Position numbers and translations under genes: made by a program. Shown here piece after piece: positions 1-64,000 of a stretch of DNA of 64,000 bases; position 1 is the first letter of the stretch; each line of letters begins with the position of its first letter. Location: contig MFPR01000020.1 of NCBI GenBank assembly GCA_001784175.1, positions 215,248 through 279,247 of the forward strand, in the 5' to 3' direction. Source of the DNA: Candidatus Lindowbacteria bacterium RIFCSPLOWO2_12_FULL_62_27. Its GTDB lineage: Bacteria; Lindowbacteria; 2-12-FULL-62-27. Below the pieces are notes generated by a model, which ran no database searches, was not told where the DNA came from, and worked only from the letters and a program-made list of their open reading frames with translations.

Positions 1-496
1 TGAATTTGACCTGCAGAGCCCGAATTGCCTTCGCTATCTCTACAGCATTCAGGTCCTCGCGTTCAATATTCTCAATTATAGCAGCTTCCAGCATTGATTT
101 ATCATCATAATTTTTTATAATGACAGGGATTGAGTCTATATTTGCCATTTTACAGGCCTGCCATCGTCTTTCACCAGATACAATCTCGTATCTGCCTGCA
201 TTTCTCCTAACAATAATAGGCTGAATGAGACCGTTTTTACGTATTGTTTCTGATAGCTCCTTAAGCTTATCCTCATTAAATCTTATTCTTGGCTGATATG
301 GATTCGGTGTTAGAGAGTCTGTCGGCTGATATGTCAGATACTCACCGACTTTATTTCCATTATTAGTTATTTCAGTTGCTAATTGACTCACTAACGATGT
401 CTGTAATGATTCCTCTATCGGCGTTATCTGCTCCCGCTGTGGATTCTCCATTGGAATTAACGCTGACAGGCCCCGGCCCAATACTGCTTTCTTCAT
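1..496 (-). CDS. parB: Chromosome partitioning protein ParB, N-terminal part (runs off the window)
   Basis: ParB binds parS sites and, as a CTP-dependent clamp, loads the partition complex that ParA moves. The visible 165 codons begin MKKAVLGRGLSALIP, the typical ParB N-terminus, followed by LTPNPYQPR, a GLIQPIIVRR strand and the CTP-binding motif SGERRW. IENIEREDLNAVE marks the start of the central helical DNA-binding region. The start ATG at 496 has a strong Shine-Dalgarno AAGGGGGG just upstream. The C-terminal HTH and dimer domains lie beyond base 1. The gene is AT-rich compared with the rest of the window. It begins inside the 3' end of parA, overlapping out of frame by 125 bases. Confidence 0.93.
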   Translation of the reverse strand, partial: MKKAVLGRGLSALIPMENPQREQITPIEESLQTSLVSQLATEITNNGNKVGEYLTYQPTDSLTPNPYQPRIRFNEDKLKELSETIRKNGLIQPIIVRRNAGRYEIVSGERRWQACKMANIDSIPVIIKNYDDKSMLEAAIIENIEREDLNAVEIAKAIRALQVKF

Positions 497-1346
497 AGTC
501 CCCCCTTATTGTTACATTTTCTATGTCAGCTTTTTCAATTGTGGCTGACGTTTCTTCATTGTTGATCTCTATTCCATATAATAGTTCCCTTGCCAGATCC
601 TTGATCGCATGGGCGCCCTTTGACTCCGGCGCATATTGCTGAATCGGCTTTCCGAATGACGGCGCCTCTGCAAGGCGAATGTTTCTTGGAATAATTGTTT
701 CGAGTACTTTTCCATTGAAGTGGCTCTTGATCTCCGACACAACAGCCTCCGTGAGTCTCATCCGGAAATCCACCATGCTGAGGACAACGCCAAGAATCTC
801 GAGGCTGGGATTCGCAAAATTTTTGATCGATTCATAAACCTTGATGAGCTGTGTGATCCCTTCCAGCGCGAAGAACTCGCATTGCATCGGAATAAGGATC
901 TGGTCGGCCGCGACAAAGGCGTTCACGGTCAGAAGTCCCAGGGAAGGCGGCGTGTCCATGAGAATGAAATCGTACTGGTCCCGCACAGGATCGATCGCCT
1001 TCTTGAGAAGGAACTCCCTGAAATCCATTCCGGCGATCTCGATGGCGGCGCCGGCCAGATTCATGTTCGCGGGGAGAACGGACAGGTTCTCATAGGAAGT
1101 CGTGGCCCGGGCCTGGTCCAACGGCAATGCCCGGATCAAAACATCATAGGCCGTCCTCTCCGCATTCTTGGCAACCCCCAGTCCGCTCGTCGAGTTCCCC
1201 TGGGGATCCAGATCGATCAGGAGAACTTTCTTGCCTTCCTCCGCCAGTGATACCGAGAGATTGATCGACAAGGTTGTCTTGCCTACTCCGCCTTTTTGAT
1301 TCGCTACCGCAATGACCTTCTTCACATCCAGTTTTCTTCTGTCCAT
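372..1346 (-). CDS. parA: Chromosome partitioning ATPase ParA (Soj)
   Basis: Deviant Walker-A ATPase that dimerises on DNA with ATP and is cycled by ParB during chromosome segregation. KGGVGKTT sits near residues 18-25, followed by DLDPQGNST, the MDTPPSLG Walker-B region and PRNIRLAEAPSFGKP near the end of the fold. The start at 1346 has Shine-Dalgarno AAAGGGGGGAGAAG. At 324 residues it is about 60 longer than the usual 255-270: the fold ends near ARELLYGIE, and the tail (rich in E, S, N) overlaps the parB start in another frame. Codon composition shifts from GC-balanced at the 5' end to AT-rich at the 3' end. Confidence 0.95.
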   Translation of the reverse strand: MDRRKLDVKKVIAVANQKGGVGKTTLSINLSVSLAEEGKKVLLIDLDPQGNSTSGLGVAKNAERTAYDVLIRALPLDQARATTSYENLSVLPANMNLAGAAIEIAGMDFREFLLKKAIDPVRDQYDFILMDTPPSLGLLTVNAFVAADQILIPMQCEFFALEGITQLIKVYESIKNFANPSLEILGVVLSMVDFRMRLTEAVVSEIKSHFNGKVLETIIPRNIRLAEAPSFGKPIQQYAPESKGAHAIKDLARELLYGIEINNEETSATIEKADIENVTIRGDYEESSIGPGPVSVNSNGESTAGADNADRGIITDIVSESISN

Positions 1347-1425
1347 ACTTCTCCCCCCTTTCCCTTACTTACATACCTCATCGACATCCGCAGCGGTGAC
1401 CTTGAATGCTCGTAACTGTTCAGGT

Positions 1426-1550
1426 GTTCCCCCTCTCCAGCCTCTGGCGGGAGAGGGTTGGGGTGAGGGTGGCAGGCTGCGGTCGTCGCTGTCTGTACCC
1501 CCCTCACCTCAATCCTCTCTCGCCCCTCGCGGGGGGAGAGGAGGTGAATA
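1426..1550. repeat. Dispersed palindromic (REP-like) repeat pair
   Basis: Two related C/G-rich palindromic segments sit tail to tail between parA and rsmG: one around 1426-1470 (CCCTCTCC...GGAGAGGG type) and one around 1499-1549. The same style of sequence recurs downstream of rho at 17152-17198. The short ORFs seen here are repeat translations rather than genes. Such repeats are common extragenic elements of unknown function; a transcription-termination role is possible. Confidence 0.6.
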
Positions 1551-1558
1551 GTTACGAA

Positions 1559-1574
1559 TGTTCCACGTGGAACA
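1559..1574. promoter_or_regulatory. parS site 1 (perfect palindrome)
   Basis: TGTTCCACGTGGAACA is a perfect 16-bp palindrome that matches the conserved ParB-binding consensus TGTTnCACGTGnAACA. It lies 213 bp upstream of the parA start, just beyond the 3' end of rsmG, which is the expected neighbourhood for parS. Confidence 0.9.
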
Positions 1575-1576
1575 CG

Positions 1577-2245
1577 TCAGTTCAATTTCAAATGGAAGAC
1601 GAACAGTGGATCCCTTCTGTCTTCGTATCCAGGGATGGGAATGCTGTCGATCAGGTCACACCCTTGGCCTGCAAGATCATTCTTCGAACCAAAATAAATA
1701 ATGTCCGTTCCACGTGGAAACTTTTTCATTAATAGGCCATAAATATTCACAAGTTTTATACCCCTTATCAACAATTCCTCAACACAATCCAGGTCTTTAG
1801 TGCTGATATCCTCCAATCCACATGGTATTATTTTTACATTTTTTATGCTTAATTTATTGACTACCTCATGTAAAAATGCAATTTTTTTATTATTTCTCTC
1901 ACATAGTACTATTGATATACTATTTCTGACTAGTTTAATGGTTATACCGCAGATACCAGCACCTGAACCAACATCTAATAAGCACTTTTTATCTATTAAT
2001 TGTGTTGCAATAATTGATGGCACAAGAAGTTTATTATATATATCTGAATAATCAAGCTTACCTACAATGTTTATCTTAGATTTATACTCATTAATAATGT
2101 CTATATATCTTCCAAGTATTTCTATTATTTTCTTGTCCACGACGTAACCGGGCGATGTAAAGGGGTTAACCCCCCTCTTTCCCTCCTTTAAAGGGGGGGA
2201 TAAGGGGGGGTCCAACTTCTGTTCACCAGTGGAATTGCTCTTCAT
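1577..2245 (-). CDS. rsmG: 16S rRNA (guanine-N7) methyltransferase RsmG (GidB)
   Basis: SAM-dependent methyltransferase that modifies G527 of 16S rRNA; classically next to parAB. The SAM-binding motif is LLDVGSGAGICGI, followed by IVLCERNNKKIAFLHEV, typical of GidB. The gene is very AT-rich and divergent. The first ~34 residues (containing PPLSPPLKEGKRGV) are encoded by a dispersed palindromic repeat, and conserved sequence starts only at about KKIIEILGRY. Translation may therefore begin downstream, for example at a GTG at 2140; neither start has a clear Shine-Dalgarno. A second parS-like site lies within its 3' coding region. Confidence 0.85.
   Translation of the reverse strand: MKSNSTGEQKLDPPLSPPLKEGKRGVNPFTSPGYVVDKKIIEILGRYIDIINEYKSKINIVGKLDYSDIYNKLLVPSIIATQLIDKKCLLDVGSGAGICGITIKLVRNSISIVLCERNNKKIAFLHEVVNKLSIKNVKIIPCGLEDISTKDLDCVEELLIRGIKLVNIYGLLMKKFPRGTDIIYFGSKNDLAGQGCDLIDSIPIPGYEDRRDPLFVFHLKLN
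1706..1721. promoter_or_regulatory. parS site 2 (imperfect), inside rsmG
   Basis: CGTTCCACGTGGAAAC matches the parS core with one asymmetric position and lies 147 bp from parS site 1, within the rsmG coding sequence. Paired parS sites of this kind near parAB are typical of chromosomal partition loci. Confidence 0.75.
2163..2212. repeat. Dispersed palindromic repeat in the rsmG 5' region
   Basis: A C-run/TTTAAA/G-run palindrome (centre CCTCCTTTAAAGGGGG) whose minus-strand translation PPLSPPLKEGKRG is a familiar signature of a widely dispersed bacterial repeat. It is read through in frame at the annotated N-terminus of rsmG, or lies just upstream if translation starts at 2140. Confidence 0.65.
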
Positions 2246-2263
2246 ATCGTGCTAAGATATCAT
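2235..2263 (+). promoter_or_regulatory. Promoter of the methyltransferase gene (leaderless type)
   Basis: TTGCTC (2235-2240), 17-base spacer, TATCAT (2258-2263). Only six bases separate the -10 hexamer from ATG 2270, with no Shine-Dalgarno, so transcription should start at or next to the start codon. Confidence 0.5.
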
Positions 2264-2269
2264 AATGCG

Positions 2270-2967
2270 ATGAAGAATCAAGATGAGAACAGATTCGTTA
2301 CAAGCTACAGTAAATATTCGGAGGATGCGATCAGAAATTGGGTTAAATGCCGTAGAGATAAACGCATTTCTAGATTTTTTGCTGTATTATTAAGGCAGTA
2401 TTGTTGTCCTATTTTTCAGAAAAATGGATTATACTATGTCCTGGATGCAGGTTGTGGACTTGGACATGATGCTCAGGAATTTTCAAAGGCCGGTTTTAAT
2501 GTCGTTGGTGTTGATGCCGTGAAAGAATTTATTCTATATGGAAGAAAAATGGATTCCCGATTTCGCGGGAATAACGGGAAGAAAGCAGCACCCCAAGGAA
2601 GGGTGAAATTCATTTGTGGAGATTATGCTTGCTCTGATTTAATCACTCCTCTTATTCGCCGCCGATTATTCGATCTCATCTGGGCCAATGCCAGCTTGAT
2701 ACATTATCCCAAGAAACGATTGACGCCCGTGCTGAATCGGATGGCGTCGTTCGTCCGTCCGGCAGGGCTTTTTGCAGGGACATTTTTTCACGGCAAGGGC
2801 GAGGGCGTCTATCATGGATCGTTCGTGCCTGGACGCTTCTTTGCACGATACTTGAAGGACGAACTCCAGTCTCATGTTGAAAACGCCGGCTGGCGCATCC
2901 GATGGATCCATACGGTTGCCAATGAAGAACGGCGCGGCCGCTGGATTCAGGTGATTGCTGAGAAACG

Positions 2968-2971
<4 letters not shown>
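2270..2971 (+). CDS. Class I SAM-dependent methyltransferase, substrate unknown
   Basis: Motif I LDAGCGLGHDAQEF (about residue 60) and the post-I acidic residue VVGVDAV identify a Rossmann-fold methyltransferase; FDLIWANASLIHY resembles motif IV of the methyltransferase-11/25 type. The product is about 233 residues from ATG 2270; a GTG at 2249 would add seven. The start is supported by a leaderless promoter. An in-frame palindromic repeat encodes KMDSRFRGNNGKK in mid-protein, probably a surface loop. Base composition switches within the gene, from very AT-rich before about 2650 to GC-rich after. It is divergent from rsmG and convergent with typA. No substrate can be inferred. Confidence 0.8.
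2549..2580. repeat. Palindromic repeat inserted in frame in a methyltransferase gene
   Basis: Hairpin-forming TTCCCGATTTCGCGGGAA (2554-2571) with flanks that translate to MDSRFRGN, the well-known peptide signature of a dispersed bacterial palindromic element. It is carried in frame and leaves the ORF open. Confidence 0.65.
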
Positions 2972-4797
<1,826 letters not shown>

Positions 4798-4858
4798 GGG
4801 AGTTCGTAGTACCGAGCGCCGACTTCCGAGCAGAATCGGGGGAACCCAGTACCGGCCT

Positions 4859-5755
4859 TTATCGTCTCCGTTTCTTGCGGTACCGGCCAAGACCCAGATA
4901 TCGGCCGATGTTTGCGTTCGGATCGAGGGTCGGTTTGAACCAGCCGCCCGGACTGGTCAGGACCGTCTGGACGCCGGGCCCGTGGCCGGCGAGGGAGGAA
5001 TCGCCGTGGATGACGACGGCGATGGTCACGGCGCCCTTTTTGTAGGACCAGCCGTAGGCCGACTTGTGGTCCTGGATGGCGACGACGTCGCCGAGCCGGA
5101 GTCGGTCCAGGCGGTGTTGTTTCACGACCTCCGGGTCGCTGGTCTGGATGTCGTAGTCGCCCTTGTAGGAATCGTTGTGGCCGAGTCCTGAGCCCATGAG
5201 CGCCCCGGGCACGACGGCGGCAACCGGAATTTGGATATATTTTCCCGTCTCCCGCATCCGAAGCTTTTTGACGAGCCCGGGATCGATCCCGTGGAGGGTG
5301 ATGTCGGGATGGTCGACGAGCCTGAGCCCCTGCCCGACGGCGCGGATCATGAGCTTGTCGTCGAGCGTCATCTTGTCGACGGCTTCGGGCGGGAAATCGA
5401 CGATGACGTGTTCGACGCCGCCGTGATGCCCGGTCACGACGCCCTTTTTGCTTTTGGCGGCGCCTGAAATCAGCGTGACGGTGTTGCCGATGCAGGCGTA
5501 GGCGTTGAAGGCGCGGTTGGGATTTTCCGACAGCTTGTCGGACGAGGCGGTGGTCGACACGCAAGGCTCGATGTGGTCCGCGGCCCAGCCGTACACGCTG
5601 TCCCCGACGAGGACGTTGTAGGTGATCCCGCCCACGGACGGCAGAATTTTCACCTCGCCCTCGTGCGTGATCTCCCACCCAAAACAGCGCGGAAAGATCA
5701 CGGACCCCTGCACGGCCATCTCGATCAACTGCGATTCGTTCATCTTGAGCGTCAT
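4859..5755 (-). CDS. DUF4438-like conserved protein
   Basis: A soluble 298-residue protein without signal peptide or membrane segment. From memory it resembles the DUF4438 family (TM1086-like), whose function is not established: Gly- and His-rich motifs such as GVVTGHHGGVEHVIVDFP, GLGHNDSYKGDYDIQ and AIQDHKSAYGWSYKKGAV recur. Start ATG 5755 is chosen because a promoter lies ten bases upstream; TTG 5764 and ATG 5743 are alternatives. The tail is basic (RYRKKRRR). It is transcribed toward typA and separated from it by about 60 bases. Family assignment is moderately sure; function is unknown. Confidence 0.7.
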   Translation of the reverse strand: MTLKMNESQLIEMAVQGSVIFPRCFGWEITHEGEVKILPSVGGITYNVLVGDSVYGWAADHIEPCVSTTASSDKLSENPNRAFNAYACIGNTVTLISGAAKSKKGVVTGHHGGVEHVIVDFPPEAVDKMTLDDKLMIRAVGQGLRLVDHPDITLHGIDPGLVKKLRMRETGKYIQIPVAAVVPGALMGSGLGHNDSYKGDYDIQTSDPEVVKQHRLDRLRLGDVVAIQDHKSAYGWSYKKGAVTIAVVIHGDSSLAGHGPGVQTVLTSPGGWFKPTLDPNANIGRYLGLGRYRKKRRR

Positions 5756-5765
5756 AAGCGCCAAG

Positions 5766-5794
5766 CTTCTATCATCGGCCGGCAGGCGTTGTAA
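5766..5794 (-). promoter_or_regulatory. Promoter of the DUF4438-like gene (leaderless type)
   Basis: On the minus strand TTACAA (5789-5794), 17-base spacer, TAGAAG (5766-5771). The -10 ends ten bases before ATG 5755, and there is no Shine-Dalgarno. Confidence 0.45.
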
Positions 5795-5815
5795 ACGGGC
5801 GATGGAAAGAATCCG

Positions 5816-7045
5816 CTATTTGACTTTGAAAACGTAATCGTACTCGTAGGCGACCGTCGTGCCCGGTGGTCTGGCGCAGGAGCGGGAACCGGCTTGGCCG
5901 CATTCGTCCTTCCAGAGGAGGGTGTCCTTCAATTTGAGTTCAAAGCCGAACGTCCAGCCGCCGGCGGAGTTTGTCAGGGCGAACCGGATGTGGTTATCGC
6001 CCTTGACGAGGTAATCGTTGATGGGGATCCAGCCGGTTTCTTCCTGGTATCCGGCTTCGACGATGTCCGTCCCGTTGACTGTGATGGTGGCGAAGTCGTC
6101 GACGTTATACGCCCGTACGTAGAGAGGGTCGGTCATCACCCGTTCAGGGGCTTTGCCGTCAGGATGGATGAGGACCTGTGCCGTAACCGGGAAATGGTCC
6201 GACGGATAGCGGCCGTTCTGCGAATCGGCGATCACCGTGTGGGAGAGGACGTCGATGGCGCCGGTCACGAAGATGAAATCGATGGCGCGTTTTGGGGCGG
6301 CAGTTTTCTTGAAGCCGTTGAATGTTCCGGGCGGGCCCGTGGGCGGCATTTTGGAAATGTCGCGGGCGTCCTTGAGGAGCGGCCGCGCGCCGCCGGCGGT
6401 TGTCAGGGTCTGATACGGTTTGGATTCGCGGCCACAGTTGAAATCGCCGAGGAGGATCGCCGGCGCCGACCCGGAGATTTCCCTGATTTTGCGGATCACC
6501 AGCGCCGCACTGCGCTCCCGGGCGGTCTTGCCCCGGTTGTCGAAATGGGTATTGAAAAAAAACCAGGTACGGGCGGTGGATCGTTCACGCACCTGCGCCC
6601 AGCGGACCAGCCGGGGTTCCTGCCCGTCCCAGCCGCGGCTTTTGCGGTCAGGCGTTTTCGACAGCCAGAACGTGCCGCCGCGAACCAATTCGAAACGCGC
6701 GCTCTGATAGACGATGGCGTTTTTCACCCCATAGAATGTCCAGTCCGGCAGGCGTTTCTTCAAGTCGTCGATCTGCCGTTTGTCGGGTTCCTGGAGGCCC
6801 GCCACATCGACCGAGTATTTCTTGAAGATGTCCGCCGCCATTTTTTTTCGATGAGGCCATGCGTTCCTGCCGTCTCTGGGGGTGTTGTAGCGGACGTTGA
6901 AACTCAAGACGCGGACCGCGGCGGCGCTCCGGTCGGCGGCGGCCGCGGGCCCGCCTGCGCAGATGGAGCACGCGATGGCGATCAGCGCCCAAAGGGCGAA
7001 CGCCTCCGGGCGCATGTCAGCGCCGGACGGGTGTTTTCTTTGCAT
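5816..7045 (-). CDS. Secreted endonuclease/exonuclease/phosphatase (EEP) family protein
   Basis: A signal peptide (hydrophobic ALWALIAIACSICAGG, then AAA) is followed by an EEP phosphohydrolase domain with VLSFNVRYNTPRDG, the metal-binding Glu in VAGLQEPDKRQ, NTHFDNRG, LLGDFNCG and the catalytic SDHFPV. A C-terminal segment of about 110 residues (YVRAYNVDDFATITVNG... to the end) looks like a beta-sandwich accessory domain. The start at 7045 is set by GGAGG seven bases upstream; 51 upstream codons of the open frame are dropped. It probably acts on a phosphodiester (sugar-phosphate, lipid or nucleic acid) in the periplasm or outside the cell; the substrate is unknown. Confidence 0.85.
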   Translation of the reverse strand: MQRKHPSGADMRPEAFALWALIAIACSICAGGPAAAADRSAAAVRVLSFNVRYNTPRDGRNAWPHRKKMAADIFKKYSVDVAGLQEPDKRQIDDLKKRLPDWTFYGVKNAIVYQSARFELVRGGTFWLSKTPDRKSRGWDGQEPRLVRWAQVRERSTARTWFFFNTHFDNRGKTARERSAALVIRKIREISGSAPAILLGDFNCGRESKPYQTLTTAGGARPLLKDARDISKMPPTGPPGTFNGFKKTAAPKRAIDFIFVTGAIDVLSHTVIADSQNGRYPSDHFPVTAQVLIHPDGKAPERVMTDPLYVRAYNVDDFATITVNGTDIVEAGYQEETGWIPINDYLVKGDNHIRFALTNSAGGWTFGFELKLKDTLLWKDECGQAGSRSCARPPGTTVAYEYDYVFKVK

Positions 7046-7163
7046 CCGCGAACCTCCGCCGTTGGTTTCCCAGAGACTGTCATCTCCTACCTTATCGCAG
7101 TCGACCCTTAAAGGTCGGCTGCGGGATTTTCTACGGAGGTTTCGAACTTCATATCCTCGGCTA

Positions 7164-7454
7164 TTGAATAAGTCAATTAAGTCAATACCCGACCCCATTC
7201 GCCGACCGCCTCACCTTGAGGTCATCGGTGAAGCGACCGTCGAGAAGAGCGAACGCTCCGACAACTTGCCGGAAAAAATACTCGCCTTCGTCGCGCGGTC
7301 GGAAAATCCGCCGGCCCGGGAGACGATTCGGACCGCGCTATCAGTCCGCAATCAGACCCTCACCGCGACGTTGCAATATCTTCAGAAGCAGGGCCGACTC
7401 ATCCGCCATCAAGGCCGCTGGGCCATGCCGCTGATCGAAGCATCGTCCACCTGA
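7164..7454 (+). pseudogene. Winged-helix DNA-binding fragment, possible gene remnant
   Basis: The frame 7164-7454 encodes LPEKILAFVARSENPPARETIRTALSVRNQTLTATLQYLQKQGRLIRHQGRW, which has the helix-turn-helix-wing pattern of small transcription regulators (RETIRTAL, NQTLTATLQYL, then a QGRW wing). There is no convincing start or Shine-Dalgarno, and the ORF upstream is a shadow of the neighbouring secreted-phosphatase gene. It could be the C-terminal remnant of a larger regulator or of a transposon-associated protein. The identification rests on pattern only. Confidence 0.35.
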
Positions 7455-7462
7455 CGGTTTTC

Positions 7463-7504
7463 CGTTCCGTTCCCGCTCCTTAAGGATGGGAAGGGAACGG
7501 AACG
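7463..7504. terminator. Stem-loop after the winged-helix fragment
   Basis: A 12-bp perfect stem, CGTTCCGTTCCC (7463-7474) with GGGAACGGAACG (7493-7504), around an 18-base loop, nine bases after the stop at 7454. There is no T-tract, so it could be a Rho-type terminator boundary or a repeat. Confidence 0.4.
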
Positions 7505-7577
7505 CGAAACAAGAAATGTCAGCCGGAGGATAGAGCTCTGCCGAGGGGCAACTCGATCGCCGCGCCGACGGGCTGTA

Positions 7578-7640
7578 CTGTGGTGAAGGCGGCGTCGTGT
7601 CGAAAAGGCACGGCGCCGCCGGATCCTTTCTTCACCACAG
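7578..7640. repeat. Long imperfect hairpin between the winged-helix fragment and parE
   Basis: CTGTGGTGAAG (7578-7588) pairs with CTTCACCACAG (7630-7640); inside it GGCGGCGTCGTG pairs with CACGGCGCCGCC (one wobble), leaving a nine-base bulge. It lies 70 bp past the parE stop and could terminate that operon. The rest of 7505-7709 holds no gene. Confidence 0.45.
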
Positions 7641-7709
7641 GCAGCCCCCAAACGCGACAACCCTCGGGGTCCGGGGCAGCGCCCCGGTTACCCATTCATC
7701 AACCGCGCC

Positions 7710-8012
7710 TTATTTCGCCCGTGCTTGCCAGTGCTTTGGATGACGACTCGCGTGGAAGACTGCGAAGACGAACACTGTGGCGCCTTCGAGGCGGTAAAAA
7801 ATACCGTATGGAAATCGACGGATCAGGGCACGCCGCAAGGTGTTGTGAACATGGGCATACAGGCGAGGATTGCGCTGGATGGAGGCCAAGGCCGCTTCCA
7901 CCGACAACAAAAATTCATCCCCGAGGCCTTCACGCTGTTCCTCATACCATTGGTAGGCCTCTTTGATATCCGACTCGGCTTCGGGTTTGACGATCAGCCG
8001 ACAGTTCTTTAT
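7710..8012 (-). CDS. parE: RelE/ParE family toxin, non-canonical ATA start
   Basis: Toxin of a type II toxin-antitoxin pair. The reading frame has the full ParE pattern: RLIVKPEAESDIKEAYQWYEE, then GLGDEFLLSVEAALASI, and the C-terminal RRALIRRFPYGIFYR...FHASRHPKHW. The first canonical in-frame start (TTG 7910) would cut off the first two helices. The conserved sequence extends up to an ATA at 8012 that overlaps the antitoxin stop as ATAA, giving exactly 100 residues, the family norm. I therefore infer either translation from AUA or a decayed ATG. It is translationally coupled to the antitoxin gene. Confidence 0.8.
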   Translation of the reverse strand: MKNCRLIVKPEAESDIKEAYQWYEEQREGLGDEFLLSVEAALASIQRNPRLYAHVHNTLRRALIRRFPYGIFYRLEGATVFVFAVFHASRHPKHWQARAK

Positions 8013-8230
8013 CGGCCTGATCGGACGCGCCTCTTGACCTCCGCCCAGGGCGACCCTGCTCGCGGGTTCCTACGATGCGCGTCCAATCGCCGATCCAGCT
8101 CGTTCTTCTGCGCTTCCGACAGCGGCACGGCTTCAGGGACACTGGCGACGCTATCCCAGATGTCTTCGACGAGCTGAATGCGCTCAGGCACACTTAACTT
8201 CACTACCTCAGCCGCTGAAATATTTTTCAC
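8009..8230 (-). CDS. Antitoxin of the addiction-module component family (PF09720-like)
   Basis: A 73-residue protein beginning KNISAAEVVKLSVPERIQLVEDIWDSVA and continuing PLSEAQKNELDRRLDAHRRNP...SPWAEVKRRV, the standard pattern of the putative addiction module component family that pairs with ParE/RelE toxins. It starts with GTG at 8230, nine bases after a -10 hexamer and without a Shine-Dalgarno. The stop TAA overlaps the toxin start. It should neutralise the toxin and probably autoregulate the promoter. Confidence 0.85.
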   Translation of the reverse strand: MKNISAAEVVKLSVPERIQLVEDIWDSVASVPEAVPLSEAQKNELDRRLDAHRRNPRAGSPWAEVKRRVRSGR

Positions 8231-8239
8231 GGTACATGA

Positions 8240-8268
8240 ACTCTATCCCGCAACAGCCCAGCCGTCAA
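8240..8268 (-). promoter_or_regulatory. Promoter of the first toxin-antitoxin operon (leaderless type)
   Basis: TTGACG (8263-8268), 17-base spacer, TAGAGT (8240-8245) on the minus strand; the antitoxin GTG follows nine bases after the -10. A 12-bp unit GGGTAGAGTCGC is tandemly repeated just upstream (8277-8300) and could be an operator. Confidence 0.5.
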
Positions 8269-8357
8269 GTTTCATTGGGTAGAGTCGCGGGTAGAGTCGC
8301 GAACCCAGCGAGATGGCGCCGATGATAACGCCAAGCACAGTTCTTTCCCCCCTGACC

Positions 8358-8386
8358 TTTACACTCTTGGGGTTCCCCTGTTACCT
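8358..8386 (+). promoter_or_regulatory. Promoter of nadE (leaderless type)
   Basis: TTTACA (8358-8363), 17-base spacer, TTACCT (8381-8386), then eight bases to ATG 8395. There is no Shine-Dalgarno. Confidence 0.4.
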
Positions 8387-8394
8387 CTAGCGGT

Positions 8395-10020
8395 ATGAAA
8401 ATCGCGTTGTGCCAGATCAACACGACGGTTGCGGATTTTGAGGGGAACGTGAGGAAGATCTCCGAGTATGCGTCGCGTGTGGCGGCTCGCGGGGCCGGGC
8501 TGGCTGTTTTTCCGGAGCTGGCGGTCACCGGGTATCCGCCCAGGGATTTGCTGTTGCGCGTGGATTTTGTCGAGTCGGTGCATCGGGCGCTTCGGGATCT
8601 GGCACGGCGCGTACGGTTGCCGCTGTTGGTCGGGACGGTTGTGCCGAATGAGTCGAAGGTCGGCAAGCCCCTGTACAATGCCGCCGCGTTTGTGCGCGGT
8701 GGGCGCGTGGCAGCGGTGTTCCGGAAGATGCTGATCCCGACGTACGACGTGTTCGACGAGGCGCGGTATTTCGAGCCGGGCGGCGCGCCGGGGGCGATCC
8801 GGATCGGGCGCGAGCGGGTGGGGGTGACGATCTGCGAGGACGTATGGAACGACGCGGACTTCTGGCCGAAACGGCTGTACCGGGTGGATCCGGTGGCGAT
8901 TCTGTGGAAACAGCGGTTTGATCTGCTCGTCAATCTTTCGGCGTCTCCCTTTGAGCTTGGCAAGGCGGACCTTCGGAGACGGATGCTCGCGGCGGCGGCC
9001 CTCAAATACCGGCGGCCGGTTTTGCAGGTGAATCTGGTTGGCGGGAACGACGAGCTGTTGTTTGACGGGAATTCGCTGGCGATTGACGCCGCCGGCCGGA
9101 CGGTGGCGAGAGGGAATGCGTTTGAGGAGGATATGGTCGTGGTGGACACGGACCGGCTCTCGCCGATTTCATGCGTGTCTCCGTCGGAGGCCGCTGAGGC
9201 GTATGAGGCGCTGGTGATGGGCACGCGGGATTACGCGCGCAAGACTGGGTTTCTGTCGGCGGTGCTCGGTCTTTCAGGGGGCATCGACTCCTCCGTGACG
9301 GCGTGCATCGCGGCGGCGGCGCTGGGCCCCAAAAACGTTCTTGGGGTTCTCATGCCCGGGCCGTATTCATCGCGGGGAAGCATAGACGATTCCCGGGCGC
9401 TGGCGAAGGCGCTGGGGATCCCGACCGTGACGGTGTCGATCGTTCCGATATTTCGGGCGTTTCTCCAAACGTTGAGGGCCGTCTTCAAAGGTCTCAAACC
9501 GGATGCCACCGAGGAGAATCTTCAGGCGCGCCTGCGCGGGACCATTCTCATGGCGCTCTCCAACAAATTCGGGCATCTCCTCCTCACCACCGGGAACAAA
9601 TCGGAGATGTCGGTCGGCTACTGCACGCTGTACGGGGACATGTGCGGCGGGTTGGCGGTGATTTCAGACGCGCCGAAGATGCTGGTGTACGCGATGGGGC
9701 GGCACATCAATGGAATCCTGCCGGTGATTCCGGATCCCGTGTTCAAGAAGGCGCCCTCCGCGGAACTTCGGCCCAACCAGACGGACCAGGACAGCCTGCC
9801 GCCGTATCCGGTGCTGGACCGGTTCATCGACGCGTATGTGGAGCGGCTGGAGCCGCCATCACGCATGAAAATTCCGGGATTCTCTCACGCCAAACGCGAA
9901 ACGTGGGCGAGAAAGATCGACGCGGCCGAGTACAAGCGCCGGCAGGCGCCGCCCGGACTCAAGCTCACGCCGCGCGCGTTCGGGTCCGGGCGGAGGGAAC
10001 CGATCGCGCGAAAGATTTAA
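8395..10020 (+). CDS. nadE: Glutamine-dependent NAD+ synthetase
   Basis: Makes NAD+ from deamido-NAD+, ATP and glutamine. The N-terminal nitrilase-fold glutaminase (residues ~1-250) has the Glu-Lys-Cys triad in FPELAVTGYPP, FRKMLIPTYDVFDE and GVTICEDVW. The C-terminal synthetase has the PP-loop LGLSGGIDSSVT, then TTGNKSE and the YGDMCGGLAVISD segment. 541 residues is a normal length for the two-domain enzyme. The C-terminus is basic. It ends convergently on flgJ with a three-base stop overlap and is probably monocistronic. Confidence 0.96.
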   Translation: MKIALCQINTTVADFEGNVRKISEYASRVAARGAGLAVFPELAVTGYPPRDLLLRVDFVESVHRALRDLARRVRLPLLVGTVVPNESKVGKPLYNAAAFVRGGRVAAVFRKMLIPTYDVFDEARYFEPGGAPGAIRIGRERVGVTICEDVWNDADFWPKRLYRVDPVAILWKQRFDLLVNLSASPFELGKADLRRRMLAAAALKYRRPVLQVNLVGGNDELLFDGNSLAIDAAGRTVARGNAFEEDMVVVDTDRLSPISCVSPSEAAEAYEALVMGTRDYARKTGFLSAVLGLSGGIDSSVTACIAAAALGPKNVLGVLMPGPYSSRGSIDDSRALAKALGIPTVTVSIVPIFRAFLQTLRAVFKGLKPDATEENLQARLRGTILMALSNKFGHLLLTTGNKSEMSVGYCTLYGDMCGGLAVISDAPKMLVYAMGRHINGILPVIPDPVFKKAPSAELRPNQTDQDSLPPYPVLDRFIDAYVERLEPPSRMKIPGFSHAKRETWARKIDAAEYKRRQAPPGLKLTPRAFGSGRREPIARKI

Positions 10021-10514
10021 CGCTGGAGCGGGATTCCGAACGGCGTTGCGTCGCCGGTTGCGAGCTGTTGCGCGAATTCTTCCGTCAGCGTGTTGATGTG
10101 GGTCTTGAAGATCTTGTCGGCGATTCCGAATTCCCCGTTGGCGGATATCTTGTTGGACAATTCGTCGTCCATCATCTGAGTGAACATTTTTGTGGCATGG
10201 CCGGCGCTGCCGAACAGGTCTTCATCCTCCTCCGGCTCCGGGATGGTGCTTCGCATGGCTTTCATGACCTGCCGCACGAGCATGGCTTCCATGCCGTCCG
10301 CGCCTTTCCGCAGTTCCTCGCGCCGCTGGAGATAGATGTCCTTGAAGGAGGGCGCGAACGATTTGGGCGCCGCGCCCCTTTCCAGGGCCACGGGCTTGTC
10401 CGCCTGCGGGAGGCCCATGGGGGATTCCGCCGGTTTGAGCGGAATCGGCGCGTGGCCGGAGGGCGCGGTGGCCTGATGATCGCGGGGATTGAGCGGAACG
10501 AACGCGACCGACAT
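10017..10514 (-). CDS. flgJ: Flagellar rod-binding protein, FlgJ N-terminal type
   Basis: A 165-residue protein with the rod-binding signature FEAMLVRQVMKAMRSTIPE-like (here GMEAMLVRQVMKAMRSTIP) and MMDDELSNKISANGEFGIADKI. This is the rod-capping domain only; the C-terminal peptidoglycan hydrolase domain of enterobacterial FlgJ is absent, as in many other bacteria. The first 55 residues are Pro/Ala-rich and probably disordered. The start overlaps the flgI stop as ATGA. It is the last gene of the flagellar operon. Confidence 0.85.
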   Translation of the reverse strand: MSVAFVPLNPRDHQATAPSGHAPIPLKPAESPMGLPQADKPVALERGAAPKSFAPSFKDIYLQRREELRKGADGMEAMLVRQVMKAMRSTIPEPEEDEDLFGSAGHATKMFTQMMDDELSNKISANGEFGIADKIFKTHINTLTEEFAQQLATGDATPFGIPLQR

Positions 10515-11680
10515 CAGATCAGGACGATTTCGGCGTAGAGCGCGCCGGCGGACCGCATGGCCTGAAGGATGGAGATGACGTCCCTGGGCGTTACGCCGAG
10601 GGCGTTTAAGGCCTTGACGATATCGTTGACCGACACGCCGTCGGCCATGTTGAGGACCTTTTCGCCGATGGGCGGGCCGTCGGGATTGGCCGGGTCCTTG
10701 ACGTTGACGCTGATGTTTCCGTGCGAGACGGAGACTTTGGACACGCGGACGTTTTCTCCCATGATGATCGTGCCGGTGCGCTCATTGACGACGATTCTCG
10801 CGGGCAGGTCCGGCTCGACCTGGAGGTCCTGGAGGATCGCCAGAAACGTGACCGGGTCGCCCACGTATTTTTCGGGCATTTTGATGAACACGGCCTGCGG
10901 ATCCATCGCTTGGGCCAGCGGCTCGGAAAACGTCTGGTTGATCGTGGCTGACAGGCGCGAAGCGGTGATGAAATCGGGTGCGTGGAGGAGGAGCCGGACG
11001 CCGCCGTTCTGAACGTTGATGTCGGAGGCGACTTCCTTTTCGATGATGGCGCCCTGCGGGACCGTCGCGACCATCGGGTGGTTTCGGGACATCCGCGCGC
11101 CGCCGGTTTTCGGGTTGAATCCGCCGATCGACAGGTTTCCCTGCGCGACCGCATAGACTTTTCCGTCGGCGCCCACGAGCGGAGTCTGAAGGAGCACGCC
11201 ACCCTGGAGGTTTTCGGCGTCGCCGATGGACGAGACCTGCACATCGAGCCGGTCGCCGGGCCGGGCGTAAGGCGGCAGCGTGACCGTAACGAGGACCGCC
11301 GCGACGTTGTCGACGCGGATGCTGGTGGGCGCGATCGAAACGCCGAACCGCTGGAGCATATTGGCGATGGACTGAAGCGTGAAAAGGGACCGTGTTCCGT
11401 CGCCGGTGCCTTCGAGTCCCGTGACGAGTCCGTATCCTGTGAGCTGGTTATTCCGCACGCCGTCGACCCGCGTGAGGTCCTTGACGCGGACCGCGACGGA
11501 CGAGTGGACGGGCACGGGCATCATAAAGAGGAGCAGGACACTGAGGATGATCCCAAGCGCCTGCTTGATCCATCGGACCACCGGAGACGCTGTCGCGTCG
11601 GCGCGGAACCGGCGCCGGACGCGGATCTGCCGCTGGCTGACGAAATGAATCATTCGCGGCGTGCCGTAGATCCGTTTCAT
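10514..11680 (-). CDS. flgI: Flagellar basal body P-ring protein FlgI
   Basis: Periplasmic ring protein around the flagellar rod in diderm bacteria. The mature part begins SVAVRVKDLTRVDGVRNNQLTGYGLVTGLEGTGDG and ends with the family's VNDIVKALNALGVTPRDVISILQAMRSAGAL. It has a signal peptide, but the region before the hydrophobic core (ALGIILSVLLLFMMP) is unusually long, about 38 residues. Start 11680 has AGGA seven bases upstream; a second Met at residue 10 is possible. It lies between flgH and flgJ. Confidence 0.96.
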   Translation of the reverse strand: MKRIYGTPRMIHFVSQRQIRVRRRFRADATASPVVRWIKQALGIILSVLLLFMMPVPVHSSVAVRVKDLTRVDGVRNNQLTGYGLVTGLEGTGDGTRSLFTLQSIANMLQRFGVSIAPTSIRVDNVAAVLVTVTLPPYARPGDRLDVQVSSIGDAENLQGGVLLQTPLVGADGKVYAVAQGNLSIGGFNPKTGGARMSRNHPMVATVPQGAIIEKEVASDINVQNGGVRLLLHAPDFITASRLSATINQTFSEPLAQAMDPQAVFIKMPEKYVGDPVTFLAILQDLQVEPDLPARIVVNERTGTIIMGENVRVSKVSVSHGNISVNVKDPANPDGPPIGEKVLNMADGVSVNDIVKALNALGVTPRDVISILQAMRSAGALYAEIVLI

Positions 11681-11689
11681 GTCCGTTTC

Positions 11690-12337
11690 CTAGAACAGCA
11701 CATCGACGATGGGCCCGAAGATGCGGTCGGTCAGCGTGCGGCGTTTTTTGGCGTTGACCGTGAATTCCGGCGTGTAAGAGATGTGGGCATCCCCGAGCTG
11801 GCTGGACCGGATGGTGTTGTCCTTGGCGATGTCGTAAGGCCGGATGACGCCGCTGACCTGGAGGATGATGCGGTCGTTGCTGACGACAAGCGATTTTCGT
11901 CCATGGAGGACGAGGTTGCCGTTGGGGAGGACGTTAACGACCTGAGCGGCGATGGCGAGGCTGAGGAGCGACTCGTTGGCGGTGTTGTTTTTGCGTTCCA
12001 GCTCGGATTTGCCGTTGATTTCCGCGCCGAAGAGCGGGATTTTGCGAGCGATCCGGTGCCAGAAGTGATCGTCGTCCTTGTCATTGGGCTGCGGCGAGGT
12101 GGCGCCGTCGATTTTCCCTCCGACCTTAAGTTCCTTTTCGCGGGTATTGTCATTCTTGTTCCGGCTTTTCTGATTCTCCGTGACGATGACGGTCACGATG
12201 TCGCCGATCGAATGCGCGCGGATGTCGGCGAACATCGACTCCGAATTGGCGTTCCAGAGCGACTTGGCGTCCGCAGGTTTGGCGAACCCGAGCGCCGAGC
12301 AAACGAGCAGGGCAAGAGCGAACCTTACGGGTTTCAT
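11690..12337 (-). CDS. flgH: Flagellar basal body L-ring protein FlgH
   Basis: Outer-membrane ring protein. SLWNANSESMFADIRAHSIGDIVTVIVTENQKS and the C-terminal GVIRPYDIAKDNTIRSSQLGDAHISYT are typical. FlgH is usually a lipoprotein, but this N-terminus (MKPVRFALALLVCSALGFAKPADA) has no standard lipobox: the only Cys is preceded by Val and processing at ADA-KS looks more likely. Start ATG 12337 has AAGGAGAC upstream and overlaps the flgA stop (ATGA); the seven upstream codons of the open frame are dropped. Confidence 0.93.
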   Translation of the reverse strand: MKPVRFALALLVCSALGFAKPADAKSLWNANSESMFADIRAHSIGDIVTVIVTENQKSRNKNDNTREKELKVGGKIDGATSPQPNDKDDDHFWHRIARKIPLFGAEINGKSELERKNNTANESLLSLAIAAQVVNVLPNGNLVLHGRKSLVVSNDRIILQVSGVIRPYDIAKDNTIRSSQLGDAHISYTPEFTVNAKKRRTLTDRIFGPIVDVLF

Positions 12338-13098
12338 CCTTTGTCTCCTTCCGCCCACACGAAACGCGCCTGGCGTGGGCCTGTGATATTGGCGTAAAAG
12401 CGTTTGAGGCTGAGCGTATTCTTAAACGGTATCTGGTCGCCGACGAATCCCGAGGACTGCGCCTCCGCGAAGACCTTGACCCCCATGCCGCCCGCCACCA
12501 GTTCGACTTCGATGATTTCCCCGCGAAGGACCGCGAAGGGCTGGCGGGCGAAATCGCGTTCGATCCGTTCGCCCTGAGAGATATTCCGGTTGGCTTCCTG
12601 GTCGAGGATCTGTGCGGGGTCGGTGACGGCATCGGTTGGAAGATCGTCCAGCCTTACCCGGCGGAGAATCAGATCGCTTTCGGCGATCCGCTTCCCCGCC
12701 GGGATGTGATATCGAGCGCGAATGTCCAGCCCCTCAGCCGACACCGCCGCCGCGCAGAAGGCGGTCTTGCGAATCCCGCGCTCGCCCAAGGCTGAAATTT
12801 TATACCTGCGGATCCCAAGCCGTCGGTGGCCTGCCATTTCTTCAAATACAAGTTCGGACCCTTCCGGGTAAGGAAATTTTTCCGGGAACTGCGTGAATCG
12901 GATGCGGATGTCGGAGAATCCCAGAGGGTCGAGTTCCGCGGCAAGCACCGCCAAGATCTTCGCCTCCGCGTCGGAGCGGGTCAGGGATTTGTTTTCGATT
13001 GCCCCTGCGGTAAAACAGAGTCCCCCCACCCAGCCTCCCCCACAAGGGGGGAGGAGGGAGATGGTGACGGTAATCAGGATCAGGGCCACCCGTTTCAT
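12334..13098 (-). CDS. flgA: Flagellar P-ring assembly chaperone FlgA
   Basis: Periplasmic chaperone for FlgI. The C-terminal SAF-type region is clear: ARYHIPAGKRIAESDLILRRV, QILDQEANRNISQGERIERDF, GEIIEVELVAGGMGVKVFAEAQSSG. 254 residues. The N-terminal signal peptide (MKRVALILITVTISLL) is followed by PPCGGGWVGGLC, which is encoded by a palindromic G/C-run repeat at 13017-13063 and is not family sequence. The start overlaps the flgG stop (ATGA), so the two are translationally coupled. Confidence 0.88.
   Translation of the reverse strand: MKRVALILITVTISLLPPCGGGWVGGLCFTAGAIENKSLTRSDAEAKILAVLAAELDPLGFSDIRIRFTQFPEKFPYPEGSELVFEEMAGHRRLGIRRYKISALGERGIRKTAFCAAAVSAEGLDIRARYHIPAGKRIAESDLILRRVRLDDLPTDAVTDPAQILDQEANRNISQGERIERDFARQPFAVLRGEIIEVELVAGGMGVKVFAEAQSSGFVGDQIPFKNTLSLKRFYANITGPRQARFVWAEGDKG
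13017..13063. repeat. Palindromic repeat inside flgA signal-peptide region
   Basis: A CCTCCCCC/GGGGGAGG hairpin (centre near 13042) of the same class as the dispersed repeats near parA and rho. It is carried in frame between the hydrophobic core of the FlgA signal peptide and the mature protein. Confidence 0.6.
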
Positions 13099-13883
13099 CG
13101 CTTGAGACCTGCGGCCGTCTGGAGCATTCCGTCGGAGGTCTGGATGGACCGGGAGTTGACCTCATAGGCGCGCTGGGCGGTGATGAGGTCGACCATGCTT
13201 TCGACGACCTGGACGTTGGACATTTCGAGGAATCCCTGGCGGAGCGCGCCGATGCCCTCGGTTTGGGGCTGCGCTTCGATGGGCGCGCCGCTGGCCGCCG
13301 TTTCGAGAAAGAGGTTTTGTCCGACCGCGCCGAGGCCCGCCGGGTTGACGAACTTGGCCAGCGTGATCGTTCCGATCTGCGCCGGCGCGACCGCGCCGGG
13401 CTGCTGGACCGAGACGGTGCCGTCGGTGGTGATGAGAATGGCGGTAGCGTCCTGCGGCACCGTGATGGCGTCCGCGATGGGGTCGCCATCGGAGGTAACG
13501 ACGCGGCCGGTCGAATCGAGTTTGAAGCTGCCGTCTCGCGTGAAGGCCGTGATGCCGCCCGCGAGGGTGACGCGGAAAAACCCGTCGCCCTCGACAGCGA
13601 TATCGAGCGGATTGGCGGTGCGTTTGAGGCTTCCCTGCTCGAACATTTTTTGCGTCGCCGCCACGCGGGTGCCCAAGCCCACCTGGATGCCGGTCGGGAT
13701 CTGGACGTCGCCGGAGGTCGGCGTGCCGGCGAGGAGCATGCGCTGATACATGAGGTCTTCGAAGTCGACACGGTCTTTTTTAAAAGCCGTGGTATTGACG
13801 TTGGCGAGGTTGTTCGAAATGACGTCGACATTGAACTGCTGTCCGATCATGCCGGTCGACGCGGTCCACAAAGATCTCATCAT
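13095..13883 (-). CDS. flgG: Flagellar distal rod protein FlgG
   Basis: Rod protein of 262 residues. The N-terminal rod motif is MMRSLWTASTGMIGQQFNVDVISNNLANVNTTAFKK, the central GSLKRTANPLDIAVEGDGFF is diagnostic of FlgG, and the C-terminal VESMVDLITAQRAYEVNSRSIQTSD is the heptad region used for rod/hook packing. The start at 13883 has AAGGAGGT about ten bases upstream. It lies 28 bases after flgF and overlaps flgA by four. Confidence 0.96.
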   Translation of the reverse strand: MMRSLWTASTGMIGQQFNVDVISNNLANVNTTAFKKDRVDFEDLMYQRMLLAGTPTSGDVQIPTGIQVGLGTRVAATQKMFEQGSLKRTANPLDIAVEGDGFFRVTLAGGITAFTRDGSFKLDSTGRVVTSDGDPIADAITVPQDATAILITTDGTVSVQQPGAVAPAQIGTITLAKFVNPAGLGAVGQNLFLETAASGAPIEAQPQTEGIGALRQGFLEMSNVQVVESMVDLITAQRAYEVNSRSIQTSDGMLQTAAGLKR

Positions 13884-13911
13884 GGCAGGTTGACCTCCTT
13901 CAGTTGGGTTC

Positions 13912-14700
13912 TCATACTCTCGATACCTCGTTGACGGCCTGGCCGAGGAGCTGGTCGTGGGACGTGATGACCCGCTGGTTGGCCTCGTAGGCGCGGTTGA
14001 CGACGATCATTTGCACCATGTCTTTGACGATATTCGAATTCGCGGCTTCGACGAAACCCTGGCGGAATTCCGTCGGGGCGGGCGCGGGGACGGGGTCGCC
14101 GCTTTTTTGCGTTTGCGCAAAGAAATTATCGCCGACTTTGGAAAGCATCTGCATATCTTTGAAGGTGACCAGCCGTATCTGTCCGAGCACGATCCCGTCG
14201 CGGTCGACGAGGAGGCCATTTTTCTGGACGTAGAGGCCTTCGACGTTTACCGGAATGGGATCTCCGTCCACGCCGAGGACGCGGTCGCCGTGGAGGTTCG
14301 TGAGAAGCCCGTCGCCGTTGCGGATGAAGTTTCCGGCCCGCGTGTAGAATTTGCCTTGGCCGGGCCGATCCACCTCAAAGAATCCCTCGCCCCAGATGGC
14401 GAGGTCGAGCGGGTTGCCCGTGGACTTCAACGCGCCCTGCGAAAAGTCGACATACTCGCCCTTGACGCGCACGCCGGTGCCCATGTCGCCGATGTAGGGC
14501 CGGATATCGAAATCGCCGGCGGGCGTTTCGATGACGTTGTGGAAGAGGCGATGCATCTTGAAGCGGGGTTCCTCTTTCCAGAGCATGAGGTGCCGTTTAA
14601 AGGCCGGGGTGTCGACGTTGGCGAGGTTGTTGGAGAGGACGTCCATTTCAGTCCATTTGGCGAGCATGCCGGATGCGCCGGTGTAGATGCCGCGAATCAT
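13912..14700 (-). CDS. flgF: Flagellar proximal rod protein FlgF (FlgF/FlgG family)
   Basis: Rod protein of 262 residues starting MIRGIYTGASGMLAKWTEMDVLSNNLANVDTPAFKR. GALKSTGNPLDLAIWGEGFFEV marks the family, and the C-terminal MIVVNRAYEANQRVITSHDQ is conserved. Position upstream of flgG favours FlgF. ATG 14700 has AAGGA seven bases upstream and overlaps the murA stop by ATGA, so the flagellar operon is coupled to murA. The 60 extra codons of the open frame upstream are murA in another frame. Confidence 0.88.
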   Translation of the reverse strand: MIRGIYTGASGMLAKWTEMDVLSNNLANVDTPAFKRHLMLWKEEPRFKMHRLFHNVIETPAGDFDIRPYIGDMGTGVRVKGEYVDFSQGALKSTGNPLDLAIWGEGFFEVDRPGQGKFYTRAGNFIRNGDGLLTNLHGDRVLGVDGDPIPVNVEGLYVQKNGLLVDRDGIVLGQIRLVTFKDMQMLSKVGDNFFAQTQKSGDPVPAPAPTEFRQGFVEAANSNIVKDMVQMIVVNRAYEANQRVITSHDQLLGQAVNEVSRV

Positions 14701-15950
14701 CCGTGTTTCCTTCGGATGGCGGCGCCGACGCTTCTCAGTTTTTTTTCCATCGTTTCGTAGCCGCGGTCCAGGTGATAGACGCGGCTGATGGTGGTTTTGC
14801 CCTCGGCCACGAGCCCCGCCAGCACGAGTGCGGCGCTGGCGCGAAGATCCGAGGCGGTGACGGGCGCGCCCTTGAGGCACCGTGCGCCCTTGATCACAGC
14901 CACGCGCCCTTCGAGGGAGATGTCGGCGCCCATGCGTGTGAGTTCGGCGGCATGGAGGAATCTGTTTTCAAACACCGTTTCCGTGATGACGCTGGTCCCG
15001 TCGCCGACCGCCATGAGCGACATGAACTGCGCCTGCATGTCGGTCGGGAATCCCGGGTAGGGCATGGTGGTGAGGGTCAGGGCCCGGGGCCGGCGGTCCG
15101 CCGAGACTCGCACTTCGTCGACGTCCCGGTCGACCCGCGCGCCGGCCTCGGCCAGCCGATCGAGGACGGCGGCCATGTGGTCCGGCCGGGCATGGAGGAG
15201 GCGCAGATCACCGCGGGTCAGCGTCGCGGCGACCGCATAGGTGCCGGCTTCGATCCGGTCAGGGACCACGCGATGTTTGACGCCTTGGAGCCGTGCCGCG
15301 CCGCGGACCACGAGTTTGGAGGTCCCCGCGCCCTGAACGGATGCGCCTGCGGCCGTGAGGAATGCGGCGAGGTCCGAGATTTCCGGCTCGCGGGACGCGT
15401 TCAGGAGGGTCGTTTGCCGCGGCAAGGCGGCCGCGTACATCATCAGATTTTCGGTCGCGCCGACGCTCGGAAAGGGCAGGCGGACGATCCGTTTTGGGGT
15501 GTCTTTTGCCGCCAGTTCCACGTAGCCGGCATCGAGGGATATCGCAGCGCCCAGGGCCTGAAATCCCTTGAGGTGGAGATCGATCGGCCGCGCTCCGATC
15601 GCGCAGCCGCCGGGCAGGGACACGCGCGCTTTCCGGAATCGCGCAAGCAGGGGTCCCATCACGAGGATGCTCGCCCGCATGGTCCGCACGAGCTCGTAGG
15701 GCGCGACGAAGGACCGAAGTCTGCGGGAATCGATGGTCAGGCGTGGCGGCGCGCAGTCGATCTTCGCGCCCAGCCAGGTCAGAAGTTTTGCCATGGTATG
15801 GACATCTCTCAAGTTCGGCACGTTTTCGATTTCGACGAAGTCGGAAGTCAGCAGGCTCGCCGCCATGATGGGCAGCACGGCATTCTTGGATCCGCTGATT
15901 GTGATCTTCCCTCGAAGCGGTTTCCCGCCGTCGATCACAAAGGTGTCCAT
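14697..15950 (-). CDS. murA: UDP-N-acetylglucosamine 1-carboxyvinyltransferase MurA
   Basis: First committed step of peptidoglycan synthesis: transfers enolpyruvate from PEP to UDP-GlcNAc. The N-terminus MDTFVIDGGKPLRGKITISGSKNAVLPIMAA, the catalytic-loop Cys in LPGGCAIGARPIDLHL (the fosfomycin target) and GFPTDMQAQFMSL are intact. ATG 15950 gives 417 residues, the usual length; a GTG eight codons upstream is the alternative. The gene heads the murA-flgFGAHIJ operon and is divergent from rho. Confidence 0.95.
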   Translation of the reverse strand: MDTFVIDGGKPLRGKITISGSKNAVLPIMAASLLTSDFVEIENVPNLRDVHTMAKLLTWLGAKIDCAPPRLTIDSRRLRSFVAPYELVRTMRASILVMGPLLARFRKARVSLPGGCAIGARPIDLHLKGFQALGAAISLDAGYVELAAKDTPKRIVRLPFPSVGATENLMMYAAALPRQTTLLNASREPEISDLAAFLTAAGASVQGAGTSKLVVRGAARLQGVKHRVVPDRIEAGTYAVAATLTRGDLRLLHARPDHMAAVLDRLAEAGARVDRDVDEVRVSADRRPRALTLTTMPYPGFPTDMQAQFMSLMAVGDGTSVITETVFENRFLHAAELTRMGADISLEGRVAVIKGARCLKGAPVTASDLRASAALVLAGLVAEGKTTISRVYHLDRGYETMEKKLRSVGAAIRRKHG

Positions 15951-16151
15951 CCCTGTGTTTCCCCCTACCACCACCCCAAGCCAAGCCCCCCTCAGGGGCT
16001 CTTGTTTGATCTTCGGTATGCAGGGGCCTGGACTTTAAAATTCTTCAGCAAAGATGTGTACATTTGCAATTGTTTGAAGTATGGTGCGGCCCTGTGTCAG
16101 AGGATGAGGGAATCCCCGAGCATTCAAATCGAAAGGACATGACGGATCCAT

Positions 16152-17138
16152 ATGCGAGAACTTAAGCGGCATCACCGCGCTGACGCAGCATCGTTTTCCC
16201 GCCAGAATCGCAGGGGGCCCAGGATGGACACCCGGAGGGCGCCCTCGCAGGCGCCGGCGCCTACCGCGGTCCGGAAGGCGTTCGAGCAGTTGACGGCGAC
16301 GCATCCGACGCAGCGAATGGTCATGGAAACGCGGCCGGAGGAAAAACTGGGGCGCTGGATGGACCTGCTCACGCCGATCGGCCGGGGTCAGCGGTGCCTG
16401 ATCGTGGCGCCGCCGAAGACCGGCAAGACGACGCTACTCAAAACGATTTCGCAGGCTCTGACCCAGAACCATCCCGAGGTGGTCCAACTGGTGCTTTTGG
16501 TGGATGAGCGCCCGGAGGAGGTGACGGATTTTGAGCGGTCGGTGAAGGCGAAGGTGGTGGCGTCGTCGTCGGACAAATCGACCGAAAACCATATTGCCCG
16601 GACGCGGGGTGTTCTGGAGGAGGCGATGCAGGCGGTGCTGGACGGTCGCGACGCGATCATTCTCCTCGACTCGATCACACGGCTGGCGCGGGCCTTCAAC
16701 CTGCATTCCAATTCCAACTCCAAAACCCTCTCGGGGGGACTGGGCGCGCAGGCGATGCAGGAGCCCCGCCAGTTTTTTGGCGCGGCTCGGTATGTCGAGA
16801 ACGGCGGGAGCCTGACGGTGGTGGCGACCGCGCTGATTGAAACGGGATCCCGGATGGACGACGTGATATTTCAGGAATTCAAGGGCACCGGAAACATGGA
16901 GCTGGTTCTGTCGCGGGACCTCGCGGAGAAGCGGTGTTTCCCCGCGATCAATATCCGCGAGTCCGGCACGCGGAAAGAGGAGCTCTTGTATCCCGAGGAT
17001 CAGTACCGCGGGCTGGTGTCGCTGCGCCAGATCATGAGCCAGCTCAGCCCGGACGACGCCTTCCGGATGGTGGACAAAGTTCTGACGGACTTTCGGAGAA
17101 ACCAGGATCTCCTGCTGCAGCTCGGGTCAGGCAGGTAA
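16152..17138 (+). CDS. rho: Transcription termination factor Rho, lacking the N-terminal RNA-binding domain
   Basis: Hexameric RNA translocase ATPase. The C-terminal motor is complete: linker [39 protein letters not shown] (Walker A), [12 protein letters not shown], Walker [16 protein letters not shown]-loop [14 protein letters not shown] and R-loop [13 protein letters not shown]. At 328 residues it is about 90 short of normal Rho: the helical bundle and cold-shock-type primary RNA site are missing, replaced by ~45 basic/Pro-rich residues. Only ~200 bases separate it from murA, so no N-domain can be hidden upstream. ATG 16152 has AAAGGA 14 bases upstream; ATG 16224 is an alternative. Context (prmC, prfA, rpmE) is that of the ordinary rho locus. 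Confidence 0.93.
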
Positions 17139-17151
17139 GAAGGCTATTCAG

Positions 17152-17198
17152 GCCCCCTCACCCCAGCCCTCTCCCCCTGTGGGGGAGAGGGGGGTGAA
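17152..17198. terminator. Palindromic repeat just after rho
   Basis: CCCTCTCCCCC pairs with GGGGGAGAGGG around a short loop, 14 bases past the rho stop. It is the same class of dispersed repeat as 1426-1550. It lies between convergent genes and could act as a bidirectional transcription barrier. Confidence 0.5.
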
Positions 17199-17205
17199 TC
17201 CAGCC

Positions 17206-17401
17206 TCACCCGGCAGGGGGGGTGAAGCGGAATTCGGCGACGCGGGGGAGACCCGCGAGGTCCGGATGAAGGGCGGCCAGACGAAGCGGCGAATTCTCCA
17301 ACAATCCGCCGGACTCCAGGGCCGCAGCGATCCGCGGGGACACTTCTAGGAACAACGCGCCGTCCGGCCGAAGGTGGCGGGCGGCGGACCTGAAAATCCT
17401 A
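17206..17401 (-). pseudogene. Detached duplicate of the prmC 3' end
   Basis: Bases 17222-17401 repeat 17757-17936 (the 3' coding end of prmC) with seven mismatches in 180 (96% identity). On the minus strand this copy reads RHLRPDGALFLEVSPRIAAAL...RVAEFRFTPPAG and then stops at 17206-17208, a natural-looking PrmC C-terminus. Five of the seven differences are synonymous and two are conservative (I/L, L/F), so the copies diverged while under selection. It has no upstream coding sequence and is cut off from prmC by the element at 17402-17756. Confidence 0.85.
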
Positions 17402-17425
17402 GGAGCACGAGAGCACGAAGAGCAC

Positions 17426-17467
17426 GGAGCACGACGCCAGACCGTAGGAGCACGACGCCAGACCGTA
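17426..17467. repeat. Two tandem copies of a 21-bp unit
   Basis: 17426-17446 and 17447-17467 are identical (unit begins GGAGCACGACGCCAG). The second copy runs into the left inverted repeat of the adjacent element, and shorter GAGCACGA variants precede it. Confidence 0.85.
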
Positions 17468-17741
17468 AGTTGTTAAGTTGTTTTGTAAGTCGAACACGAG
17501 GAGCCAGTTTCTGTTCACGTAAACGTGGGGTAGTGCGATAGTTTCTGGACGGCGGGAGGGAAGTTGAGCCACCGGGATACGGTGGTGGAATCGTGTCCCC
17601 TGTGAGCGGCCTTGGGCGGCATATGATTAGGCCCATAGCAACGCTTTCGCAGTTATTACGGCATACAAAGCCGTCTATACGCCGACTGCATCCTTCTCAC
17701 CTCAGAAAAGATACAGAACAACTTAACAACTTACGGTCTGG
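17458..17741. mobile_element. Small non-coding element with 25-bp perfect inverted repeats, inserted at the 3' end of prmC
   Basis: 17458-17482 and 17717-17741 are perfect 25-bp inverted repeats (outer end CCAGACCGTAAG, inner part TTGTTAAGTTGTT), so the element spans 284 bp. The core has no convincing gene. It contains several short self-complementary stretches (for example CACGTAAACGTG, near 17517) and may form a structured RNA. It supplies the last ten codons and stop of prmC. The whole block between the two prmC 3'-end copies is 17402-17756. There is no obvious target-site duplication other than the 180-bp prmC repeat. It resembles a MITE or a 3'-end-restoring insertion; I do not recognise the family. 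Confidence 0.6.
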
Positions 17742-18637
17742 TGCCGTGCCGGTGCCGTGAAGCGTAATTCGGCGACGCGGGGGAGACCCGCGAGGTCCGG
17801 ATGGAGGGCGGCCAGACGAAGCGGCGAATTCTCCAACAATCCGCCGGACTCCAGTGCCGCCGCGATCCGAGGGGACACTTCCAGGAACAACGCGCCGTCC
17901 GGCCGAATGTGGCGGGCGGCGGACCTGAAAATCCTACGATAAACCGTGAGGCCGTCCCCTTCGTCGGTCAGGGCCAATCTTGGCTCGAAGCGGCGGATGG
18001 CGGGCGGCAGGGCTTCAAATTCCTCCAAGGACAAATACGGCGGATTGGATACGATCAGATCGAATCTGAGATCGGACGGAAACGGGAATAGGTTTCTGTG
18101 CAGGATGCGGACGCGGCCGAGAAGACCGAGGGCCGCGACGTTTTTCACGGCGATTCGCGCCGCCGGCCCGGAGATTTCCGTCGCCGTGATCGAACACTCA
18201 GGGCGGGCGCGGGCCAGGGCCGCCGCGATGCATCCGGAGCCGGCGCCGATCTCACACACTTGGATTTTAGATTTTAGATTTTTGATTTTAGATTGATGCG
18301 CAATCCATCGTGACGCCTGCTCGACCAGGTGTTCTGTTTCCGGTCTTGGGATCAGGACATGCTCGTCCACATAGAACGGGAGTGAAAAAAATTCCTTTTT
18401 GTTCAAGAGGTACGCGACCGGTTTGTGTCCCGCTCTCTGGCGGACCCGTTCGCGGAACGCCGAAATCTCGATGTCGGTGAGGCGGCGTTCCCTGCCGGCG
18501 AGGAGGCGTTCGCGGGGGAGGTCGAGCGTATGGGCGAGGATGAGTTCGGCGTCGAGGCGAGCGGTGTCGATACCGCGTTTTTTGAAGAAGTCCTCCGTGG
18601 TCGAGAGGATGGCACCGACGTTCCAGGATTCTTTCAA
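17723..18637 (-). CDS. prmC: Release factor (glutamine-N5) methyltransferase PrmC, with altered C-terminus
   Basis: Methylates the GGQ glutamine of release factors RF1/RF2. It has VCEIGAGSGCIAAALA (motif I), the catalytic SNPPYLSLEE (NPPY) and FLEVSPRIAAAL. TTG 18637 is chosen: AGGA lies six bases upstream, and the gene is coupled to the end of prfA. Two oddities: an AT-rich stretch encodes HQSKIKNLKSKIQ just before motif I, and the last ten residues (APARHQTVSC) come from the inserted inverted-repeat element, the stop lying within its right repeat. The catalytic core looks intact. Confidence 0.92.
   Translation of the reverse strand: MKESWNVGAILSTTEDFFKKRGIDTARLDAELILAHTLDLPRERLLAGRERRLTDIEISAFRERVRQRAGHKPVAYLLNKKEFFSLPFYVDEHVLIPRPETEHLVEQASRWIAHQSKIKNLKSKIQVCEIGAGSGCIAAALARARPECSITATEISGPAARIAVKNVAALGLLGRVRILHRNLFPFPSDLRFDLIVSNPPYLSLEEFEALPPAIRRFEPRLALTDEGDGLTVYRRIFRSAARHIRPDGALFLEVSPRIAAALESGGLLENSPLRLAALHPDLAGLPRVAELRFTAPARHQTVSC
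18262..18296. repeat. AT-rich microsatellite-like insertion in prmC
   Basis: Degenerate tandem GATTTTA/GATTTTT units in an otherwise GC-rich gene. On the minus strand they read SKIKNLKSKI, a peptide typical of dispersed low-complexity repeats. The insertion keeps frame and falls in the linker between the helical N-domain and the methyltransferase domain. Confidence 0.7.
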
Positions 18638-18639
18638 GA

Positions 18640-19710
18640 TCAATCCTGATCCGCCCGGAGTCTGGCCGCGACATCGGCTTCCATGAGGGGGCGGATGAGT
18701 CCCTCGACATTTCCGTCGAGGATTTCGGTCAGGGCATGGAGGGTGACGTTGACGCGGTGATCCGTGACGCGGTTCTGCGGAAAATTGTAGGTCCGGATGC
18801 GTTCGGACCGGTCCCCCGTTCCAACCATCTGGCGCCGGCTGGCGGCGCGTTCGGATTCGGTCCTCTGCCGTTCGAGGTCGTAGAGTCGCGCGCGGAGGAC
18901 CTTGAGGGCGCGCGCCCGGTTTTTGTGCTGGGATTTTTCGTCCTGGCACGACACGACCAGCCCGGTGGGCAGGTGTGTGACGCGGACCGCGGAGTCGGTG
19001 GTGTTGACGCTCTGTCCGCCGTGTCCGCTGGACCGGAAGACGTCGATGCGCAGGTCCTCCTCGCGAATTTTGACGTCGACCTCTTCGGCCTCGGGCAGCA
19101 CGGCGACGCTGGCGGCCGAGGTATGGATCCGGCCGGAGGCCTCGGTGACCGGCACGCGCTGGACGCGATGGACGCCGCTTTCATGTTTGAGGACGCTGTA
19201 AATTCCCTCGCCTGTAATCGCGATCACCGCTTCCTTCATCCCGCCGATCCCGGTGGAAGACAGGGAGAGGACTTCCGTGCGCCAGCCGCGCCGTTCGGCG
19301 TAGCGGGTGTACATGCGAAAGAGATCGGCCGCGAAGAGCGCGGCCTCCTCGCCTCCCGTGCCGGCGCGAATTTCGAGGATGACGTTTTTGGCGTCGTTGG
19401 GATCCCTGGGCAGGATGTCCGCGAGCAGGAATTTTTCCATGTCCGCGAGATCGGACTCCTTCAAAGCCAGTTCGGACCGGGCCAGTTCGGATATTTCGCG
19501 GTCGGTGGAGAGCATGATCTTCAAGTCCGCGATTTCCTTCCGCAAGAGGTCAAGCTGCCGGATGCGATTCACCAGCGGTTCCAGTCTGGAGAATTCGCGG
19601 CCGAGGTCCGCCATCCGGGAGGGATCGGCCGCTATCTGAGGTTGTGCGAGGAGACGCTCCACCTCCGCGTACCGCACTTGAATCTTTCGAATACGATCCA
19701 TCAGTGACAT
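18640..19710 (-). CDS. prfA: Peptide chain release factor 1
   Basis: Recognises UAA/UAG stop codons. The peptidyl-tRNA hydrolysis motif [15 protein letters not shown] contains GGQ; the anticodon-like tripeptide region is at [16 protein letters not shown]. 356 residues is standard. The start [11 protein letters not shown] at 19710 has no strong Shine-Dalgarno. The stop TGA overlaps the region where prmC starts, fitting enzyme-substrate coupling: PrmC methylates this protein. Upstream is rpmE. Confidence 0.96.
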
Positions 19711-19765
19711 GATGGCATACGCCCGTCAGAGAGAAAGGGAACCCGGGGGCGGGATCGCCCGCGCC

Positions 19766-19981
19766 CTACGTTGAGGAAATCTGGTAGGTTTTGTAGCGGT
19801 TCAGAAACCGTTCAATGCGCCCGGCCGAGTCGACGAACTTGTGCTGGCCGGTATAAAAAGGGTGGCAGCTCGAGCAGATTTCGATCCTCAGCTCCTTTTT
19901 GGTGGAGCGTGTGGTGAAGGTATTGCCGCAGTTACAAACGACCGTGCAGAGGTCATACACGGGATGAAGGTCCTTTTTCAT
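19766..19981 (-). CDS. rpmE: 50S ribosomal protein L31, zinc-binding form
   Basis: A 71-residue ribosomal protein. MKKDLHPVY and [12 protein letters not shown], then [26 protein letters not shown] are diagnostic; CxC plus CxxC make the C+ zinc ribbon. It is the first gene of rpmE-prfA-prmC. ATG 19981 follows a -10 hexamer by nine bases with no Shine-Dalgarno. Confidence 0.95.
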
Positions 19982-19990
19982 GGCGCGAAG

Positions 19991-20019
19991 AAGCTACGAC
20001 GGGGGGCGGGGAAAGTCAA
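19991..20019 (-). promoter_or_regulatory. Promoter of rpmE-prfA-prmC (leaderless type)
   Basis: TTGACT (20014-20019), 17-base spacer, TAGCTT (19991-19996), then nine bases to ATG 19981 on the minus strand. A GGGGG/CCCCC hairpin (20024-20035) lies behind it. Confidence 0.5.
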
Positions 20020-20048
20020 GATGGGGGTGCCCCCTTTCATTAAGTCGT

Positions 20049-20070
20049 CCCTCCATATTAATATGGAGGG
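20049..20070. promoter_or_regulatory. 22-bp perfect palindrome at the pdxJ start (operator or hairpin)
   Basis: CCCTCCATATT followed by its exact complement AATATGGAGGG, ending one base before ATG 20072. It covers a possible -10 (TAATAT, 20059-20064; TTTCAT at 20035-20040 with an 18-base spacer) and the only GGAGG near the start. A repressor bound here would block initiation; in an mRNA the palindrome would mask the GGAGG. Confidence 0.55.
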
Positions 20071-20071
20071 T

Positions 20072-20878
20072 ATGAGCAGCTTGGATGACAGCCGGTATCT
20101 CTGCCGGCTGGGCGTGAACGTCGATCATGTGGCGACGCTCCGGCAGAACCGGGGGACGCTGTATCCCGATCCTGTTGCCGCCGCGATGTCGGCGGAAGGC
20201 GCCGGGGCGCACCAGATCACGGTGCATCTGAGGGAGGACCGGCGGCATATTCAGGAGCGCGACGTGGAGATCCTTCACAAGATCGTGCAGACGCGTCTGA
20301 ACCTCGAGATGGCGGCGACCGAGGAGATGGTCCGGAGGGCGATCCGTCTTCGGCCTGACCAGGCGACGCTGGTGCCTGAACGCCGGCAGGAACTCACCAC
20401 GGAGGGCGGGCTGGATGTGTCCGGTCAGAAATCCCGGATGTCGCGCGTGGTCCGGCGCCTGACGCGGGCGGGGATTTCCGTTTCGATGTTTGTGGAGCCC
20501 GACCGGCGCCAGATCGAGTCGAGTGCCGATGTCGGCGCGTATTCGGTGGAGCTGCACACCGGCCGCTACGCGAACGCGCGTGGCCGGCGGCAGGCGATCC
20601 GCGAGTTTGACCGGCTGGGGGTTGCGGCGAGGGATGCGCGGAGCGCGGGACTGCGGGTCTATGCGGGCCATGGCCTGCATTATCAGAACACGCGGCCGGT
20701 GGCGGAGCTGCCGGAGATCGAGGAGCTGAACATCGGCCACAGCATTGTGTCCCGCGCGATCTTCGTCGGGATAGAATCGGCGGTCCGCGAGATGCTGGAG
20801 CTTTTGCGGCGGCACGCGCCGGCGCCGGCCGAGGCGCCGTTTCCGCCGACGTACAAGGGAGGGACCATACACTCCTGA
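20072..20878 (+). CDS. pdxJ: Pyridoxine 5'-phosphate synthase PdxJ
   Basis: Condenses 3-amino-2-oxopropyl phosphate with deoxyxylulose 5-phosphate to give PNP in DXP-dependent vitamin B6 synthesis. [44 protein letters not shown] and the C-terminal [17 protein letters not shown] are canonical. The length from 20072 is 268 residues including a Pro/Ala tail. Possible starts are ATG 20063, ATG 20072 and TTG 20081; I chose 20072. It heads pdxJ-glmS-mnmE-mnmG and is divergent from rpmE. Confidence 0.95.
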
Positions 20879-20879
20879 T

Positions 20880-22724
20880 ATGTGTGGAATTGTCGGTTAT
20901 ACGGGAGATCGAATCGCGAAAGACGTCTTGTTCGAGGGTCTTCGGCGTCTTGAGTACCGGGGTTACGACTCGGCCGGGATTGCGCTGGTGGAGCGGAACG
21001 GCGCCGGCCGGCTGATGATCCAGAAGAAGGTCGGCAAGCTTTCGGTGCTCGAGGCGCATTGCCGGAACCTTAAGACGAGCGCGACCACCGGGATCGGCCA
21101 TACCCGCTGGGCGACCCACGGCGGCGTGACGGTCGCGAACGCCCATCCCCACCCGGACTGCGCGGGCCGGATCGCGGTCGTGCACAACGGGATCATCGAG
21201 AACCATGAGCGCCTGCGCGCGGACCTCCGTCGGCGCGGCCACAAATTCAAATCCGAAACCGACACCGAGATCATCGTGCACCTCATTGAGGAGAATCTGA
21301 AAAAAGGCCTTCTGGTGGCGACTCGGCTGGCCGCGCAGAAACTCGAGGGCGCCTACGCGATCGTCGTAGCCGAGCGAAACGGCGGGATGCTTGTGGCCGC
21401 GCGGATGGGCGCGCCGCTCGTGGTGGGTCTGGGCGAGCGGGGCCGCGAGAATTTCGTCGCCTCGGACATTCCGCCGCTTCTGCCGTTCACGCGGTCGGTG
21501 CTGTTTCTGGACGAGGAGGAAGTGGCGGAGGTGACGCCGTCCGGCGTGCGGGTGTTTCTCCTGGACGGCCGCGCGCGAAAGAAGGCGGTGCAGAAAATCA
21601 CATGGGACTTTGTCGCCGCCGAGCGCGGCGGCCACAAGCATTTCATGCTGAAGGAAATTTACGAGCAGCCCGAAGCCGTCGCCAAGGCGGTGGGGACGTA
21701 CGTCCAGAAGGGCCGGATCGTGTTTCCCGAAGTCGACGGGGTGAGCGGCTGGCTGGCGGAGGCGCCGCCGAGCCGCGTGACGTTCCTGGCCTGCGGGACC
21801 AGTTTCCACGCCGCGATGGTCGCGAAATACGCGATGGAGCAATGGATCAAGGTTCCGGTTGAAACCGACGTCGCGTCGGAACTGCGGTACCGGCACGCCG
21901 TGTTGACCGACCGGGAGCTATTGGTGGCTGTAAGCCAGAGCGGCGAGACCGCCGACACGCTGGCGGCGGTGAAGCGGTTTCGAAAGAGGAGCCGGAAGGT
22001 GGTGACGATCTGCAACGTCGTCGGCAGCACGCTGACGCGCATTTCCGACGGCGTGATCTACACGCTGGCCGGCCCGGAAATCGGCGTGGCCGCGACCAAG
22101 ACTTTCATCACGCAGCTTGTCTGCCTCACGCTTTTGACGCTCGACCTCGGCGCGCGTCTTCGCCGGATCGCGCCGGCGGAGTTGCGGCGGAAACTGCGCG
22201 CGTTTGAGGCGCTGGGCGCTGTCCTGCAGAAAACCATCGATATGGCCAAACCTGCGATCGCCCGGATTGCGCAGGCCGAATGCAAAAAAAATGATTTTCT
22301 CTATCTGGGCCGGGGCGCCAATTTTCCGATCGCGCTGGAGGGCGCGCTGAAGCTCAAGGAAATCTCGTACATCCACGCCGAAGGGTATGCGGCGGGCGAG
22401 ATGAAGCACGGGCCGATCGCGCTGATCAACGACGAGATGCCCGTCCTGGCGATCGCCACCGCCGACGACGTGTACGCCAAGACGCTGTCGAACATGCAGG
22501 AGGTCAAGGCCCGCGGCGGGATTCTCATCGGCCTTGCGCACGAGGGCGACCCCAAAGTCAGCAAGATGTGCCGGTATGTGATCGAGGTTCCGAAAGTCGA
22601 CCCGCTTCTTCAGCCGATCGTCAACGTCATCCCGCTGCAGCTTCTGGCGTACACCATCGCCGACCTGCGCGGCTGCGACATCGACACGCCGAGGAACCTG
22701 GCCAAGTCGGTTACGGTGGAGTAA
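20880..22724 (+). CDS. glmS: Glutamine-fructose-6-phosphate aminotransferase (isomerizing)
   Basis: Makes glucosamine-6-phosphate for cell-wall and polysaccharide precursors. MCGIVGYTG places the catalytic Cys at residue 2, with RRLEYRGYDSAG and GHTRWATHGGV of the class II glutaminase. Two SIS isomerase domains follow (CGTSFHAAMVAKY, SQSGETADTLAA, LGRGANFPIALEGALKLKE), ending LAKSVTVE. 614 residues is normal. It follows pdxJ by one base and sits five bases before mnmE. Confidence 0.97.
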   Translation: MCGIVGYTGDRIAKDVLFEGLRRLEYRGYDSAGIALVERNGAGRLMIQKKVGKLSVLEAHCRNLKTSATTGIGHTRWATHGGVTVANAHPHPDCAGRIAVVHNGIIENHERLRADLRRRGHKFKSETDTEIIVHLIEENLKKGLLVATRLAAQKLEGAYAIVVAERNGGMLVAARMGAPLVVGLGERGRENFVASDIPPLLPFTRSVLFLDEEEVAEVTPSGVRVFLLDGRARKKAVQKITWDFVAAERGGHKHFMLKEIYEQPEAVAKAVGTYVQKGRIVFPEVDGVSGWLAEAPPSRVTFLACGTSFHAAMVAKYAMEQWIKVPVETDVASELRYRHAVLTDRELLVAVSQSGETADTLAAVKRFRKRSRKVVTICNVVGSTLTRISDGVIYTLAGPEIGVAATKTFITQLVCLTLLTLDLGARLRRIAPAELRRKLRAFEALGAVLQKTIDMAKPAIARIAQAECKKNDFLYLGRGANFPIALEGALKLKEISYIHAEGYAAGEMKHGPIALINDEMPVLAIATADDVYAKTLSNMQEVKARGGILIGLAHEGDPKVSKMCRYVIEVPKVDPLLQPIVNVIPLQLLAYTIADLRGCDIDTPRNLAKSVTVE

Positions 22725-22728
22725 TCGC

Positions 22729-24111
22729 ATGAACGATCCGATCGCCGCGATCGCGACGTCGACGGCGACCGACGCGGCCCTCGCCGTGATCCGGATGTCG
22801 GGCGAGCGGTGCCATGCGCTCCTGTCGGCCTGTTTGCGGAAAAAAGGCGCGCCGGTCGATCTCGCCCGGTGGCCGGTCCGGCGTGTGAAGCTCTGCGAGT
22901 TTGTTGATCCAACCGTCGGCCAGCTTCTTGATCTCGTAACGGTGATTCTGTACCGGGCGCCCGGCTCGTATACCGGCGAGGACAGCGCCGAGCTGATCTG
23001 TCACGGCGGCCGGGGGCTGACCCGTCAGATTTACCGCGCGCTTCTGCGCGCCGGATTCTCCCCTGCGTTGGGCGGGGACTTCACGCGCCGCGCGTTTTTG
23101 AACGGCAAGATGGACCTCACGCAGGCGGAATCGGTGTCGGCCGCCACACAGGCGGGGTATGCGCTTGCCGCCCGTGCGGCGGCGTCGGGCCTGTCGGGGG
23201 AAACCTCGGCGCGCATTCAATCGATGGCGAACCGGCTCGTGGACATCCTGTCGCTTTTGGAGGCGAACCTCGACCTGACGGAGGAGGGCATCAACGTGGT
23301 GGATCCGTCGCGCATCCTGTCCACGCTGAATGAATGCCGGGACTCGCTGGCGGAGCTTCTGCGTCATGCCGAGCGTTCCGCGCTTCTTTCGGGGGCGCTT
23401 CGAGTCGCGCTGATCGGAAAGCCCAATGTCGGCAAATCGACTTTGCTGAACCGTCTTCTGGGATCGGACCGCGCGATCGTTTCGCCCGATCCGGGCACGA
23501 CGCGGGACGTGGTTGAGGGCCGTGCGGAGATCGGCGAGATGCTGTTTGAATTTGTGGACACGGCGGGCATCCGGCAAGCAAGCGGGGAGATCGAATCCGA
23601 GGGCATCCAACGGAGCCGCCACGCGGCGTCGGGCGCGCATCTGGTCCTGTTCGTCCTGGACGCCTCGTCGATCGGCGCGGAGGATCATGCCATCGCCGCG
23701 GATCTGCCGCCTGCCGTACCGCGCCTGACCGTATTGAACAAGACAGATATTGCAACTGATGCGAGGATTCCGGGAAACGGATTTTCCGGCGCGCCCGTGG
23801 TCCGGACCGTCGGCACGGCGCCGGAGGGTGTCCGCGACCTTTTCGTGGCGTTGGAGGAACAGGGGCGGAATCTTCTGGGAGGTCTGTCCGACGCGCCGGT
23901 CTGGATCAGCGAGCGCCAGTCGGAATGTCTTCGCCGCGCGCAGGCCTCTGTCGACCGCGCGTTGTCTGCGATGGAGGAGGGCGGGCTGACGGAGGAATTT
24001 GTCTCGGCGGACATCCGGGAGGCCCTGGCCGCGCTGGCGGACTTTGCGGGGCGGAAGACGCCGGACGATGTTCTCAATCGGATTTTTTCAAAATTTTGTG
24101 TTGGCAAATAG
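22729..24111 (+). CDS. mnmE: tRNA modification GTPase MnmE (TrmE)
   Basis: Partner of MnmG in making 5-carboxymethylaminomethyl-U34. The N-terminal formyl-THF-binding domain starts IAAIATSTATDAALAVIRMSG. The G domain has GKPNVGKSTLLN, DTAGIR and NKTD. The C-terminus FSKFCVGK supplies the conserved C(I/V)GK. 460 residues is normal. The next gene, mnmG, starts one base after the stop, matching their physical complex. Confidence 0.97.
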   Translation: MNDPIAAIATSTATDAALAVIRMSGERCHALLSACLRKKGAPVDLARWPVRRVKLCEFVDPTVGQLLDLVTVILYRAPGSYTGEDSAELICHGGRGLTRQIYRALLRAGFSPALGGDFTRRAFLNGKMDLTQAESVSAATQAGYALAARAAASGLSGETSARIQSMANRLVDILSLLEANLDLTEEGINVVDPSRILSTLNECRDSLAELLRHAERSALLSGALRVALIGKPNVGKSTLLNRLLGSDRAIVSPDPGTTRDVVEGRAEIGEMLFEFVDTAGIRQASGEIESEGIQRSRHAASGAHLVLFVLDASSIGAEDHAIAADLPPAVPRLTVLNKTDIATDARIPGNGFSGAPVVRTVGTAPEGVRDLFVALEEQGRNLLGGLSDAPVWISERQSECLRRAQASVDRALSAMEEGGLTEEFVSADIREALAALADFAGRKTPDDVLNRIFSKFCVGK

Positions 24112-24112
24112 C

Positions 24113-25948
24113 ATGAATTACGACGTGATCGTCGTCGGCGCCGGGCATGCCGGGATGGAGGCGGCGGCCGCGTGCGCGCGTATGGGGCTGAACACGCTCA
24201 TGGTCACCCTGCGCAAGGAGGAGATCGGTCAGATGTCGTGCAACCCGGCCATCGGCGGGTTGGCCAAGGGGCAGCTTGCGCGGGAGGTCGACGCGCTGGG
24301 CGGGCTGATGGGCCGGCTGACCGACGAGGCCGGCATCCAGTTCCGGATGCTGAACACCAGCAAAGGGCCGGCGGTACGGTCGCCGCGCGCGCAATGTGAT
24401 CGGAAGGGCTACAAGGCGGCCGCGCGGCGTGTGCTGGAATCGATTCCGAATCTGACGATTCTCGAAGATGAGGCGGTCGAGATTAAGGGGGGAAAAAGTA
24501 TTACGGGATTGAGATGCAAAGGGGCCGGGGAGATTGCGTGCAAGGCTGTGATTCTGACCACCGGCACGTTTTTGCAGGGGCTCATGCATTTCGGTCTGGA
24601 GACCAAGGTCGGCGGCCGGATGGGATCGCCCGCCGCATATCCGCTGTCCGACAACCTCCGCGCGCTGGGCGTGGACTTGGGCCGGCTCAAGACCGGAACG
24701 CCGCCGAGGCTGGACGGGACGACCGTCGATTTCTCGGCGTTTGAGCCGCAGGGCGGGGACGATCCGCCGCCGCGTTTCAGTTTTTGGGCCGGGATCGAGC
24801 CGCGCAACCGCGCGGCGTGTCATCTCGGACACACGAACGACCGCACGCACGAGATCATTCGCGCGAGTCTTGACCGCTCGCCCCTCTACACCGGCCGGAT
24901 CAAATCGCGGGGTCCCAGGTACTGCCCGAGCATCGAGGACAAGGTCGTGAAATTTTCGCATCACCCGCGGCACTACGTCATCCTGGAGCCCGAGGGGCTC
25001 GACACGACGGAACTCTACGCGAACGGCATCGCGACGTCGCTTCCGGCCGACTGCCAGCTCGACTTTGTCCGGACGATCCGTGGGCTGGAGCGTGTGGAGA
25101 TCACGAAATTCGGCTATTCGGTCGAGTACGACTATGTCCCGCCGCACGAGATTTGGCCGACGCTCGAGTGCCGGAAAATCGAAGGACTGTATTTCGCCGG
25201 CCAGATCAACGGCACGAGCGGCTATGAAGAGGCGGCGGCGCTGGGAATCGCGGCGGGGATCAACGCCGGCGCGAAGCTGAAGGGCCTGCCGCCCGTCGTC
25301 TTTTCGCGAGATCAGGCCTACCTCGGCGTCCTGATCGATGATCTCGCCACGAAAGACACGAGCGAGCCTTACCGCATGTTCACGAGCCGCGCCGAGTACC
25401 GGCTTCTCTTGCGGCAGGACAACGCGCACCTGCGCCTGTGGCGGATCGCCCGGCAGTACGGGCTACTTCCGCCGGACGTGCTGGAGCGATTCGAGGCTGA
25501 GGAGAGGAAACGGGACGAGATTCTGGAGGGACTGCGCAGCGTTCGTTTGCAGGTGACGGCCGAATTGAAGCGGCTCTGCGAGCAACGCGCCACCGCCGTG
25601 CCGCAGACGTCGGTCACCGCGGAGGAACTGCTCCGGCGTCCCCTGGTGAGATACGCTGATCTTGGAGAGGGGGTACCCCTAATCTCCGACTCAGTGATCC
25701 AGCAGGTCGAAATCGAGGTCAAGTACGCGGGCTACATCCGGCGCCAGCGCGAGGCCGTCGACCGGGGACGGCGGCAGGAAGAGAAACATATTCCGGTGGG
25801 CTTCGAGTACGAGGCCGTGCCGAATCTCACGAACGAAGCCCGTGAAAAGCTCAACAAATTCCGGCCCGCCACGCTGGGCCAGGCGGCCCGACTGTCCGGC
25901 GTCTCGCCGGCCGACATTCAGAGTCTGCTTATATTTCTGGTTTCGTGA
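24113..25948 (+). CDS. mnmG: tRNA uridine 5-carboxymethylaminomethyl modification enzyme MnmG (GidA)
   Basis: FAD-dependent partner of MnmE. It opens MNYDVIVVGAGHAGMEAAAACARMG (FAD-binding GxGxxG), then EIGQMSCNPAIGGLAKGQL, GTFLQGLMHFG, TGTPPRLDG and YCPSIEDKVVKF. 611 residues from ATG 24113 is close to the usual length; the longer open frame upstream is mnmE shadow. Its 3' end overlaps the convergent transpeptidase gene by 20 bases. Confidence 0.97.
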   Translation: MNYDVIVVGAGHAGMEAAAACARMGLNTLMVTLRKEEIGQMSCNPAIGGLAKGQLAREVDALGGLMGRLTDEAGIQFRMLNTSKGPAVRSPRAQCDRKGYKAAARRVLESIPNLTILEDEAVEIKGGKSITGLRCKGAGEIACKAVILTTGTFLQGLMHFGLETKVGGRMGSPAAYPLSDNLRALGVDLGRLKTGTPPRLDGTTVDFSAFEPQGGDDPPPRFSFWAGIEPRNRAACHLGHTNDRTHEIIRASLDRSPLYTGRIKSRGPRYCPSIEDKVVKFSHHPRHYVILEPEGLDTTELYANGIATSLPADCQLDFVRTIRGLERVEITKFGYSVEYDYVPPHEIWPTLECRKIEGLYFAGQINGTSGYEEAAALGIAAGINAGAKLKGLPPVVFSRDQAYLGVLIDDLATKDTSEPYRMFTSRAEYRLLLRQDNAHLRLWRIARQYGLLPPDVLERFEAEERKRDEILEGLRSVRLQVTAELKRLCEQRATAVPQTSVTAEELLRRPLVRYADLGEGVPLISDSVIQQVEIEVKYAGYIRRQREAVDRGRRQEEKHIPVGFEYEAVPNLTNEAREKLNKFRPATLGQAARLSGVSPADIQSLLIFLVS

Positions 25949-26603
25949 CGACCGGCGGCAACTCCCAGGCCGCCTGAACTTCCCTATAGACCGGTTCCGG
26001 AAGCTGGACGAGGACCGGTTTCGCGCCGGGGTCGATCCATTTGAGGATGTATTCGACGTCGTTCAGGGCCAACGCGGTGCATCCGGACGTTCCGGTTTTT
26101 CCGTCTTTCCAGACATGGATGAAAATACAGCTTCCTCCGGAGGGAACCGCCGGCGCATCGTTGTGCCGGACCACGATGACCCGCCGGTAGAGGTCGTCCG
26201 TGCGCACCATGGGTTCGGCCGATCGCCAGTCGCGGTCGGAGCTGTCGGTCACGATCTCATTGTAGTGGCGTGAGACCGGGTCATCGACACACAAGAGTTT
26301 GGCAACCGACGGCCGGTAGGGCCAACGCGATCCCCTCGGCGGCGCGGGATCGTATCCGTACGCGGCGCCCAGCGAGAAGACGCCGGCGGGGCTTCGCATG
26401 TCGCCCTCCGCCTTCTGCGGTTTCTCGCGGACTTCGGGATGGAGGCCGATGCCCCAAGCCATGCCTTTTTCGCCGAGGACCGCCTGCATTTCCTTTTTCA
26501 GGCGCCAAGCCTCACCGGTTTTGTCATAGAGGAAAACGCGCGCGTCCATGGAAACCCATGACCGGCTTGCTACGACGATGAACTGCCGGCTGTTTTTGGA
26601 AAT
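25929..26603 (-). CDS. L,D-transpeptidase (YkuD) family protein; start codon unusual
   Basis: The catalytic motif is FIHVWKDGKTGTSGCTAL (His, then Ser-x-Gly-Cys-Thr), that of L,D-transpeptidases which cross-link peptidoglycan or attach lipoproteins; WGIGLHP and SPAGVFSLGAAYGYDP fit the fold. The first ATG (26549) would remove a conserved-looking strand: upstream codons read SRQFIVVASRSWVS in frame, back to ATT 26603, 11 bases after the moeA stop. No ATG, GTG or TTG occurs there, so either ATT is used or the N-terminus is damaged. No signal peptide is visible. It is probably co-transcribed with moeA. Confidence 0.8.
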   Translation of the reverse strand: MSKNSRQFIVVASRSWVSMDARVFLYDKTGEAWRLKKEMQAVLGEKGMAWGIGLHPEVREKPQKAEGDMRSPAGVFSLGAAYGYDPAPPRGSRWPYRPSVAKLLCVDDPVSRHYNEIVTDSSDRDWRSAEPMVRTDDLYRRVIVVRHNDAPAVPSGGSCIFIHVWKDGKTGTSGCTALALNDVEYILKWIDPGAKPVLVQLPEPVYREVQAAWELPPVVTKPEI

Positions 26604-26614
26604 CGTTTCCGTTC

Positions 26615-27826
26615 TTAGCGCCAGCGCCAGACTTCGAGCAGTTCGCCCGGCTGGACGGAGAGGCGGCCTTCGGGCAGGACAATGAGGCTGTTGGAGCCGT
26701 AGAGAGACGTCACGAGATGGGATTCCTGCGGCCCGGTGGTCCGGACGACCGTCTTGCCGTTGTCGGCCTGGACGCGGCCGCGCAGGAAGTTGGTGAAGCG
26801 TGGATTGCCGCCGATGGGTTCGGAGGCTTCGGCGAATTCGCGGGGCAAATCGAGGGCCCGAAATCCGGCCATGCCCAGGACGAAGGGCCGGACGTAGAGG
26901 AGGAAGGTCACAAAGGTGGAGACGGGGTTCCCGGGCAGCGCAAACAAGAAGTCGTTGCCCTTGCGGGCGAAGAGAATCGGCTTTCCGGGTTTCTGGCGGA
27001 CTTTGTAAAACAGCGCCTTCATCTTAAGCCGCTTCTCCACCACCGTCTTCACAAAATCGTACTGCCCGGCCGACACGCCGGCGGAGGTGACGACCACGTG
27101 GCATTTGCCGAAGGCGGAGCGGATGGCGGAAGCGATCTGGCGTGGATTGTCCTTGACGATGCCGAAATTCCGGCATGGGATGCGGTAGTGTTCGAGGAGC
27201 GCAGCCATGATGTGGGTATTGACGTTCCGGACCTTCCCTTTCATCAACTTGTGGCCCGGTTCGACCAGCTCGTCGCCGCTGGTGAGGAGGCCGACGACAG
27301 GTTTTTCGAAGACAGGAATTTTTTGCGCGCCCGCCAGATGCGCCAGCGCGATCTCGGCCGGACCGAGGCGGTCTCCTTGCCGCAGCACCACGGCGCCCCG
27401 GCGGATGTCTTCGCCGGCCCGGCGAATGTTGTCACCGCGAAGCCTGGGCGGACGGTATACGTACACGGTATTCTGCTCTTCCCGCGTTTCCTCCACCGGC
27501 ACGACCACATCCGCCCCTTTGGGGATGGGCGCGCCGGTTGTGATCCTCATCGCCTCGCCGGCGGAAACCCGCCGGCTGGGGACCTGCCCGGCCCGCACGG
27601 AACCGACGATTTTAAGCTTGGTCGGCTCCTCGCCCTTTCCGGCCACATCGTCGTACAGGATGGCGAATCCGTCCAGGGCGGAATTGTCCATGGTCGGAAT
27701 ATCGCTGTCTCCTTTGACGTCCGCCGCCACGCAGGAGTACATGGCCTTGGAAACAGGTATCCGGACAGGCTTGGGCTTTGGGATGTTCGCTTTGAGAACC
27801 TCTTGAGCTTCCTGGAAACTAACCAT
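26615..27826 (-). CDS. moeA: Molybdopterin molybdenumtransferase MoeA
   Basis: Inserts molybdenum into adenylylated molybdopterin. PTMDNSALDGFAI, MRITTGAPIPKGADVVVPVEET, GVSAGQYDF and ALPGNPVSTFVTF are the MoeA/gephyrin motifs. 403 residues is normal. It is the only molybdenum-cofactor gene here. A good promoter lies upstream (27880-27907), giving an ordinary leader of about 50 bases. Confidence 0.95.
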   Translation of the reverse strand: MVSFQEAQEVLKANIPKPKPVRIPVSKAMYSCVAADVKGDSDIPTMDNSALDGFAILYDDVAGKGEEPTKLKIVGSVRAGQVPSRRVSAGEAMRITTGAPIPKGADVVVPVEETREEQNTVYVYRPPRLRGDNIRRAGEDIRRGAVVLRQGDRLGPAEIALAHLAGAQKIPVFEKPVVGLLTSGDELVEPGHKLMKGKVRNVNTHIMAALLEHYRIPCRNFGIVKDNPRQIASAIRSAFGKCHVVVTSAGVSAGQYDFVKTVVEKRLKMKALFYKVRQKPGKPILFARKGNDFLFALPGNPVSTFVTFLLYVRPFVLGMAGFRALDLPREFAEASEPIGGNPRFTNFLRGRVQADNGKTVVRTTGPQESHLVTSLYGSNSLIVLPEGRLSVQPGELLEVWRWR

Positions 27827-27879
27827 TTAAGTCAAATAGCGCCCGTGAGATAGCACAAATGTTCCATAAATTAAGGGGG

Positions 27880-27907
27880 ATCATATCAGATTTTTTGGAA
27901 AAATCAA
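27880..27907 (-). promoter_or_regulatory. Promoter of moeA
   Basis: TTGATT (27902-27907), 16-base spacer, TATGAT (27880-27885) on the minus strand. An inverted repeat GATTTTT-TGG-AAAAATC (27889-27905) covers the spacer and -35 and could be an operator. Confidence 0.5.
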
Positions 27908-27940
27908 GGGGAGTGTCCGCACGGCCGAAAAATAGAGCAT

Positions 27941-28702
27941 ATGATCAGTCTGGCCATGATAGCAAAGAATGAGGAGAAACGGATCGAGCGGGCGATTCGC
28001 AGTGTGCAGGGGTGCATCGATGAGATCGTGGTGGTGGACACGGGATCCGTGGATGGCACGCGTGAAATCGCGCGGAAGTTGGGCGCCGAAGTCCTGGAAC
28101 ATCCATTCCGAGGTGATTTTTCGGAGGCCCGGAATGTGAGTCTGTCCGGGTGCCGCGGGGATTGGATACTGGTTCTGGACGCCGACGAGTTTTTTCCGCT
28201 TTCCCCGAAAGTGATGCTGGAAGCGGCCGTGGAGGAGAGCGTCGGCGGTGCGCCGAACTGCTACAAGGGCTATTATCTTCTGCGGCACAATTACGAGGAA
28301 ACCGGGCAGGCGGTGACCTACAGCGATTATGTGCTGAGGTTGTTTCGAAACCGTCCGGGCGTGGCGTTCCGGCACCGGGTGCATGAGACGCTGGAGGAGA
28401 GCCTGGATCTCATCGAAGGCAAATACACGCACGTTTCCGCCATGCCGATCTCGCATTATCTGTACGAGCGCGAAGCCGTGTATCTGGACACGAAGCACGA
28501 GCGTTACGTGGAGGGCCTGAAGAAGGACATTGCGGATAATCCCGCGGACGCCGGCCGATACGATTTTCTGGGTTGCGAATACGCGCGGCTGGGCCGGCTG
28601 GAAGAGGCGGAAGGCGCGTTTCGGACCCTGCTGAGCCTGCAACCGGGGCATCCCGGCGCGATGGAATCCCTGGCGCTGGTCCTACGATTGAAAACCGGTT
28701 AA
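27941..28702 (+). CDS. Family 2 glycosyltransferase with C-terminal TPR
   Basis: The N-terminus LAMIAKNEEKRIERAIRSVQG, EIVVVDTGSVDGTREIA and WILVLDADEFF (DxD) define a GT-A family 2 glycosyltransferase of the YibD/WaaE-like type that often modifies LPS or glycoproteins. The last ~45 residues (RYDFLGCEYARLGRLEEAEGAFRTLLSLQP) form a tetratricopeptide unit, as in protein-glycosylating members. 253 residues, cytosolic. It is single-gene, divergent from moeA and convergent with the prenyl synthase. Confidence 0.88.
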   Translation: MISLAMIAKNEEKRIERAIRSVQGCIDEIVVVDTGSVDGTREIARKLGAEVLEHPFRGDFSEARNVSLSGCRGDWILVLDADEFFPLSPKVMLEAAVEESVGGAPNCYKGYYLLRHNYEETGQAVTYSDYVLRLFRNRPGVAFRHRVHETLEESLDLIEGKYTHVSAMPISHYLYEREAVYLDTKHERYVEGLKKDIADNPADAGRYDFLGCEYARLGRLEEAEGAFRTLLSLQPGHPGAMESLALVLRLKTG

Positions 28703-28714
28703 CTCAAATTCGAA

Positions 28715-29737
28715 TCAAGTAAGGCAGGGCTTGGGCAGGCCCTCCTGCTGGAGGACGAAATCGCAGATGGCCTGGAGCGATGCGATCGCCGGGCCGGATT
28801 CGGGGTCGCGCTGGGCCGTCAGCAGATCACGGGCCTCGGCCAGAAACGTATCGGCCTCCCGGAGGCTGCGCGGAATGATGTCGTTCTGGTTGAGGTGGTC
28901 GGTGAGTGTTGCGCGCGCCTGCGGCGAGAGGTTGTGATGGGCGGCGAGGTCGCCGATGTCGGGTGCTGCGCCTGATTCCATCAGCAGAATCGCCGGGAGG
29001 GTCATCTTGCCCTCCGCCAAATCCTGAAAGACCGGTTTGCCGAGGTGATTTTCGGAGGCGGTGTAATCGAGGATGTCGTCAATCATCTGGAACGCAACGC
29101 CGAATTGCCAGCCGAACTTCCTAAATACCTGCCGACGTTCCACCGGGACCCGTGCGGCTTCGGCGCCGACCTCGGCGCAGGCGGCGAAGAAGTCGGCTGT
29201 TTTTTTCGAGATGATCTCCATATAAATTTCGCGCCGGCTGCGAGTTTCGGGTGACATGAGGACCTGCATGAGTTCTCCGTGGGCCATCCCGACGGTGGTG
29301 CGGGTCACGACCTGGACGGTGTGATGGGAACCGAACCGGTTAAAGATGTCGATGGCGGTGGCGTAGAGGTAATCGCCGACGAGGACAGCGGTTTTGTCAG
29401 TGAAGAGTTCGTGGAGTGTCTGGTGGCCTCGGCGCTGGTAGGCGCCGTCGACCACATCGTCGTGGATGAGGGTGGCGATGTGCATGAGTTCAATGGCGGC
29501 CGCCTGTTCGATGACGTCCTGGGGCGTTTCGGCGCGCGCCGCCCGGCAGGCGTGGTTGACGAGGAGGGTGATGGCGGGCCTCAGTCGTTTGCCCATGCTG
29601 CGGAATGCGCCAAATTCGCGTGGAAAGGGATCGAGCGCTTCCTCCACGATTCCCCTCAGCCTTCCATCCACGCGCTTGATATCTTCGGCGATCGGTTTAT
29701 AAATTTCAGCCAAGCTCACAGCGGTTTTCGGATCCAC
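28715..29737 (-). CDS. Trans-polyprenyl diphosphate synthase (IspB/octaprenyl type)
   Basis: Elongates allylic diphosphates with IPP, for quinone side chains. The first Asp-rich motif is LIHDDVVDGAYQRRG and the second FQMIDDILDYT; GKRLRPAITLL and KTADFFAACAEVGA are conserved. 340 residues. The residues before the first motif (ELMHIATLIHDD) are small, which usually means a medium/long chain product. It starts with GTG at 29737, 11 bases after a -10 hexamer. No quinone genes are nearby, so chain length is not assignable. Confidence 0.9.
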   Translation of the reverse strand: MDPKTAVSLAEIYKPIAEDIKRVDGRLRGIVEEALDPFPREFGAFRSMGKRLRPAITLLVNHACRAARAETPQDVIEQAAAIELMHIATLIHDDVVDGAYQRRGHQTLHELFTDKTAVLVGDYLYATAIDIFNRFGSHHTVQVVTRTTVGMAHGELMQVLMSPETRSRREIYMEIISKKTADFFAACAEVGAEAARVPVERRQVFRKFGWQFGVAFQMIDDILDYTASENHLGKPVFQDLAEGKMTLPAILLMESGAAPDIGDLAAHHNLSPQARATLTDHLNQNDIIPRSLREADTFLAEARDLLTAQRDPESGPAIASLQAICDFVLQQEGLPKPCLT

Positions 29738-29748
29738 GTTGGAAGGGC

Positions 29749-29777
29749 ACCTTACAAATGAAAGCGGCTGAAATCAA
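29749..29777 (-). promoter_or_regulatory. Promoter of the prenyl diphosphate synthase (short leader)
   Basis: TTGATT (29772-29777), 17-base spacer, TAAGGT (29749-29754) on the minus strand, 11 bases before GTG 29737. Confidence 0.45.
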
Positions 29778-29824
29778 GCCCAATCGAACATTGAACGCCG
29801 GCCGGAGTATGATAAAAAAATGGT

Positions 29825-31717
29825 GTGAAGGAAGAGGGAGAGGCGAGGAACCGGCCGGCGTCGGAGACGCCGGCACTTGGGGCGCCGGAGGCGCTGATCC
29901 GGAATTTCTGCATCATTGCGCACGTCGATCACGGCAAGTCGACGCTGGCCGATCGCATCCTTGAAAAGACGGGCGCGGTGTCGAAGCAGAAAATGCGGGA
30001 CCAGTTCATGGACCAGCTCGACATCGAGCGCGAGCGGGGGATCACGATCAAGGCGGCCGCGGCGCGTCTTCGCTACAGCGCGAGGGATGGGCGTGTCTAC
30101 CAATTGAACCTGATCGACACGCCGGGCCACGTCGATTTTTCGTACGAGGTGTCGCGGAGCCTGGCGGCCTGCGAGGGTGCGGTCCTGGTGGTGGACGCGA
30201 CGCAGGGCGTGGAGGCGCAGACCGTGTCGAATTTTTTCCTCGCCCGGGAAAACGGCCTGACGATCCTCCCGGTCCTCAACAAGTGCGATCTCCCCCAGGC
30301 GGATCCCGCGCGGTCGGCCGGCCAGCTCAAGGAACTCGGCGTGGATACGAGGAACCTTTTGAGAGTAAGCGCGAAGACCGGGTCGGGCGTGGATGATCTC
30401 TTGGAGCGCATCGTGCGTGTTTTTCCGAATCCGCGGCGGGCGCTGGAAGGGCAGGACATATTACAGGCGTTGATCTTCGATTCACACTACGACAATTTTC
30501 GCGGGGTACTGGCCTATGTGCGGATTTTCAGCGGGCGGTTGAAGGCGAACGACCGCGTGCGGTTGATGGCGGCCGGGGTCGAGTCGGTGGTGACGGAGGT
30601 GGGAGTGTTTTCCCCGAGTCCCTTGCGCGTGGGCGGGCTGTCGACCGGCGAAGTCGGATACGTGGCGGGCGGCTGGAAGACGCTGACGGAGGTGGAGGTG
30701 GGCGACACGCTGACGCGCGCGGCCGGCGCCCGCGTGGAGGCGCTGCCGGGCTACCGGCGGATCAAGCCGATGGTGTATGCGAGCCTGTTTGCGTCGGAGG
30801 GCGAGAACTACGAGGCGTTGAAGGTGGCGCTGGAGAAGCTGTCGCTGAATGATTCAGCGCTGACGATCGAGCCGGAGGTTTCGGACGCGCTGGGCTTCGG
30901 CTTCAAATGCGGCTTTCTGGGTCTTCTTCACATGGAGATTGTGTCGGAGCGCCTGTCGCGGGAGCTTGGGATCGAGACGTTGCTCGCGACGCCGACCGTC
31001 GTGTACCGCGCGAAGGTCCGGTCGGGCGACGGCGTGGTGCGCTGGGAGGAGGTGCGGAGCGCGTCGGAGCTCCCGGGCTTGGACCGGCTGGAGGAGATAG
31101 AGGAGCCGCGGATCAAGTCTCTGATTTTCACGCCGACGGAGAGCGTCGGTCCGGTGATGCAGCTTCTGGACGAGCGGCGCGGGAAACTGCAGGAGATGAA
31201 TTATCTGGACCCGCAGAAAGTGATATTGACGTATGATCTGCCACTGTCCGAAGTGATCACGGATTTTTACGACCGCCTGAAGTCTCTCACGCACGGGTTC
31301 GCGTCCTTCGACTATGAGCCGGCCGGCTACGCCGCCGCCGAGATGCGGAAGCTGGAGGTGCTGTTGAACGGCAAGGAGGTGGACGCGCTTTCGCTGATCG
31401 TCCACAAGGACGACGCCTACCGTGTCGCCAAGTCGGTGGCTCAGCGGCTGACCGAGTCGATCCCGCGCCAGCTTTTTGAAGTGGTGGTCCAGGTCGCGTC
31501 GAACGGGCGAATCATCGCAAGGGATACGATCCGGCCCATGCGGAAACACGTCACGGCCAAGTGCTACGGCGGGGACATCACGCGCAAGCGGAAGCTCCTG
31601 GAGAAACAGAGAGAGGGCAAGAAGAAGATGAAGATGATCGGCGCCGTGGAGGTTCCCAAGGAGGCGTTCCTGTCGCTCATGCGGATCGGCCGGTCGGAAC
31701 CGCCGGGTCGGGGTTGA
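29825..31717 (+). CDS. lepA: Translation elongation factor 4 (LepA)
   Basis: Ribosome-associated GTPase. RNFCIIAHVDHGKSTLADRI, DTPGHVDFSYEVSRSLAACEG and NKCDLPQAD are the G motifs; the C-terminal RIGAVEVPKEAFLSLM-like tail (MIGAVEVPKEAFLSLM) and LLEKQREGKKKMK are LepA-specific. The start is GTG 29825, 11 bases after TATGAT; the ~25 residues before ALIRNF are an unusual N-terminal extension. The stop overlaps the next start (ATGA) so LepA is translationally coupled to a penicillin-binding protein. Confidence 0.95.
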   Translation: MKEEGEARNRPASETPALGAPEALIRNFCIIAHVDHGKSTLADRILEKTGAVSKQKMRDQFMDQLDIERERGITIKAAAARLRYSARDGRVYQLNLIDTPGHVDFSYEVSRSLAACEGAVLVVDATQGVEAQTVSNFFLARENGLTILPVLNKCDLPQADPARSAGQLKELGVDTRNLLRVSAKTGSGVDDLLERIVRVFPNPRRALEGQDILQALIFDSHYDNFRGVLAYVRIFSGRLKANDRVRLMAAGVESVVTEVGVFSPSPLRVGGLSTGEVGYVAGGWKTLTEVEVGDTLTRAAGARVEALPGYRRIKPMVYASLFASEGENYEALKVALEKLSLNDSALTIEPEVSDALGFGFKCGFLGLLHMEIVSERLSRELGIETLLATPTVVYRAKVRSGDGVVRWEEVRSASELPGLDRLEEIEEPRIKSLIFTPTESVGPVMQLLDERRGKLQEMNYLDPQKVILTYDLPLSEVITDFYDRLKSLTHGFASFDYEPAGYAAAEMRKLEVLLNGKEVDALSLIVHKDDAYRVAKSVAQRLTESIPRQLFEVVVQVASNGRIIARDTIRPMRKHVTAKCYGGDITRKRKLLEKQREGKKKMKMIGAVEVPKEAFLSLMRIGRSEPPGRG

Positions 31718-33417
31718 TGATTCAGGGAGGCGGCGGCCGGCGGCTGTTCGACCCGTCGCTCAGAATTGGGATTGCGGCCTTCGGGGTGCTGGTGGGGTTT
31801 GCGTTCCTGTTCATCCGGCTTGGGTATCTCCAGCTCGGCCCGGAGTCGGACCGGCTGGCGAACGAGACCCGGCGCGTGTGGATGAACATGTTCGTTCAGC
31901 CGCAGCGAGGCCGGATCCTGGACCGCGAGGGCCGGATCCTCGCGGCGAGCATTGAATGCAAGTCGCTCTATGCGCATCCAACAAAAGTCAAAGAGAAGAA
32001 CCGGCTGGCGCTACTCCTGGCGAAACATGAACTGGAGTCTTTGGAAGAGAGCCTGGAGCGGCTGTCGTCCAGGAGCGCGTTTGTGTGGTTGAGCCGGGGG
32101 ATCGACAAGGAGCGGTGGGACAAGATCAAAGGGGAATTTGCGAAGATCGAAGGGATCGGCGCGCTGCCGGAATGGCGCCGGCGCTATCCGCTGGGCGCCG
32201 TGGGCGCCAACGTTCTCGGATTTGTCGGCGCGGACGGGCACGGACTTGCGGGCGTCGAATACACGATGGACGGCGAGCTGTCGGGAGAGCCGGGGAGCCT
32301 GAGGGTTGAGATCGGCGACCACGGGATGCCCGTGATCCGCGACGCGGCGGGCCGCGACAATCCGGTGTTCAAGGGCCGGGACGAGACGCTGACGATCGAC
32401 GCGTACGTGCAGGAGGCGACGGACCAGGCGCTGTCGTCGACCGTGGAGCGTTTCGAAGCCGCCGGCGGGAGCGTGGTGGTGACGGACGCGCGCGGGGGAG
32501 AGATCCTGGCGATGGGATCGTATCCGACGTTCGATCCGAACCGTTTTACGGAGTATCATCCGGCGCAGTACCGGAACCTGGCCGTGAACGCGATGTTCGA
32601 GCCGGGCTCGACGTTCAAGATCGTGACGATTTCGGTTCTGTGCGCGGACCATCCGGCGGCGCTGGCGGACCATTATTTTTGCAATGGCTACATCAAGATT
32701 CCGGGCGTGCCGCACGGCATCCGGTGTTATGCGTCGCACGGGCCACTGACGTTCCGGACGGCCGTGGAGGCGTCGTGCAACGTGGGGATCATCCGTGCGG
32801 CCCAGCGTATTCCGCAGGAATCGTTCTACCGGGCGGTGCAATCCTTCGGATTCGGAATTCCCTCCGGCGTGGAATTGCCGGGAGAGGAGAAGGGCCTCTT
32901 GAGGAAGCCGTACCGGTGGTCGCTGTCGTCGCAGACATCGATGTCGATCGGTCACGAAGTGGGTGTGACGAACCTGCAGATCGCGATGGCGATGGGGGCG
33001 ATCGCGAACGGCGGGCGGCTGATGAAACCTGCGTTGATCCGCCGTCCCGGCGCCGGTCCCCGCCTGGTCCGGCAGGCGATGCGACCGGAAGTGGCGTACC
33101 AGGTTCGCGATTTTCTGGTTTCTGCCGTGGAAGGCGAGATGGGGACAGGGAAGAAGGCCAAAGTGCCGGGGGTGCGGGTGGGCGGCAAGACCGGCACGGC
33201 GATGGTGCCGGACCCGAAGGTTGGGGGGTATGATCCGAACCGTTTTATTTCCTCCTTTGTCGGCTTTTTTCCGGCCGAATCGCCGCGGTACGTGATTTCG
33301 GTGGTGATTCACGAGCCGGCCCCGGGCATCGGGCATTTCGGCGGAGATGTGGCGGCGCCCGCATTTTCGAAAGTGGGGACGGCGCTTCTCAAGCTGATCG
33401 TCCCGCCGCGGACATGA
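31717..33417 (+). CDS. Class B penicillin-binding protein (FtsI/PBP2 type transpeptidase)
   Basis: A single N-terminal membrane anchor (IGIAAFGVLVGFAFLFIRLGYLQL) is followed by the dimerisation domain with RGRILDREGRILA. The transpeptidase domain has the active-site FEPGSTFKI (SxxK), EASCN (SxN) and VGGKTGTAM (KTG). 566 residues. Motif pattern favours FtsI/SpoVD over PBP2/MrdA. It is not in a division-cell-wall cluster; it lies between lepA and two maf genes with ATGA overlaps on both sides. Whether it serves septation or elongation cannot be told. Confidence 0.9.
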   Translation: MIQGGGGRRLFDPSLRIGIAAFGVLVGFAFLFIRLGYLQLGPESDRLANETRRVWMNMFVQPQRGRILDREGRILAASIECKSLYAHPTKVKEKNRLALLLAKHELESLEESLERLSSRSAFVWLSRGIDKERWDKIKGEFAKIEGIGALPEWRRRYPLGAVGANVLGFVGADGHGLAGVEYTMDGELSGEPGSLRVEIGDHGMPVIRDAAGRDNPVFKGRDETLTIDAYVQEATDQALSSTVERFEAAGGSVVVTDARGGEILAMGSYPTFDPNRFTEYHPAQYRNLAVNAMFEPGSTFKIVTISVLCADHPAALADHYFCNGYIKIPGVPHGIRCYASHGPLTFRTAVEASCNVGIIRAAQRIPQESFYRAVQSFGFGIPSGVELPGEEKGLLRKPYRWSLSSQTSMSIGHEVGVTNLQIAMAMGAIANGGRLMKPALIRRPGAGPRLVRQAMRPEVAYQVRDFLVSAVEGEMGTGKKAKVPGVRVGGKTGTAMVPDPKVGGYDPNRFISSFVGFFPAESPRYVISVVIHEPAPGIGHFGGDVAAPAFSKVGTALLKLIVPPRT

Positions 33418-34865
33418 GGCCGGGGAATACGGAGGCGCTCCGCCGGAACCATCCGGAGTTGCTGGCGCTGCTGGAACAGACCGCGCCGCTGACCACCGCG
33501 CATCTTGAGCCGAGCCGTCGCGGGCCGGAGACGCTCGTCTGGACGGACACCGGCGGCCGGCGGCGTTTTTTGCACAGCCAGGTCGATCCGGTCGAGGAGG
33601 CGCGGAAGCTGGCGGCGGCCGCGATTGCGCCGGGCATGACGCGCGCGCTGGTGGTCGGGCACGGCGCCGGCCACGAACTGCGCGCGCTCGCGGCCCGGGT
33701 GGGTGAAGTGTGGGTGCTGGCGGCGAACGCGCCGCTTCTGCGGCTCCTGTGCGACCAAACGGATCTCTCGGACATTTTTTCCAATCCTGCCGTGCGCTGG
33801 ATCTTTGGCCGGCCCTCGAACATGGCGCGGCAGATGGCGGAGTTGATGAAGGATTTGTCCGGCCGGGAGGGCGAGATCGCCGTGGTGATCCATCCCCCGT
33901 TTGTGGAGACCGTCCCGGAGGAATTCTCGTCGGTGGTGGACGTCGTTCGAAAAATTCAGAGCGGCCGGGAGACGGAGGAGGAGTTGCGGCCGGTGGCGGC
34001 CGGGAATTTCCGGCGGAACCTGCCGGCGCTGGCGGCTCCGGGCGTTTCGAGCCTGTTTGGTCTGGCGCGAGGCCGACCTGTGGTGGTGGCCGGCGCGGGG
34101 CCGTCGCTGGACGACGCGATCGAGCCGCTGCGGGGGTTGTATTCATTTGCGTATCTCATCGCCGTGGACACGGTGGCGGAAGGGCTGGCGGAGATGGACA
34201 TGCCCGCAGACCTGATCGTGAGTCTGGATCCGCGCCCGGATTCGATGATTCATTTTCACTCCCGTGCGGACCGGCCGAGCCGCCCGGAGATTCTGGTGTT
34301 CACGCCGATCACGTATCCCGACATTGTGCGGGCATTTGAAGGCCGCCGGATGGTGGCCATTCCCCGGCGGCATTTTTTTTTGCATCCGATTGAAGCGGAC
34401 CTGTCGTGCAAGGGTCTATTGCGGAGCGGTGGGAGCGTATCGATTCTGGCCGCATCATTGGCCGCCGCGATGACGCCGGCCTATGTATGCCTGGCCGGTG
34501 TTGACTTTCAGGCGCGCCCGCGCCATTTGTACAGCCGCCTGTCATCGTATCTGCGTCGCGCGCGTGCGGAGTTGAGCCGGGTTTCGAGTTTCGAGAACGT
34601 CGAGCACGATTTTCTGTCCAAGGAACTTAGAAAAACGCCGACCCAGTCCACCGCGCCGAGGTTGGAGCATTACGCCTCGGATTTCCGGTTGATGCTGAGA
34701 GAAACGCCCGTGCCGTTCTACACGCTGGGCCCGTCCCTGGAAGGCGTGCGTCGCGGCGCGCTCCCCTGCGTCGCGGCGCCGCGAATGGACCGGCCGATCC
34801 GCGTTCCGGAGGAAGGAGGTCCGCTGCCATCGACGCTCATGCAGCGGCTGGGCATTTCGCCATGA
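33414..34865 (+). CDS. Maf/MptE-like (DUF115) protein 1, motility-associated glycosyltransferase family
   Basis: A 483-residue protein with the 6-hydroxymethylpterin-pyrophosphokinase-like domain: PVVVAGAGPSLDDAIEPLRG, IAVDTVAEGLAEMDMPADLIVSLDPR, then GGSVSILAASLAAAMTPAYVCLAGVDF. Flagellin nonulosonic-acid transferases (Maf) have this domain. The N-terminal ~200 residues form a second Rossmann-like domain (ALVVGHGAGHELRAL). It overlaps the PBP stop and the next maf start by four bases each. Flagellin itself and nonulosonate synthesis genes are not in the window, so the target is inferred. Confidence 0.83.
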   Translation: MRPGNTEALRRNHPELLALLEQTAPLTTAHLEPSRRGPETLVWTDTGGRRRFLHSQVDPVEEARKLAAAAIAPGMTRALVVGHGAGHELRALAARVGEVWVLAANAPLLRLLCDQTDLSDIFSNPAVRWIFGRPSNMARQMAELMKDLSGREGEIAVVIHPPFVETVPEEFSSVVDVVRKIQSGRETEEELRPVAAGNFRRNLPALAAPGVSSLFGLARGRPVVVAGAGPSLDDAIEPLRGLYSFAYLIAVDTVAEGLAEMDMPADLIVSLDPRPDSMIHFHSRADRPSRPEILVFTPITYPDIVRAFEGRRMVAIPRRHFFLHPIEADLSCKGLLRSGGSVSILAASLAAAMTPAYVCLAGVDFQARPRHLYSRLSSYLRRARAELSRVSSFENVEHDFLSKELRKTPTQSTAPRLEHYASDFRLMLRETPVPFYTLGPSLEGVRRGALPCVAAPRMDRPIRVPEEGGPLPSTLMQRLGISP

Positions 34866-36409
34866 GCTATCTGGAAGCGAATCTCGAGGCGCTGGCGACC
34901 GTCCAGCCCATGTTGGCGGAGGAGCTTCGCCTCCATCCAACGGCGCGGCACATTGAACTTATGCCGCTCGCGGATGAAATCCCGACCCTGGACGCGATCA
35001 TCGTGGTGGGACTACCGTCCTGGGAAAGCCTTCTGTCCATCCTTGGCAGCCGGATCCCGGTGGTCATTCTGTCGCACGACGCACTGCCGGAGATCAGAAC
35101 GTACCTGACGCTGCTGGACATCCGGCAGGCGATTCTGTCCGGGAGAATCTCCTTTGCGGTCGGCGAGGACGGTGTGCTGCAGGTCCTGAACGACATTTTC
35201 GGCACGCTGTACCGCCGGCGGATCACGCTGTTCGGCCGGACGGGGTCGGACAGCCACGGGCGGGCGCTGAAGGAGCTGCAGTTTTTCGACACGCTCTGTT
35301 CGTCGAACCGCGCGACGCTGGACCAATTTGCGGAGGAGTGGCAGAACAACGTGTCGGACAATCTGCAGGATTTTCTGTCCGGCCCTTTTTTGGAGGACCA
35401 GGCGGGCCGATGGTCGGGCGGTGAAGCGGTGGTGGTGGCGGCCGGGCCAAGCTTGGATGAAGTGGACATTCCGGCGGCGTTCAAGGGGGCGCCGGTGGTG
35501 GCCTGTGACACGGCGGTTCCGGTGCTGGGCATGAGGGGGGTGGCGCCGGACCTGATCGTGACGCTGGATTCGTCGGTGTCCAACCAGGCCTATTTGCAGA
35601 ATCTGCCGGAGGAGATTTATCAGCGCAGTATTCTGTGCGCGACGCCCTTGGTGTCACGGCGCGTGTATCAGCGTTTTTCGAACGTCCTGTTTTATAGTTA
35701 CGGGCATCCGACGCTCGACCGTCTGCGGGCCCAAGGGCTGCCATTTCAACCGCTGGCAAGCGGCGGGAGCGTGGCGCTCACCTCGGTGGACATCACGCGG
35801 CTTTTGGGCGCGCGGCGGGTGTATCTGCTCGGATTCGATTTTCAGTTTTATCCCTTTCGCACGCACGCGCGAGGCACCGGCGCGGCGCTCAGGGCAGTGC
35901 GGTCGTCGAGCCGGCTGCTGCCCGTAGAGTTGTTCGTGTATGAGTATCAGAACGAGCTAGAGGCCACCCCGACAGGGGAGCATGCGCGGGCGGCGCTGAT
36001 GGACAGGAAATTCCAGAAATGGCGCGAATGGCTCGAGCTCTATGTCCGGAACAACGATATAGAACTTTTTCAAATGTCCCGGAACACCGCGCCGATTGCA
36101 GGCGTGCGGCCGGGCAAGCCGGAAGGAGGCGGGGGTTACAGCCGTCCGAACCTGCGTCGCCGGCCGATCCTGCCGGACGTGGAGCGGGATATGAAGTTTC
36201 TGTTGAAGGAACTCGACATCGCGCTGACGGTGTCGCCGGAGGATATCCCGCGGCAGGTATCGGGCCTACCGCGTGTGAATCAGAGTCTCGGATATGTGCT
36301 GGCGTGGTTATCGGACAAGCCTGCGTCGGAGTCGCGGGAGAAACTGCGTGCGATCCTGTTGAGGTATCGGACCGGCGTCCAAGCCGCGCTGGGCGGTCAG
36401 GGCCGGTAG
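34862..36409 (+). CDS. Maf/MptE-like (DUF115) protein 2
   Basis: Paralogue of the preceding gene, 515 residues: AVVVAAGPSLDEVDIPAAFKG, VAPDLIVTLDSSVSNQAYLQ, PLASGGSVALTSVDITRLLGARRVYLLGFDFQF. The two proteins are clearly divergent outside these motifs, so they may act on different sugars or form a hetero-complex. The 3' end overlaps the convergent TPR lipoprotein gene by 13 bases. Confidence 0.82.
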   Translation: MSYLEANLEALATVQPMLAEELRLHPTARHIELMPLADEIPTLDAIIVVGLPSWESLLSILGSRIPVVILSHDALPEIRTYLTLLDIRQAILSGRISFAVGEDGVLQVLNDIFGTLYRRRITLFGRTGSDSHGRALKELQFFDTLCSSNRATLDQFAEEWQNNVSDNLQDFLSGPFLEDQAGRWSGGEAVVVAAGPSLDEVDIPAAFKGAPVVACDTAVPVLGMRGVAPDLIVTLDSSVSNQAYLQNLPEEIYQRSILCATPLVSRRVYQRFSNVLFYSYGHPTLDRLRAQGLPFQPLASGGSVALTSVDITRLLGARRVYLLGFDFQFYPFRTHARGTGAALRAVRSSSRLLPVELFVYEYQNELEATPTGEHARAALMDRKFQKWREWLELYVRNNDIELFQMSRNTAPIAGVRPGKPEGGGGYSRPNLRRRPILPDVERDMKFLLKELDIALTVSPEDIPRQVSGLPRVNQSLGYVLAWLSDKPASESREKLRAILLRYRTGVQAALGGQGR

Positions 36410-37008
36410 AGGGCTTTTTGCTGCCGGTAAAGCGAGTTGTCGGTATCGAGGGCGATGGCGGTGTCGATGGCCGTGATCGCCGCGGCGATATTGTTGAGCT
36501 TGTACTCGAGTTCCGCGAGGGTGCTCCATGCGGCGGCCTTGTCGGCGTCCCCGATTTTTTCGACGGCCGTGCGTGCGAATCCGCGCGCCGCGTCGAGTTT
36601 TTCGTTGCGGGCGCAGTAGACGTTGGCGGCGATCAGAAGCGTGATGGGGTTGCCGCCGTCCATCGAGACGGCCTTCTCCGTCGCCTCCCGGGCCTCGTCG
36701 AGTTTGCCGAGTTCGTAATACGCGCGCGCGAGGTTGACGTGTGGCGCGGCGTAGGGTGTCTTGGAGAGGACGCCCGCCAGCTTGAAAAAGGGGATGGCCT
36801 CCTCGACACGATCGAGGTCCTGGAGGACGACTCCCAGATTGTTGTGCGCGATCGGATCCCTCGGCCGGAACTTGACAGCCTTGCGGTAGAACTGCTCCGC
36901 TCCCTCGAGGTCGCCTTTCTGGTACGCTTCGTACCCCTTGCCGACATAGTTCACGAGGGTGATGCAGGCCGAAAGGCCAAGTAGCGCCACCCATGCCAGA
37001 CGTTTCAT
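36397..37008 (-). CDS. TPR-repeat lipoprotein
   Basis: A 203-residue protein with a lipobox (VALLGLSAC, Cys at residue 15) followed by about five tetratricopeptide repeats (KGYEAYQKGDLEGAEQFYRKAV; AHNNLGVVLQDLDRVEEAIPFF; PHVNLARAYYELGKLDEAREATEKAV and so on). It is probably anchored in the inner leaflet of the outer membrane as a scaffold. TATCCT six bases before ATG 37008 may be a leaderless -10. The start overlaps head-to-head with the next gene. Confidence 0.85.
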   Translation of the reverse strand: MKRLAWVALLGLSACITLVNYVGKGYEAYQKGDLEGAEQFYRKAVKFRPRDPIAHNNLGVVLQDLDRVEEAIPFFKLAGVLSKTPYAAPHVNLARAYYELGKLDEAREATEKAVSMDGGNPITLLIAANVYCARNEKLDAARGFARTAVEKIGDADKAAAWSTLAELEYKLNNIAAAITAIDTAIALDTDNSLYRQQKALYRP

Positions 37009-38036
37009 GGACCAAGGATACCAAAGACCGGCGGAAATTTCTCCGAAACGTTACGATCTGCCTCGGCGTCCTCCTGACGGCGGGGGCGCTGGAGATGCTG
37101 ATTCTTGCGCAGGGCCCGCGGTCGCCGGTTGCTCCGTATGAATCCGATTACCTTCGCGGCGACGCGCCGGCCTACCATTGGACTCCGATGAAACGGGTGG
37201 TGTCGGCGCTGACGGATGGAACCGGCGTTTCGATGTCGATTCAGCGTCAGCGAGCGGTGGCTTCGGTCTTGAGATTGGCCGGCCTTCTGGCCCTCTTGGT
37301 CTGGGCGATCCGGGAGATGGGATGGGTCGCGGGCCCGGCCGCGTTTGTCATTTTCGTGTCTTTACCGCCGACCCTTCCGGTCCTGACGCGACTGGACCCG
37401 TGGATGGACAGTGTTTGCTACAGTTGGATCGCGCTTCTTGGCTGGAGTCTGGCGCGAGTAGATGTCGGCGGGAGAGGGGGGATATTTGTCGCCGGTGTTT
37501 TATGCGGCCTTGCGGTGGACTCAAAGGCGACGGCGCTCCTGACGCTTGCGCCGGCGTCGGTGATGTACGGCCGGCGCATCGCGTTGCCGGCCGTCGGTGT
37601 TTTTCTTTTGGGCGTGATGGGCGGGATGGGCCTATCCGCGCCCGCGTGGCTGCTTCATCCCTCCCTGCTTCTCGCGCACCTTCAATACTGGCAATCCGTC
37701 AATGCTCAGCTTCCGGCGTTGCCGGTCTTTTTCCCCTGGACCGCGCTGGGGGCGGGCGTTCCGTGTGTCGTATGGATTCTTGCGATCTATGGCGCGTGTA
37801 CGCTCCGGCGTCAAACTCCGATCCGCACCGCTGGAATCCTTTTCGCCGTTCCTGTCGTGTTCTTCATGGTGTATCGTTCGGTTCCGCCCGAAGGCGTCCG
37901 GCACCTGTACATGGCGCTGCCCTTCCTGTCGGCCGTGGCCGCCTCCGGTTGGATGCGGGTCAATCCGCCCCTGAAAGTACTGTCCGTCGTTGCGTGGCTG
38001 CTCGAACTGAACTGGAGAGTATTTACGCCGCCGTAG
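36993..38036 (+). CDS. Polytopic membrane protein, GT-C glycosyltransferase-like
   Basis: 347 residues with eight or more hydrophobic segments (for example VTICLGVLLTAGALEMLIL, GPAAFVIFVSLPPTLPVL, VFLLGVMGGMGLSAPAWLL). A periplasmic loop after the first segment (APYESDYLRGDAPAYHW) and LAVDSKATALLTLAP are reminiscent of the ArnT/PMT (GT39) class that use lipid-linked sugars. No decisive catalytic motif is seen. ATG 36993 would overlap the divergent lipoprotein gene by 16 bases, so a start further in (ATG 37095) is possible. Confidence 0.6.
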   Translation: MPDVSWTKDTKDRRKFLRNVTICLGVLLTAGALEMLILAQGPRSPVAPYESDYLRGDAPAYHWTPMKRVVSALTDGTGVSMSIQRQRAVASVLRLAGLLALLVWAIREMGWVAGPAAFVIFVSLPPTLPVLTRLDPWMDSVCYSWIALLGWSLARVDVGGRGGIFVAGVLCGLAVDSKATALLTLAPASVMYGRRIALPAVGVFLLGVMGGMGLSAPAWLLHPSLLLAHLQYWQSVNAQLPALPVFFPWTALGAGVPCVVWILAIYGACTLRRQTPIRTAGILFAVPVVFFMVYRSVPPEGVRHLYMALPFLSAVAASGWMRVNPPLKVLSVVAWLLELNWRVFTPP

Positions 38037-38038
38037 AG

Positions 38039-38863
38039 TCACTCCCTGGATTTTCGCAAATCAGCGCTTGCAGCTTTGAGGCGTTCGCGTTCGGTGCGGG
38101 TGAGGCTGTTCATGCCGGACCTGGCGATTTTGTCGAGGAGGGTGTCGAGCTCGGCGGCGGAGAGCCGGAGTTTTTCGGATTTGCGTCGTTCGTATTTCTG
38201 GCGGACCGACGATACCCATCGCACGACGGCGTTGGGCCGCGCCGATTCACGCCGCTGGTTGAACGCAAGTTTTCGCGTGACCCAGAAGAACACGAGACCG
38301 GTCGCCAGCCCGCCGAGATGGGCCACATGCGCGACGTTTCCGGCGCCTTCGATGCTGTAGATGAGGTCGATCAATCCAAAAATGACGATGAACCACCGGG
38401 CCTGGACGGGCACCGGGAAAAACCACAGATAGACGGGCCGGTACGGGAAGAGGACCGCAAAGGCCACGAGCACGCCGTAGAGCGCGCCGGAGGACCCGAG
38501 AATGATGCCGTTCGGGTACGCGATGCAGGCGAGGAGCGCTGCGCCGAATCCGCAGAGCGTGTAATAGGTGAAGAACTTTCTGGACCCCATCACCTGCTCG
38601 ACATCGGGGCCGAACATGAAAAGCCCGAACAGATTGAAGAGTACGTGCATCACATCGAAATGGAGGTACATGTAGGTAAAGAACTGCCAGACCATGCCGC
38701 CTTCGAGAGCCTGCGCCGGCGCCAGGGCCAGCAGGTTCCACGGCACCCAGCGGGTCGTGAGGAACTTCAGCAGATACAAAATGGCGTTGACCCAGAGGAG
38801 TCTGCGGACGACGGGCGTGAGCCACGACCCGATGCCGGATTCTCCGCGGATGGCGTTGTTCAT
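38039..38863 (-). CDS. Rhomboid family intramembrane serine protease
   Basis: 274 residues with about six transmembrane segments. The catalytic Ser is in GIILGSSGALYGVLVAF (GxSG) and the His in NVAHVAHLGGLATGL; the MYLHFDVMHVLFNLFGLFMFG loop with the HxxxN pattern is typical. The C-terminal ~70 residues are charged and cytosolic. Start MNNAIRGESG at ATG 38863; the longer open frame upstream is a LysR shadow. Substrates are unknown. Confidence 0.92.
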   Translation of the reverse strand: MNNAIRGESGIGSWLTPVVRRLLWVNAILYLLKFLTTRWVPWNLLALAPAQALEGGMVWQFFTYMYLHFDVMHVLFNLFGLFMFGPDVEQVMGSRKFFTYYTLCGFGAALLACIAYPNGIILGSSGALYGVLVAFAVLFPYRPVYLWFFPVPVQARWFIVIFGLIDLIYSIEGAGNVAHVAHLGGLATGLVFFWVTRKLAFNQRRESARPNAVVRWVSSVRQKYERRKSEKLRLSAAELDTLLDKIARSGMNSLTRTERERLKAASADLRKSRE

Positions 38864-38894
38864 GATGTAAGTGTACAGCCGTCGCGCGTCGGAT

Positions 38895-39830
38895 TCAAGT
38901 TTGTGACGGCTTGAACCCGCACGCGGCCTCCATGAACCGGATGACGGATTGCGGGGTGTACCGTTCCGTCGAATAGTAAACGCCGGCGTCCCGTTCGGGC
39001 AGAAGGCGCGCCGGCAGGGGTCGTGCGGCCAGGGAGGCCGGGATGATGTCCCGGGCGGATCCGTCGACGACCGCCGCGCCGAGTCCGGCGGCGGCATATC
39101 GAATCCGCGCCTCCGACGAGGTGACCTCGATGAAACTTTTCAGCCGCTCGGCCGTCGTCACCTTCGACAGAATCGCCATGATCTCGATGCAGGTTCCGGA
39201 GTTTCGGGAGGGCAGAATGAGACTTGCGGCGGCCAGTTTGCCGGCGGTGATCGTTCCACCCGCCAGGGGATGTCCCTTGGGCATCACCAGGAGTCTGGGG
39301 AATGTCCATAGGCGCTTGAAGGCGACGCCGTCGGGCGGCGGTCGCCGATGGGACACGGCGAGGTCGATGTCGGCCGCCTGAAGCATGCGTATCAAGTCGT
39401 CGCCGGACCCGCAGCGGACGCGGATCGACGCGCGGCCGTGCTTGGCCCTGAACCGGCCGATCAGCTTCGGCAACAGGGTCTCCGCGAAACTGGATTTCGT
39501 TCCGATCGTGACGACCCCGGCCGCGCGGCCCTTGCCCGCCTCGTCCAGCGCCAGGAGTTTCAGGGATTCGACCATTCCCAGAATCCGTCCCGCCTCGCGG
39601 TAGACCTTTTCGCCAAAGGCCGTCCGCCGCGTCCGGTCGCGCGGCTCGAACAGCTTGCCGCCCAGGATCTCCTCCAGCCGCATGACGGCCCGCGACACCG
39701 CCGGCTGCTCGATCCCCAGCTCCCGGGCCAGTCCCCGGTACGTTTGGCGCCCGGCCACCGCCGAAAAGCAGCGGATCTGCTGCAGCGTCACCGCCCCGAT
39801 GTGGTGCGCCTCAAACGTCGATGATTTCAT
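38895..39830 (-). CDS. LysR-family transcriptional regulator
   Basis: The N-terminal HTH is LQQIRCFSAVAGRQTYRGLARELGIEQPAVSRAVMRLEEILGGKLFEP, followed by the linker helix and a substrate-binding domain (GVVTIGTKSSFAETLLPKLIGRF; GHPLAGGTITAGKLA). 311 residues. It is divergent from the zinc-ribbon/ssb pair, with back-to-back promoters that interleave at 39840-39886, so it may control that operon. The effector is unknown. Confidence 0.92.
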   Translation of the reverse strand: MKSSTFEAHHIGAVTLQQIRCFSAVAGRQTYRGLARELGIEQPAVSRAVMRLEEILGGKLFEPRDRTRRTAFGEKVYREAGRILGMVESLKLLALDEAGKGRAAGVVTIGTKSSFAETLLPKLIGRFRAKHGRASIRVRCGSGDDLIRMLQAADIDLAVSHRRPPPDGVAFKRLWTFPRLLVMPKGHPLAGGTITAGKLAAASLILPSRNSGTCIEIMAILSKVTTAERLKSFIEVTSSEARIRYAAAGLGAAVVDGSARDIIPASLAARPLPARLLPERDAGVYYSTERYTPQSVIRFMEAACGFKPSQT

Positions 39831-39839
39831 GTAATCATT

Positions 39840-39886
39840 TCTATACTATTTATGAATTGGACAAATCAAGGGTCCCGGACGATAAT
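39840..39886. promoter_or_regulatory. Overlapping divergent promoters, lysR and zinc-ribbon/ssb
   Basis: For lysR (minus): TTGATT 39864-39869, 18-base spacer, TATAGA 39840-39845, nine bases before ATG 39830 (leaderless type). For the plus gene: TTGGAC 39857-39862, 18-base spacer, GATAAT 39881-39886. The two promoters share 39857-39869, so binding of RNA polymerase or the LysR protein to one should affect the other. Confidence 0.45.
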
Positions 39887-39915
39887 GGGGGCGATAAGAA
39901 AAGGAGAGGAGGCGG

Positions 39916-40254
39916 ATGGAGATGAAGTTCAGGATGCGGTTTCGGGTCGGCGGGTCGGGCTTGGAGGTGGAGGACGAGGCCGAAAGCACGACCGAGTTTT
40001 TCAAAAAGGTCACCTTCTACCATTCCCTGCCCGAAACGTGCGGGAACTGCGGCAAAGGCCGCATCGTGTTTGACCACCGGATCGCGCAGGGCTACCAGTT
40101 TTACGAGATCAAGTGCCGCGACTGCAACCACGTGTTGAGATTCGGGCAATACAAAGAGGACGCCGAGCTGTTCGCCAAGTCGTGGGTCGAGAAACCTTCG
40201 CAGGAGGCGCCGGGCGTCCTCCATGAATCGGTTCGCGGCTTTGGGCCGCGATAG
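39916..40254 (+). CDS. Zinc-ribbon protein upstream of ssb
   Basis: A 112-residue protein. The core CGNCGKGRIVFDHRIAQGYQFYEIKCRDCNHVLRFGQY has two CxxC pairs (CGNC, CRDC) and will bind one zinc. It is preceded by a beta-like N-terminus ending in STTEFFKKVTFYHSLPE. Similar small proteins occur beside single-strand binding proteins in phage-derived settings, but I do not know a defined function. The start is preceded by GGAGG, and ssb follows 24 bases later, so an SSB-linked DNA role is the simplest guess. Confidence 0.75.
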   Translation: MEMKFRMRFRVGGSGLEVEDEAESTTEFFKKVTFYHSLPETCGNCGKGRIVFDHRIAQGYQFYEIKCRDCNHVLRFGQYKEDAELFAKSWVEKPSQEAPGVLHESVRGFGPR

Positions 40255-40278
40255 AATCTGACAGAGGGAGCGTGTGTG

Positions 40279-40716
40279 ATGCCAAACTTCAACAAAGTGC
40301 TTCTCGCGGGCAACCTGACGCGGGACCCAGAACTAAAGCAGATGCCGCAAGGTTCGGCCGTCGCGAAATTCGGGATGGCGATCAACCGCCGCTACAAGGG
40401 CGGTGACGGAGAACTCAAGGAGGAAACCACCTTCGTCGACGTTTCCACCTTCTCCCATCAGGCGGAGACCGTTTCAAAGTTCCTCATGAAGGGCGCCGCC
40501 GTTCTGGTCGAGGGCCGGCTGAAATTCGACCGATGGGACGACAAGACGACGGGCCAGAAAAAGTCCAAGCTCTACGTCATCGCCGAGCGCGTGCAGTTTT
40601 TATCGGCGCGTCGGGCGGCCTCCGACGCGCCAGGCGCCCCGGATAACGGCAACGACGCCATGCCCGTCGGTGTCGCCGGCGCCGGCCTGCCGCCGGAGGA
40701 CGACGCGCCGTTTTGA
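40279..40716 (+). CDS. ssb: Single-stranded DNA-binding protein SSB
   Basis: OB-fold SSB of 145 residues: NKVLLAGNLTRDPELKQMPQGSAVAKFGMAINRRY, then FVDVSTFSHQAETVSKFLMKGAAVLVEGRLKFDRWDD. The Gly/Ala-rich tail ends in PPEDDAPF, close to the canonical DDIPF tip that recruits repair and replication partners. ATG 40279 is preceded by GAGGGAG. It follows the zinc-ribbon gene. Confidence 0.95.
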   Translation: MPNFNKVLLAGNLTRDPELKQMPQGSAVAKFGMAINRRYKGGDGELKEETTFVDVSTFSHQAETVSKFLMKGAAVLVEGRLKFDRWDDKTTGQKKSKLYVIAERVQFLSARRAASDAPGAPDNGNDAMPVGVAGAGLPPEDDAPF

Positions 40717-40745
40717 GAGGCCGATCACCGGAGGGCCAGTCACTC

Positions 40746-40774
40746 TTGACTCCAGAACCGGATCGCCGTAATAT
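40746..40774 (+). promoter_or_regulatory. Strong sigma70-like promoter downstream of ssb
   Basis: TTGACT (40746-40751), exactly 17 bases, TAATAT (40769-40774): five of six and five of six matches to consensus. It fires into the small structured unit that ends at an intrinsic terminator at 40855. Confidence 0.65.
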
Positions 40775-40778
40775 TAAG

Positions 40779-40855
40779 GCGAGTGACAATCGCGTTACCT
40801 GTTGAGCACGGGTAGTTGAGAGGAAAGGCCCGGAGGAAACTTCGGGTCTTTTTTT
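40779..40855 (+). ncRNA. Candidate ~75-nt small RNA or attenuated leader
   Basis: The transcript expected from the promoter at 40746-40774 folds into three hairpins in series. They are GCGA/TCGC with a seven-base loop (40779-40793), TACCTG/CGGGTA with a seven-base loop TTGAGCA (40796-40814), and a terminator hairpin with a GAAA tetraloop and T7 run. There is no ORF. It contains two AGGA motifs, one before and one in the terminator hairpin, as in CsrA-binding sites. It may be a free sRNA or an attenuator for the epimerase gene 55 bases downstream. It matches no RNA family I recognise. Confidence 0.5.
40827..40855 (+). terminator. Intrinsic terminator with GAAA tetraloop
   Basis: GGCCCGGAG (40827-40835), GAAA, CTTCGGGTC (40840-40848), nine pairs with two G-U, followed by seven T (40849-40855). 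Confidence 0.8.
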
Positions 40856-40874
40856 GTCCGGGTTCGGCGATCTA

Positions 40875-40903
40875 TTGCGAGATATTGCAAGATAAGTTAG
40901 ACA
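40875..40903 (+). promoter_or_regulatory. Possible promoter of the polysaccharide cluster (leaderless type)
   Basis: TTGCGA (40875-40880), 17-base spacer, TAGACA (40898-40903), then six bases to ATG 40910. The -10 is weak (three consensus matches). Confidence 0.35.
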
Positions 40904-40909
40904 GGCCGA

Positions 40910-41860
40910 ATGAAAGTATTGGTCACGGGGGTTGCCGGGTTTATCGGGTCCAATCTGGCCGAGGCGCTGGTTCAGCGCGGGGACCGGGTGGTGGGACTGG
41001 ACAATTTATCGACCGGCCGCCGGGAGAATCTGCGGGATATGGAGGGCCAGGCCGAGTTTGAATTTGTGGAGGGCGACATCCGCGACGTGTCGGTGGCGCA
41101 GCGGGCGTGCCGGGGGGTCGAGGTGGTATTTCACCAGGCGGCGCTCCCGAGCGTGCCGCGATCCATCCAGGATCCCCGGGAGACATTTGAGGTCAACACG
41201 GGCGGCACGCTGAACCTGCTGATTGCGGCGAAGGACAGCGGCGTGCGGCGTTTTATCTTCGCGTCCAGTTCCTCGATCTACGGCAACGCGCCCGTCCAGC
41301 CGGTGCCGGAGACGACCGTTCCGAATCCGATATCTCCGTACGGCGCGTCGAAACTCGCGTCGGAGGCCTACGGGCATTCCTTTTCGGCGAGCTACGGGCT
41401 GTCGTTTTATGCATTGCGGTATTTCAACGTGTTCGGGCCGCGGCAGGACCCGAAATCGGAGTATGCGGCCGTCGTGCCGCGGTTCATGAGCAGTCTGACG
41501 AACGGCTCGAAGCCCACCGTGTACGGGGACGGCCAGCAGACTCGGGATTTCACGTATGTGGGCAATGTGGTTCGCGCCAATCTGCTGGTGGCGGACACGC
41601 CCTCGGCCGCGCCCGGCGCGTACAACATCGCGGCCGGTCGGCCGCACTCGGTGAAGGACCTGCTGGAGGCGTTGTGCGACATACTTGGCAAACCGTTTGA
41701 CCCGGCCTATGCGCCGAAGCGTCCCGGCGACATTTTGCATTCGTCGGCGGACATCGCGCGCGCGCGGGCCGGGCTGGGGTACGCGCCGGAAACCAACCTG
41801 CGCAATGGGTTGGAGCTGACGTGCCGGTCGGCGGGACTTGTGGCGGGGCGCCGGTCGTGA
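40910..41860 (+). CDS. NAD-dependent nucleotide-sugar 4-epimerase (GalE/WbpP-like SDR)
   Basis: Extended SDR of 316 residues: KVLVTGVAGFIGSNLAEALV (NAD site), catalytic ASSSSIYGN...SPYGASKLASE (Ser and YxxxK), NVFGPRQDP and VYGDGQQTRDFTYV. It most resembles UDP-GlcNAc/UDP-glucose 4-epimerases of O-antigen clusters. The first of three SDR genes in tandem; its stop overlaps the next start (GTGA). Exact sugar unknown. Confidence 0.85.
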   Translation: MKVLVTGVAGFIGSNLAEALVQRGDRVVGLDNLSTGRRENLRDMEGQAEFEFVEGDIRDVSVAQRACRGVEVVFHQAALPSVPRSIQDPRETFEVNTGGTLNLLIAAKDSGVRRFIFASSSSIYGNAPVQPVPETTVPNPISPYGASKLASEAYGHSFSASYGLSFYALRYFNVFGPRQDPKSEYAAVVPRFMSSLTNGSKPTVYGDGQQTRDFTYVGNVVRANLLVADTPSAAPGAYNIAAGRPHSVKDLLEALCDILGKPFDPAYAPKRPGDILHSSADIARARAGLGYAPETNLRNGLELTCRSAGLVAGRRS

Positions 41861-42822
41861 CGAGATTCCGGGCGCTCGTGACCGGCTGCGCCGGATTCAT
41901 CGGGTCGCATCTGTCGGAACGGCTGCTGTCGGACGGCTGGCAGGTGGTCGGGGTGGACGCGCTGACGGATTATTATTCCCGGCGGATCAAGCGCCGGAAC
42001 CTGCGATCTCTTCTATCGCACCGGCGGTTCGCGTTTCACCGCGCGGACCTGAACCGCATGGACCTTGACCGCGTGCTGCGCTCCATCGACATTGTTTTCC
42101 ATCAAGCGGCGCAGCCCGGCGTGCGTGCGAGCTGGGGGACGACGTTCCATATCTATACCGACTGCAATCTGCTCGCGACCCAGCGGCTGCTCGAGGCGGT
42201 GAGAGGCCGGCGATCCATCCTGAAATTTGTGTTTGCCAGCAGTTCCTCCGTCTACGGCAACGTCAGGCAGCTTCCGATGCGCGAGACGCAGCGGTGCGAG
42301 CCGTACTCGCCGTACGGCGTGACGAAGCTCGGCGCGGAGAACCTGTGCCAGTTGTACCATGCGAACTACGGCGTGCCGGCGGTGAGCCTGCGGTACTTCA
42401 CGGTGTACGGCCCGCGCCAGCGCCCGGACATGGCGTTTCACAAATTCATCGCGGCGGCCCTGGAGGGCAAGCCGATCCGGATTTACGGCACCGGCCGGCA
42501 GTCCCGGGATTTCACGTTCGTATCGGACATCGTCTCGGCGAACGTGGCGGCGGCCATCGGGGGGCAGTGCGGCGGGATCTACAATCTGGGCGGCGGGACG
42601 CGCGTGATCCTGCGGGACGCGCTTCGGATCCTGGAACGTCAGCTCGGCCGGCCGATCCGGCTGGTCTTTGAGGAGCACGCGCGCGGGGACGTGGACCGGA
42701 CGGGCGCGGACACGAGCCGCGCGCGGCGGGACTTGCTGTTCCGGCCGAAGACGAATCTGGCCGAGGGGCTTGCGGCGCAAATCGCGTGGCACCGGCAGAT
42801 GCGCGCGGAAGGGGTGCTTTGA
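41857..42822 (+). CDS. NAD-dependent epimerase (UDP-glucuronate 4-epimerase-like SDR)
   Basis: 321 residues from GTG 41857: RALVTGCAGFIGSHLSERLLSDG, then VVGVDALTDYYSRRIKRRNL, which is the loop typical of UDP-glucuronate 4-epimerases. FASSSSVYGN, SPYGVTKLGAENLC and YFTVYGPRQRPDMAF follow. It probably inverts C4 of a UDP-uronic acid for exopolysaccharide. It is coupled to the genes before and after it. Confidence 0.83.
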   Translation: MTRFRALVTGCAGFIGSHLSERLLSDGWQVVGVDALTDYYSRRIKRRNLRSLLSHRRFAFHRADLNRMDLDRVLRSIDIVFHQAAQPGVRASWGTTFHIYTDCNLLATQRLLEAVRGRRSILKFVFASSSSVYGNVRQLPMRETQRCEPYSPYGVTKLGAENLCQLYHANYGVPAVSLRYFTVYGPRQRPDMAFHKFIAAALEGKPIRIYGTGRQSRDFTFVSDIVSANVAAAIGGQCGGIYNLGGGTRVILRDALRILERQLGRPIRLVFEEHARGDVDRTGADTSRARRDLLFRPKTNLAEGLAAQIAWHRQMRAEGVL

Positions 42823-42823
42823 C

Positions 42824-43783
42824 ATGAAGGTTTTGGTGACCGGCGGCGCCGGTTTTATCGGCTCGCATCTCAGCGAGCGGCTTCTCTCCCAAGGCCACGA
42901 AGTGGTCGCGCTGGACAATCTGTCGACCGGCCGGATGGAGAACATCGAGCATCTGAAGCGCCAGCGCGGGTTCAAATTCGCGTTCGGGAGCGTGCTGGAC
43001 ACCGAGACGATCCGGCGATGGGTCCGGTGGGCCGACCAGATTTACCATCTGGCCGCCGCCGTCGGCGTCAAGTTCATCATCGACCATCCGCTCGATTCGA
43101 TCATGGTGAACGTGCGCGGCACCGAAAACGTCCTGGAGGCCGCGAACTTCGGCAAGAAGAAAACCTTCATCGCGTCGACGTCCGAAATTTACGGCAAGAG
43201 CCCCAAGTTTCCGTACCGCGAAGGGGACGACCGGACGCTGGGGTCGACGCACACGTCGCGGTGGAGCTATTCGGACACGAAGGCCCTGGACGAATTTCTG
43301 TCGTTCGCCTATTACCGGGAGAAGCGCCTGCCGGTCGTGGTCGGCCGGCTCTTCAACACGTGCGGCCCGCGCCAGACGGGCGATTACGGGATGGTGTTGC
43401 CGAGGTTTGTGAAGTCGGCGCTTTTGGGGCATCCGATCACGATCTACGGGGACGGCAAGCAGACGCGGTGTTTCACGTACGTGGACGACGCCGTGGAGGC
43501 GATGATGCGTCTCATGGCGAGTTCCAAGGCCGTGGGCGACATGTTCAACATCGGCCACCACGAGCGGGTCACGATCAATGACCTGGCGCGCCGGATCAAG
43601 GCGGTGACGCGGTCGAAATCGGAGATCTCTCACATTCCTTATGAGAAGGCCTACGAAAAAGGCTTTGAAGACATGCGTCACCGGGTGCCGGACCTGAGCA
43701 AGATCAAGAAATTCGTGGGCTGGGCGCCGAAAATCAAGCTGGACGAGATTATCCGGCGGGTGGTCGAGTACCATGAGCAGTAA
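42824..43783 (+). CDS. NAD-dependent nucleotide-sugar SDR (UDP-glucuronate decarboxylase/epimerase-like)
   Basis: 319 residues: KVLVTGGAGFIGSHLSERLLSQGHEVVALDNLSTG, STSEIYGKSP, WSYSDTKALDEFLSF (YxxxK present as YSDTK) and VGRLFNTCGPRQTGDYGMVLPRFV. The latter pattern is shared with UDP-xylose synthases and some epimerases. ATG 42824 follows the previous stop by one base; the 3' end overlaps the dehydrogenase gene by 11. Confidence 0.83.
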   Translation: MKVLVTGGAGFIGSHLSERLLSQGHEVVALDNLSTGRMENIEHLKRQRGFKFAFGSVLDTETIRRWVRWADQIYHLAAAVGVKFIIDHPLDSIMVNVRGTENVLEAANFGKKKTFIASTSEIYGKSPKFPYREGDDRTLGSTHTSRWSYSDTKALDEFLSFAYYREKRLPVVVGRLFNTCGPRQTGDYGMVLPRFVKSALLGHPITIYGDGKQTRCFTYVDDAVEAMMRLMASSKAVGDMFNIGHHERVTINDLARRIKAVTRSKSEISHIPYEKAYEKGFEDMRHRVPDLSKIKKFVGWAPKIKLDEIIRRVVEYHEQ

Positions 43784-45134
43784 AAAAAAGGCAGGGGTCA
43801 AGGGCGGGAAACCACTGCAGCCCCTGGCGGAGCAGATCAAGAAAAAAATATACAGGAAGCAGATCGAGGCCGGGATCATCGGGCTCGGCTATGTGGGCCT
43901 GCCGCTGGCGGTGGCGTTTGCGCGCGCGGGCGTGCGCGTGACGGGATTTGACGTCGACCGCGGCAAGGTATCGCAGATCCGCGAGGGCCAGTCGTACATC
44001 GGCGACGTTCCGTCGGAGCAGGTGCGGGACATGGTGCGGAGAAAGCGCCTGACCGCGACCACCGATTTCAACGAGCTTCGCCGGATGGACACCATCAACA
44101 TTTGCGTTCCGACCCCGCTGCGCAAGAGCAAGGACCCGGACATTTCCTACGTGGTGAGCGCCGTGCGCGAGGTGGAGGCGCGGTCGCGTCCAGGCCAGAT
44201 CGTGATCCTCGAGAGCACGACGTATCCAGGCACGACGACGGAGATTCTGCAGCCCGCGCTGGAGCGGCGCGGCCGGAAAATCGGCGTCGACGCCTTCGTC
44301 GCCTTCTCGCCCGAACGGGTCGACCCGGCCAACAAAAAATACACGATTGAAAACACGCCCAAGGTTGTCGGCGGCGTAACGCCGGTCTGCACGGATCTTG
44401 CGACGTCCTTTTACCGTCTGGCGATCGAGGACGTCATCCCGGTGAGTTCGCCGACCGTCGCCGAGATGGTGAAGCTCCTGGAGAACACGTACCGCGCCAT
44501 CAACATTGGCCTCGCGAACGAGATTGCGCAGCTCTGTCACCGGCTGAAGATCGACGTGTGGGAAGTGATCGACGCCGCCGGCACGAAACCGTTCGGCTTT
44601 GCCGCCTTTTATCCCGGTCCCGGCCTGGGCGGCCATTGCATCCCGATCGACCCGCTGTACCTGGCCTGGCGTGTGAAGCTGTTCAACGTGACCGCCAAGT
44701 TCATCGAGCTGGCGACGGAGGTCAACAGCGGGATGCCCGGGTTTGTGATCGAGCGCATCGTGGAGCTGCTGAACCGCCGGAAGAAAGCGGTGAGCGGTTC
44801 GCGGATTCTGATTCTGGGCGTCACCTACAAACGGGACGTGGCCGACGTGCGCGAATCGCCGTCGGTGGAGATCATCGAGAAGCTTCTGGAGCTGGGCGCC
44901 GAGGTTACGGTCAGCGACCCGTTTTTAACGAGCCTGTGGGCCGGCCACCGGGAGATCTTCACGCAGCCGGTGACGCCGGACCTACTGCGCCGGCAGGATG
45001 TGGCCCTGGTCCTGACCGACCATACGAGTTTCGATTACGGACTGATCGCGTCCCAGGCGCCGCTGGTGTTCGACACCCGAAATGCGATTCGCCGCGCGCT
45101 GGGCCGGATTCCTCAGAACGTGGTCCGCCTCTAA
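43773..45134 (+). CDS. UDP-sugar 6-dehydrogenase (UDP-HexNAc/UDP-Glc dehydrogenase family)
   Basis: NAD-dependent four-electron oxidation of a UDP-hexose to the uronic acid. AGIIGLGYVGLPLAVAFARAGVRVTGFDVD is the NAD-binding motif, ESTTYPGTT and the catalytic Cys in PGPGLGGHCIPIDP follow, and VTYKRDVADVRESP marks the C-terminal UDP-binding domain. The GLGGHCIPIDP form is typical of the HexNAc-type (WbpA/WbpO) branch. 453 residues with a basic N-terminal extension. With the epimerases it should supply UDP-uronic acids. Confidence 0.9.
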   Translation: MSSKKKAGVKGGKPLQPLAEQIKKKIYRKQIEAGIIGLGYVGLPLAVAFARAGVRVTGFDVDRGKVSQIREGQSYIGDVPSEQVRDMVRRKRLTATTDFNELRRMDTINICVPTPLRKSKDPDISYVVSAVREVEARSRPGQIVILESTTYPGTTTEILQPALERRGRKIGVDAFVAFSPERVDPANKKYTIENTPKVVGGVTPVCTDLATSFYRLAIEDVIPVSSPTVAEMVKLLENTYRAINIGLANEIAQLCHRLKIDVWEVIDAAGTKPFGFAAFYPGPGLGGHCIPIDPLYLAWRVKLFNVTAKFIELATEVNSGMPGFVIERIVELLNRRKKAVSGSRILILGVTYKRDVADVRESPSVEIIEKLLELGAEVTVSDPFLTSLWAGHREIFTQPVTPDLLRRQDVALVLTDHTSFDYGLIASQAPLVFDTRNAIRRALGRIPQNVVRL

Positions 45135-45141
45135 TCCAGTT

Positions 45142-46260
45142 TTGAAGCCCCCCACGCCATTTTTCCAGTATCTGTCCATCGCGCTTCTGGCGTTTGTGGT
45201 GTCGTCCCTTCTGATCCCGCTGATGATCCGGCTGGCGCTCCGCTTCGGGGTGGTGGACAAGCCGAACCAGCGCAAGGTCCACACGGCGCCGAAGCCGCTC
45301 CTGGGCGGGCTGGCGATTTTCATCGGCTACAGCGCGTGTTTCGCCCTCATCCTCGGGATGTACGTTGCGCCGGACCACCCCGTGCGCGGCACGTTTGTGG
45401 CGCTGTATCTGTCGTCGATGTTTCTTCTCCTGGTAGGCCTGATCGACGACATTCGGGGTCTGGCGGCGACGACGAAGCTGGTGTGCCAGATCTGCGCCGC
45501 GTCGGTCATGATTTACATGGGCGTGCGTATCCGGTTCTGGCTGGAGGCCGACTGGATGCAGTATCTGGTGACGCTGGTTTGGTTTGTCGTGATCACCAAC
45601 GCGTTCAACCTGCTGGACAACATGGACGGCCTGTCGGGCGGCGTGGCGAGCCTGACGGCCTTTCTGTATTTTCTTCTGACCGTCTTCATCGGCGAAAGGG
45701 AATACGGGTATCTGCTTCTGGCGCTGACGTTTTCGATCATCGGTTTTCTGAAATACAATTTTTATCCGTCAAAGCTTTTCATGGGCGACACCGGCAGCCT
45801 CTTCATCGGATTCAACCTCGCCGCCTTTTCCGCCATGGTGACCTATCTCGGCTACGGCCCGGCGTCGCACATGCCGACCGTGACCCCGCTCGTGATTTTC
45901 GCGGTGCCGCTGTACGACACGGCGTCGGTGATCTGGATCCGGATCAAGGAGGGCCGCAGCATTTTTCAGGCCGACAAATATCACTTTTCCCACCGGCTCG
46001 TCGCGCTCGGCATGACGCACCGCCAAGCAGTCGCCGTCATCCTGCTCCTGACGTTCGCCGTCGGTCTCATGGCGGTGCTCCTGCCGAAACTGTCCGGCGC
46101 GCAAGGGATGCTCGTGCTGTCGCACACCGTCTGCATTTTCGCCGTCATCGCGCTCCTGGAACGCAGCAGCAGCAACAAGATGCGGGCGCTGGGGATCAAC
46201 GGCGCGGGCGCGGCCGGCAAGGAAGACAAGGGAGATGTGGAAAACCGCCGTCCGCAGTAA
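45142..46260 (+). CDS. Undecaprenyl-phosphate sugar-1-phosphate transferase (WecA/MraY family)
   Basis: Starts lipid-linked polysaccharide synthesis by transferring a HexNAc-1-P to undecaprenyl phosphate. About ten transmembrane segments; GLIDDIRGL, NAFNLLDNMDGLSGG, FMGDTGSLFIGF and KYHFSHRLVALGM are the family's cytosolic catalytic motifs. TTG 45142 is the first start after the preceding stop; the ATG at 45082 lies deep in the upstream gene. The acidic, low-complexity C-terminus overlaps the next gene by 26 bases. Confidence 0.9.
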   Translation: MKPPTPFFQYLSIALLAFVVSSLLIPLMIRLALRFGVVDKPNQRKVHTAPKPLLGGLAIFIGYSACFALILGMYVAPDHPVRGTFVALYLSSMFLLLVGLIDDIRGLAATTKLVCQICAASVMIYMGVRIRFWLEADWMQYLVTLVWFVVITNAFNLLDNMDGLSGGVASLTAFLYFLLTVFIGEREYGYLLLALTFSIIGFLKYNFYPSKLFMGDTGSLFIGFNLAAFSAMVTYLGYGPASHMPTVTPLVIFAVPLYDTASVIWIRIKEGRSIFQADKYHFSHRLVALGMTHRQAVAVILLLTFAVGLMAVLLPKLSGAQGMLVLSHTVCIFAVIALLERSSSNKMRALGINGAGAAGKEDKGDVENRRPQ

Positions 46261-47251
46261 AGGGTTCTGGTTCGGCGTGGTCGTCTCCTGTGTCGGGCTG
46301 GCCGTGGCGCTGCACGGCGTGCGGCTGGACCGGCTGGGCGCGGAGCTGGCGTCGGCGCCGTGGGGTCCGGTCCTCGCGCTGGGGCTCGCGATGGTGCTCG
46401 CGACGGGGGTGCGGGCCTACCGGTGGAAAGTCAGCATCGAGAGTTTCGCGCCCGTCGCGTACAAGAATGTTTTCTCGGCGTTCATGGCGGGCATGTTCGG
46501 TCTGAACGTGATTCCCGCGCGAGTCGGGGAGTATCTGCGGGTATTCGTTCTGGGCAAGAATTCGTCCCTGAGCCAGAGCGCGATTCTGGCCACGGTGGTC
46601 CTGGAGCGCGTGGTGGACGGCCTGACGATCCTGACCGTTTTCTCCGCCGCGCTGATCCTTCATCCCGCGCCGGAGTCGCGGTCGGTCCTGGCGAATGTGC
46701 GGACGGAGTTTCTGTGGATCGTCCCCCTGATTTTTCTCGGATGTCTGTGGTTTCTGTATGCCGTGTCGAAAAATCCAGCCCGGCCGGTCGAGGTCATCCG
46801 GCGGATCTGCCGTCCGTTCGGCGCGGCCGGCGCGAAACTTCCGGGAATCGTGGAGCGGTTTTCCGGCGGGCTTGTGATTTTCGCCGATCCCGCGCGTCTG
46901 GCGCGGTACTTGGCGTGGTCGTTCATCGCATGGATGTCGATCGCGTTCTGGTATTATCTGAATTTTCTCGCGATGGGCATCTCCCTGGGAATGGCCGAAG
47001 CCGTGGTGCTGATGTCGGTGGTGGTGGTCGGCGTGATGATCCCGGCCGCGCCGGGATTCGTGGGCACCTACCATGCGTTCTGCAAGGGATGCCTCGTGGC
47101 GTTCGGCGTGGACGAGACCGTGGCGCTGACCTTTGCGGTGATCACCCACCTCGTGCCCTACGTGTTGCACACGTTCATTGGTTTCGTGTGCGTGCTGCGT
47201 GAAAATGTGCATTGGGCGGATCTGGCCGCGCGGTCCCCGCAGGCCCAATGA
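46235..47251 (+). CDS. UPF0104/AglD-like flippase-domain membrane protein
   Basis: 338 residues with about eight transmembrane segments. FMAGMFGLNVIPARVGEYLRVFVLGKNSSLSQSAILATVVLERVVDGLTI is the signature of the lysylphosphatidylglycerol synthase/AglD transmembrane domain (UPF0104), and IPAAPGFVGTYHAFCKG is its C-terminal signature. Members include MprF's flippase part and glycolipid-related proteins. Here it probably handles a lipid-linked sugar intermediate. No catalytic MprF domain is present. Confidence 0.85.
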   Translation: MWKTAVRSKGFWFGVVVSCVGLAVALHGVRLDRLGAELASAPWGPVLALGLAMVLATGVRAYRWKVSIESFAPVAYKNVFSAFMAGMFGLNVIPARVGEYLRVFVLGKNSSLSQSAILATVVLERVVDGLTILTVFSAALILHPAPESRSVLANVRTEFLWIVPLIFLGCLWFLYAVSKNPARPVEVIRRICRPFGAAGAKLPGIVERFSGGLVIFADPARLARYLAWSFIAWMSIAFWYYLNFLAMGISLGMAEAVVLMSVVVVGVMIPAAPGFVGTYHAFCKGCLVAFGVDETVALTFAVITHLVPYVLHTFIGFVCVLRENVHWADLAARSPQAQ

Positions 47252-48000
47252 AGATTCTGATTCTTGCGGCCGGCTATTCGACGCGCCTGTATCCGCTGAC
47301 GCTGGATATTCCCAAACCCCTTCTGGAGATCGGCGACCGGAAGATGCTGGATCATTTGCTGGACCGCCTCCGGCCGCTGCCTCATTCCGAAATCGTCCTG
47401 GTGTCGAACCACCGTTTTGTCGACCAGTTTCAAGTCTGGTCCCGGACCGCCGGCCTGCCCATCACGGTCCTGGACGACGGCAGCCGCAGCGAGCAGGACC
47501 GGCTCGGCGCCGTGGGCGACATGGCGTTTGCGGTGCGGGAGCGGTCGATTGGGGAGCCGATGCTGGTGGTGGCCGGGGACAACCTGTTCGATTTCCCGCT
47601 GGAGCCCTTTGTTGCGGAATTTGAAAAAAAGTCCGCGCCGCTGGTCGGTTTGTACGAGTATCCCCGGTGGCAACATTTGTCGAAATATGGCATTGTGACG
47701 CTGGACGAAGCGGGCAGATTTTCTGAATTCGTCGAGAAGCCGAAGGAGCCGCGGTCGAATCTGGTGTCGATGTGTCTCTATGTATTTCCGGCGGACACCC
47801 TGCCGTTCTTGGCCCGGTATCTGTCCGGTTCGGACCCGAAGGACGCCCCGGGGCACTACATCCGGTGGCTGATGGGCCAGTGCGGCGTGCACGGCCACCG
47901 GTTCCGGGGCGTGTGGCTGGACATTGGCGATCTGGATTCATTGGAAGAAGCCAGAAAAATTTTCGGAAAGAAGGAGTCGATTCATGGGAAAAACGTATGA
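47248..48000 (+). CDS. Sugar-1-phosphate nucleotidyltransferase
   Basis: 250 residues: [39 protein letters not shown] is the NTP-binding GxGxRL-type motif with the catalytic Lys. [15 protein letters not shown] holds the metal-binding Asp, and [20 protein letters not shown] and [11 protein letters not shown] are conserved. Compatible with glucose-1-P thymidylyl/uridylyl or mannose-1-P guanylyltransferase; the lack of a C-terminal extension prevents a finer call. It overlaps the flippase-domain gene (ATGA) and ahcY by 17 bases. Confidence 0.87.
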
Positions 48001-49240
48001 CGTGAAAAATCTGTCGCTGGTGAAAGCCGGCGTGAAGCGCATCGAGTGGGCGCGCCGTGCGATGCCGGTGGTGCGCAGCATTGAGGATCGGTTCCGGCGG
48101 GAGCGCCCACTCAAGGGCGTGCGGATCGGCGCGTGCCTGCACGTGACGACCGAGACGGCGAACCTGATGCGCGCGCTGGCCGCCGGCGGCGCAGATGTGC
48201 GGCTGTGCGCGTCGAATCCGCTGTCGACCCAGGACGACGTGGCGGCGGCGCTGGTGAAGGAATTCGGCGTTCCGGTTTTCGCCATTCGCGGCGAGGATCG
48301 CAAGACGTATTATTCGCACCTTCGGTCGGCCCTCGGGCACAATCCGCAGATCACGATGGACGACGGCGCCGATCTCGTCTCGGAACTGCACCGTCGCGAT
48401 GATGGCCGGGTGATTTTGGGCGGGACCGAGGAGACGACCACCGGCGTGATCCGGCTTCGGAGCATGGCCCAGAAGGGGGTTCTCAAGTTTCCCGTCATTT
48501 CCGTCAACGACGCCGACACGAAACATCTGTTCGACAACCGCTACGGCACAGGCCAGAGCACGCTCGACGGGATCATCCGGTCGACCAACACGCTGATCGC
48601 CGGCCAGACCATCGTGATCTGCGGCTACGGCTGGTGCGGCCGGGGCGTGGCGGAGCGCGCGCGGGGAATGGGCGCGCACGTGATGGTGGTCGAGGTCGAC
48701 GCGGTCCGCGCGCTGCAGGCGGTGATGGACGGTTTCCGCGTGGCGCCGATCGGGAAGGCGGCGCTGGTGGGCGACGTGTTCATCACGGTGACCGGCGACA
48801 TCAACGTGATCCGCCGGGAGCATTTTCTAAAAATGAAGGACGGCGTCATCCTGGCCAATTCCGGCCACTTCAACGTCGAGATCGACATCCCGGGGCTCGA
48901 AAAGCTTTCCAGGTCCACCCAGACCCTGCGGGACAACGTCGTCGAATATGTGCTGCGAAACGGCAAGCGGGTCGTGTTGCTCGGCGAGGGCCGCCTGGTC
49001 AATCTCGCGGCGGCCGAGGGCCATCCGGCCATGGTGATGGACATGAGCTTCGCCAACCAGGCGCTGTCGGCCGAGTACCTGACGCAACACGGCCGCCGTC
49101 TGAAGCGGCAGGTGTATCCGGTGCCGAAGGAGATTGACGAGGCGATCGCGCGCCTGAAGCTGAAGACGATGGGCGTCTCCATTGATCGGCTGACGCCGGA
49201 GCAGAAGACCTACCTGGCCTCCTGGGAAATGGGCACCTGA
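47984..49240 (+). CDS. ahcY: Adenosylhomocysteinase
   Basis: Hydrolyses S-adenosylhomocysteine to adenosine and homocysteine. [40 protein letters not shown], the NAD motif [33 protein letters not shown] and [11 protein letters not shown] are canonical. 418 residues, the short form without the ~40-residue insertion of many Gram-negatives. It overlaps the nucleotidyltransferase, so it shares that operon, an unusual place for it. Confidence 0.96.
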
Positions 49241-49245
49241 TCCGT

Positions 49246-50877
49246 TTGGCGCGTTTGCCCGTCCGGATGAAACGCTCCAACTCAAAGATCACGCGGCCGG
49301 CTGGAGCGGCGGCGCCGCCGCCGGCCGCGCCAACACTCGCGTTGCCCGTGTCGGGCCGCCGTCTCGTCGACGTGCGGGCGGGGGATGTCGCGTCGATGCG
49401 GGAGATGACCCAGACGCAACTGTTGGGTCTGATCCTGCGGCTGGTGCAGATGACGTTCCGGTTCGACACGTGCGCGGCCTTTTCGTACGACGACAAAACC
49501 CACCGGCTGGTGCTTTCGGAAAGTATCGGCCTGCCGACCGCGGGCGGGTCGGATCCGATCTCGCTGGAGGACGACCCCGTGATTCAGCAGGTGGTTCTCG
49601 AGTCGAAGGCGATCGTGGTGAACACGCCGCTGTCGGAGTGCGAGCCGACGCTTCTTCGGGCGTTCATGGCCGTCCCGATCGTGCTGAACAACAGCGTGGT
49701 CGGCACGCTCAACATGAGCCATGTCTCGGAGCGCCCCTATCAGGACGAGGACATGCAGCGTCTGAGCGCGATCGCGTCCCAGGCGGCCTTTCTCGTCCAG
49801 TCAGCGCGGACGATGGCGGAGATCGAGCTGGAGACGCGTGAGATTCTCGAAACGGTTCCGCTGCCGATCGTCAAAGTGGATTTTGCGGCGTCGCGGTGCG
49901 TGGTGAATCCGGCCGCCAAGGTTTTCTTTGATCTTCCGGTCGAGAAGGTGGAGATGAAGGTCTTTTACCATCAGGCCGGTATTTTTCTCGACCGGGATCT
50001 TTCTCCGATTCTGGCCGAGGTTCAGAAGACGGGCAAGGATTTGGGCGGGATCGAGATCAAGGGACAGGGCGAGCGCGAGGCTATCTTGAACCTGACGGTG
50101 GCCGCGATTTTATCGCGGGAGAAGACGATCGGCGCCGTGCTGGTGTTTGAGGACCTCACCGAGATCCTGCATGCGCGGGAGACCGCCGAACGGAGCGAGC
50201 GTCTGGCCGCGCTGGGGCAGCTTGCGGCGGGCGTGGCGCACGAGGTGAAGAATCCGCTGACGTCGATCAAGGGGTTCACGCAACTGTTGAAGGGCAAGAA
50301 GAACGATCCCGCGTTTCTGGAAAAATACGTGTCTCTCGTTTCCGGCGAAATCGACCGGCTGGACCACATCGTCGAGCAGCTCCTGCAGCTTGCGCGGCCG
50401 AAAACGGCCAAGCTCAAAAAAGCGGACCTTCGGGAGTCGGCGCGCCGGGTCGCAGAACTCGTCGAGTCCCAGCTCGACAAGAAATCGGTCCGGCACGAGC
50501 AGACGTATCCGGACGTTCCGGCCGAGGTCCTGATCGACGCCTCGCAGATCGAGCAGGTGATCCTGAATCTTCTTCTGAACGCCGTCGAAGCCGCCCCGTT
50601 GCGCGGCGGGCTTATCCGGACGACCATTGAAGTTGGGCCCGACTCGGTGGTCCTGGCCGTTCAGGACAACGGCCGGGGCATCAAACCGGAATACATCGAG
50701 AAACTATTTCATCCCTTTTTCACCACGCGCCGCGGCGGTACCGGCCTGGGTCTGGCCGTGTCGCACCGGATCGTCACGGACCACGGCGGCAAGATTTTCG
50801 TGACGAGCGTGCCGGGCATGGGCGCGCGGTTTGCGATCGAGTTGCCGCGTCCGGGCGAGCAGGCCAACCCCCGATGA
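49246..50877 (+). CDS. Sensor histidine kinase with GAF and PAS domains (NtrB type)
   Basis: 543 residues, soluble. A GAF domain (~45-190; FDTCAAFSYDD...AFMAVPIVLNNSVVGTLNM) is followed by a PAS domain (~200-305; ILETVPLPIVKVDF). HisKA contains the phosphoacceptor His in GVAHEVKNPLTSIKGF, and HATPase has IEQVILNLLLNAVEAAP, VQDNGRGIKPE and GGTGLGLAV. There is no membrane segment, so the signal is cytosolic. It overlaps its response regulator by four bases. The start is TTG 49246 or ATG 49267. Confidence 0.92.
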   Translation: MARLPVRMKRSNSKITRPAGAAAPPPAAPTLALPVSGRRLVDVRAGDVASMREMTQTQLLGLILRLVQMTFRFDTCAAFSYDDKTHRLVLSESIGLPTAGGSDPISLEDDPVIQQVVLESKAIVVNTPLSECEPTLLRAFMAVPIVLNNSVVGTLNMSHVSERPYQDEDMQRLSAIASQAAFLVQSARTMAEIELETREILETVPLPIVKVDFAASRCVVNPAAKVFFDLPVEKVEMKVFYHQAGIFLDRDLSPILAEVQKTGKDLGGIEIKGQGEREAILNLTVAAILSREKTIGAVLVFEDLTEILHARETAERSERLAALGQLAAGVAHEVKNPLTSIKGFTQLLKGKKNDPAFLEKYVSLVSGEIDRLDHIVEQLLQLARPKTAKLKKADLRESARRVAELVESQLDKKSVRHEQTYPDVPAEVLIDASQIEQVILNLLLNAVEAAPLRGGLIRTTIEVGPDSVVLAVQDNGRGIKPEYIEKLFHPFFTTRRGGTGLGLAVSHRIVTDHGGKIFVTSVPGMGARFAIELPRPGEQANPR

Positions 50878-52292
50878 CCGCCAAACCGGCCGGGCGCGCG
50901 AGCATTCTGGTCATCGACGACGACATTTCCATCGGCGTATTTTTCGCCGAACTCTTCGCGGGCCAGTATGACGTCACGGTGGCGAATTCGGGGGAGGAGG
51001 GATTCCGGCGGTTTCAGGAAGCGGAGCCGCAGGTGGTCCTCCTGGACGTGCGCCTGCCGGACATTTCAGGGGTGGACGTTCTGGAGCGGATCAAAAAGAC
51101 GTCGCCGCCGCATCCGTCCGTCATCATGATCACCGCCAACCGGGACGTCGAGTCGGCCGTGCGCGCCATGAAGCTCGGCGCGTTCGACTATCTCCTCAAG
51201 CCGTTCGGCAGCAACGAGGAGCTGGCCGTGGTCGTCGAAAAGGCCGTGGATGACCGCCGGCTCCGGGTGGAGGTCCGGACGCTGCGGCACGAAGTCCAGC
51301 AGTTCTACAGTCCGGACAACCTCATCGGCAAAAGTCCCCTGATGAAATCCGTGCAGGATCGGATCGAGAAGGTTCTGGACAACGACATCACGGTTCTCAT
51401 TCGAGGAGACAGCGGCACCGGCAAGGAGATGGTGGCGCGAGCGATCCATTACGGGAGCCGCCGGGCCGACCGGCCCTTTGTCACGCTGAACTGCGCCGCC
51501 ATCCCGGAGAACCTCCTGGAAAACGAACTCTTCGGCCACGAAAAGGGCGCGTTCACCGGCGCGATCCAGTTCCGGAAGGGCAAGTTCGAAACCGCCGACA
51601 CCGGGACACTCTTTTTGGACGAGATCGGCGCCCTGGACTACAACCTGCAGGCGAAGCTTCTCAGGGCGCTGCAGGAACGCGAGGTCGAGCGCGTGGGCGG
51701 CACGCGTCCGATCACGGTCGACGTCCGGATCATCTCGGCCACGAGCCGTAATCTGGAGGAGGCTTTGCGGCAGGGGAAATTCCGGGACGACCTTTTCTAT
51801 CGCATCAACGTGATGACCATCACCATCCCGCCGTTGCGGGATCGCAGGGAGGACATACCGCTTCTGGCGAACCATTTCTTGAAAAAGCATGCGCCGCGGC
51901 TCGGCCGGGAAGCCCATGAATTTTCACAGGCCGCCATGCAGAAGCTTCTGGGCTATTCCTGGCCCGGCAACGTTCGGGAACTGGAGCACACGATCGAACG
52001 CGCCATCATTTACTCCGAAGGCGCGCTCGTGTTGCCGGATTTCATTGAGCTGACGGAGATCGCGGCGGCGTCCGGCGCCGCCGCAGCGGCGTCCGACGCC
52101 TGCGGCGCGCCGATGAGCAGTCTGGATGTTGCGGAGAAAACGGCGGTCCAGGATGCGTTGAACCGGACGGCCTGCAACATCTCGCGGGCGGCCGAGATTC
52201 TCGGCATCACGCGCAAAACGCTGCGCGCCAAAATGGTGAAATACGGGATCCAAAAAGGAACCGAGACCGGGTCCGCCGAGCCGTCCGCTTAG
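50874..52292 (+). CDS. Sigma-54-dependent response regulator (NtrC family)
   Basis: 472 residues in three domains. The receiver is ILVIDDDISIG...VVLLDVRLPDISG (phosphoacceptor Asp) with Lys in LLKPFG. The AAA+ domain has RGDSGTGKEMVARAIH, the sigma-54 contact loop GHEKGAFTGAIQ and TGTLFLDEIG. The C-terminal Fis-type HTH is CNISRAAEILGITRKTLRAKM. It activates sigma-54 promoters when phosphorylated by the upstream kinase. I found no -24/-12 element in the window by eye, so target genes are unknown. Confidence 0.94.
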   Translation: MTAKPAGRASILVIDDDISIGVFFAELFAGQYDVTVANSGEEGFRRFQEAEPQVVLLDVRLPDISGVDVLERIKKTSPPHPSVIMITANRDVESAVRAMKLGAFDYLLKPFGSNEELAVVVEKAVDDRRLRVEVRTLRHEVQQFYSPDNLIGKSPLMKSVQDRIEKVLDNDITVLIRGDSGTGKEMVARAIHYGSRRADRPFVTLNCAAIPENLLENELFGHEKGAFTGAIQFRKGKFETADTGTLFLDEIGALDYNLQAKLLRALQEREVERVGGTRPITVDVRIISATSRNLEEALRQGKFRDDLFYRINVMTITIPPLRDRREDIPLLANHFLKKHAPRLGREAHEFSQAAMQKLLGYSWPGNVRELEHTIERAIIYSEGALVLPDFIELTEIAAASGAAAAASDACGAPMSSLDVAEKTAVQDALNRTACNISRAAEILGITRKTLRAKMVKYGIQKGTETGSAEPSA

Positions 52293-52300
52293 AATTTGAC

Positions 52301-53488
52301 ATGGAGCCACTGAGAGGCGTTCGGATCCTGGATCTGACCAAGGTTCTGGCGGGTCCGTTTGCGACGCAGTTGCTGGGCGATTTTGGCGCGGACGTGATCA
52401 AGGTCGAGCGCCCGGGCGAGGGGGACGACACGCGCGCATTCGGGCCGCCCTTTGTCGAGGGCGAGAGCACCTATTTCCTGTCGATCAACCGGTCGAAGCG
52501 CAGCATCGCGCTGAATCTGAAATCGTCGGCGGCGGTCGAGGTCGTGAAGAAGATCGCATCGTCGTCCGACGTGCTGATCGAGAATTTCCGGCCGGGCAGC
52601 CTCAAAAAAATGGGATTGGACTACGCGTCTCTGCACGGTCAATTTTCCCGCCTGATTTACGTTTCCATTTCAGGTTTCGGCGCCACCGGCCCCGACGCGC
52701 CCCGGCCCGGGTACGACCTTGCGGTCCAGGGCCTTTCCGGCATCATGAGCATCACCGGCGATCCGGCCGGCCCGCCGACCAAGGTCGGCACATCGATCGC
52801 CGACCTCGTCGCCGGCCTGTACGCGGTGCAGGGGACGTTGCTCGCGCTCTACGCGCGGGAAAAAACCGGCCGTGGCCAGTTCGTGGATGTGTCGATGCTC
52901 GACGGCCAGATATCGCTCCTGACCTTTCAGGGACAGAAGTATCTTTCGACCGGCGCCGTGCCCGGGCGGCTCGGCAACCAGCACCCGAGCATCTGTCCGT
53001 ACGAGACATTCGCGGCCAAAGACGGATATTTCAATCTGGCCGTCGGCAACGACCGGCTGTGGGCCCACTTTTGCGAGGCGGTCGGCCGCGCGGACCTGGT
53101 GTCGGACGTACGATTCAAAACGAATCCGGACCGCGTGAGAAATCACGACGCGTTGTACGGGATTTTGTCCCGCGTGTTCAAGGATCGTTCCGCCGCCGAA
53201 TGGATCGAAAAACTCGAAAAGGCCGGCGTGCCCGCCGCGCCGATTCTTCCGGTCGATCAGGTTTTCTCGCAGCCGCAGGTCCGCGCCCGAACCATGCGGG
53301 TCGCCGTGCCGCACGCGAAGATCGCCAACCTTGAAATGGCCGGTGTCCCGGTCCAGCTCTCCGACACGCCGTCGCACATCCGCCGCGGCCCGCCGCTCCT
53401 CGGCGAACACACCGACGAAATCCTAGCCGAGGCCGGGCTCGGCCCGGAAGACATCGCGTGCCTCCGAAAGGATGGGGCGTTTGATTGA
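52301..53488 (+). CDS. CaiB/BaiF (family III) CoA-transferase
   Basis: 395 residues: MEPLRGVRILDLTKVLAGPFATQLLGDFGADVIKVERPGEGD is the family N-terminus. The catalytic Asp is in RPGYDLAVQGLSGIM, and GRGQFVDVSMLDGQISLL is conserved. It moves CoA between carboxylic acids. Its position directly ahead of methylmalonyl-CoA mutase suggests a C4-C5 dicarboxylate such as succinate, methylmalonate or a related acid, but substrate cannot be read from sequence. Confidence 0.92.
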   Translation: MEPLRGVRILDLTKVLAGPFATQLLGDFGADVIKVERPGEGDDTRAFGPPFVEGESTYFLSINRSKRSIALNLKSSAAVEVVKKIASSSDVLIENFRPGSLKKMGLDYASLHGQFSRLIYVSISGFGATGPDAPRPGYDLAVQGLSGIMSITGDPAGPPTKVGTSIADLVAGLYAVQGTLLALYAREKTGRGQFVDVSMLDGQISLLTFQGQKYLSTGAVPGRLGNQHPSICPYETFAAKDGYFNLAVGNDRLWAHFCEAVGRADLVSDVRFKTNPDRVRNHDALYGILSRVFKDRSAAEWIEKLEKAGVPAAPILPVDQVFSQPQVRARTMRVAVPHAKIANLEMAGVPVQLSDTPSHIRRGPPLLGEHTDEILAEAGLGPEDIACLRKDGAFD

Positions 53489-53494
53489 CAGGGC

Positions 53495-55156
53495 ATGACG
53501 CCTAAAGCACATTTTCAAACCCAGATGGATTTTTCGAAATGGCGGAAGGACATTTATGAGCCGCTGATCCGGAAGCATGCGGAGCGCCGGCCGGCGTTTG
53601 CGACGAGTTCGGGCATCCCGGTGGAGCCTCTGTATTCGCCGGCGGCAGCGGAGAACGGCGTCGGATTTCCCGGCGTGTATCCCTACACGCGCGGGATCCA
53701 GGCGAGCATGTATCGCGGGAAACTCTGGACCATGCGGCAGTACGCGGGCTTCGGCACGGCCGAGGCGTCCAACGCGCGGTACAAGTATCTGCTCTCGCAG
53801 GGCCAGACCGGTCTGTCCGTCGCGTTTGATCTGCCGACCCAGCTCGGGATGGATTCGGACGATCCCCTGGCCCGCGGGGAAGTCGGCAAGGTCGGGGTCG
53901 CGATCGATTCGATCGAGGACATGGAGCGTCTCCTGGACGGAATTCCCCTCGATCGCGTGTCGGTGTCGATGACCATCAACGCGCCCGCGGCGATTTTATG
54001 GGCGATGGTGATTGCCGTCGCGCGCCGCCGCGGCGTGGCGCTCGACCAACTGAACGGGACAATCCAGAACGACGTGTTAAAGGAATACATCGCGCGCGGC
54101 ACCTACATTTTCCCGCCCCGGCCCTCGCTGCGGATCGTGACGGACATATTTGAATATGGAGAAAAGGTTGTCCCGAACTGGAACACCATCTCGATTTCCG
54201 GGTACCACATCCGGGAGGCCGGGTCGACCGCCGCGCAGGAGGTGGGTCTGACGTTCGCGAACGCGGTCTGTTACGTCGAGTCGGCCATCGCGCGCGGGCT
54301 GGATCCGGACCGGTTTTTGCCGCGCGTGTCGTTTTTCTGGAACGCGCACAACCAGTTCCTGGAGGAAGTCGCGAAATTCCGCGCTGCGCGCCGTCTCTGG
54401 GCGAAGCTGTGCCGGGACCGGTTCAAGGCCAAAGATCCACGCTCCTGGATGCACCGGTTTCACACCCAGACCGGCGGATCGACCCTCACGGCCCAGCAGC
54501 CGCTGAACAACGTCGCGCGCACAACCGTCCAGGCCCTTGCGGCGGTTCTGGGCGGGACCCAGTCGTTGCACACCAACGCCTACGACGAGGCGCTGTGCCT
54601 GCCGACCGAAACGGGCGCGACGGTGGCCCTGCGGACGCAGCAGATTCTCGCGCATGAGAGCAAGGCCGGCGACACGGTGGATCCGCTGGGCGGGTCTTAT
54701 TGCGTGGAGGCGCTGACGGACCGGCTGGAGGCCGAGGCCGAAAAAATCATCAAGAAGGTGGACGAGATGGGCGGCGCCGTCGCCGCGATCGAGGCCGGAT
54801 ATCCGCAGCGCGAGATTCAGCGAAGCGCGTATGCCGCGCAGCAGGCGCTTGAGAAGAAAGAGGAGATTGTCGTGGGCGTGAACGAGTTCAAGGCCGGCCG
54901 CGAGCCTTCCATGCCCGTCATGAAAGTTGACCTGAAATCCGAGCGATCGCAGGTGAAGCGGTTGAAGGCGTATCGGAAAAAGCGCGACGCGCGCGCGGCG
55001 AGCGGGGCCTGCGATCGGCTCTCGAGAGCCGCCGGTGGGCAGGACAATCTCATGACCCATATCGTCACCGCGGTCGAGTCGGGCGCGACGGTCGGCGAAA
55101 TCGCCGGCGCGATCAAATCGGTGTTCGGGGAGGCGCAGCATGTCCGGACGGTTTAG
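53495..55156 (+). CDS. Methylmalonyl-CoA mutase, large (catalytic) subunit
   Basis: Substrate-binding TIM-barrel subunit, 553 residues. [82 protein letters not shown] and [19 protein letters not shown] are canonical. The B12 domain is on a separate gene (55652-56047), the archaeal-like two-subunit arrangement. A lipoprotein gene overlaps its 3' end by 17 bases and separates the two subunits. Confidence 0.96.
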
Positions 55157-55655
55157 GCTCCCGGTCCTCTGGGTGAGCCTGTCGCTCCTGCTCTTGTCGG
55201 GCTGTCAGATCTGGAACAACAAATGGATCCGTGTGCGGCGCGGGCCGAATCCCGAGGCGACCCGGATCCAGCTCGGCATGCCGGTCCTGATGGGGCCCAA
55301 GGAGCAGGTTGAGCGTTTTTTCCATGCGTACGCGCGCAAGGACTGGAAGGGGATGGCGACGTCCCTGGACGAGTTTTCGGATTTGCACTATATCCAGGAC
55401 AAGGTTCAAAAAGATTTCGACCGGTACGTCGAAATCATTGTGGAGGTGAAGGTGAAGCGTCCGGTCTTCAACGACGCGCGAGACAAGGCGCAGGTGGACG
55501 TCAAGTTCGAGATCGAGAAGATCGACCAGACTTCCGGCGCGCTCCATCAAGCAAAGGGATCAGGCTCGTTTGTTGTGGCCTCCAAGGGCGGCTGGGAGAT
55601 TCTCGGCTACATCGGCGATCCGTTTTGGGGCACGGGGGAGGCGGAGGCGCAGTGA
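55140..55655 (+). CDS. Lipoprotein of unknown function within the mutase operon
   Basis: 171 residues with a lipobox ([12 protein letters not shown], Cys at 22), then a compact domain of about 130 residues: [28 protein letters not shown]...[26 protein letters not shown]...[14 protein letters not shown]. This looks like an NTF2/SnoaL-type cone fold (helical start, then paired strands), but I cannot name it. It overlaps the large-subunit gene by 17 bases and the small-subunit gene by four, so it is firmly in the operon. Confidence 0.75.
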
Positions 55656-56047
55656 AACCGCCCGCGCGAATCCTGATCGCGAAGGTCGGGCTGGACGGGC
55701 ATGACCGCGGCGCGAAGGTCATCGCGCAGGGATTGCGGGACGCCGGATTCGAGGTCATCTACACGGGCATCCGGCAGCGGCCGGAGGATGTGGTGCGCGC
55801 GTGTACGGAGGAGGACGTCCAGGCGATGGGTCTGTCGTCCCTGTCCGGCGGGCACATGGCGAATTTTTCGGACATCGTGAAAGAGATGAAAAAGCAAAAG
55901 CAGTTCGGGAAGGTGGTGCTGTTCGGCGGCGGCGTGATCCCGGAGTCGGACCGGCGTGCGTTGATCAAGAAGGGATTTTTTGAAATTTACACGCCGGGCA
56001 CATCCATCCAAAAAATCGTCGAAGACCTGCGGTCTCGCCTGCGTTGA
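55652..56047 (+). CDS. Methylmalonyl-CoA mutase, small (cobalamin-binding) subunit
   Basis: 131 residues: ARILIAKVGLDGHDRGAKVIAQGLRDAGFEVIYTG holds the cobalt-ligating His in DxHxxG, followed by GLSSLSGGHM and VLFGGGVIP. GTG 55652 is preceded by GGAGG four bases upstream and overlaps the lipoprotein stop (GTGA); the open frame further upstream is not family-like. It pairs with the large subunit to isomerise methylmalonyl-CoA and succinyl-CoA. Confidence 0.95.
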   Translation: MKPPARILIAKVGLDGHDRGAKVIAQGLRDAGFEVIYTGIRQRPEDVVRACTEEDVQAMGLSSLSGGHMANFSDIVKEMKKQKQFGKVVLFGGGVIPESDRRALIKKGFFEIYTPGTSIQKIVEDLRSRLR

Positions 56048-57303
56048 ACACATCTTCCGGCCGCGCAGAACTTGCGGCGTGGCTGACGGGACTGGACAAC
56101 GGCGATCCGGCCGCGGTGGACCGGCTGGCGGAAAGCCGGCTGGACCGGCTGCCGTACCTGGTCGGCGTCACGGGCGCCGCCGGGGTCGGCAAGAGCATGC
56201 TGCTCGCCCGACTGCTCGATCGCCGCAAGCCTGCGGGCGCGGGGGTTCTCGCGGTCGATCCGACGCATCCCGCGAGCGGCGGCGCGATTTTGGGCGACCG
56301 CGTGCGGATGCCGAACCTGCCGGTGGGCGTGTTTCTCCGGAGCGTCGCCACGCGCGGCGGGACGAGCGGTCTTTCGGAGAAGCTGATCGACATGGCCGCC
56401 GCGATGAAAGTTTTCGGACACGAGGACGTTTTTGTGGAAACGGTGGGGATCGGCCAGGACGAGACGGCGGTGCGGCAGGTCGTCGACACGCTGATCGTGG
56501 TGGAGGCGCCGGGCCTGGGGGACGAGATTCAGGCCATGAAGGCGTCGCCGCTGTCCGTTGCGGACATCATCGTCGTGAACAAGTGCGACAAGCCCGGCGC
56601 GGCGGAAACCGCAGCCGTCCTTTCTGAGACCCTTGGGAAAAAGGCGATTCTGACATCGGCTCTGGATGGCGCCGGAGTCGAGGAACTGTCGGCCGAAATA
56701 GACGCCGCGCGGCACGCGGCCCTGCGGGAGGACGTCAAGCCGGCCGCCGACCGGCGCAAGCTCGCGTGGCGGATGTCGCAGGCGCTGGCGAAAAAATGGG
56801 CCGACCGGATCGCCCGTGCATCGTCGGACTGGTGCGGGGACGGGCCGCCGGAAGGAGCGGTTCAGGGCCTGTATCGCCGGCTGCGGGACATTCTTTCTTT
56901 CGTGCCGGATCACGTCGCGGTGGCGGTCCCGGATTTGAACGAGGCGGTCCGCGCCTATGAGAAACTCGGATTTTTCCTGGAACGCCGCGAGTCGTTTCCA
57001 ACGGAGGGCGTCGAGACGGCATTTTTCAACGCGGGCGGATTCCACATCGAACTTCTTCAGCCGACCCACGCCGACAGCCCGATTTCCAAATTCCTCTCGG
57101 ACCGTGGGGCCGGCCTGCACCACGTGGCGTTCGAGGTCGATGACCTGCGCGAGGTTGAGCGGTCGATCAAGTCCCGCGGCCTCGAGGTTCTGGGCGGGAT
57201 CCGGCCGGGGACGCGGGGCAAGCAGATACTGTTTCTTCATCCGAAATCGAGTTGCCGGGTCCTGCTTGAATTTTGCGCCTGCGCCATGCACTCTGAGGCG
57301 TAG
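56044..57303 (+). CDS. Fusion: MeaB-type mutase chaperone GTPase + methylmalonyl-CoA epimerase
   Basis: 419 residues in two enzymes. Residues ~1-285 are a MeaB/ArgK G3E GTPase: GVTGAAGVGKSMLL (P-loop), AVDPTHPASGGAILGDRVRM, ETVGIGQDE and VNKCDKPG. It loads and protects adenosylcobalamin in the mutase. Residues ~287-419 are a VOC-fold methylmalonyl-CoA epimerase: DHVAVAVPDLNEAVRAYEKLG, FHIELLQPTHADSPISKFL, GAGLHHVAFEVDDL and the closing VLLEF, with the His and Glu metal ligands present. Start is TTG 56044, overlapping the small-subunit stop. All steps around the mutase are thus in one operon. Confidence 0.92.
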   Translation: MNTSSGRAELAAWLTGLDNGDPAAVDRLAESRLDRLPYLVGVTGAAGVGKSMLLARLLDRRKPAGAGVLAVDPTHPASGGAILGDRVRMPNLPVGVFLRSVATRGGTSGLSEKLIDMAAAMKVFGHEDVFVETVGIGQDETAVRQVVDTLIVVEAPGLGDEIQAMKASPLSVADIIVVNKCDKPGAAETAAVLSETLGKKAILTSALDGAGVEELSAEIDAARHAALREDVKPAADRRKLAWRMSQALAKKWADRIARASSDWCGDGPPEGAVQGLYRRLRDILSFVPDHVAVAVPDLNEAVRAYEKLGFFLERRESFPTEGVETAFFNAGGFHIELLQPTHADSPISKFLSDRGAGLHHVAFEVDDLREVERSIKSRGLEVLGGIRPGTRGKQILFLHPKSSCRVLLEFCACAMHSEA

Positions 57304-57768
57304 ATGCTGATCTGCAACATTGACGGAACGATCGCCGACAACGCGCACCGCCGAAGGCTCCTGGCGGACGGGACATTCGACTGGGACTATTTCCTTCGGC
57401 CGGACCTGATTTCCCAGGACCGCGTGTTCCCGTATGCCCGGGAGGTCCTGACGCGCCTCACCGTGCGACACCCCATGATTCTTTTGTCCGGGCGCGAGGA
57501 GCGGTTCCGGTCGATCAGCCGCGCCTGGCTGGCCGAGCAGGGCCTGCCGGCGCCGACCAAGCTGTACCTGAGACCGGACGGGGACCGGCGGACATCAACG
57601 GAGTTCAAGACAGAGATTCTTTCCAGGATCATCGAGCATGCCCATGAGGCGGTGTCGTTCGTAGACGACAACGCCGAAATGGAGTCGATCTGCGCGCGGT
57701 TCGGCATCCAGATCCTCCGCGCGCCCCAAATCTGGGAGGAACTGTTCCGGTACATCCATCTCTTGTAG
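57304..57768 (+). CDS. HAD-fold protein with Asn at the nucleophile position
   Basis: 154 residues: MLICNIDGTIADNAHRRRLL matches HAD motif I (DxDGT) except that the first Asp, the nucleophile, is Asn (codon AAC). MILLSGREERFRSISRAWLAEQGLP is motif II, and SFVDDNAEMESICARFGIQIL carries motif IV acids. The layout resembles the phosphatase half of polynucleotide kinase-like proteins. The substitution should abolish or greatly reduce phosphotransfer, unless the Asn deamidates. It starts directly after the MeaB-epimerase stop. Confidence 0.8.
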   Translation: MLICNIDGTIADNAHRRRLLADGTFDWDYFLRPDLISQDRVFPYAREVLTRLTVRHPMILLSGREERFRSISRAWLAEQGLPAPTKLYLRPDGDRRTSTEFKTEILSRIIEHAHEAVSFVDDNAEMESICARFGIQILRAPQIWEELFRYIHLL

Positions 57769-57774
57769 ATTCCC

Positions 57775-58581
57775 GTGGCCGCCAAAACCGTTCTCGTGCT
57801 GATTGACGGCGTCCGGTACGACGCCCTCTTCAAAGTCAACGACTGGGTCGGCCTGCCGAACATGCGGGGCATCCTCAACGACGGTGTGCTCTGGCGGAAC
57901 GTTTACACGCTCGAACCGTTCCTGACCAACCACATCACGCAGAAAATCCTGACCGGCCACCAGCACTACACGCAGAATTACACGATTTTCCAGCGCCTCG
58001 AGTATCTCGGATTCAGGACGGCCTCGGTCGGCACCAATCCGTGGGACGGGCGGGGCGCGCGGTTCAACTTCGACAACCTCTACGACAAAGAGCACAATTA
58101 CCAGTCGGACGACGTCCGGTTCGACTGCGCGTGCAGGATTCTCCCCAAGGTCGATTTTGTCTATCTCTACACGGTCGAAACGGACGAGTACGCGCACGTG
58201 TGCCGGGACGCGCACCGGAACATCTACTCCTGGGAATCCCCCTACATCTGGGCCATCAAGCGCACCGACACGCGGCTGGGCCGCCTGCGCGGGTGGCTCG
58301 AAAAAATCACGCGCGGCCATTACAACCTGATCTGCGTCGCCGATCACGGCATGACCGACAACGGCCGGCATTCCATCGGCACCTGGACGATGGAAGCCGT
58401 CACGCACGTGCCGGTCTTCGCCTGCGGCGTAAACTTCAAACGCGGCGCGAAAGTCGACGCGCGTTTCTACGTGACCGACCTCGCCCACGCCATCGTGAAC
58501 CTCTACGACGCGCGCGTCCCGGCGCACATGTTCAACTCCGTTCTGTCGCGCGCGGCCGCGATGCCCGCCGTGCGCTCCTGA
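57775..58581 (+). CDS. Alkaline phosphatase superfamily protein (phosphodiesterase/phosphomutase-like)
   Basis: 268 residues from GTG 57775. KTVLVLIDGVRYDAL gives the first metal-binding Asp, FLTNHITQKILTGHQHY a Thr-containing nucleophile region, VDFVYLYTVETDEYAHV the middle acidic/His site and ICVADHGMTDNGRHS the DHGM metal site. This is the nucleotide pyrophosphatase/phosphodiesterase or phosphonoacetate-hydrolase-like branch. There is no signal peptide. Substrate unknown; it closes the operon. Confidence 0.8.
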   Translation: MAAKTVLVLIDGVRYDALFKVNDWVGLPNMRGILNDGVLWRNVYTLEPFLTNHITQKILTGHQHYTQNYTIFQRLEYLGFRTASVGTNPWDGRGARFNFDNLYDKEHNYQSDDVRFDCACRILPKVDFVYLYTVETDEYAHVCRDAHRNIYSWESPYIWAIKRTDTRLGRLRGWLEKITRGHYNLICVADHGMTDNGRHSIGTWTMEAVTHVPVFACGVNFKRGAKVDARFYVTDLAHAIVNLYDARVPAHMFNSVLSRAAAMPAVRS

Positions 58582-58624
58582 CCGCACATCTGCTTTTTGG
58601 TATGTCGTTCGATTAACCATTCAC

Positions 58625-58772
58625 GCCGGAAAAACCAAGGCGTCACTCTCGTCGCGGTGGCGCTATCGGCCTTGGCCTATCGCCGCCGTGTCGGCTCCGG
58701 CAGGACCGACCGGCGATAACTCAAGAATCAGGGTTCAGTCCCTTGATTCTGCGGCATATAAATTGGAACCGT
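58625..58772. repeat. Direct repeat, left copy, flanking the second toxin-antitoxin module
   Basis: 58692-58772 is identical over 81 bp to 59362-59442. A further 31 bp upstream (58625-58655) matches 59326-59356 with two mismatches, but the copy here carries about 31 extra bases between. Within it AGAATCAGGG and CCCTTGATTCT form a bulged hairpin around TTCAGT. No gene lies in 58582-58784. Confidence 0.9.
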
Positions 58773-58784
58773 CCCCCCTTTTTT

Positions 58785-59081
58785 TCACGTCAGTCTCGAC
58801 GGGTCAAACTGCCGCGCACCGTGGAAAACGGTGAGTATCTCCACGCACTTGTCTTTGAGCCTGTAAACGAGCCGATAACTGCCTATAATGGCCTCGCGAA
58901 TTACGGGATCGCCGATCTCGGGAACGATTCGACCGGATTCGGGAAACAGGGTGATTCGATCGATGGCGCGGAAGGTGTCAACGGCGAAGAGGCGCGCGTA
59001 GTGGGAGGAGTCCCTGGCGATGAATTTGACGATGGACTCGAGGTCTTGCGCCGCCTGAAGTGTCCATCTTACTTCAACCAT
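58785..59081 (-). CDS. parE: RelE/ParE family toxin (second locus)
   Basis: 98 residues with the ParE pattern MVEVRWTLQAAQDLESIVKFIARDS, YARLFAVDTFRAIDRITLFPESGRIVPE, then IREAIIGSYRLVYRL and ILTVFHGARQF. Most ParE proteins target gyrase and RelE mRNA; the branch is not resolved here. The start overlaps the antitoxin by 13 bases. The repeat-bordered position suggests the module was acquired as a unit. Confidence 0.9.
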   Translation of the reverse strand: MVEVRWTLQAAQDLESIVKFIARDSSHYARLFAVDTFRAIDRITLFPESGRIVPEIGDPVIREAIIGSYRLVYRLKDKCVEILTVFHGARQFDPSRLT

Positions 59082-59251
59082 CGCTTCATCTTTTGCCGGA
59101 TCTTCTCGTCTGAAACTGTTTGACGCGCGTCAGCCTGCCGGATGCCCTTTTCAATCTTGGCAAGAAACAACAGCCTCTCCATCGCGTCTTCGTAGGAGGC
59201 GTCATCCGGAAGACTCCTGACCGCTTTGATGACTTTCTGCTTGACCGTCAT
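59069..59251 (-). CDS. Antitoxin partner of the second ParE
   Basis: 60 residues from ATG 59251: MTVKQKVIKAVRSLPDDASYEDAMERLLFLAKIEKGIRQADARQTVSDEKIRQKMKRWL, the pattern of short antitoxins paired with ParE (a helical DNA-binding part and a toxin-wrapping tail). The longer open frame upstream is dropped because the promoter -10 lies six bases before this ATG. Confidence 0.85.
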   Translation of the reverse strand: MTVKQKVIKAVRSLPDDASYEDAMERLLFLAKIEKGIRQADARQTVSDEKIRQKMKRWLK

Positions 59252-59257
59252 GAATAA

Positions 59258-59286
59258 AGAATACCCGGCGGCGGGTTGAAATTCAA
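59258..59286 (-). promoter_or_regulatory. Promoter of the second toxin-antitoxin module (leaderless)
   Basis: TTGAAT (59281-59286), 17-base spacer, TATTCT (59258-59263), then six bases to ATG 59251 on the minus strand: the transcript should begin at the A of the start codon. Confidence 0.55.
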
Positions 59287-59325
59287 GCGCATATTCCCGT
59301 TCCTGCGGTCCGACGCGGATTTTCG

Positions 59326-59442
59326 GCCGGAAAAACGAAGGCGTCACCCTCGTCGCCGGGGCGGCTCCGGCAGGACCGACCGGCGATAACTCAAGAATCA
59401 GGGTTCAGTCCCTTGATTCTGCGGCATATAAATTGGAACCGT
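59326..59442. repeat. Direct repeat, right copy, flanking the second toxin-antitoxin module
   Basis: Matches 58625-58772 as described there, with an 81-bp perfect core (59362-59442). It lies between the antitoxin promoter and the IS1634-type element. Bases 59443-59479 are T-rich and hold nothing identifiable. Confidence 0.9.
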
Positions 59443-59479
59443 TCCCGTTTTTTTCCCGTTTTTTCGGCCGTGTCCCCGT

Positions 59480-61482
59480 TTAACCGGACTTACGCACGAA
59501 AGTGGCGAAAACGCGCGTAAATAGGCCGTAGAGCGATTTTTCGGGTCAGGTCTGTACTACATTTGGCAATCCGGCCTCACTTTTTCCTGGAGAGGGATTC
59601 GTAGATGGGCGAGGAGTCTTCGTTGCTGTTCATCCGGGCGGCTCACCCTTCGCAGTCGCAGTAATTTCCCGTCTGTTGTCGGAAGCATAATATCCCCGCT
59701 TTTGATTTGGGACAGAATTCGCAACGCTTTTGCCGGAGAGACATCGTAGTCCTGATCAAACAGAACGCCCGAGTTTTTCAGTTGGTGTTTGAGCGTCACC
59801 CACAACGCGTAGCCGAGGAACGCCACAAGAATGTGGGCCTGCACCCGTTTTTTATCGTGATGCCAAATCGGTCGCACGGATAAATCCCCTTTGATCGCCC
59901 GGAATGCCGCCTCGGCCTCCGTCAACTGGATATACATTTCCCAAACCTTGCCGGCGTCCAGTTCGCCGAGGTTGAAGGTTCGCAGCAGGTACGTCCCGTC
60001 CGTCAGTTCTGCCCATTTCAGGCGTTCGGCGTGATGCCACCATCTCATCGTCTTTTGATGTCGTCCCTTCAGTTCCCACCGATAAAATTTGCCCGCACTT
60101 GGATACCGTCCCAACAGACGGCCCACCGCCACATGAATTTTTTTCGTCTCCTTGATCTGCCCTTTCTCGACTCGCCGCCGCAGTCCATCCAATCCCTTCT
60201 CCATCGCCTTCATTACACGTCGCCGCATCGCGCTCTCTTTCTCCCTCCTCCCCGTCGACCGCGCCACGACAAACGTCTCATGCCGCTTCACGCGCGGCAC
60301 CCGCAATACCTCCACCTCCTCCCTCACCTTCTCCCAACTCTTCGACAGCAGTTCCGTCTCCAACGCCTTCATCTCCGACCGCCTCACCCCAACCACATAC
60401 GGCATCTTCCGCCGACGCAGCATCCTCAGATTCTTCTCCGATGTCACTCCCCGATCAAACACCCAGATCCGACGCGCGCGGCCGTATCTGCGCTCGACCG
60501 CATTCAAAATCTCTTTCAGCGTCGTCACGTCCCGCCGGTTCCCGTCGAACACTTCGTACGCCAGCGGAAACCCCTCCGCACTCACAACCAGCGCCACCAC
60601 CACTTGCTTGCAATCCGACCGATGATCCCGCGAGTATCCTCGCTGGGCCTGTGGATTGCCCGCAGCAGCTCCCTCAAAATATGTGCTCGTCAGGTCGTAC
60701 AGCAACAGGTCATACGTGATCCCGAACAACTCCCCATACCGCTTTTTCAGAAACGTCTCCAGCGCCTCCTTGTGTTCGTGCATCAGATCCAGACATCGAT
60801 ACAACCGGTCCGTGTTGATCTTCTCTTCCGCCACCTCCAGTATGTCGTCCAAGGCCGTCTGCCGATACCAGGTCTGTTCAATCCTCAATTCGCTGCCCGG
60901 CCCGCACAACCGGTTGATCGCCAGTACCGCCGCGATCCGACTCCACGGCACATCCGCGTCCAGTCCGTCCAGACGCTGGGCGTAAAACCGATCCAGTCCC
61001 AGTCTCCGCCATAACATCCATCCCGCGTACACGTCCCCGTAATCCCGCGGCCGCTCCCAGTACACCTCATTCAGCCGCACCCGGGCCACGTTCGACTCCT
61101 TTGGAACCTCCGCCGCATCGTCTCCAAACAGAGAAAGCTCCCGGCTCTCTCCGCGGCCATCGATCACTTCGATCGTTTTTTGCCATTTGGATTTGCCAGT
61201 CCCGTTGATCTCACCCAGATAGCAGACCGTCCGGTGACGCGGCCCTCGGTCCGTCCGCACCGTCTCGCAGATCGAATAGTAGGCGTGATCCTTGCCGTCC
61301 TTGAATCGCGAATGCGTCTTCAGAAACATCGTATACACATTGCCACATTTTTCCGGCTCGGCAAGAAGGTAGGTCTGTACTACATCGCTTTTTCAGCCTT
61401 TTTGGAAAATTCTCAGAGGGAAAATAGAAAAACGAGCGTCAAAAATTCTATTTTTGGCCGTTTGGTGCGTAAGTTCGGTTAA
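59480..61482 (-). mobile_element. IS1634-family insertion sequence, apparently intact
   Basis: About 2.0 kb with imperfect terminal inverted repeats. The left end reads TTAACCGGACTTACGCACGA; the complement of the right end reads TTAACCGAACTTACGCACCA, and the match continues less perfectly for about 12 more bases. If the outer TTAA is the duplicated target, the inverted repeats begin CCGRACTTACGCAC. A second, shorter inverted similarity, GGTCTGTACTACAT, is a direct repeat at 59549 and 61372, just outside the transposase ends. The element carries one full-length transposase. Confidence 0.8.
59557..61338 (-). CDS. IS1634 family (IS4-like DDE) transposase
   Basis: 593 residues, full length. Catalytic acids: LLLYDLTSTYFEG (first Asp), RRIWVFDRGVTSEKNLRML (second Asp) and YIQLTEAEAAFRAIKGDLSVRPIWH (Glu in the YREK-like signature). 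The N-terminus has the family's RTVCYLGEINGTG. No frameshift or internal stop, so the element may be active. Codon use is somewhat less GC-biased than that of its neighbours. Confidence 0.93.
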   Translation of the reverse strand: MYTMFLKTHSRFKDGKDHAYYSICETVRTDRGPRHRTVCYLGEINGTGKSKWQKTIEVIDGRGESRELSLFGDDAAEVPKESNVARVRLNEVYWERPRDYGDVYAGWMLWRRLGLDRFYAQRLDGLDADVPWSRIAAVLAINRLCGPGSELRIEQTWYRQTALDDILEVAEEKINTDRLYRCLDLMHEHKEALETFLKKRYGELFGITYDLLLYDLTSTYFEGAAAGNPQAQRGYSRDHRSDCKQVVVALVVSAEGFPLAYEVFDGNRRDVTTLKEILNAVERRYGRARRIWVFDRGVTSEKNLRMLRRRKMPYVVGVRRSEMKALETELLSKSWEKVREEVEVLRVPRVKRHETFVVARSTGRREKESAMRRRVMKAMEKGLDGLRRRVEKGQIKETKKIHVAVGRLLGRYPSAGKFYRWELKGRHQKTMRWWHHAERLKWAELTDGTYLLRTFNLGELDAGKVWEMYIQLTEAEAAFRAIKGDLSVRPIWHHDKKRVQAHILVAFLGYALWVTLKHQLKNSGVLFDQDYDVSPAKALRILSQIKSGDIMLPTTDGKLLRLRRVSRPDEQQRRLLAHLRIPLQEKVRPDCQM

Positions 61483-61499
61483 TACTGGGAGGTCTTGGC

Positions 61500-61847
61500 A
61501 TGTCCGACAATGGTAACGGCGAAAGCCGGTATTACGTGATTTTGAAAAACGACGACGTCCACACGTTTAGCGAGGTCATCCGGATCCTGGAGCGGGTTCC
61601 GGGGAAGTCCCATGTCAGCGCGACGAACGTGGCCATCGCCGCCCATACCCTGCAGTTCGCCGCTGTCTATCGCGGTGACCTTGCGGGCGCCAATGTCCTG
61701 CACGCCGCGCTGACAAAACTCAGCCAAGACTACGAGCGCCTTGCCGACCACTGCATCGAATCGGAAGACAGCAAAAAATTTATCAAAGCCATCCGCCACT
61801 TCCGCACCGGCGACCGGCAGTTGGAAAAACTGCGAAAGCTTCTGTAA
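61500..61847 (+). CDS. ClpS-like adaptor protein 1
   Basis: 115 residues. YYVILKNDDVHTFSEVIRIL and AIAAHTLQFAAVYRGDLAGANVLHAAL follow the ClpS fold. Asn17-Asp18 and His49 correspond to the N-degron-binding Asn34-Asp35 and His66 of E. coli ClpS, with the same 32-residue spacing. The C-terminal ~40 residues are helical and charged, beyond the ClpS core. ATG 61500 has GGGAGG seven bases upstream. The IS element ends just four bases before that site, so any native promoter may have been displaced. Clp-adaptor function is inferred from motif only. Confidence 0.72.
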   Translation: MSDNGNGESRYYVILKNDDVHTFSEVIRILERVPGKSHVSATNVAIAAHTLQFAAVYRGDLAGANVLHAALTKLSQDYERLADHCIESEDSKKFIKAIRHFRTGDRQLEKLRKLL

Positions 61848-61932
61848 TGTTCAGAATGAGGTTCAGCATCTTGCGGTAGAAGTCGTGGATGAAGTCTGTC
61901 GACGGCGACGGCAAAAAGCAAATGTTAAAATG

Positions 61933-62355
61933 TTAGTATCCGTCCCCACCCACCCCGGGGGCCTTTTGCCGTTCACCGAGAATCTGGTGAACCAAATCCA
62001 AAAAGTCCCTGATGACGAATGGTTTTTTAAAATACCCGGCCAGATCCCGCTTGATATTCATCCCTTCATGTTTCAACTGTCCGGCTGTTGTTTCCCTGGG
62101 TTGGGCTGAAATCATCATCACAGAAATCCGGCGCAATGCTTTTTTAGATTTCAGCATCGACAGGAATTTCACCCCGCCGATTCCCCCCGAACGCATGACA
62201 TCTTGAATGAACAGATGGACGGTCCGGCGCCGGAGGATCGACAGCGCTTCGTCCTCGTCCGTCGTTCCAACGAATTCATAGCCGGCATCTTCGATGATCG
62301 CGCGGTATATTTTCAACGTGTCGCGGTCGTCATCAAGGCACAATATCTGTTTCAC
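61933..62355 (-). CDS. Stand-alone receiver-domain response regulator
   Basis: 140 residues, receiver only: MKQILCLDDDRDTLKIYRAIIEDAG (acidic pocket), VHLFIQDVMRSGG (phosphoacceptor Asp), VMMISAQ (Thr/Ser switch) and AGYFKKPFVIRDFLDLV (Lys). There is no output domain, so it should act by protein contact. The start overlaps the preceding 88-residue gene by ATGA, coupling it to the ClpS-like operon. Its kinase is not identified. Confidence 0.88.
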   Translation of the reverse strand: MKQILCLDDDRDTLKIYRAIIEDAGYEFVGTTDEDEALSILRRRTVHLFIQDVMRSGGIGGVKFLSMLKSKKALRRISVMMISAQPRETTAGQLKHEGMNIKRDLAGYFKKPFVIRDFLDLVHQILGERQKAPGVGGDGY

Positions 62356-62618
62356 ACGTGTATGGGCTTGTTTCCAATATATACGGATGCCAGGGCATTG
62401 GCCACTCGGTTGTATAATTCTGGCGGGATTTCATCGCCGACATTAATTTTTGCAGGCTCGGGGGCCAGCTTCGGATCCCCATAGGTGATCCCGCTCGGCA
62501 GATGTTCGACGGCCTCAATTGCCCGAACATCTTCCCATACGCCCGCCACCACGGGCGCCGCGTGTGCTCGTTCATCATAGTGGAGTTTAAAAATATCGCG
62601 CGGGAGGGTAGATGTCAC
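62352..62618 (-). CDS. Small protein of unknown function between the ClpS-like and receiver genes
   Basis: 88 residues: MTSTLPRDIFKLHYDERAHAAPVVAGVWEDVRAIEAVEHLPSG... then EIPPELYNRVANALASVYIGNKPIHV. Soluble, mixed alpha/beta, no recognisable motif. It is a real gene by context: four-base overlaps with both neighbours (start with clpS-like 2 stop, stop with receiver start). It may bind one of those partners. Confidence 0.65.
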   Translation of the reverse strand: MTSTLPRDIFKLHYDERAHAAPVVAGVWEDVRAIEAVEHLPSGITYGDPKLAPEPAKINVGDEIPPELYNRVANALASVYIGNKPIHV

Positions 62619-62968
62619 GACTCGGTGGGCTTTGTCTTCATCAGGCGCCTGATCAGATCATGATAGTGCGTCAGGTCGACCACGCTTACCCTAAAACCGG
62701 CGATGCGGAGGGTGCGGTAGATTTTGCGGGCGCGGTTGACGGGGCCGCCGTAGACGACGGAGAGGCCGGCGAAGTGGGTTGACATGGCGACGTTGAACCC
62801 GAAGACCGGAGGCAGGCGGCATTCGAGCGAGATGGCGGCGATCACCTCGTCGAACGAGTGGCGATCGTCGTTGTGGAGGATGACGAAGAATGGCCTGCGA
62901 GTGTCGGGGACGCGGCCGCCGTCGGCCGGCCGGCTGTTGTCGTCGCCGGATGCGTCATGGAGAGACAT
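62615..62968 (-). CDS. ClpS-like adaptor protein 2
   Basis: 117 residues from ATG 62968, which has AAAGGGGG eight bases upstream. A disordered N-terminus (~24 residues) precedes PFFVILHNDDRHSFDEVIAAI and NVAMSTHFAGLSVVYGGPVNRARKIYRTLRIAGFRVSVVDL. Asn33-Asp34 and His65 keep the 32-residue spacing of the ClpS N-degron site. It is only distantly similar to ClpS-like 1, 0.8 kb away on the other strand. It is the second gene of a four-gene operon (63248 to 61933). Confidence 0.75.
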   Translation of the reverse strand: MSLHDASGDDNSRPADGGRVPDTRRPFFVILHNDDRHSFDEVIAAISLECRLPPVFGFNVAMSTHFAGLSVVYGGPVNRARKIYRTLRIAGFRVSVVDLTHYHDLIRRLMKTKPTES

Positions 62969-63248
62969 ATTGCATGCCCCCTTTGTCCGACACGGCCGAT
63001 GTGTCGATGTCACCGATGGCCAGCGACTCAAGACGGATGGTCTCCAACCTGGGAGTGCTTACTCGCGCAGAGGCCTCGGCGACGTAGAGCCGCGCCTGGT
63101 TCCAGCCATGGACGGCCTTTTCGATCACGAGAAATGCCAGGCTGCGGCCGTCGACGTAGTTGCCGATGGACGTGAATGTCACGAGGATCCACAGCACCGC
63201 GAAGAACCGGAGGAATTCCTTGAATGGCCAAAACAGAAATCGCAACAT
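62955..63248 (-). CDS. Small single-pass membrane protein heading the ClpS-like operon
   Basis: 97 residues: MLRFLFWPFKEFLRFFAVLWILVTFTSIGNYV is a membrane segment with basic residues before it, followed by ~60 soluble residues (SLAFLVIEKAVHGWNQARLYVAEASARVSTPRLETIRLESLAIG). ATG 63248 has AAAGGGGG eight bases upstream, the same arrangement as clpS-like 2. The 3' end overlaps clpS-like 2 by 14 bases. No family recognised; it may tether the system to the inner membrane. Confidence 0.6.
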   Translation of the reverse strand: MLRFLFWPFKEFLRFFAVLWILVTFTSIGNYVDGRSLAFLVIEKAVHGWNQARLYVAEASARVSTPRLETIRLESLAIGDIDTSAVSDKGGMQYVSP

Positions 63249-63298
63249 CTGTCACACCCCCTTTGGGTATTTTGTTTCAGAAAGCGTCTGATCAGGAT

Positions 63299-63319
63299 AA
63301 ACGCGGGATTTCCGCGTTT
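63299..63319. terminator. Stem-loop in the divergent intergenic region
   Basis: AAACGCGG (63299-63306), loop GATTT, CCGCGTTT (63312-63319), then two more T. It sits between two divergent genes (63248 and 63402), so it is more likely an operator or attenuator than a gene-end terminator. Confidence 0.4.
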
Positions 63320-63401
63320 TTCCGGTTTGTCATTGCCGGAGAAATAATGGAAATTCACCTGAAATCATCGTTTATTCAAGTTGGAAGGAGGTGGAGTGAA
63401 G

Positions 63402-64000
63402 ATGAGCCTCGATGCGACGATGTGGGAGAAGGCGGACGCAAGTTATCAGAATTACCTCGCGTATATCGCCCGGAAGACGGACCGGTTTGAATTGACGCCG
63501 GCAGATCTTCTGTACGTAACCAATTTCAAAGGAGGAAACGCCGCCATCCATGAGACGGAGGCAACGATTCAGGACAAGCTGGTTGTCTATGCCGCCGCGA
63601 TGAAGAGTTTGGAAGCAACGTTTGGCGGGAGGGCGATCAGCGACCTGAACAAAGAGGAACTCGGGGTTCTCAAAACCCGCGCGCAAGAATTCATCATGCT
63701 CTCAACGCGGGACCCGAGCGCCATCGATGGGTTCAAATGCGTCTACATGGCGGCTCTCCTCCATTTTTATTTTCCGCGGCTGACGCCCATCCTGGACAAA
63801 CGGGTACTTGCGGGACTCGGGCTGCTTGTGAAATACGACAGGGACCGGCAGGTGACGGATATTTGGAAGCACTATTCGACACTGATTGAAGGATTTCACG
63901 TGTATTTAAAACTCATGCCCGCTAAGATAATTTCACGACGTTTGGAAGCGGGAGAGGGATTTCCAGCGTCTGCGGGCTTTGCAGAATCGACGCTTCCGCC
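63402..64000 (+). CDS. Unknown protein, 3' end outside the window
   Basis: 199 codons visible from ATG 63402, which has a strong Shine-Dalgarno AAGGAGGT nine bases upstream. The protein starts MSLDATMWEKADASYQNYLAYIARKTDRFELTPADLLYVTNFKGGNAAIHE and includes AALLHFYFPRLTPILDKRVLAGLGL. It is largely helical, soluble, and I do not recognise a family. It is divergent from the membrane protein/ClpS-like operon and may belong to the same accessory block. The composition is normal for the window. Confidence 0.7.
   Translation, partial: MSLDATMWEKADASYQNYLAYIARKTDRFELTPADLLYVTNFKGGNAAIHETEATIQDKLVVYAAAMKSLEATFGGRAISDLNKEELGVLKTRAQEFIMLSTRDPSAIDGFKCVYMAALLHFYFPRLTPILDKRVLAGLGLLVKYDRDRQVTDIWKHYSTLIEGFHVYLKLMPAKIISRRLEAGEGFPASAGFAESTLP

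Follow-up and report, generated by a model that had tools for sequence, protein, structure and literature searches.

The short rho gene and its surroundings

The window analyzed here, a 64-kb stretch (64,000 nucleotides) of the genome of Candidatus Lindowbacteria bacterium RIFCSPLOWO2_12_FULL_62_27, is part of contig C20 of an assembly (G000) of 4.39 Mb that is 94% complete. It carries a forward-strand open reading frame, called with an ATG start codon, whose product is a Rho paralog lacking the cold-shock domain (CSD). The following features were assigned.

16140 to 16142, + strand: in-frame TGA, three codons before the ATG of the short rho gene, closing the reading frame
16152 to 17138, + strand: CSD-less Rho paralog of 328 amino acids, linker plus complete ATPase core (open reading frame, Pfam, TIGR00767, alignment, AlphaFold, Foldseek)
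16152 to 16271, + strand: disordered N-terminal tail, residues 1 to 40 (composition, AlphaFold)
16401 to 16430, + strand: Walker A motif, or P-loop (alignment)
16503 to 16520, + strand: DERPEE motif with the catalytic Glu and the Arg valve, E. coli E211 and R212 (alignment)
16545 to 16577, + strand: paralog-signature segment, SSDK in place of canonical TFDE at E. coli positions 231 to 234 (alignment)
16710 to 16739, + strand: Q-loop region, with P279 replaced by N, V/I284 replaced by T, and K283 kept (alignment)
16842 to 16853, + strand: R-loop, TGSR (alignment)

The translational start is ambiguous, as a ribosome-binding-like sequence is better placed for the ATG at residue 25, and a promoter scan gave no signal above chance. 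Upstream, murA starts at position 15974 on the other strand, 177 bases from the ATG; together with the closed reading frame, this gap leaves no room for an N-terminal domain of about 130 residues. Pfam recovered the ATP-synt_ab fold only, with no match to Rho_N or Rho_RNA_bind, and the alignment to TIGR00767 was restricted to positions 123 to 413 of the 415 in the profile. The profiles for the helical bundle (PF07498) and the CSD (PF07497) found nothing in the short protein, and their matches within the genome were confined to another Rho gene. The original prediction that both N-terminal domains are absent and could not be accommodated before murA is thus confirmed. A hidden or frameshifted N-terminal domain was ruled out by the closed frame and by the absence of a CSD anywhere in the 64-kb window, and an assembly error, which had been raised as a possible cause of the missing 5' third, was excluded by the occurrence of the short form in two sister genomes that were assembled independently.

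Against TIGR00767, the short protein scored 385 bits, under the cutoff of 509, but with the equivalog model NF006886 it reached 401 bits, above the cutoff of 315, so NCBI annotation would call this ATPase-only protein simply "Rho."

The neighboring genes in the window encode PrmC, RF-1 (prfA), L31 (rpmE), and MurA (EPSP_synthase fold), with prmC-prfA-rpmE convergent with short rho. These genes had been recognized correctly, but the idea that they mark the standard rho position did not hold: the ortholog in sister genome G002 is flanked by an FAD oxidoreductase gene and a ThiS-like gene, that in sister genome G001 (on a 4.5-kb contig) has unrelated neighbors, and PrmC, RF-1, and L31 are absent beside both orthologs within the sequence examined. 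The place of the gene in the window is therefore not shown to be the ancestral rho locus. No operon partner conserved across CSD-less Rho members was found, and the gene neighborhood, not being conserved, gives no pointer to function. In two relatives the CSD-less rho lies directly after glmS, overlapping or abutting it, and is followed by an amidohydrolase-like gene (L231, G070:C46, 3117 to 6007; L233, G210:C36, 4965 to 7885); in the window, 3.7 kb separate short rho from the downstream glmS. Next to the gene, the 3' end of prmC is present as a 192-nucleotide direct repeat (94%) at 17213 to 17404 and 17748 to 17939. The two copies flank an insert of about 343 nucleotides bounded by 38-nucleotide inverted repeats (17450 to 17487 and 17712 to 17749), the palindromic core of which, about 25 nucleotides long, recurs at about a dozen further sites in the genome; the insert resembles a dispersed element of the REP/MITE type.

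Motor residues, predicted fold, and tail

Alignment to E. coli Rho bore out the expectation of an ATPase motor with all of its motifs. In E. coli numbering, the short protein retains Walker A K184 and T185, catalytic E211, R212, Walker B D265, R269, K283, the R-loop residues T323-G324-S325, R353, and, as the arginine finger, R366. An AlphaFold model of the protein, built from nine short Rhos, gave a confident Rho C-terminal domain, with pLDDT values of >90 over most of residues 41 to 328 and of about 40 to 50 over residues 1 to 30, in keeping with a disordered tail. Foldseek matched the short Rho model to E. coli and Thermotoga Rho in the PDB, with a TM score of 0.82 and an rmsd of 1.5 to 1.8. 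The 40-residue tail is 23% Arg and has a net charge of +7; across the sister genomes its Arg richness and composition are conserved, but its sequence is not.

A full-length rho gene on contig C2

The gene in the window had been taken as probably encoding the main Rho of the cell. This was wrong: a genome search for a second, full-length Rho, specified beforehand as the finding that would count against the claim, located one on contig C2 (G000:C2:6354-7601), with a score of 670 bits, over the cutoff, and with both helical bundle and CSD present. Its nearest relative in the tree is the full-length Rho of G001, and in G000 and G001 alike the gene adjoins that for a family-2 glycosyltransferase; this close relationship and similar gene setting make mis-binning of contig C2 unlikely. 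A stand-alone Rho N-terminal domain, also sought with the PF07497 and PF07498 profiles, was found nowhere else in the G000 genome. The short Rho is an accessory paralog and not the main terminator of the cell. What survives of the original prediction is its question: a conserved Rho motor without a primary RNA site does need another loading route.

Conservation in Candidatus Lindowbacteria

Short Rho is present in all three genomes of the phylum that were examined (G000, G001, and G002), at 73 to 77% identity, although the 5' end of the G001 copy is cut off by a contig end. Across the sister genomes the core has a dN of 0.16 and a dS of 1.07 to 1.19, giving a dN/dS of about 0.14, a rough value because dS is high; the substitution pattern points clearly to purifying selection. 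Identity to the full-length Rho of the same genome is 49%, and this lower value, together with placement in the tree, rules out a recent truncation of the organism's own rho gene. In G002, which is 81% complete, the short form only was seen, with no full-length Rho. On these comparisons, the short Rho is a real and conserved paralog.

Distribution of Rhos without a CSD

A profile of the short form was run on 386 diverse genomes, and all Rhos of two-Rho genomes were taken and scored with HMMs for the helical bundle and the CSD; class was set by domain presence and not by open-frame length, because long tails mask the absence of the CSD. Rhos without a CSD were found in at least 15 of the 386 genomes, a minimum because second copies with weaker matches could lie under the threshold, in nine GTDB families, and on one IMG/VR contig. 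All 12 full-length partners examined carried both helix and CSD. When the same 386 genomes were searched for the CSD, a Rho motor was found, among the CSD-negative genomes listed, which were all but eight of those without a CSD, only in G002 and in G195, the second Rho of which (L222) is cut by a contig end; among the genomes listed, no well-assembled one had a CSD-less Rho alone.

The tails of most CSD-less members span 34 to 248 residues, look disordered, contain 18 to 39% Arg and often Gly, and have a net charge of +5 to +39. Exceptions are G020, which is nearly without an Arg tail, so the tail is not essential to every member, and the viral-contig member, which is Lys rich. The latter, a CSD-less Rho of about 322 amino acids, lies on a contig from the viral collection (L163, 2899 to 3864; IMGVR_UViG_2909979649_000009) that may represent host DNA in a provirus call. 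An origin from phage or plasmid was rejected: among the matches listed, identities were about 50 to 60% and the Rhos were host type in appearance, judged with their N termini set aside, and this contig was the only one with a CSD-less Rho among the IMG/VR contigs seen and belonged to another subgroup.

Phylogeny and signature positions

In the tree, the window Rho groups with those of G001 and G002 (support, 100/99), then with G020 and G060 (100/95), and then with G070 and G210 (95/82). Canonical full-length Rhos form their own clade (94/98), and the CSD-less groups fall outside it. With FliI, a very distant outgroup, as the root, all second Rhos in that tree, both CSD less and CSD only, form one group (93/97), within which the CSD-less Rhos sit at two or three places; the deep branching order is uncertain because of long branches. 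The simplest reading of this topology is that a second Rho lineage lost the helical bundle first and the CSD later, once or several times.

Substitutions that are group-wide relative to full-length Rho cluster near E. coli positions 226 to 238, 279, and 294 to 299. Position 232 is F in 109 of 109 Rhos with helix and CSD; among the 19 Rhos assigned to the class without a CSD, 15 combine S232 with T284, and the other four include L222, a canonical Rho cut by a contig end. The window Rho carries the CSD-less group signature S232/T284/M294/R298, and P279 is replaced in every CSD-less member of the three groups. More widely, TFDE (231 to 234), P279, V/I284, L294, and K298 change jointly in second Rhos without the helical bundle, which could identify residues reliant on the missing N-terminal domain.

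Proposed role and alternatives

We favor, with moderate confidence, an accessory Rho-type motor, built of linker and C-terminal domain, that loads without a rut-specific primary site. Such a protein would be a hexameric, ATP-driven nucleic acid translocase, hexamer formation and translocation both being presumed; its sequence-specific primary site for rut is lost, with a short, disordered, Arg-rich tail standing in its place. Ordinary rut-dependent termination would be carried out by the full-length Rho, and RNA would enter the central secondary site of the short Rho directly, probably aided by the Arg-rich tail, which would capture RNA nonspecifically, and/or by a recruiting protein such as NusG (for which the genome has one gene) or RNA polymerase. 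The short Rho would then act at sites needing no rut. Three published observations underlie the proposal of an accessory translocase with direct loading of the central channel: primary-site defects in E. coli Rho are not lethal, and termination still takes place at most sites through loading of the secondary site with the help of NusG (PMC4150792); an N-terminal fragment of M. tuberculosis Rho that is rich in Arg, Asn, Asp, and Gly and has no canonical RNA-binding motifs binds RNA (PMC4167861); and in Bacteroides, RNA-dependent condensation is governed by disordered segments of Rho that carry charge (PMC13269538).

The short Rho might instead be a regulatory subunit that forms mixed hexamers with full-length Rho, lowering the number of primary sites and so tuning or damping termination. 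The cross-subunit residues R353 and R366 are invariant in both forms, and the short form occurs alongside full-length Rho wherever the assembly permits a check, but the identity of about 49% and the substitutions around positions 226 to 238, 279, and 294 to 299 suggest drift between the forms, and an inhibitor would not need to keep all of the catalytic residues; we consider this explanation unlikely. We are similarly doubtful of a motor with functions outside termination, such as R-loop removal, clearing of stalled RNA polymerase, or mRNA remodeling. Mutation of P279 in E. coli Rho causes a severe termination defect (PMC1950744), so the replacement of this residue across CSD-less Rhos indicates that termination activity may be altered, and the combination of a lost rut site, a replaced P279, and retained ATPase residues, as well as the position after glmS in two relatives rather than among transcription genes, would fit such a role, but nothing specific points to an R-loop, stalled-polymerase, or mRNA substrate. 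That the short form is the main Rho, in a genome that terminates without primary-site RNA binding, would accord with G002, where it was the only Rho seen, but is very improbable given the full-length Rhos of G000 and G001, the incompleteness of G002, and the pairing of the two forms in the well-assembled survey genomes listed. A decaying or artifactual fragment of full-length rho, which the loss of the N-terminal third might suggest, is scarcely credible against a frame that is open in three genomes, the low dN/dS, a coding-like base composition, and a deep, separate branch.

Relation to known Rho proteins

The window Rho shares with canonical Rho (TIGR00767/NF006886) the linker, the ATPase core, the catalytic, R-loop, and arginine-finger residues, and the predicted fold, but it has neither the Rho_N bundle nor the Rho_RNA_bind CSD, its N terminus is a disordered Arg-rich tail, and it differs at TFDE (SSDK), P279N, V/I284T, L294M, and K298R. 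A related named family is NF041509 (paralog_Rho2; "Rho, short form"), likewise a second Rho beside a full-length one and with partly common signature residues. The CSD-only paralogs examined share with the window Rho the absence of the helical bundle, but they retain the CSD, which the window Rho lacks; the NF041509 model has 360 positions, and with 327 bits against a cutoff of 628, the window Rho is not a member of the family as defined. The CSD-less form looks like a further variant beyond the CSD-bearing NF041509 of NCBI. Rhos of Mycobacterium and Bacteroides also have a disordered N-terminal segment, rich in Arg or Lys, that has been linked to condensation or to the binding of RNA (PMC4167861, PMC13269538), but those proteins are main Rhos of full length with the primary site retained, whereas the window tail replaces that site and does so in a second Rho. 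We found no description of CSD-less Rho paralogs in the open-access literature, the scope of the search, which makes this weak evidence of novelty, as subscription papers and preprints lay outside it.

As a tentative generalization, CSD-less Rhos may constitute a distinct and widespread second class of Rho motor in which a disordered RGG/Arg-rich tail takes the place of the rut-binding domain, with sequence-blind RNA loading, possibly in condensates, that would give rut-independent termination or RNA clearing beside the normal Rho. If the motor works, it would offer a natural experiment of a Rho without a primary site, the full-length Rho of that cell serving as the control, and the debated choice between rut-dependent and NusG- or RNA polymerase-assisted loading of Rho would become directly testable. 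Under the plain name assigned through NF006886, this second class of rho genes stays concealed in several lineages. A separate observation concerns a single-contig genome of 6.8 Mb in which the Rho motor profile matches two overlapping pieces in different frames, with open frames of 291 and 168 amino acids (G053:C1:133576-134446), representing either a frameshift, an error, or a split gene.

Follow-up and report, generated by a model that had tools for sequence, protein, structure and literature searches.

Two divergent ClpS-type adaptors beside a receiver and an FlhB_C-like protein in a Candidatus Lindowbacteria genome

Introduction

Two genes for ClpS-like proteins lie at one end of a contig of Candidatus Lindowbacteria bacterium RIFCSPLOWO2_12_FULL_62_27, together with genes for a lone receiver domain, a protein of 88 residues and a membrane peptide. 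This arrangement raises the question of whether the five genes encode an N-degron delivery system with its own regulatory input, or genes with no joint function that have come to rest side by side. Here, the family, fold and key residues of each product, the conservation of the neighbourhood and the Clp machinery of the genome are considered in turn, and the competing explanations are then weighed.

Results

Organization of the locus

Within the window (the whole stretch of 64,000 nucleotides analysed), the ClpS region begins after an IS transposase and continues up to the contig end. The gene for ClpS1 (61500–61847, plus strand, 115 aa) is convergent on the receiver gene, from whose stop codon it is separated by 85 bases. 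On the minus strand, the genes for the membrane peptide (62955–63248, 97 aa, one hydrophobic segment), ClpS2 (62615–62968, 117 aa, ATG start), the 88-aa protein (62352–62618, GTG start) and the single-domain receiver (61933–62355, 140 aa, GTG start) follow one another in that order, with overlaps of 14, 4 and 4 bases that support translational coupling and make their co-expression likely. These overlaps agree with the minus-strand operon described in the initial annotation, the piece of which extended to 63401 and so beyond the actual start of the first operon gene at 63248. The sequence AAAGGGGG is located upstream of the ClpS2 ATG. Codon-position GC is coding-like for all five genes, being weakest in that for the 88-aa protein, and each of the five proteins has a homologue elsewhere. 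The GC content of the region is 51–62%, as against 60–68% in the preceding 5 kb. Promoter and terminator predictions at the locus were no more frequent than in shuffled sequence; PADLOC returned only a weak match of the receiver to PD-T4-6 among the window proteins, and PHROGs, beyond the receiver, gave nothing specific for the proteins of the ClpS region.

Three features flank this region. Just before it lies a RelE-like toxin gene with a PHROG toxin match, accompanied by a small upstream gene (58785–59347, minus strand), and a DDE transposase gene (59557–61338, minus strand) separates this pair from the ClpS region. At the other end, an open frame (63405–64000, plus strand) with a sub-threshold DUF6308 match diverges from the operon and runs off the contig.

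ClpS1 and ClpS2 are divergent members of the ClpS family

Both proteins score above the PF02617 cut-off of 23 bits (ClpS1 at 45.3 and ClpS2 at 27.9 bits), in line with their initial description as ClpS-like, and they share 36% identity over 64 aa. The Asn, Asp and His of the alpha-amine-binding site are represented by N17, D18 and H49 in ClpS1 and by N33, D34 and H65 in ClpS2, and are thus retained in both at about 30% identity. The 32-residue spacing between Asn and His that had been noted previously is borne out in both and equals that of E. coli ClpS; the N-D-D motif is likewise kept (N17-D18-D19 and N33-D34-D35).

AlphaFold2 (AF2) predicts a ClpS fold for both adaptors, a fold whose absence the initial annotation had named as a refuting outcome, with mean pLDDT values of 82 for ClpS1 and 84 for ClpS2 and of 93–97 in the ClpS2 core; the alignments behind these models included other ClpS sequences. 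Solved ClpS structures are the top Foldseek matches of both models at E values of about 6e-6 (5.9e-6 for ClpS1), and the ClpS2 model superimposes on solved Mycolicibacterium ClpS with a VIA Z of 14.9 and an rmsd of 1.1. The fold is common to L7/L12, and L7/L12 C-terminal domains match the ClpS2 model with Z values of 8–10.

Several positions outside the triad have changed. Specifically, the Gly that lies three residues after the His in 33/33 other ClpS proteins is retained as G68 in ClpS2 and replaced by Q52 in ClpS1, and the Lys or Arg that usually comes next in those 33 proteins is absent from both. The positions of E. coli E79 and K84 are occupied by D and N in ClpS1 and by P and R in ClpS2. 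The pocket positions corresponding to Caulobacter Thr51, Met53 and Met75 carry His, Phe and Ala. In the ClpS tree, both are long branches near ClpS proteins with the motif DDVHTFDEVI from Planctomycetota, KSB1, Ignavibacteriota and others, a placement no finer than the DDxHTF group, given the few columns and low resolution of the tree. Sequence and predicted structure mark both proteins as true, though rapidly evolving, adaptors of the ClpS type.

The operon partners of ClpS2

The 88-aa protein, listed as an unknown in the initial annotation, matches TIGR00789 (E 3.6e-4) and, below the cut-off of 24.4 bits, PF01312 (17.4 bits, E 0.0028). A local profile built from eight FlhB_C domains of the phylum's three genomes gives it 44 bits, compared with 8.9 for the best of 5000 shuffles of its own sequence, and hhalign aligns it to FlhB_C at 97.9% over 72 columns. 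The NPTH autocleavage site, which FlhB proper carries in each of the three genomes, is absent, as is the membrane half, and the protein is therefore FlhB_C-like and not an FlhB. Sequence comparison identifies it as homologous to the FlhB cytoplasmic domain; FlhB acts as the switch in flagellar export.

The receiver scores 46.1 bits against PF00072 (cut-off 30.2) and retains, as read from the sequence, the phosphorylation residues D8-D10, D52, S83 and K110, consistent with the lone receiver domain reported earlier. Its closest relatives within the phylum are 31–35% identical. The parallel with CpdR suggested in the initial annotation thus stands as far as a phosphorylatable lone receiver is concerned and fails on model score, since the receiver reaches 25 bits against the CpdR model NF046022, for which the cut-off is 180; assignment as CpdR by this score is ruled out.

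The membrane peptide belongs to a lineage-specific family, with one paralogue in the same genome (E 2e-11), one homologue in the genome G001 (E 1.5e-6) and none in the 76 other genomes searched. Both relatives come after two related lipoprotein-like genes (L065:4142-6869 in the same genome, G000, and L066:5000-6745 in G001), and in the same genome these two are preceded by a gene that matches FlgT_C only weakly (18.2 bits, cut-off 27).

Conservation and genome context

No FlhB_C-like gene or lone receiver was found near ClpS at 62 other distinct places (68 loci, some taken twice) within flanks of 1.5–5 kb, so that any link at greater distance would escape detection; three long response regulators were the only regulators of this kind in those flanks. 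Of these loci, 23 came from a contig scan and the others from searches of 78 and 386 genomes. ClpS was not found in the other two genomes of the phylum (81–88% complete), which is sampled by three genomes only, and relatives of ClpS2 were absent from the plasmids, phages and viral contigs searched. The operon is accordingly a singleton so far: its gene order was found neither at the 62 ClpS places nor in the two incomplete sister genomes. This is the outcome that the initial annotation had named as refuting its reading, although the phylum is very sparsely sampled. The parts are genuine, and their combination is new and was found in one genome only. Tandem ClpS-like genes occur among the other ClpS places only in G006, an unrelated genome; there, on contig C11 (L020:1468-2042), two divergent copies lie, by reading, between genes for a membrane protein and for a PDZ/tail-specific-protease-like protein.

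Beyond ClpS1 and ClpS2, no PF02617 gene was found in the assembly (4.39 Mb, 94% complete). The genome encodes ClpC, with two Clp_N repeats, a UVR motif and an LGF loop, together with ClpB and ClpP, and ClpX adjoins ClpP by reading. Leu/Phe-tRNA transferase was not found in the genome, so that one usual source of N-degrons seems to be missing. Full flagellar FlhB and FlhA are also encoded, and flagellar genes were recognized by reading at 10–15 kb of the window.

Soluble FlhA_C and FlhB_C proteins elsewhere in the lineage

Soluble fusions of FlhB_C to the FlhA cytoplasmic domain are present in the same genome and in G001. On contig C35 of the former (31144-39230; L069:1145-9231), genes for a FlhB_C-FlhA_C-DUF6745 protein of 932 aa, a ClpX-like AAA+ protein with FlhA_C of 854 aa and a TPR protein of 828 aa lie side by side, and these export-gate domains sit outside any secretion system. 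Among the matches listed, full-length FlhB_C-FlhA_C proteins occur only in these two of 386 genomes, and nearly all other matches listed start at the FlhA_C half, in frames of ordinary FlhA length. Further soluble proteins with FlhA_C and/or FlhB_C are encoded in the two genomes at L065:15227-18106, L070:1-2950, L071:1207-3147 and L143:2736-4037. One of these genes precedes an AAA ATPase gene; by reading, two of the proteins have a HEXXH metalloprotease-like motif (AVHELAHCFW) and two have Tat-signal-like N-termini (RRxFxQ). A literature search for soluble FHIPEP/FlhB fusions returned nothing relevant. The 88-aa operon protein may be one more instance of such recruitment of FlhA_C and FlhB_C domains in soluble form.

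Discussion

Proposed function and alternatives

The best explanation, which we hold tentatively and with somewhat less than even confidence, is that ClpS1 and ClpS2 serve as N-terminal-residue adaptors for ClpC-ClpP, with ClpS2 restricted by its operon partners. Both adaptors would bind the exposed N-terminal residue of client proteins and, provided that they dock on ClpC, would hand these clients to the ClpC-ClpP protease. The membrane peptide, the FlhB_C-like protein and the receiver, made together with ClpS2, would probably limit when, where or for which clients it acts. This explanation is preferred because the ClpS scores, folds and triad are kept in both proteins, because no other ClpS was found in a genome that has ClpC, ClpP and ClpX, because the pocket substitutions resemble those of Leptospira ClpS1, and because receiver-type Clp adaptors (RssB, CpdR) and a binary ClpS adaptor (ClpF-ClpS1) exist. 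Counted against it are the failure to find the operon conserved in any of the genomes searched, the lack of a detectable Leu/Phe-tRNA transferase, the loss of the Gly in ClpS1 and of the Lys in both, the changed E79/K84 positions and the presence of other ClpS sequences in the AF2 alignments. That control is exerted by phosphorylation through the operon partners, as one component of this explanation, is doubtful.

Alternatively, the five genes may be real, foreign or decaying genes without joint function, neighbours by chance at a contig end rich in mobile elements. We regard this as unlikely, though marginally the least so of the alternatives: the gene order is not conserved, a transposase and a RelE-like toxin gene adjoin, the GC content falls below that of the preceding sequence and both ClpS proteins lie on long branches, whereas three successive overlapping intact frames, a kept triad and a kept phosphorylation site would hardly be expected in decay.

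In another, also unlikely account, the operon is a regulatory one tied to export or to the flagellum. The membrane peptide and the FlhB_C-like protein would link ClpS2 and the receiver to the sorting of exported proteins, flagellar ones for instance, or to their turnover, and ClpS2 would be responsible for degradation. FlhB_C homology, the full flagellar FlhB and FlhA, the flagellar genes of the window, the position of the membrane-peptide paralogue after lipoprotein-like genes and the weak FlgT_C-match gene, and the fusion of other FlhB_C-like domains of the lineage to FlhA_C all point this way. However, the FlgT_C match is sub-threshold, the soluble FlhA_C/FlhB_C proteins lie outside flagellar loci and the FlhB_C-like protein lacks NPTH.

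A more elaborate proposal, in which the receiver and the FlhB_C-like protein form co-adaptors of a phosphorylation-switched ClpS complex that gate ClpS2 and choose its clients, within a lineage-wide joining of export-gate domains (FlhA_C, FlhB_C) to Clp-type AAA+ proteins, appears improbable at present. Least probable is that the ClpS folds are binding or oligomerizing modules that do not recognize N-degrons, like the L12/ClpS domains inserted in beta-propeller ternary systems (PMC7159879, a conflict-systems paper that mentions ClpS once and FlhA or FlhB never), for although L7/L12 domains also match the ClpS2 model, ClpS structures match it clearly better and the amine-binding triad is retained in both proteins.

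Should the operon function as one unit, the proposed ClpC-ClpP adaptors would represent N-degron adaptors with a dedicated signalling input, undescribed in the literature found. Joint function would also suggest that Clp-type machines have taken over cytoplasmic domains from the flagellar export gate in order to bind clients. The soluble FlhB_C-FlhA_C and ClpX-like set outside the window is a stronger lead than the ClpS operon itself, and the wider set makes such reuse directly testable.

Comparison with known systems

Receiver-type Clp adaptors are known in RssB and CpdR of the ClpXP system, where a phosphorylatable receiver is likewise genetically tied to Clp adaptor function. RssB has a domain besides its receiver, and CpdR acts alone; unlike the receiver described here, neither is known to be linked to ClpS. 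In the chloroplast ClpF-ClpS1 binary adaptor, the partner of ClpS is proposed to influence delivery to ClpC, and ClpF carries UVR and YccV domains, in place of the receiver and FlhB_C domains encoded alongside ClpS2. None of these precedents has the composition of the operon. The FlhB_C domain of the 88-aa protein is shared with the cytoplasmic domain of FlhB/YscU, the stand-alone FlhX and YlqH; in contrast to FlhB/YscU, the protein has neither NPTH nor a membrane half and lies outside a secretion locus.

Two ClpS proteins per genome are already known from Leptospira and cyanobacteria, and in Leptospira clpS2 lies beside clpA. The ClpS1/ClpS2 pairs of these organisms and ClpS2 of Agrobacterium share with the present proteins the same fold, the N/D/H triad and the occurrence of two copies per genome, as well as an altered gatekeeper residue and a ClpC encoded in the genome. 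The pocket positions that carry His, Phe and Ala here are His, Tyr and Ala in Leptospira ClpS1. Compared with these known two-ClpS genomes, the present pair is much more diverged, and one of its copies resides in an operon with a receiver, an FlhB_C-like protein and a membrane peptide.
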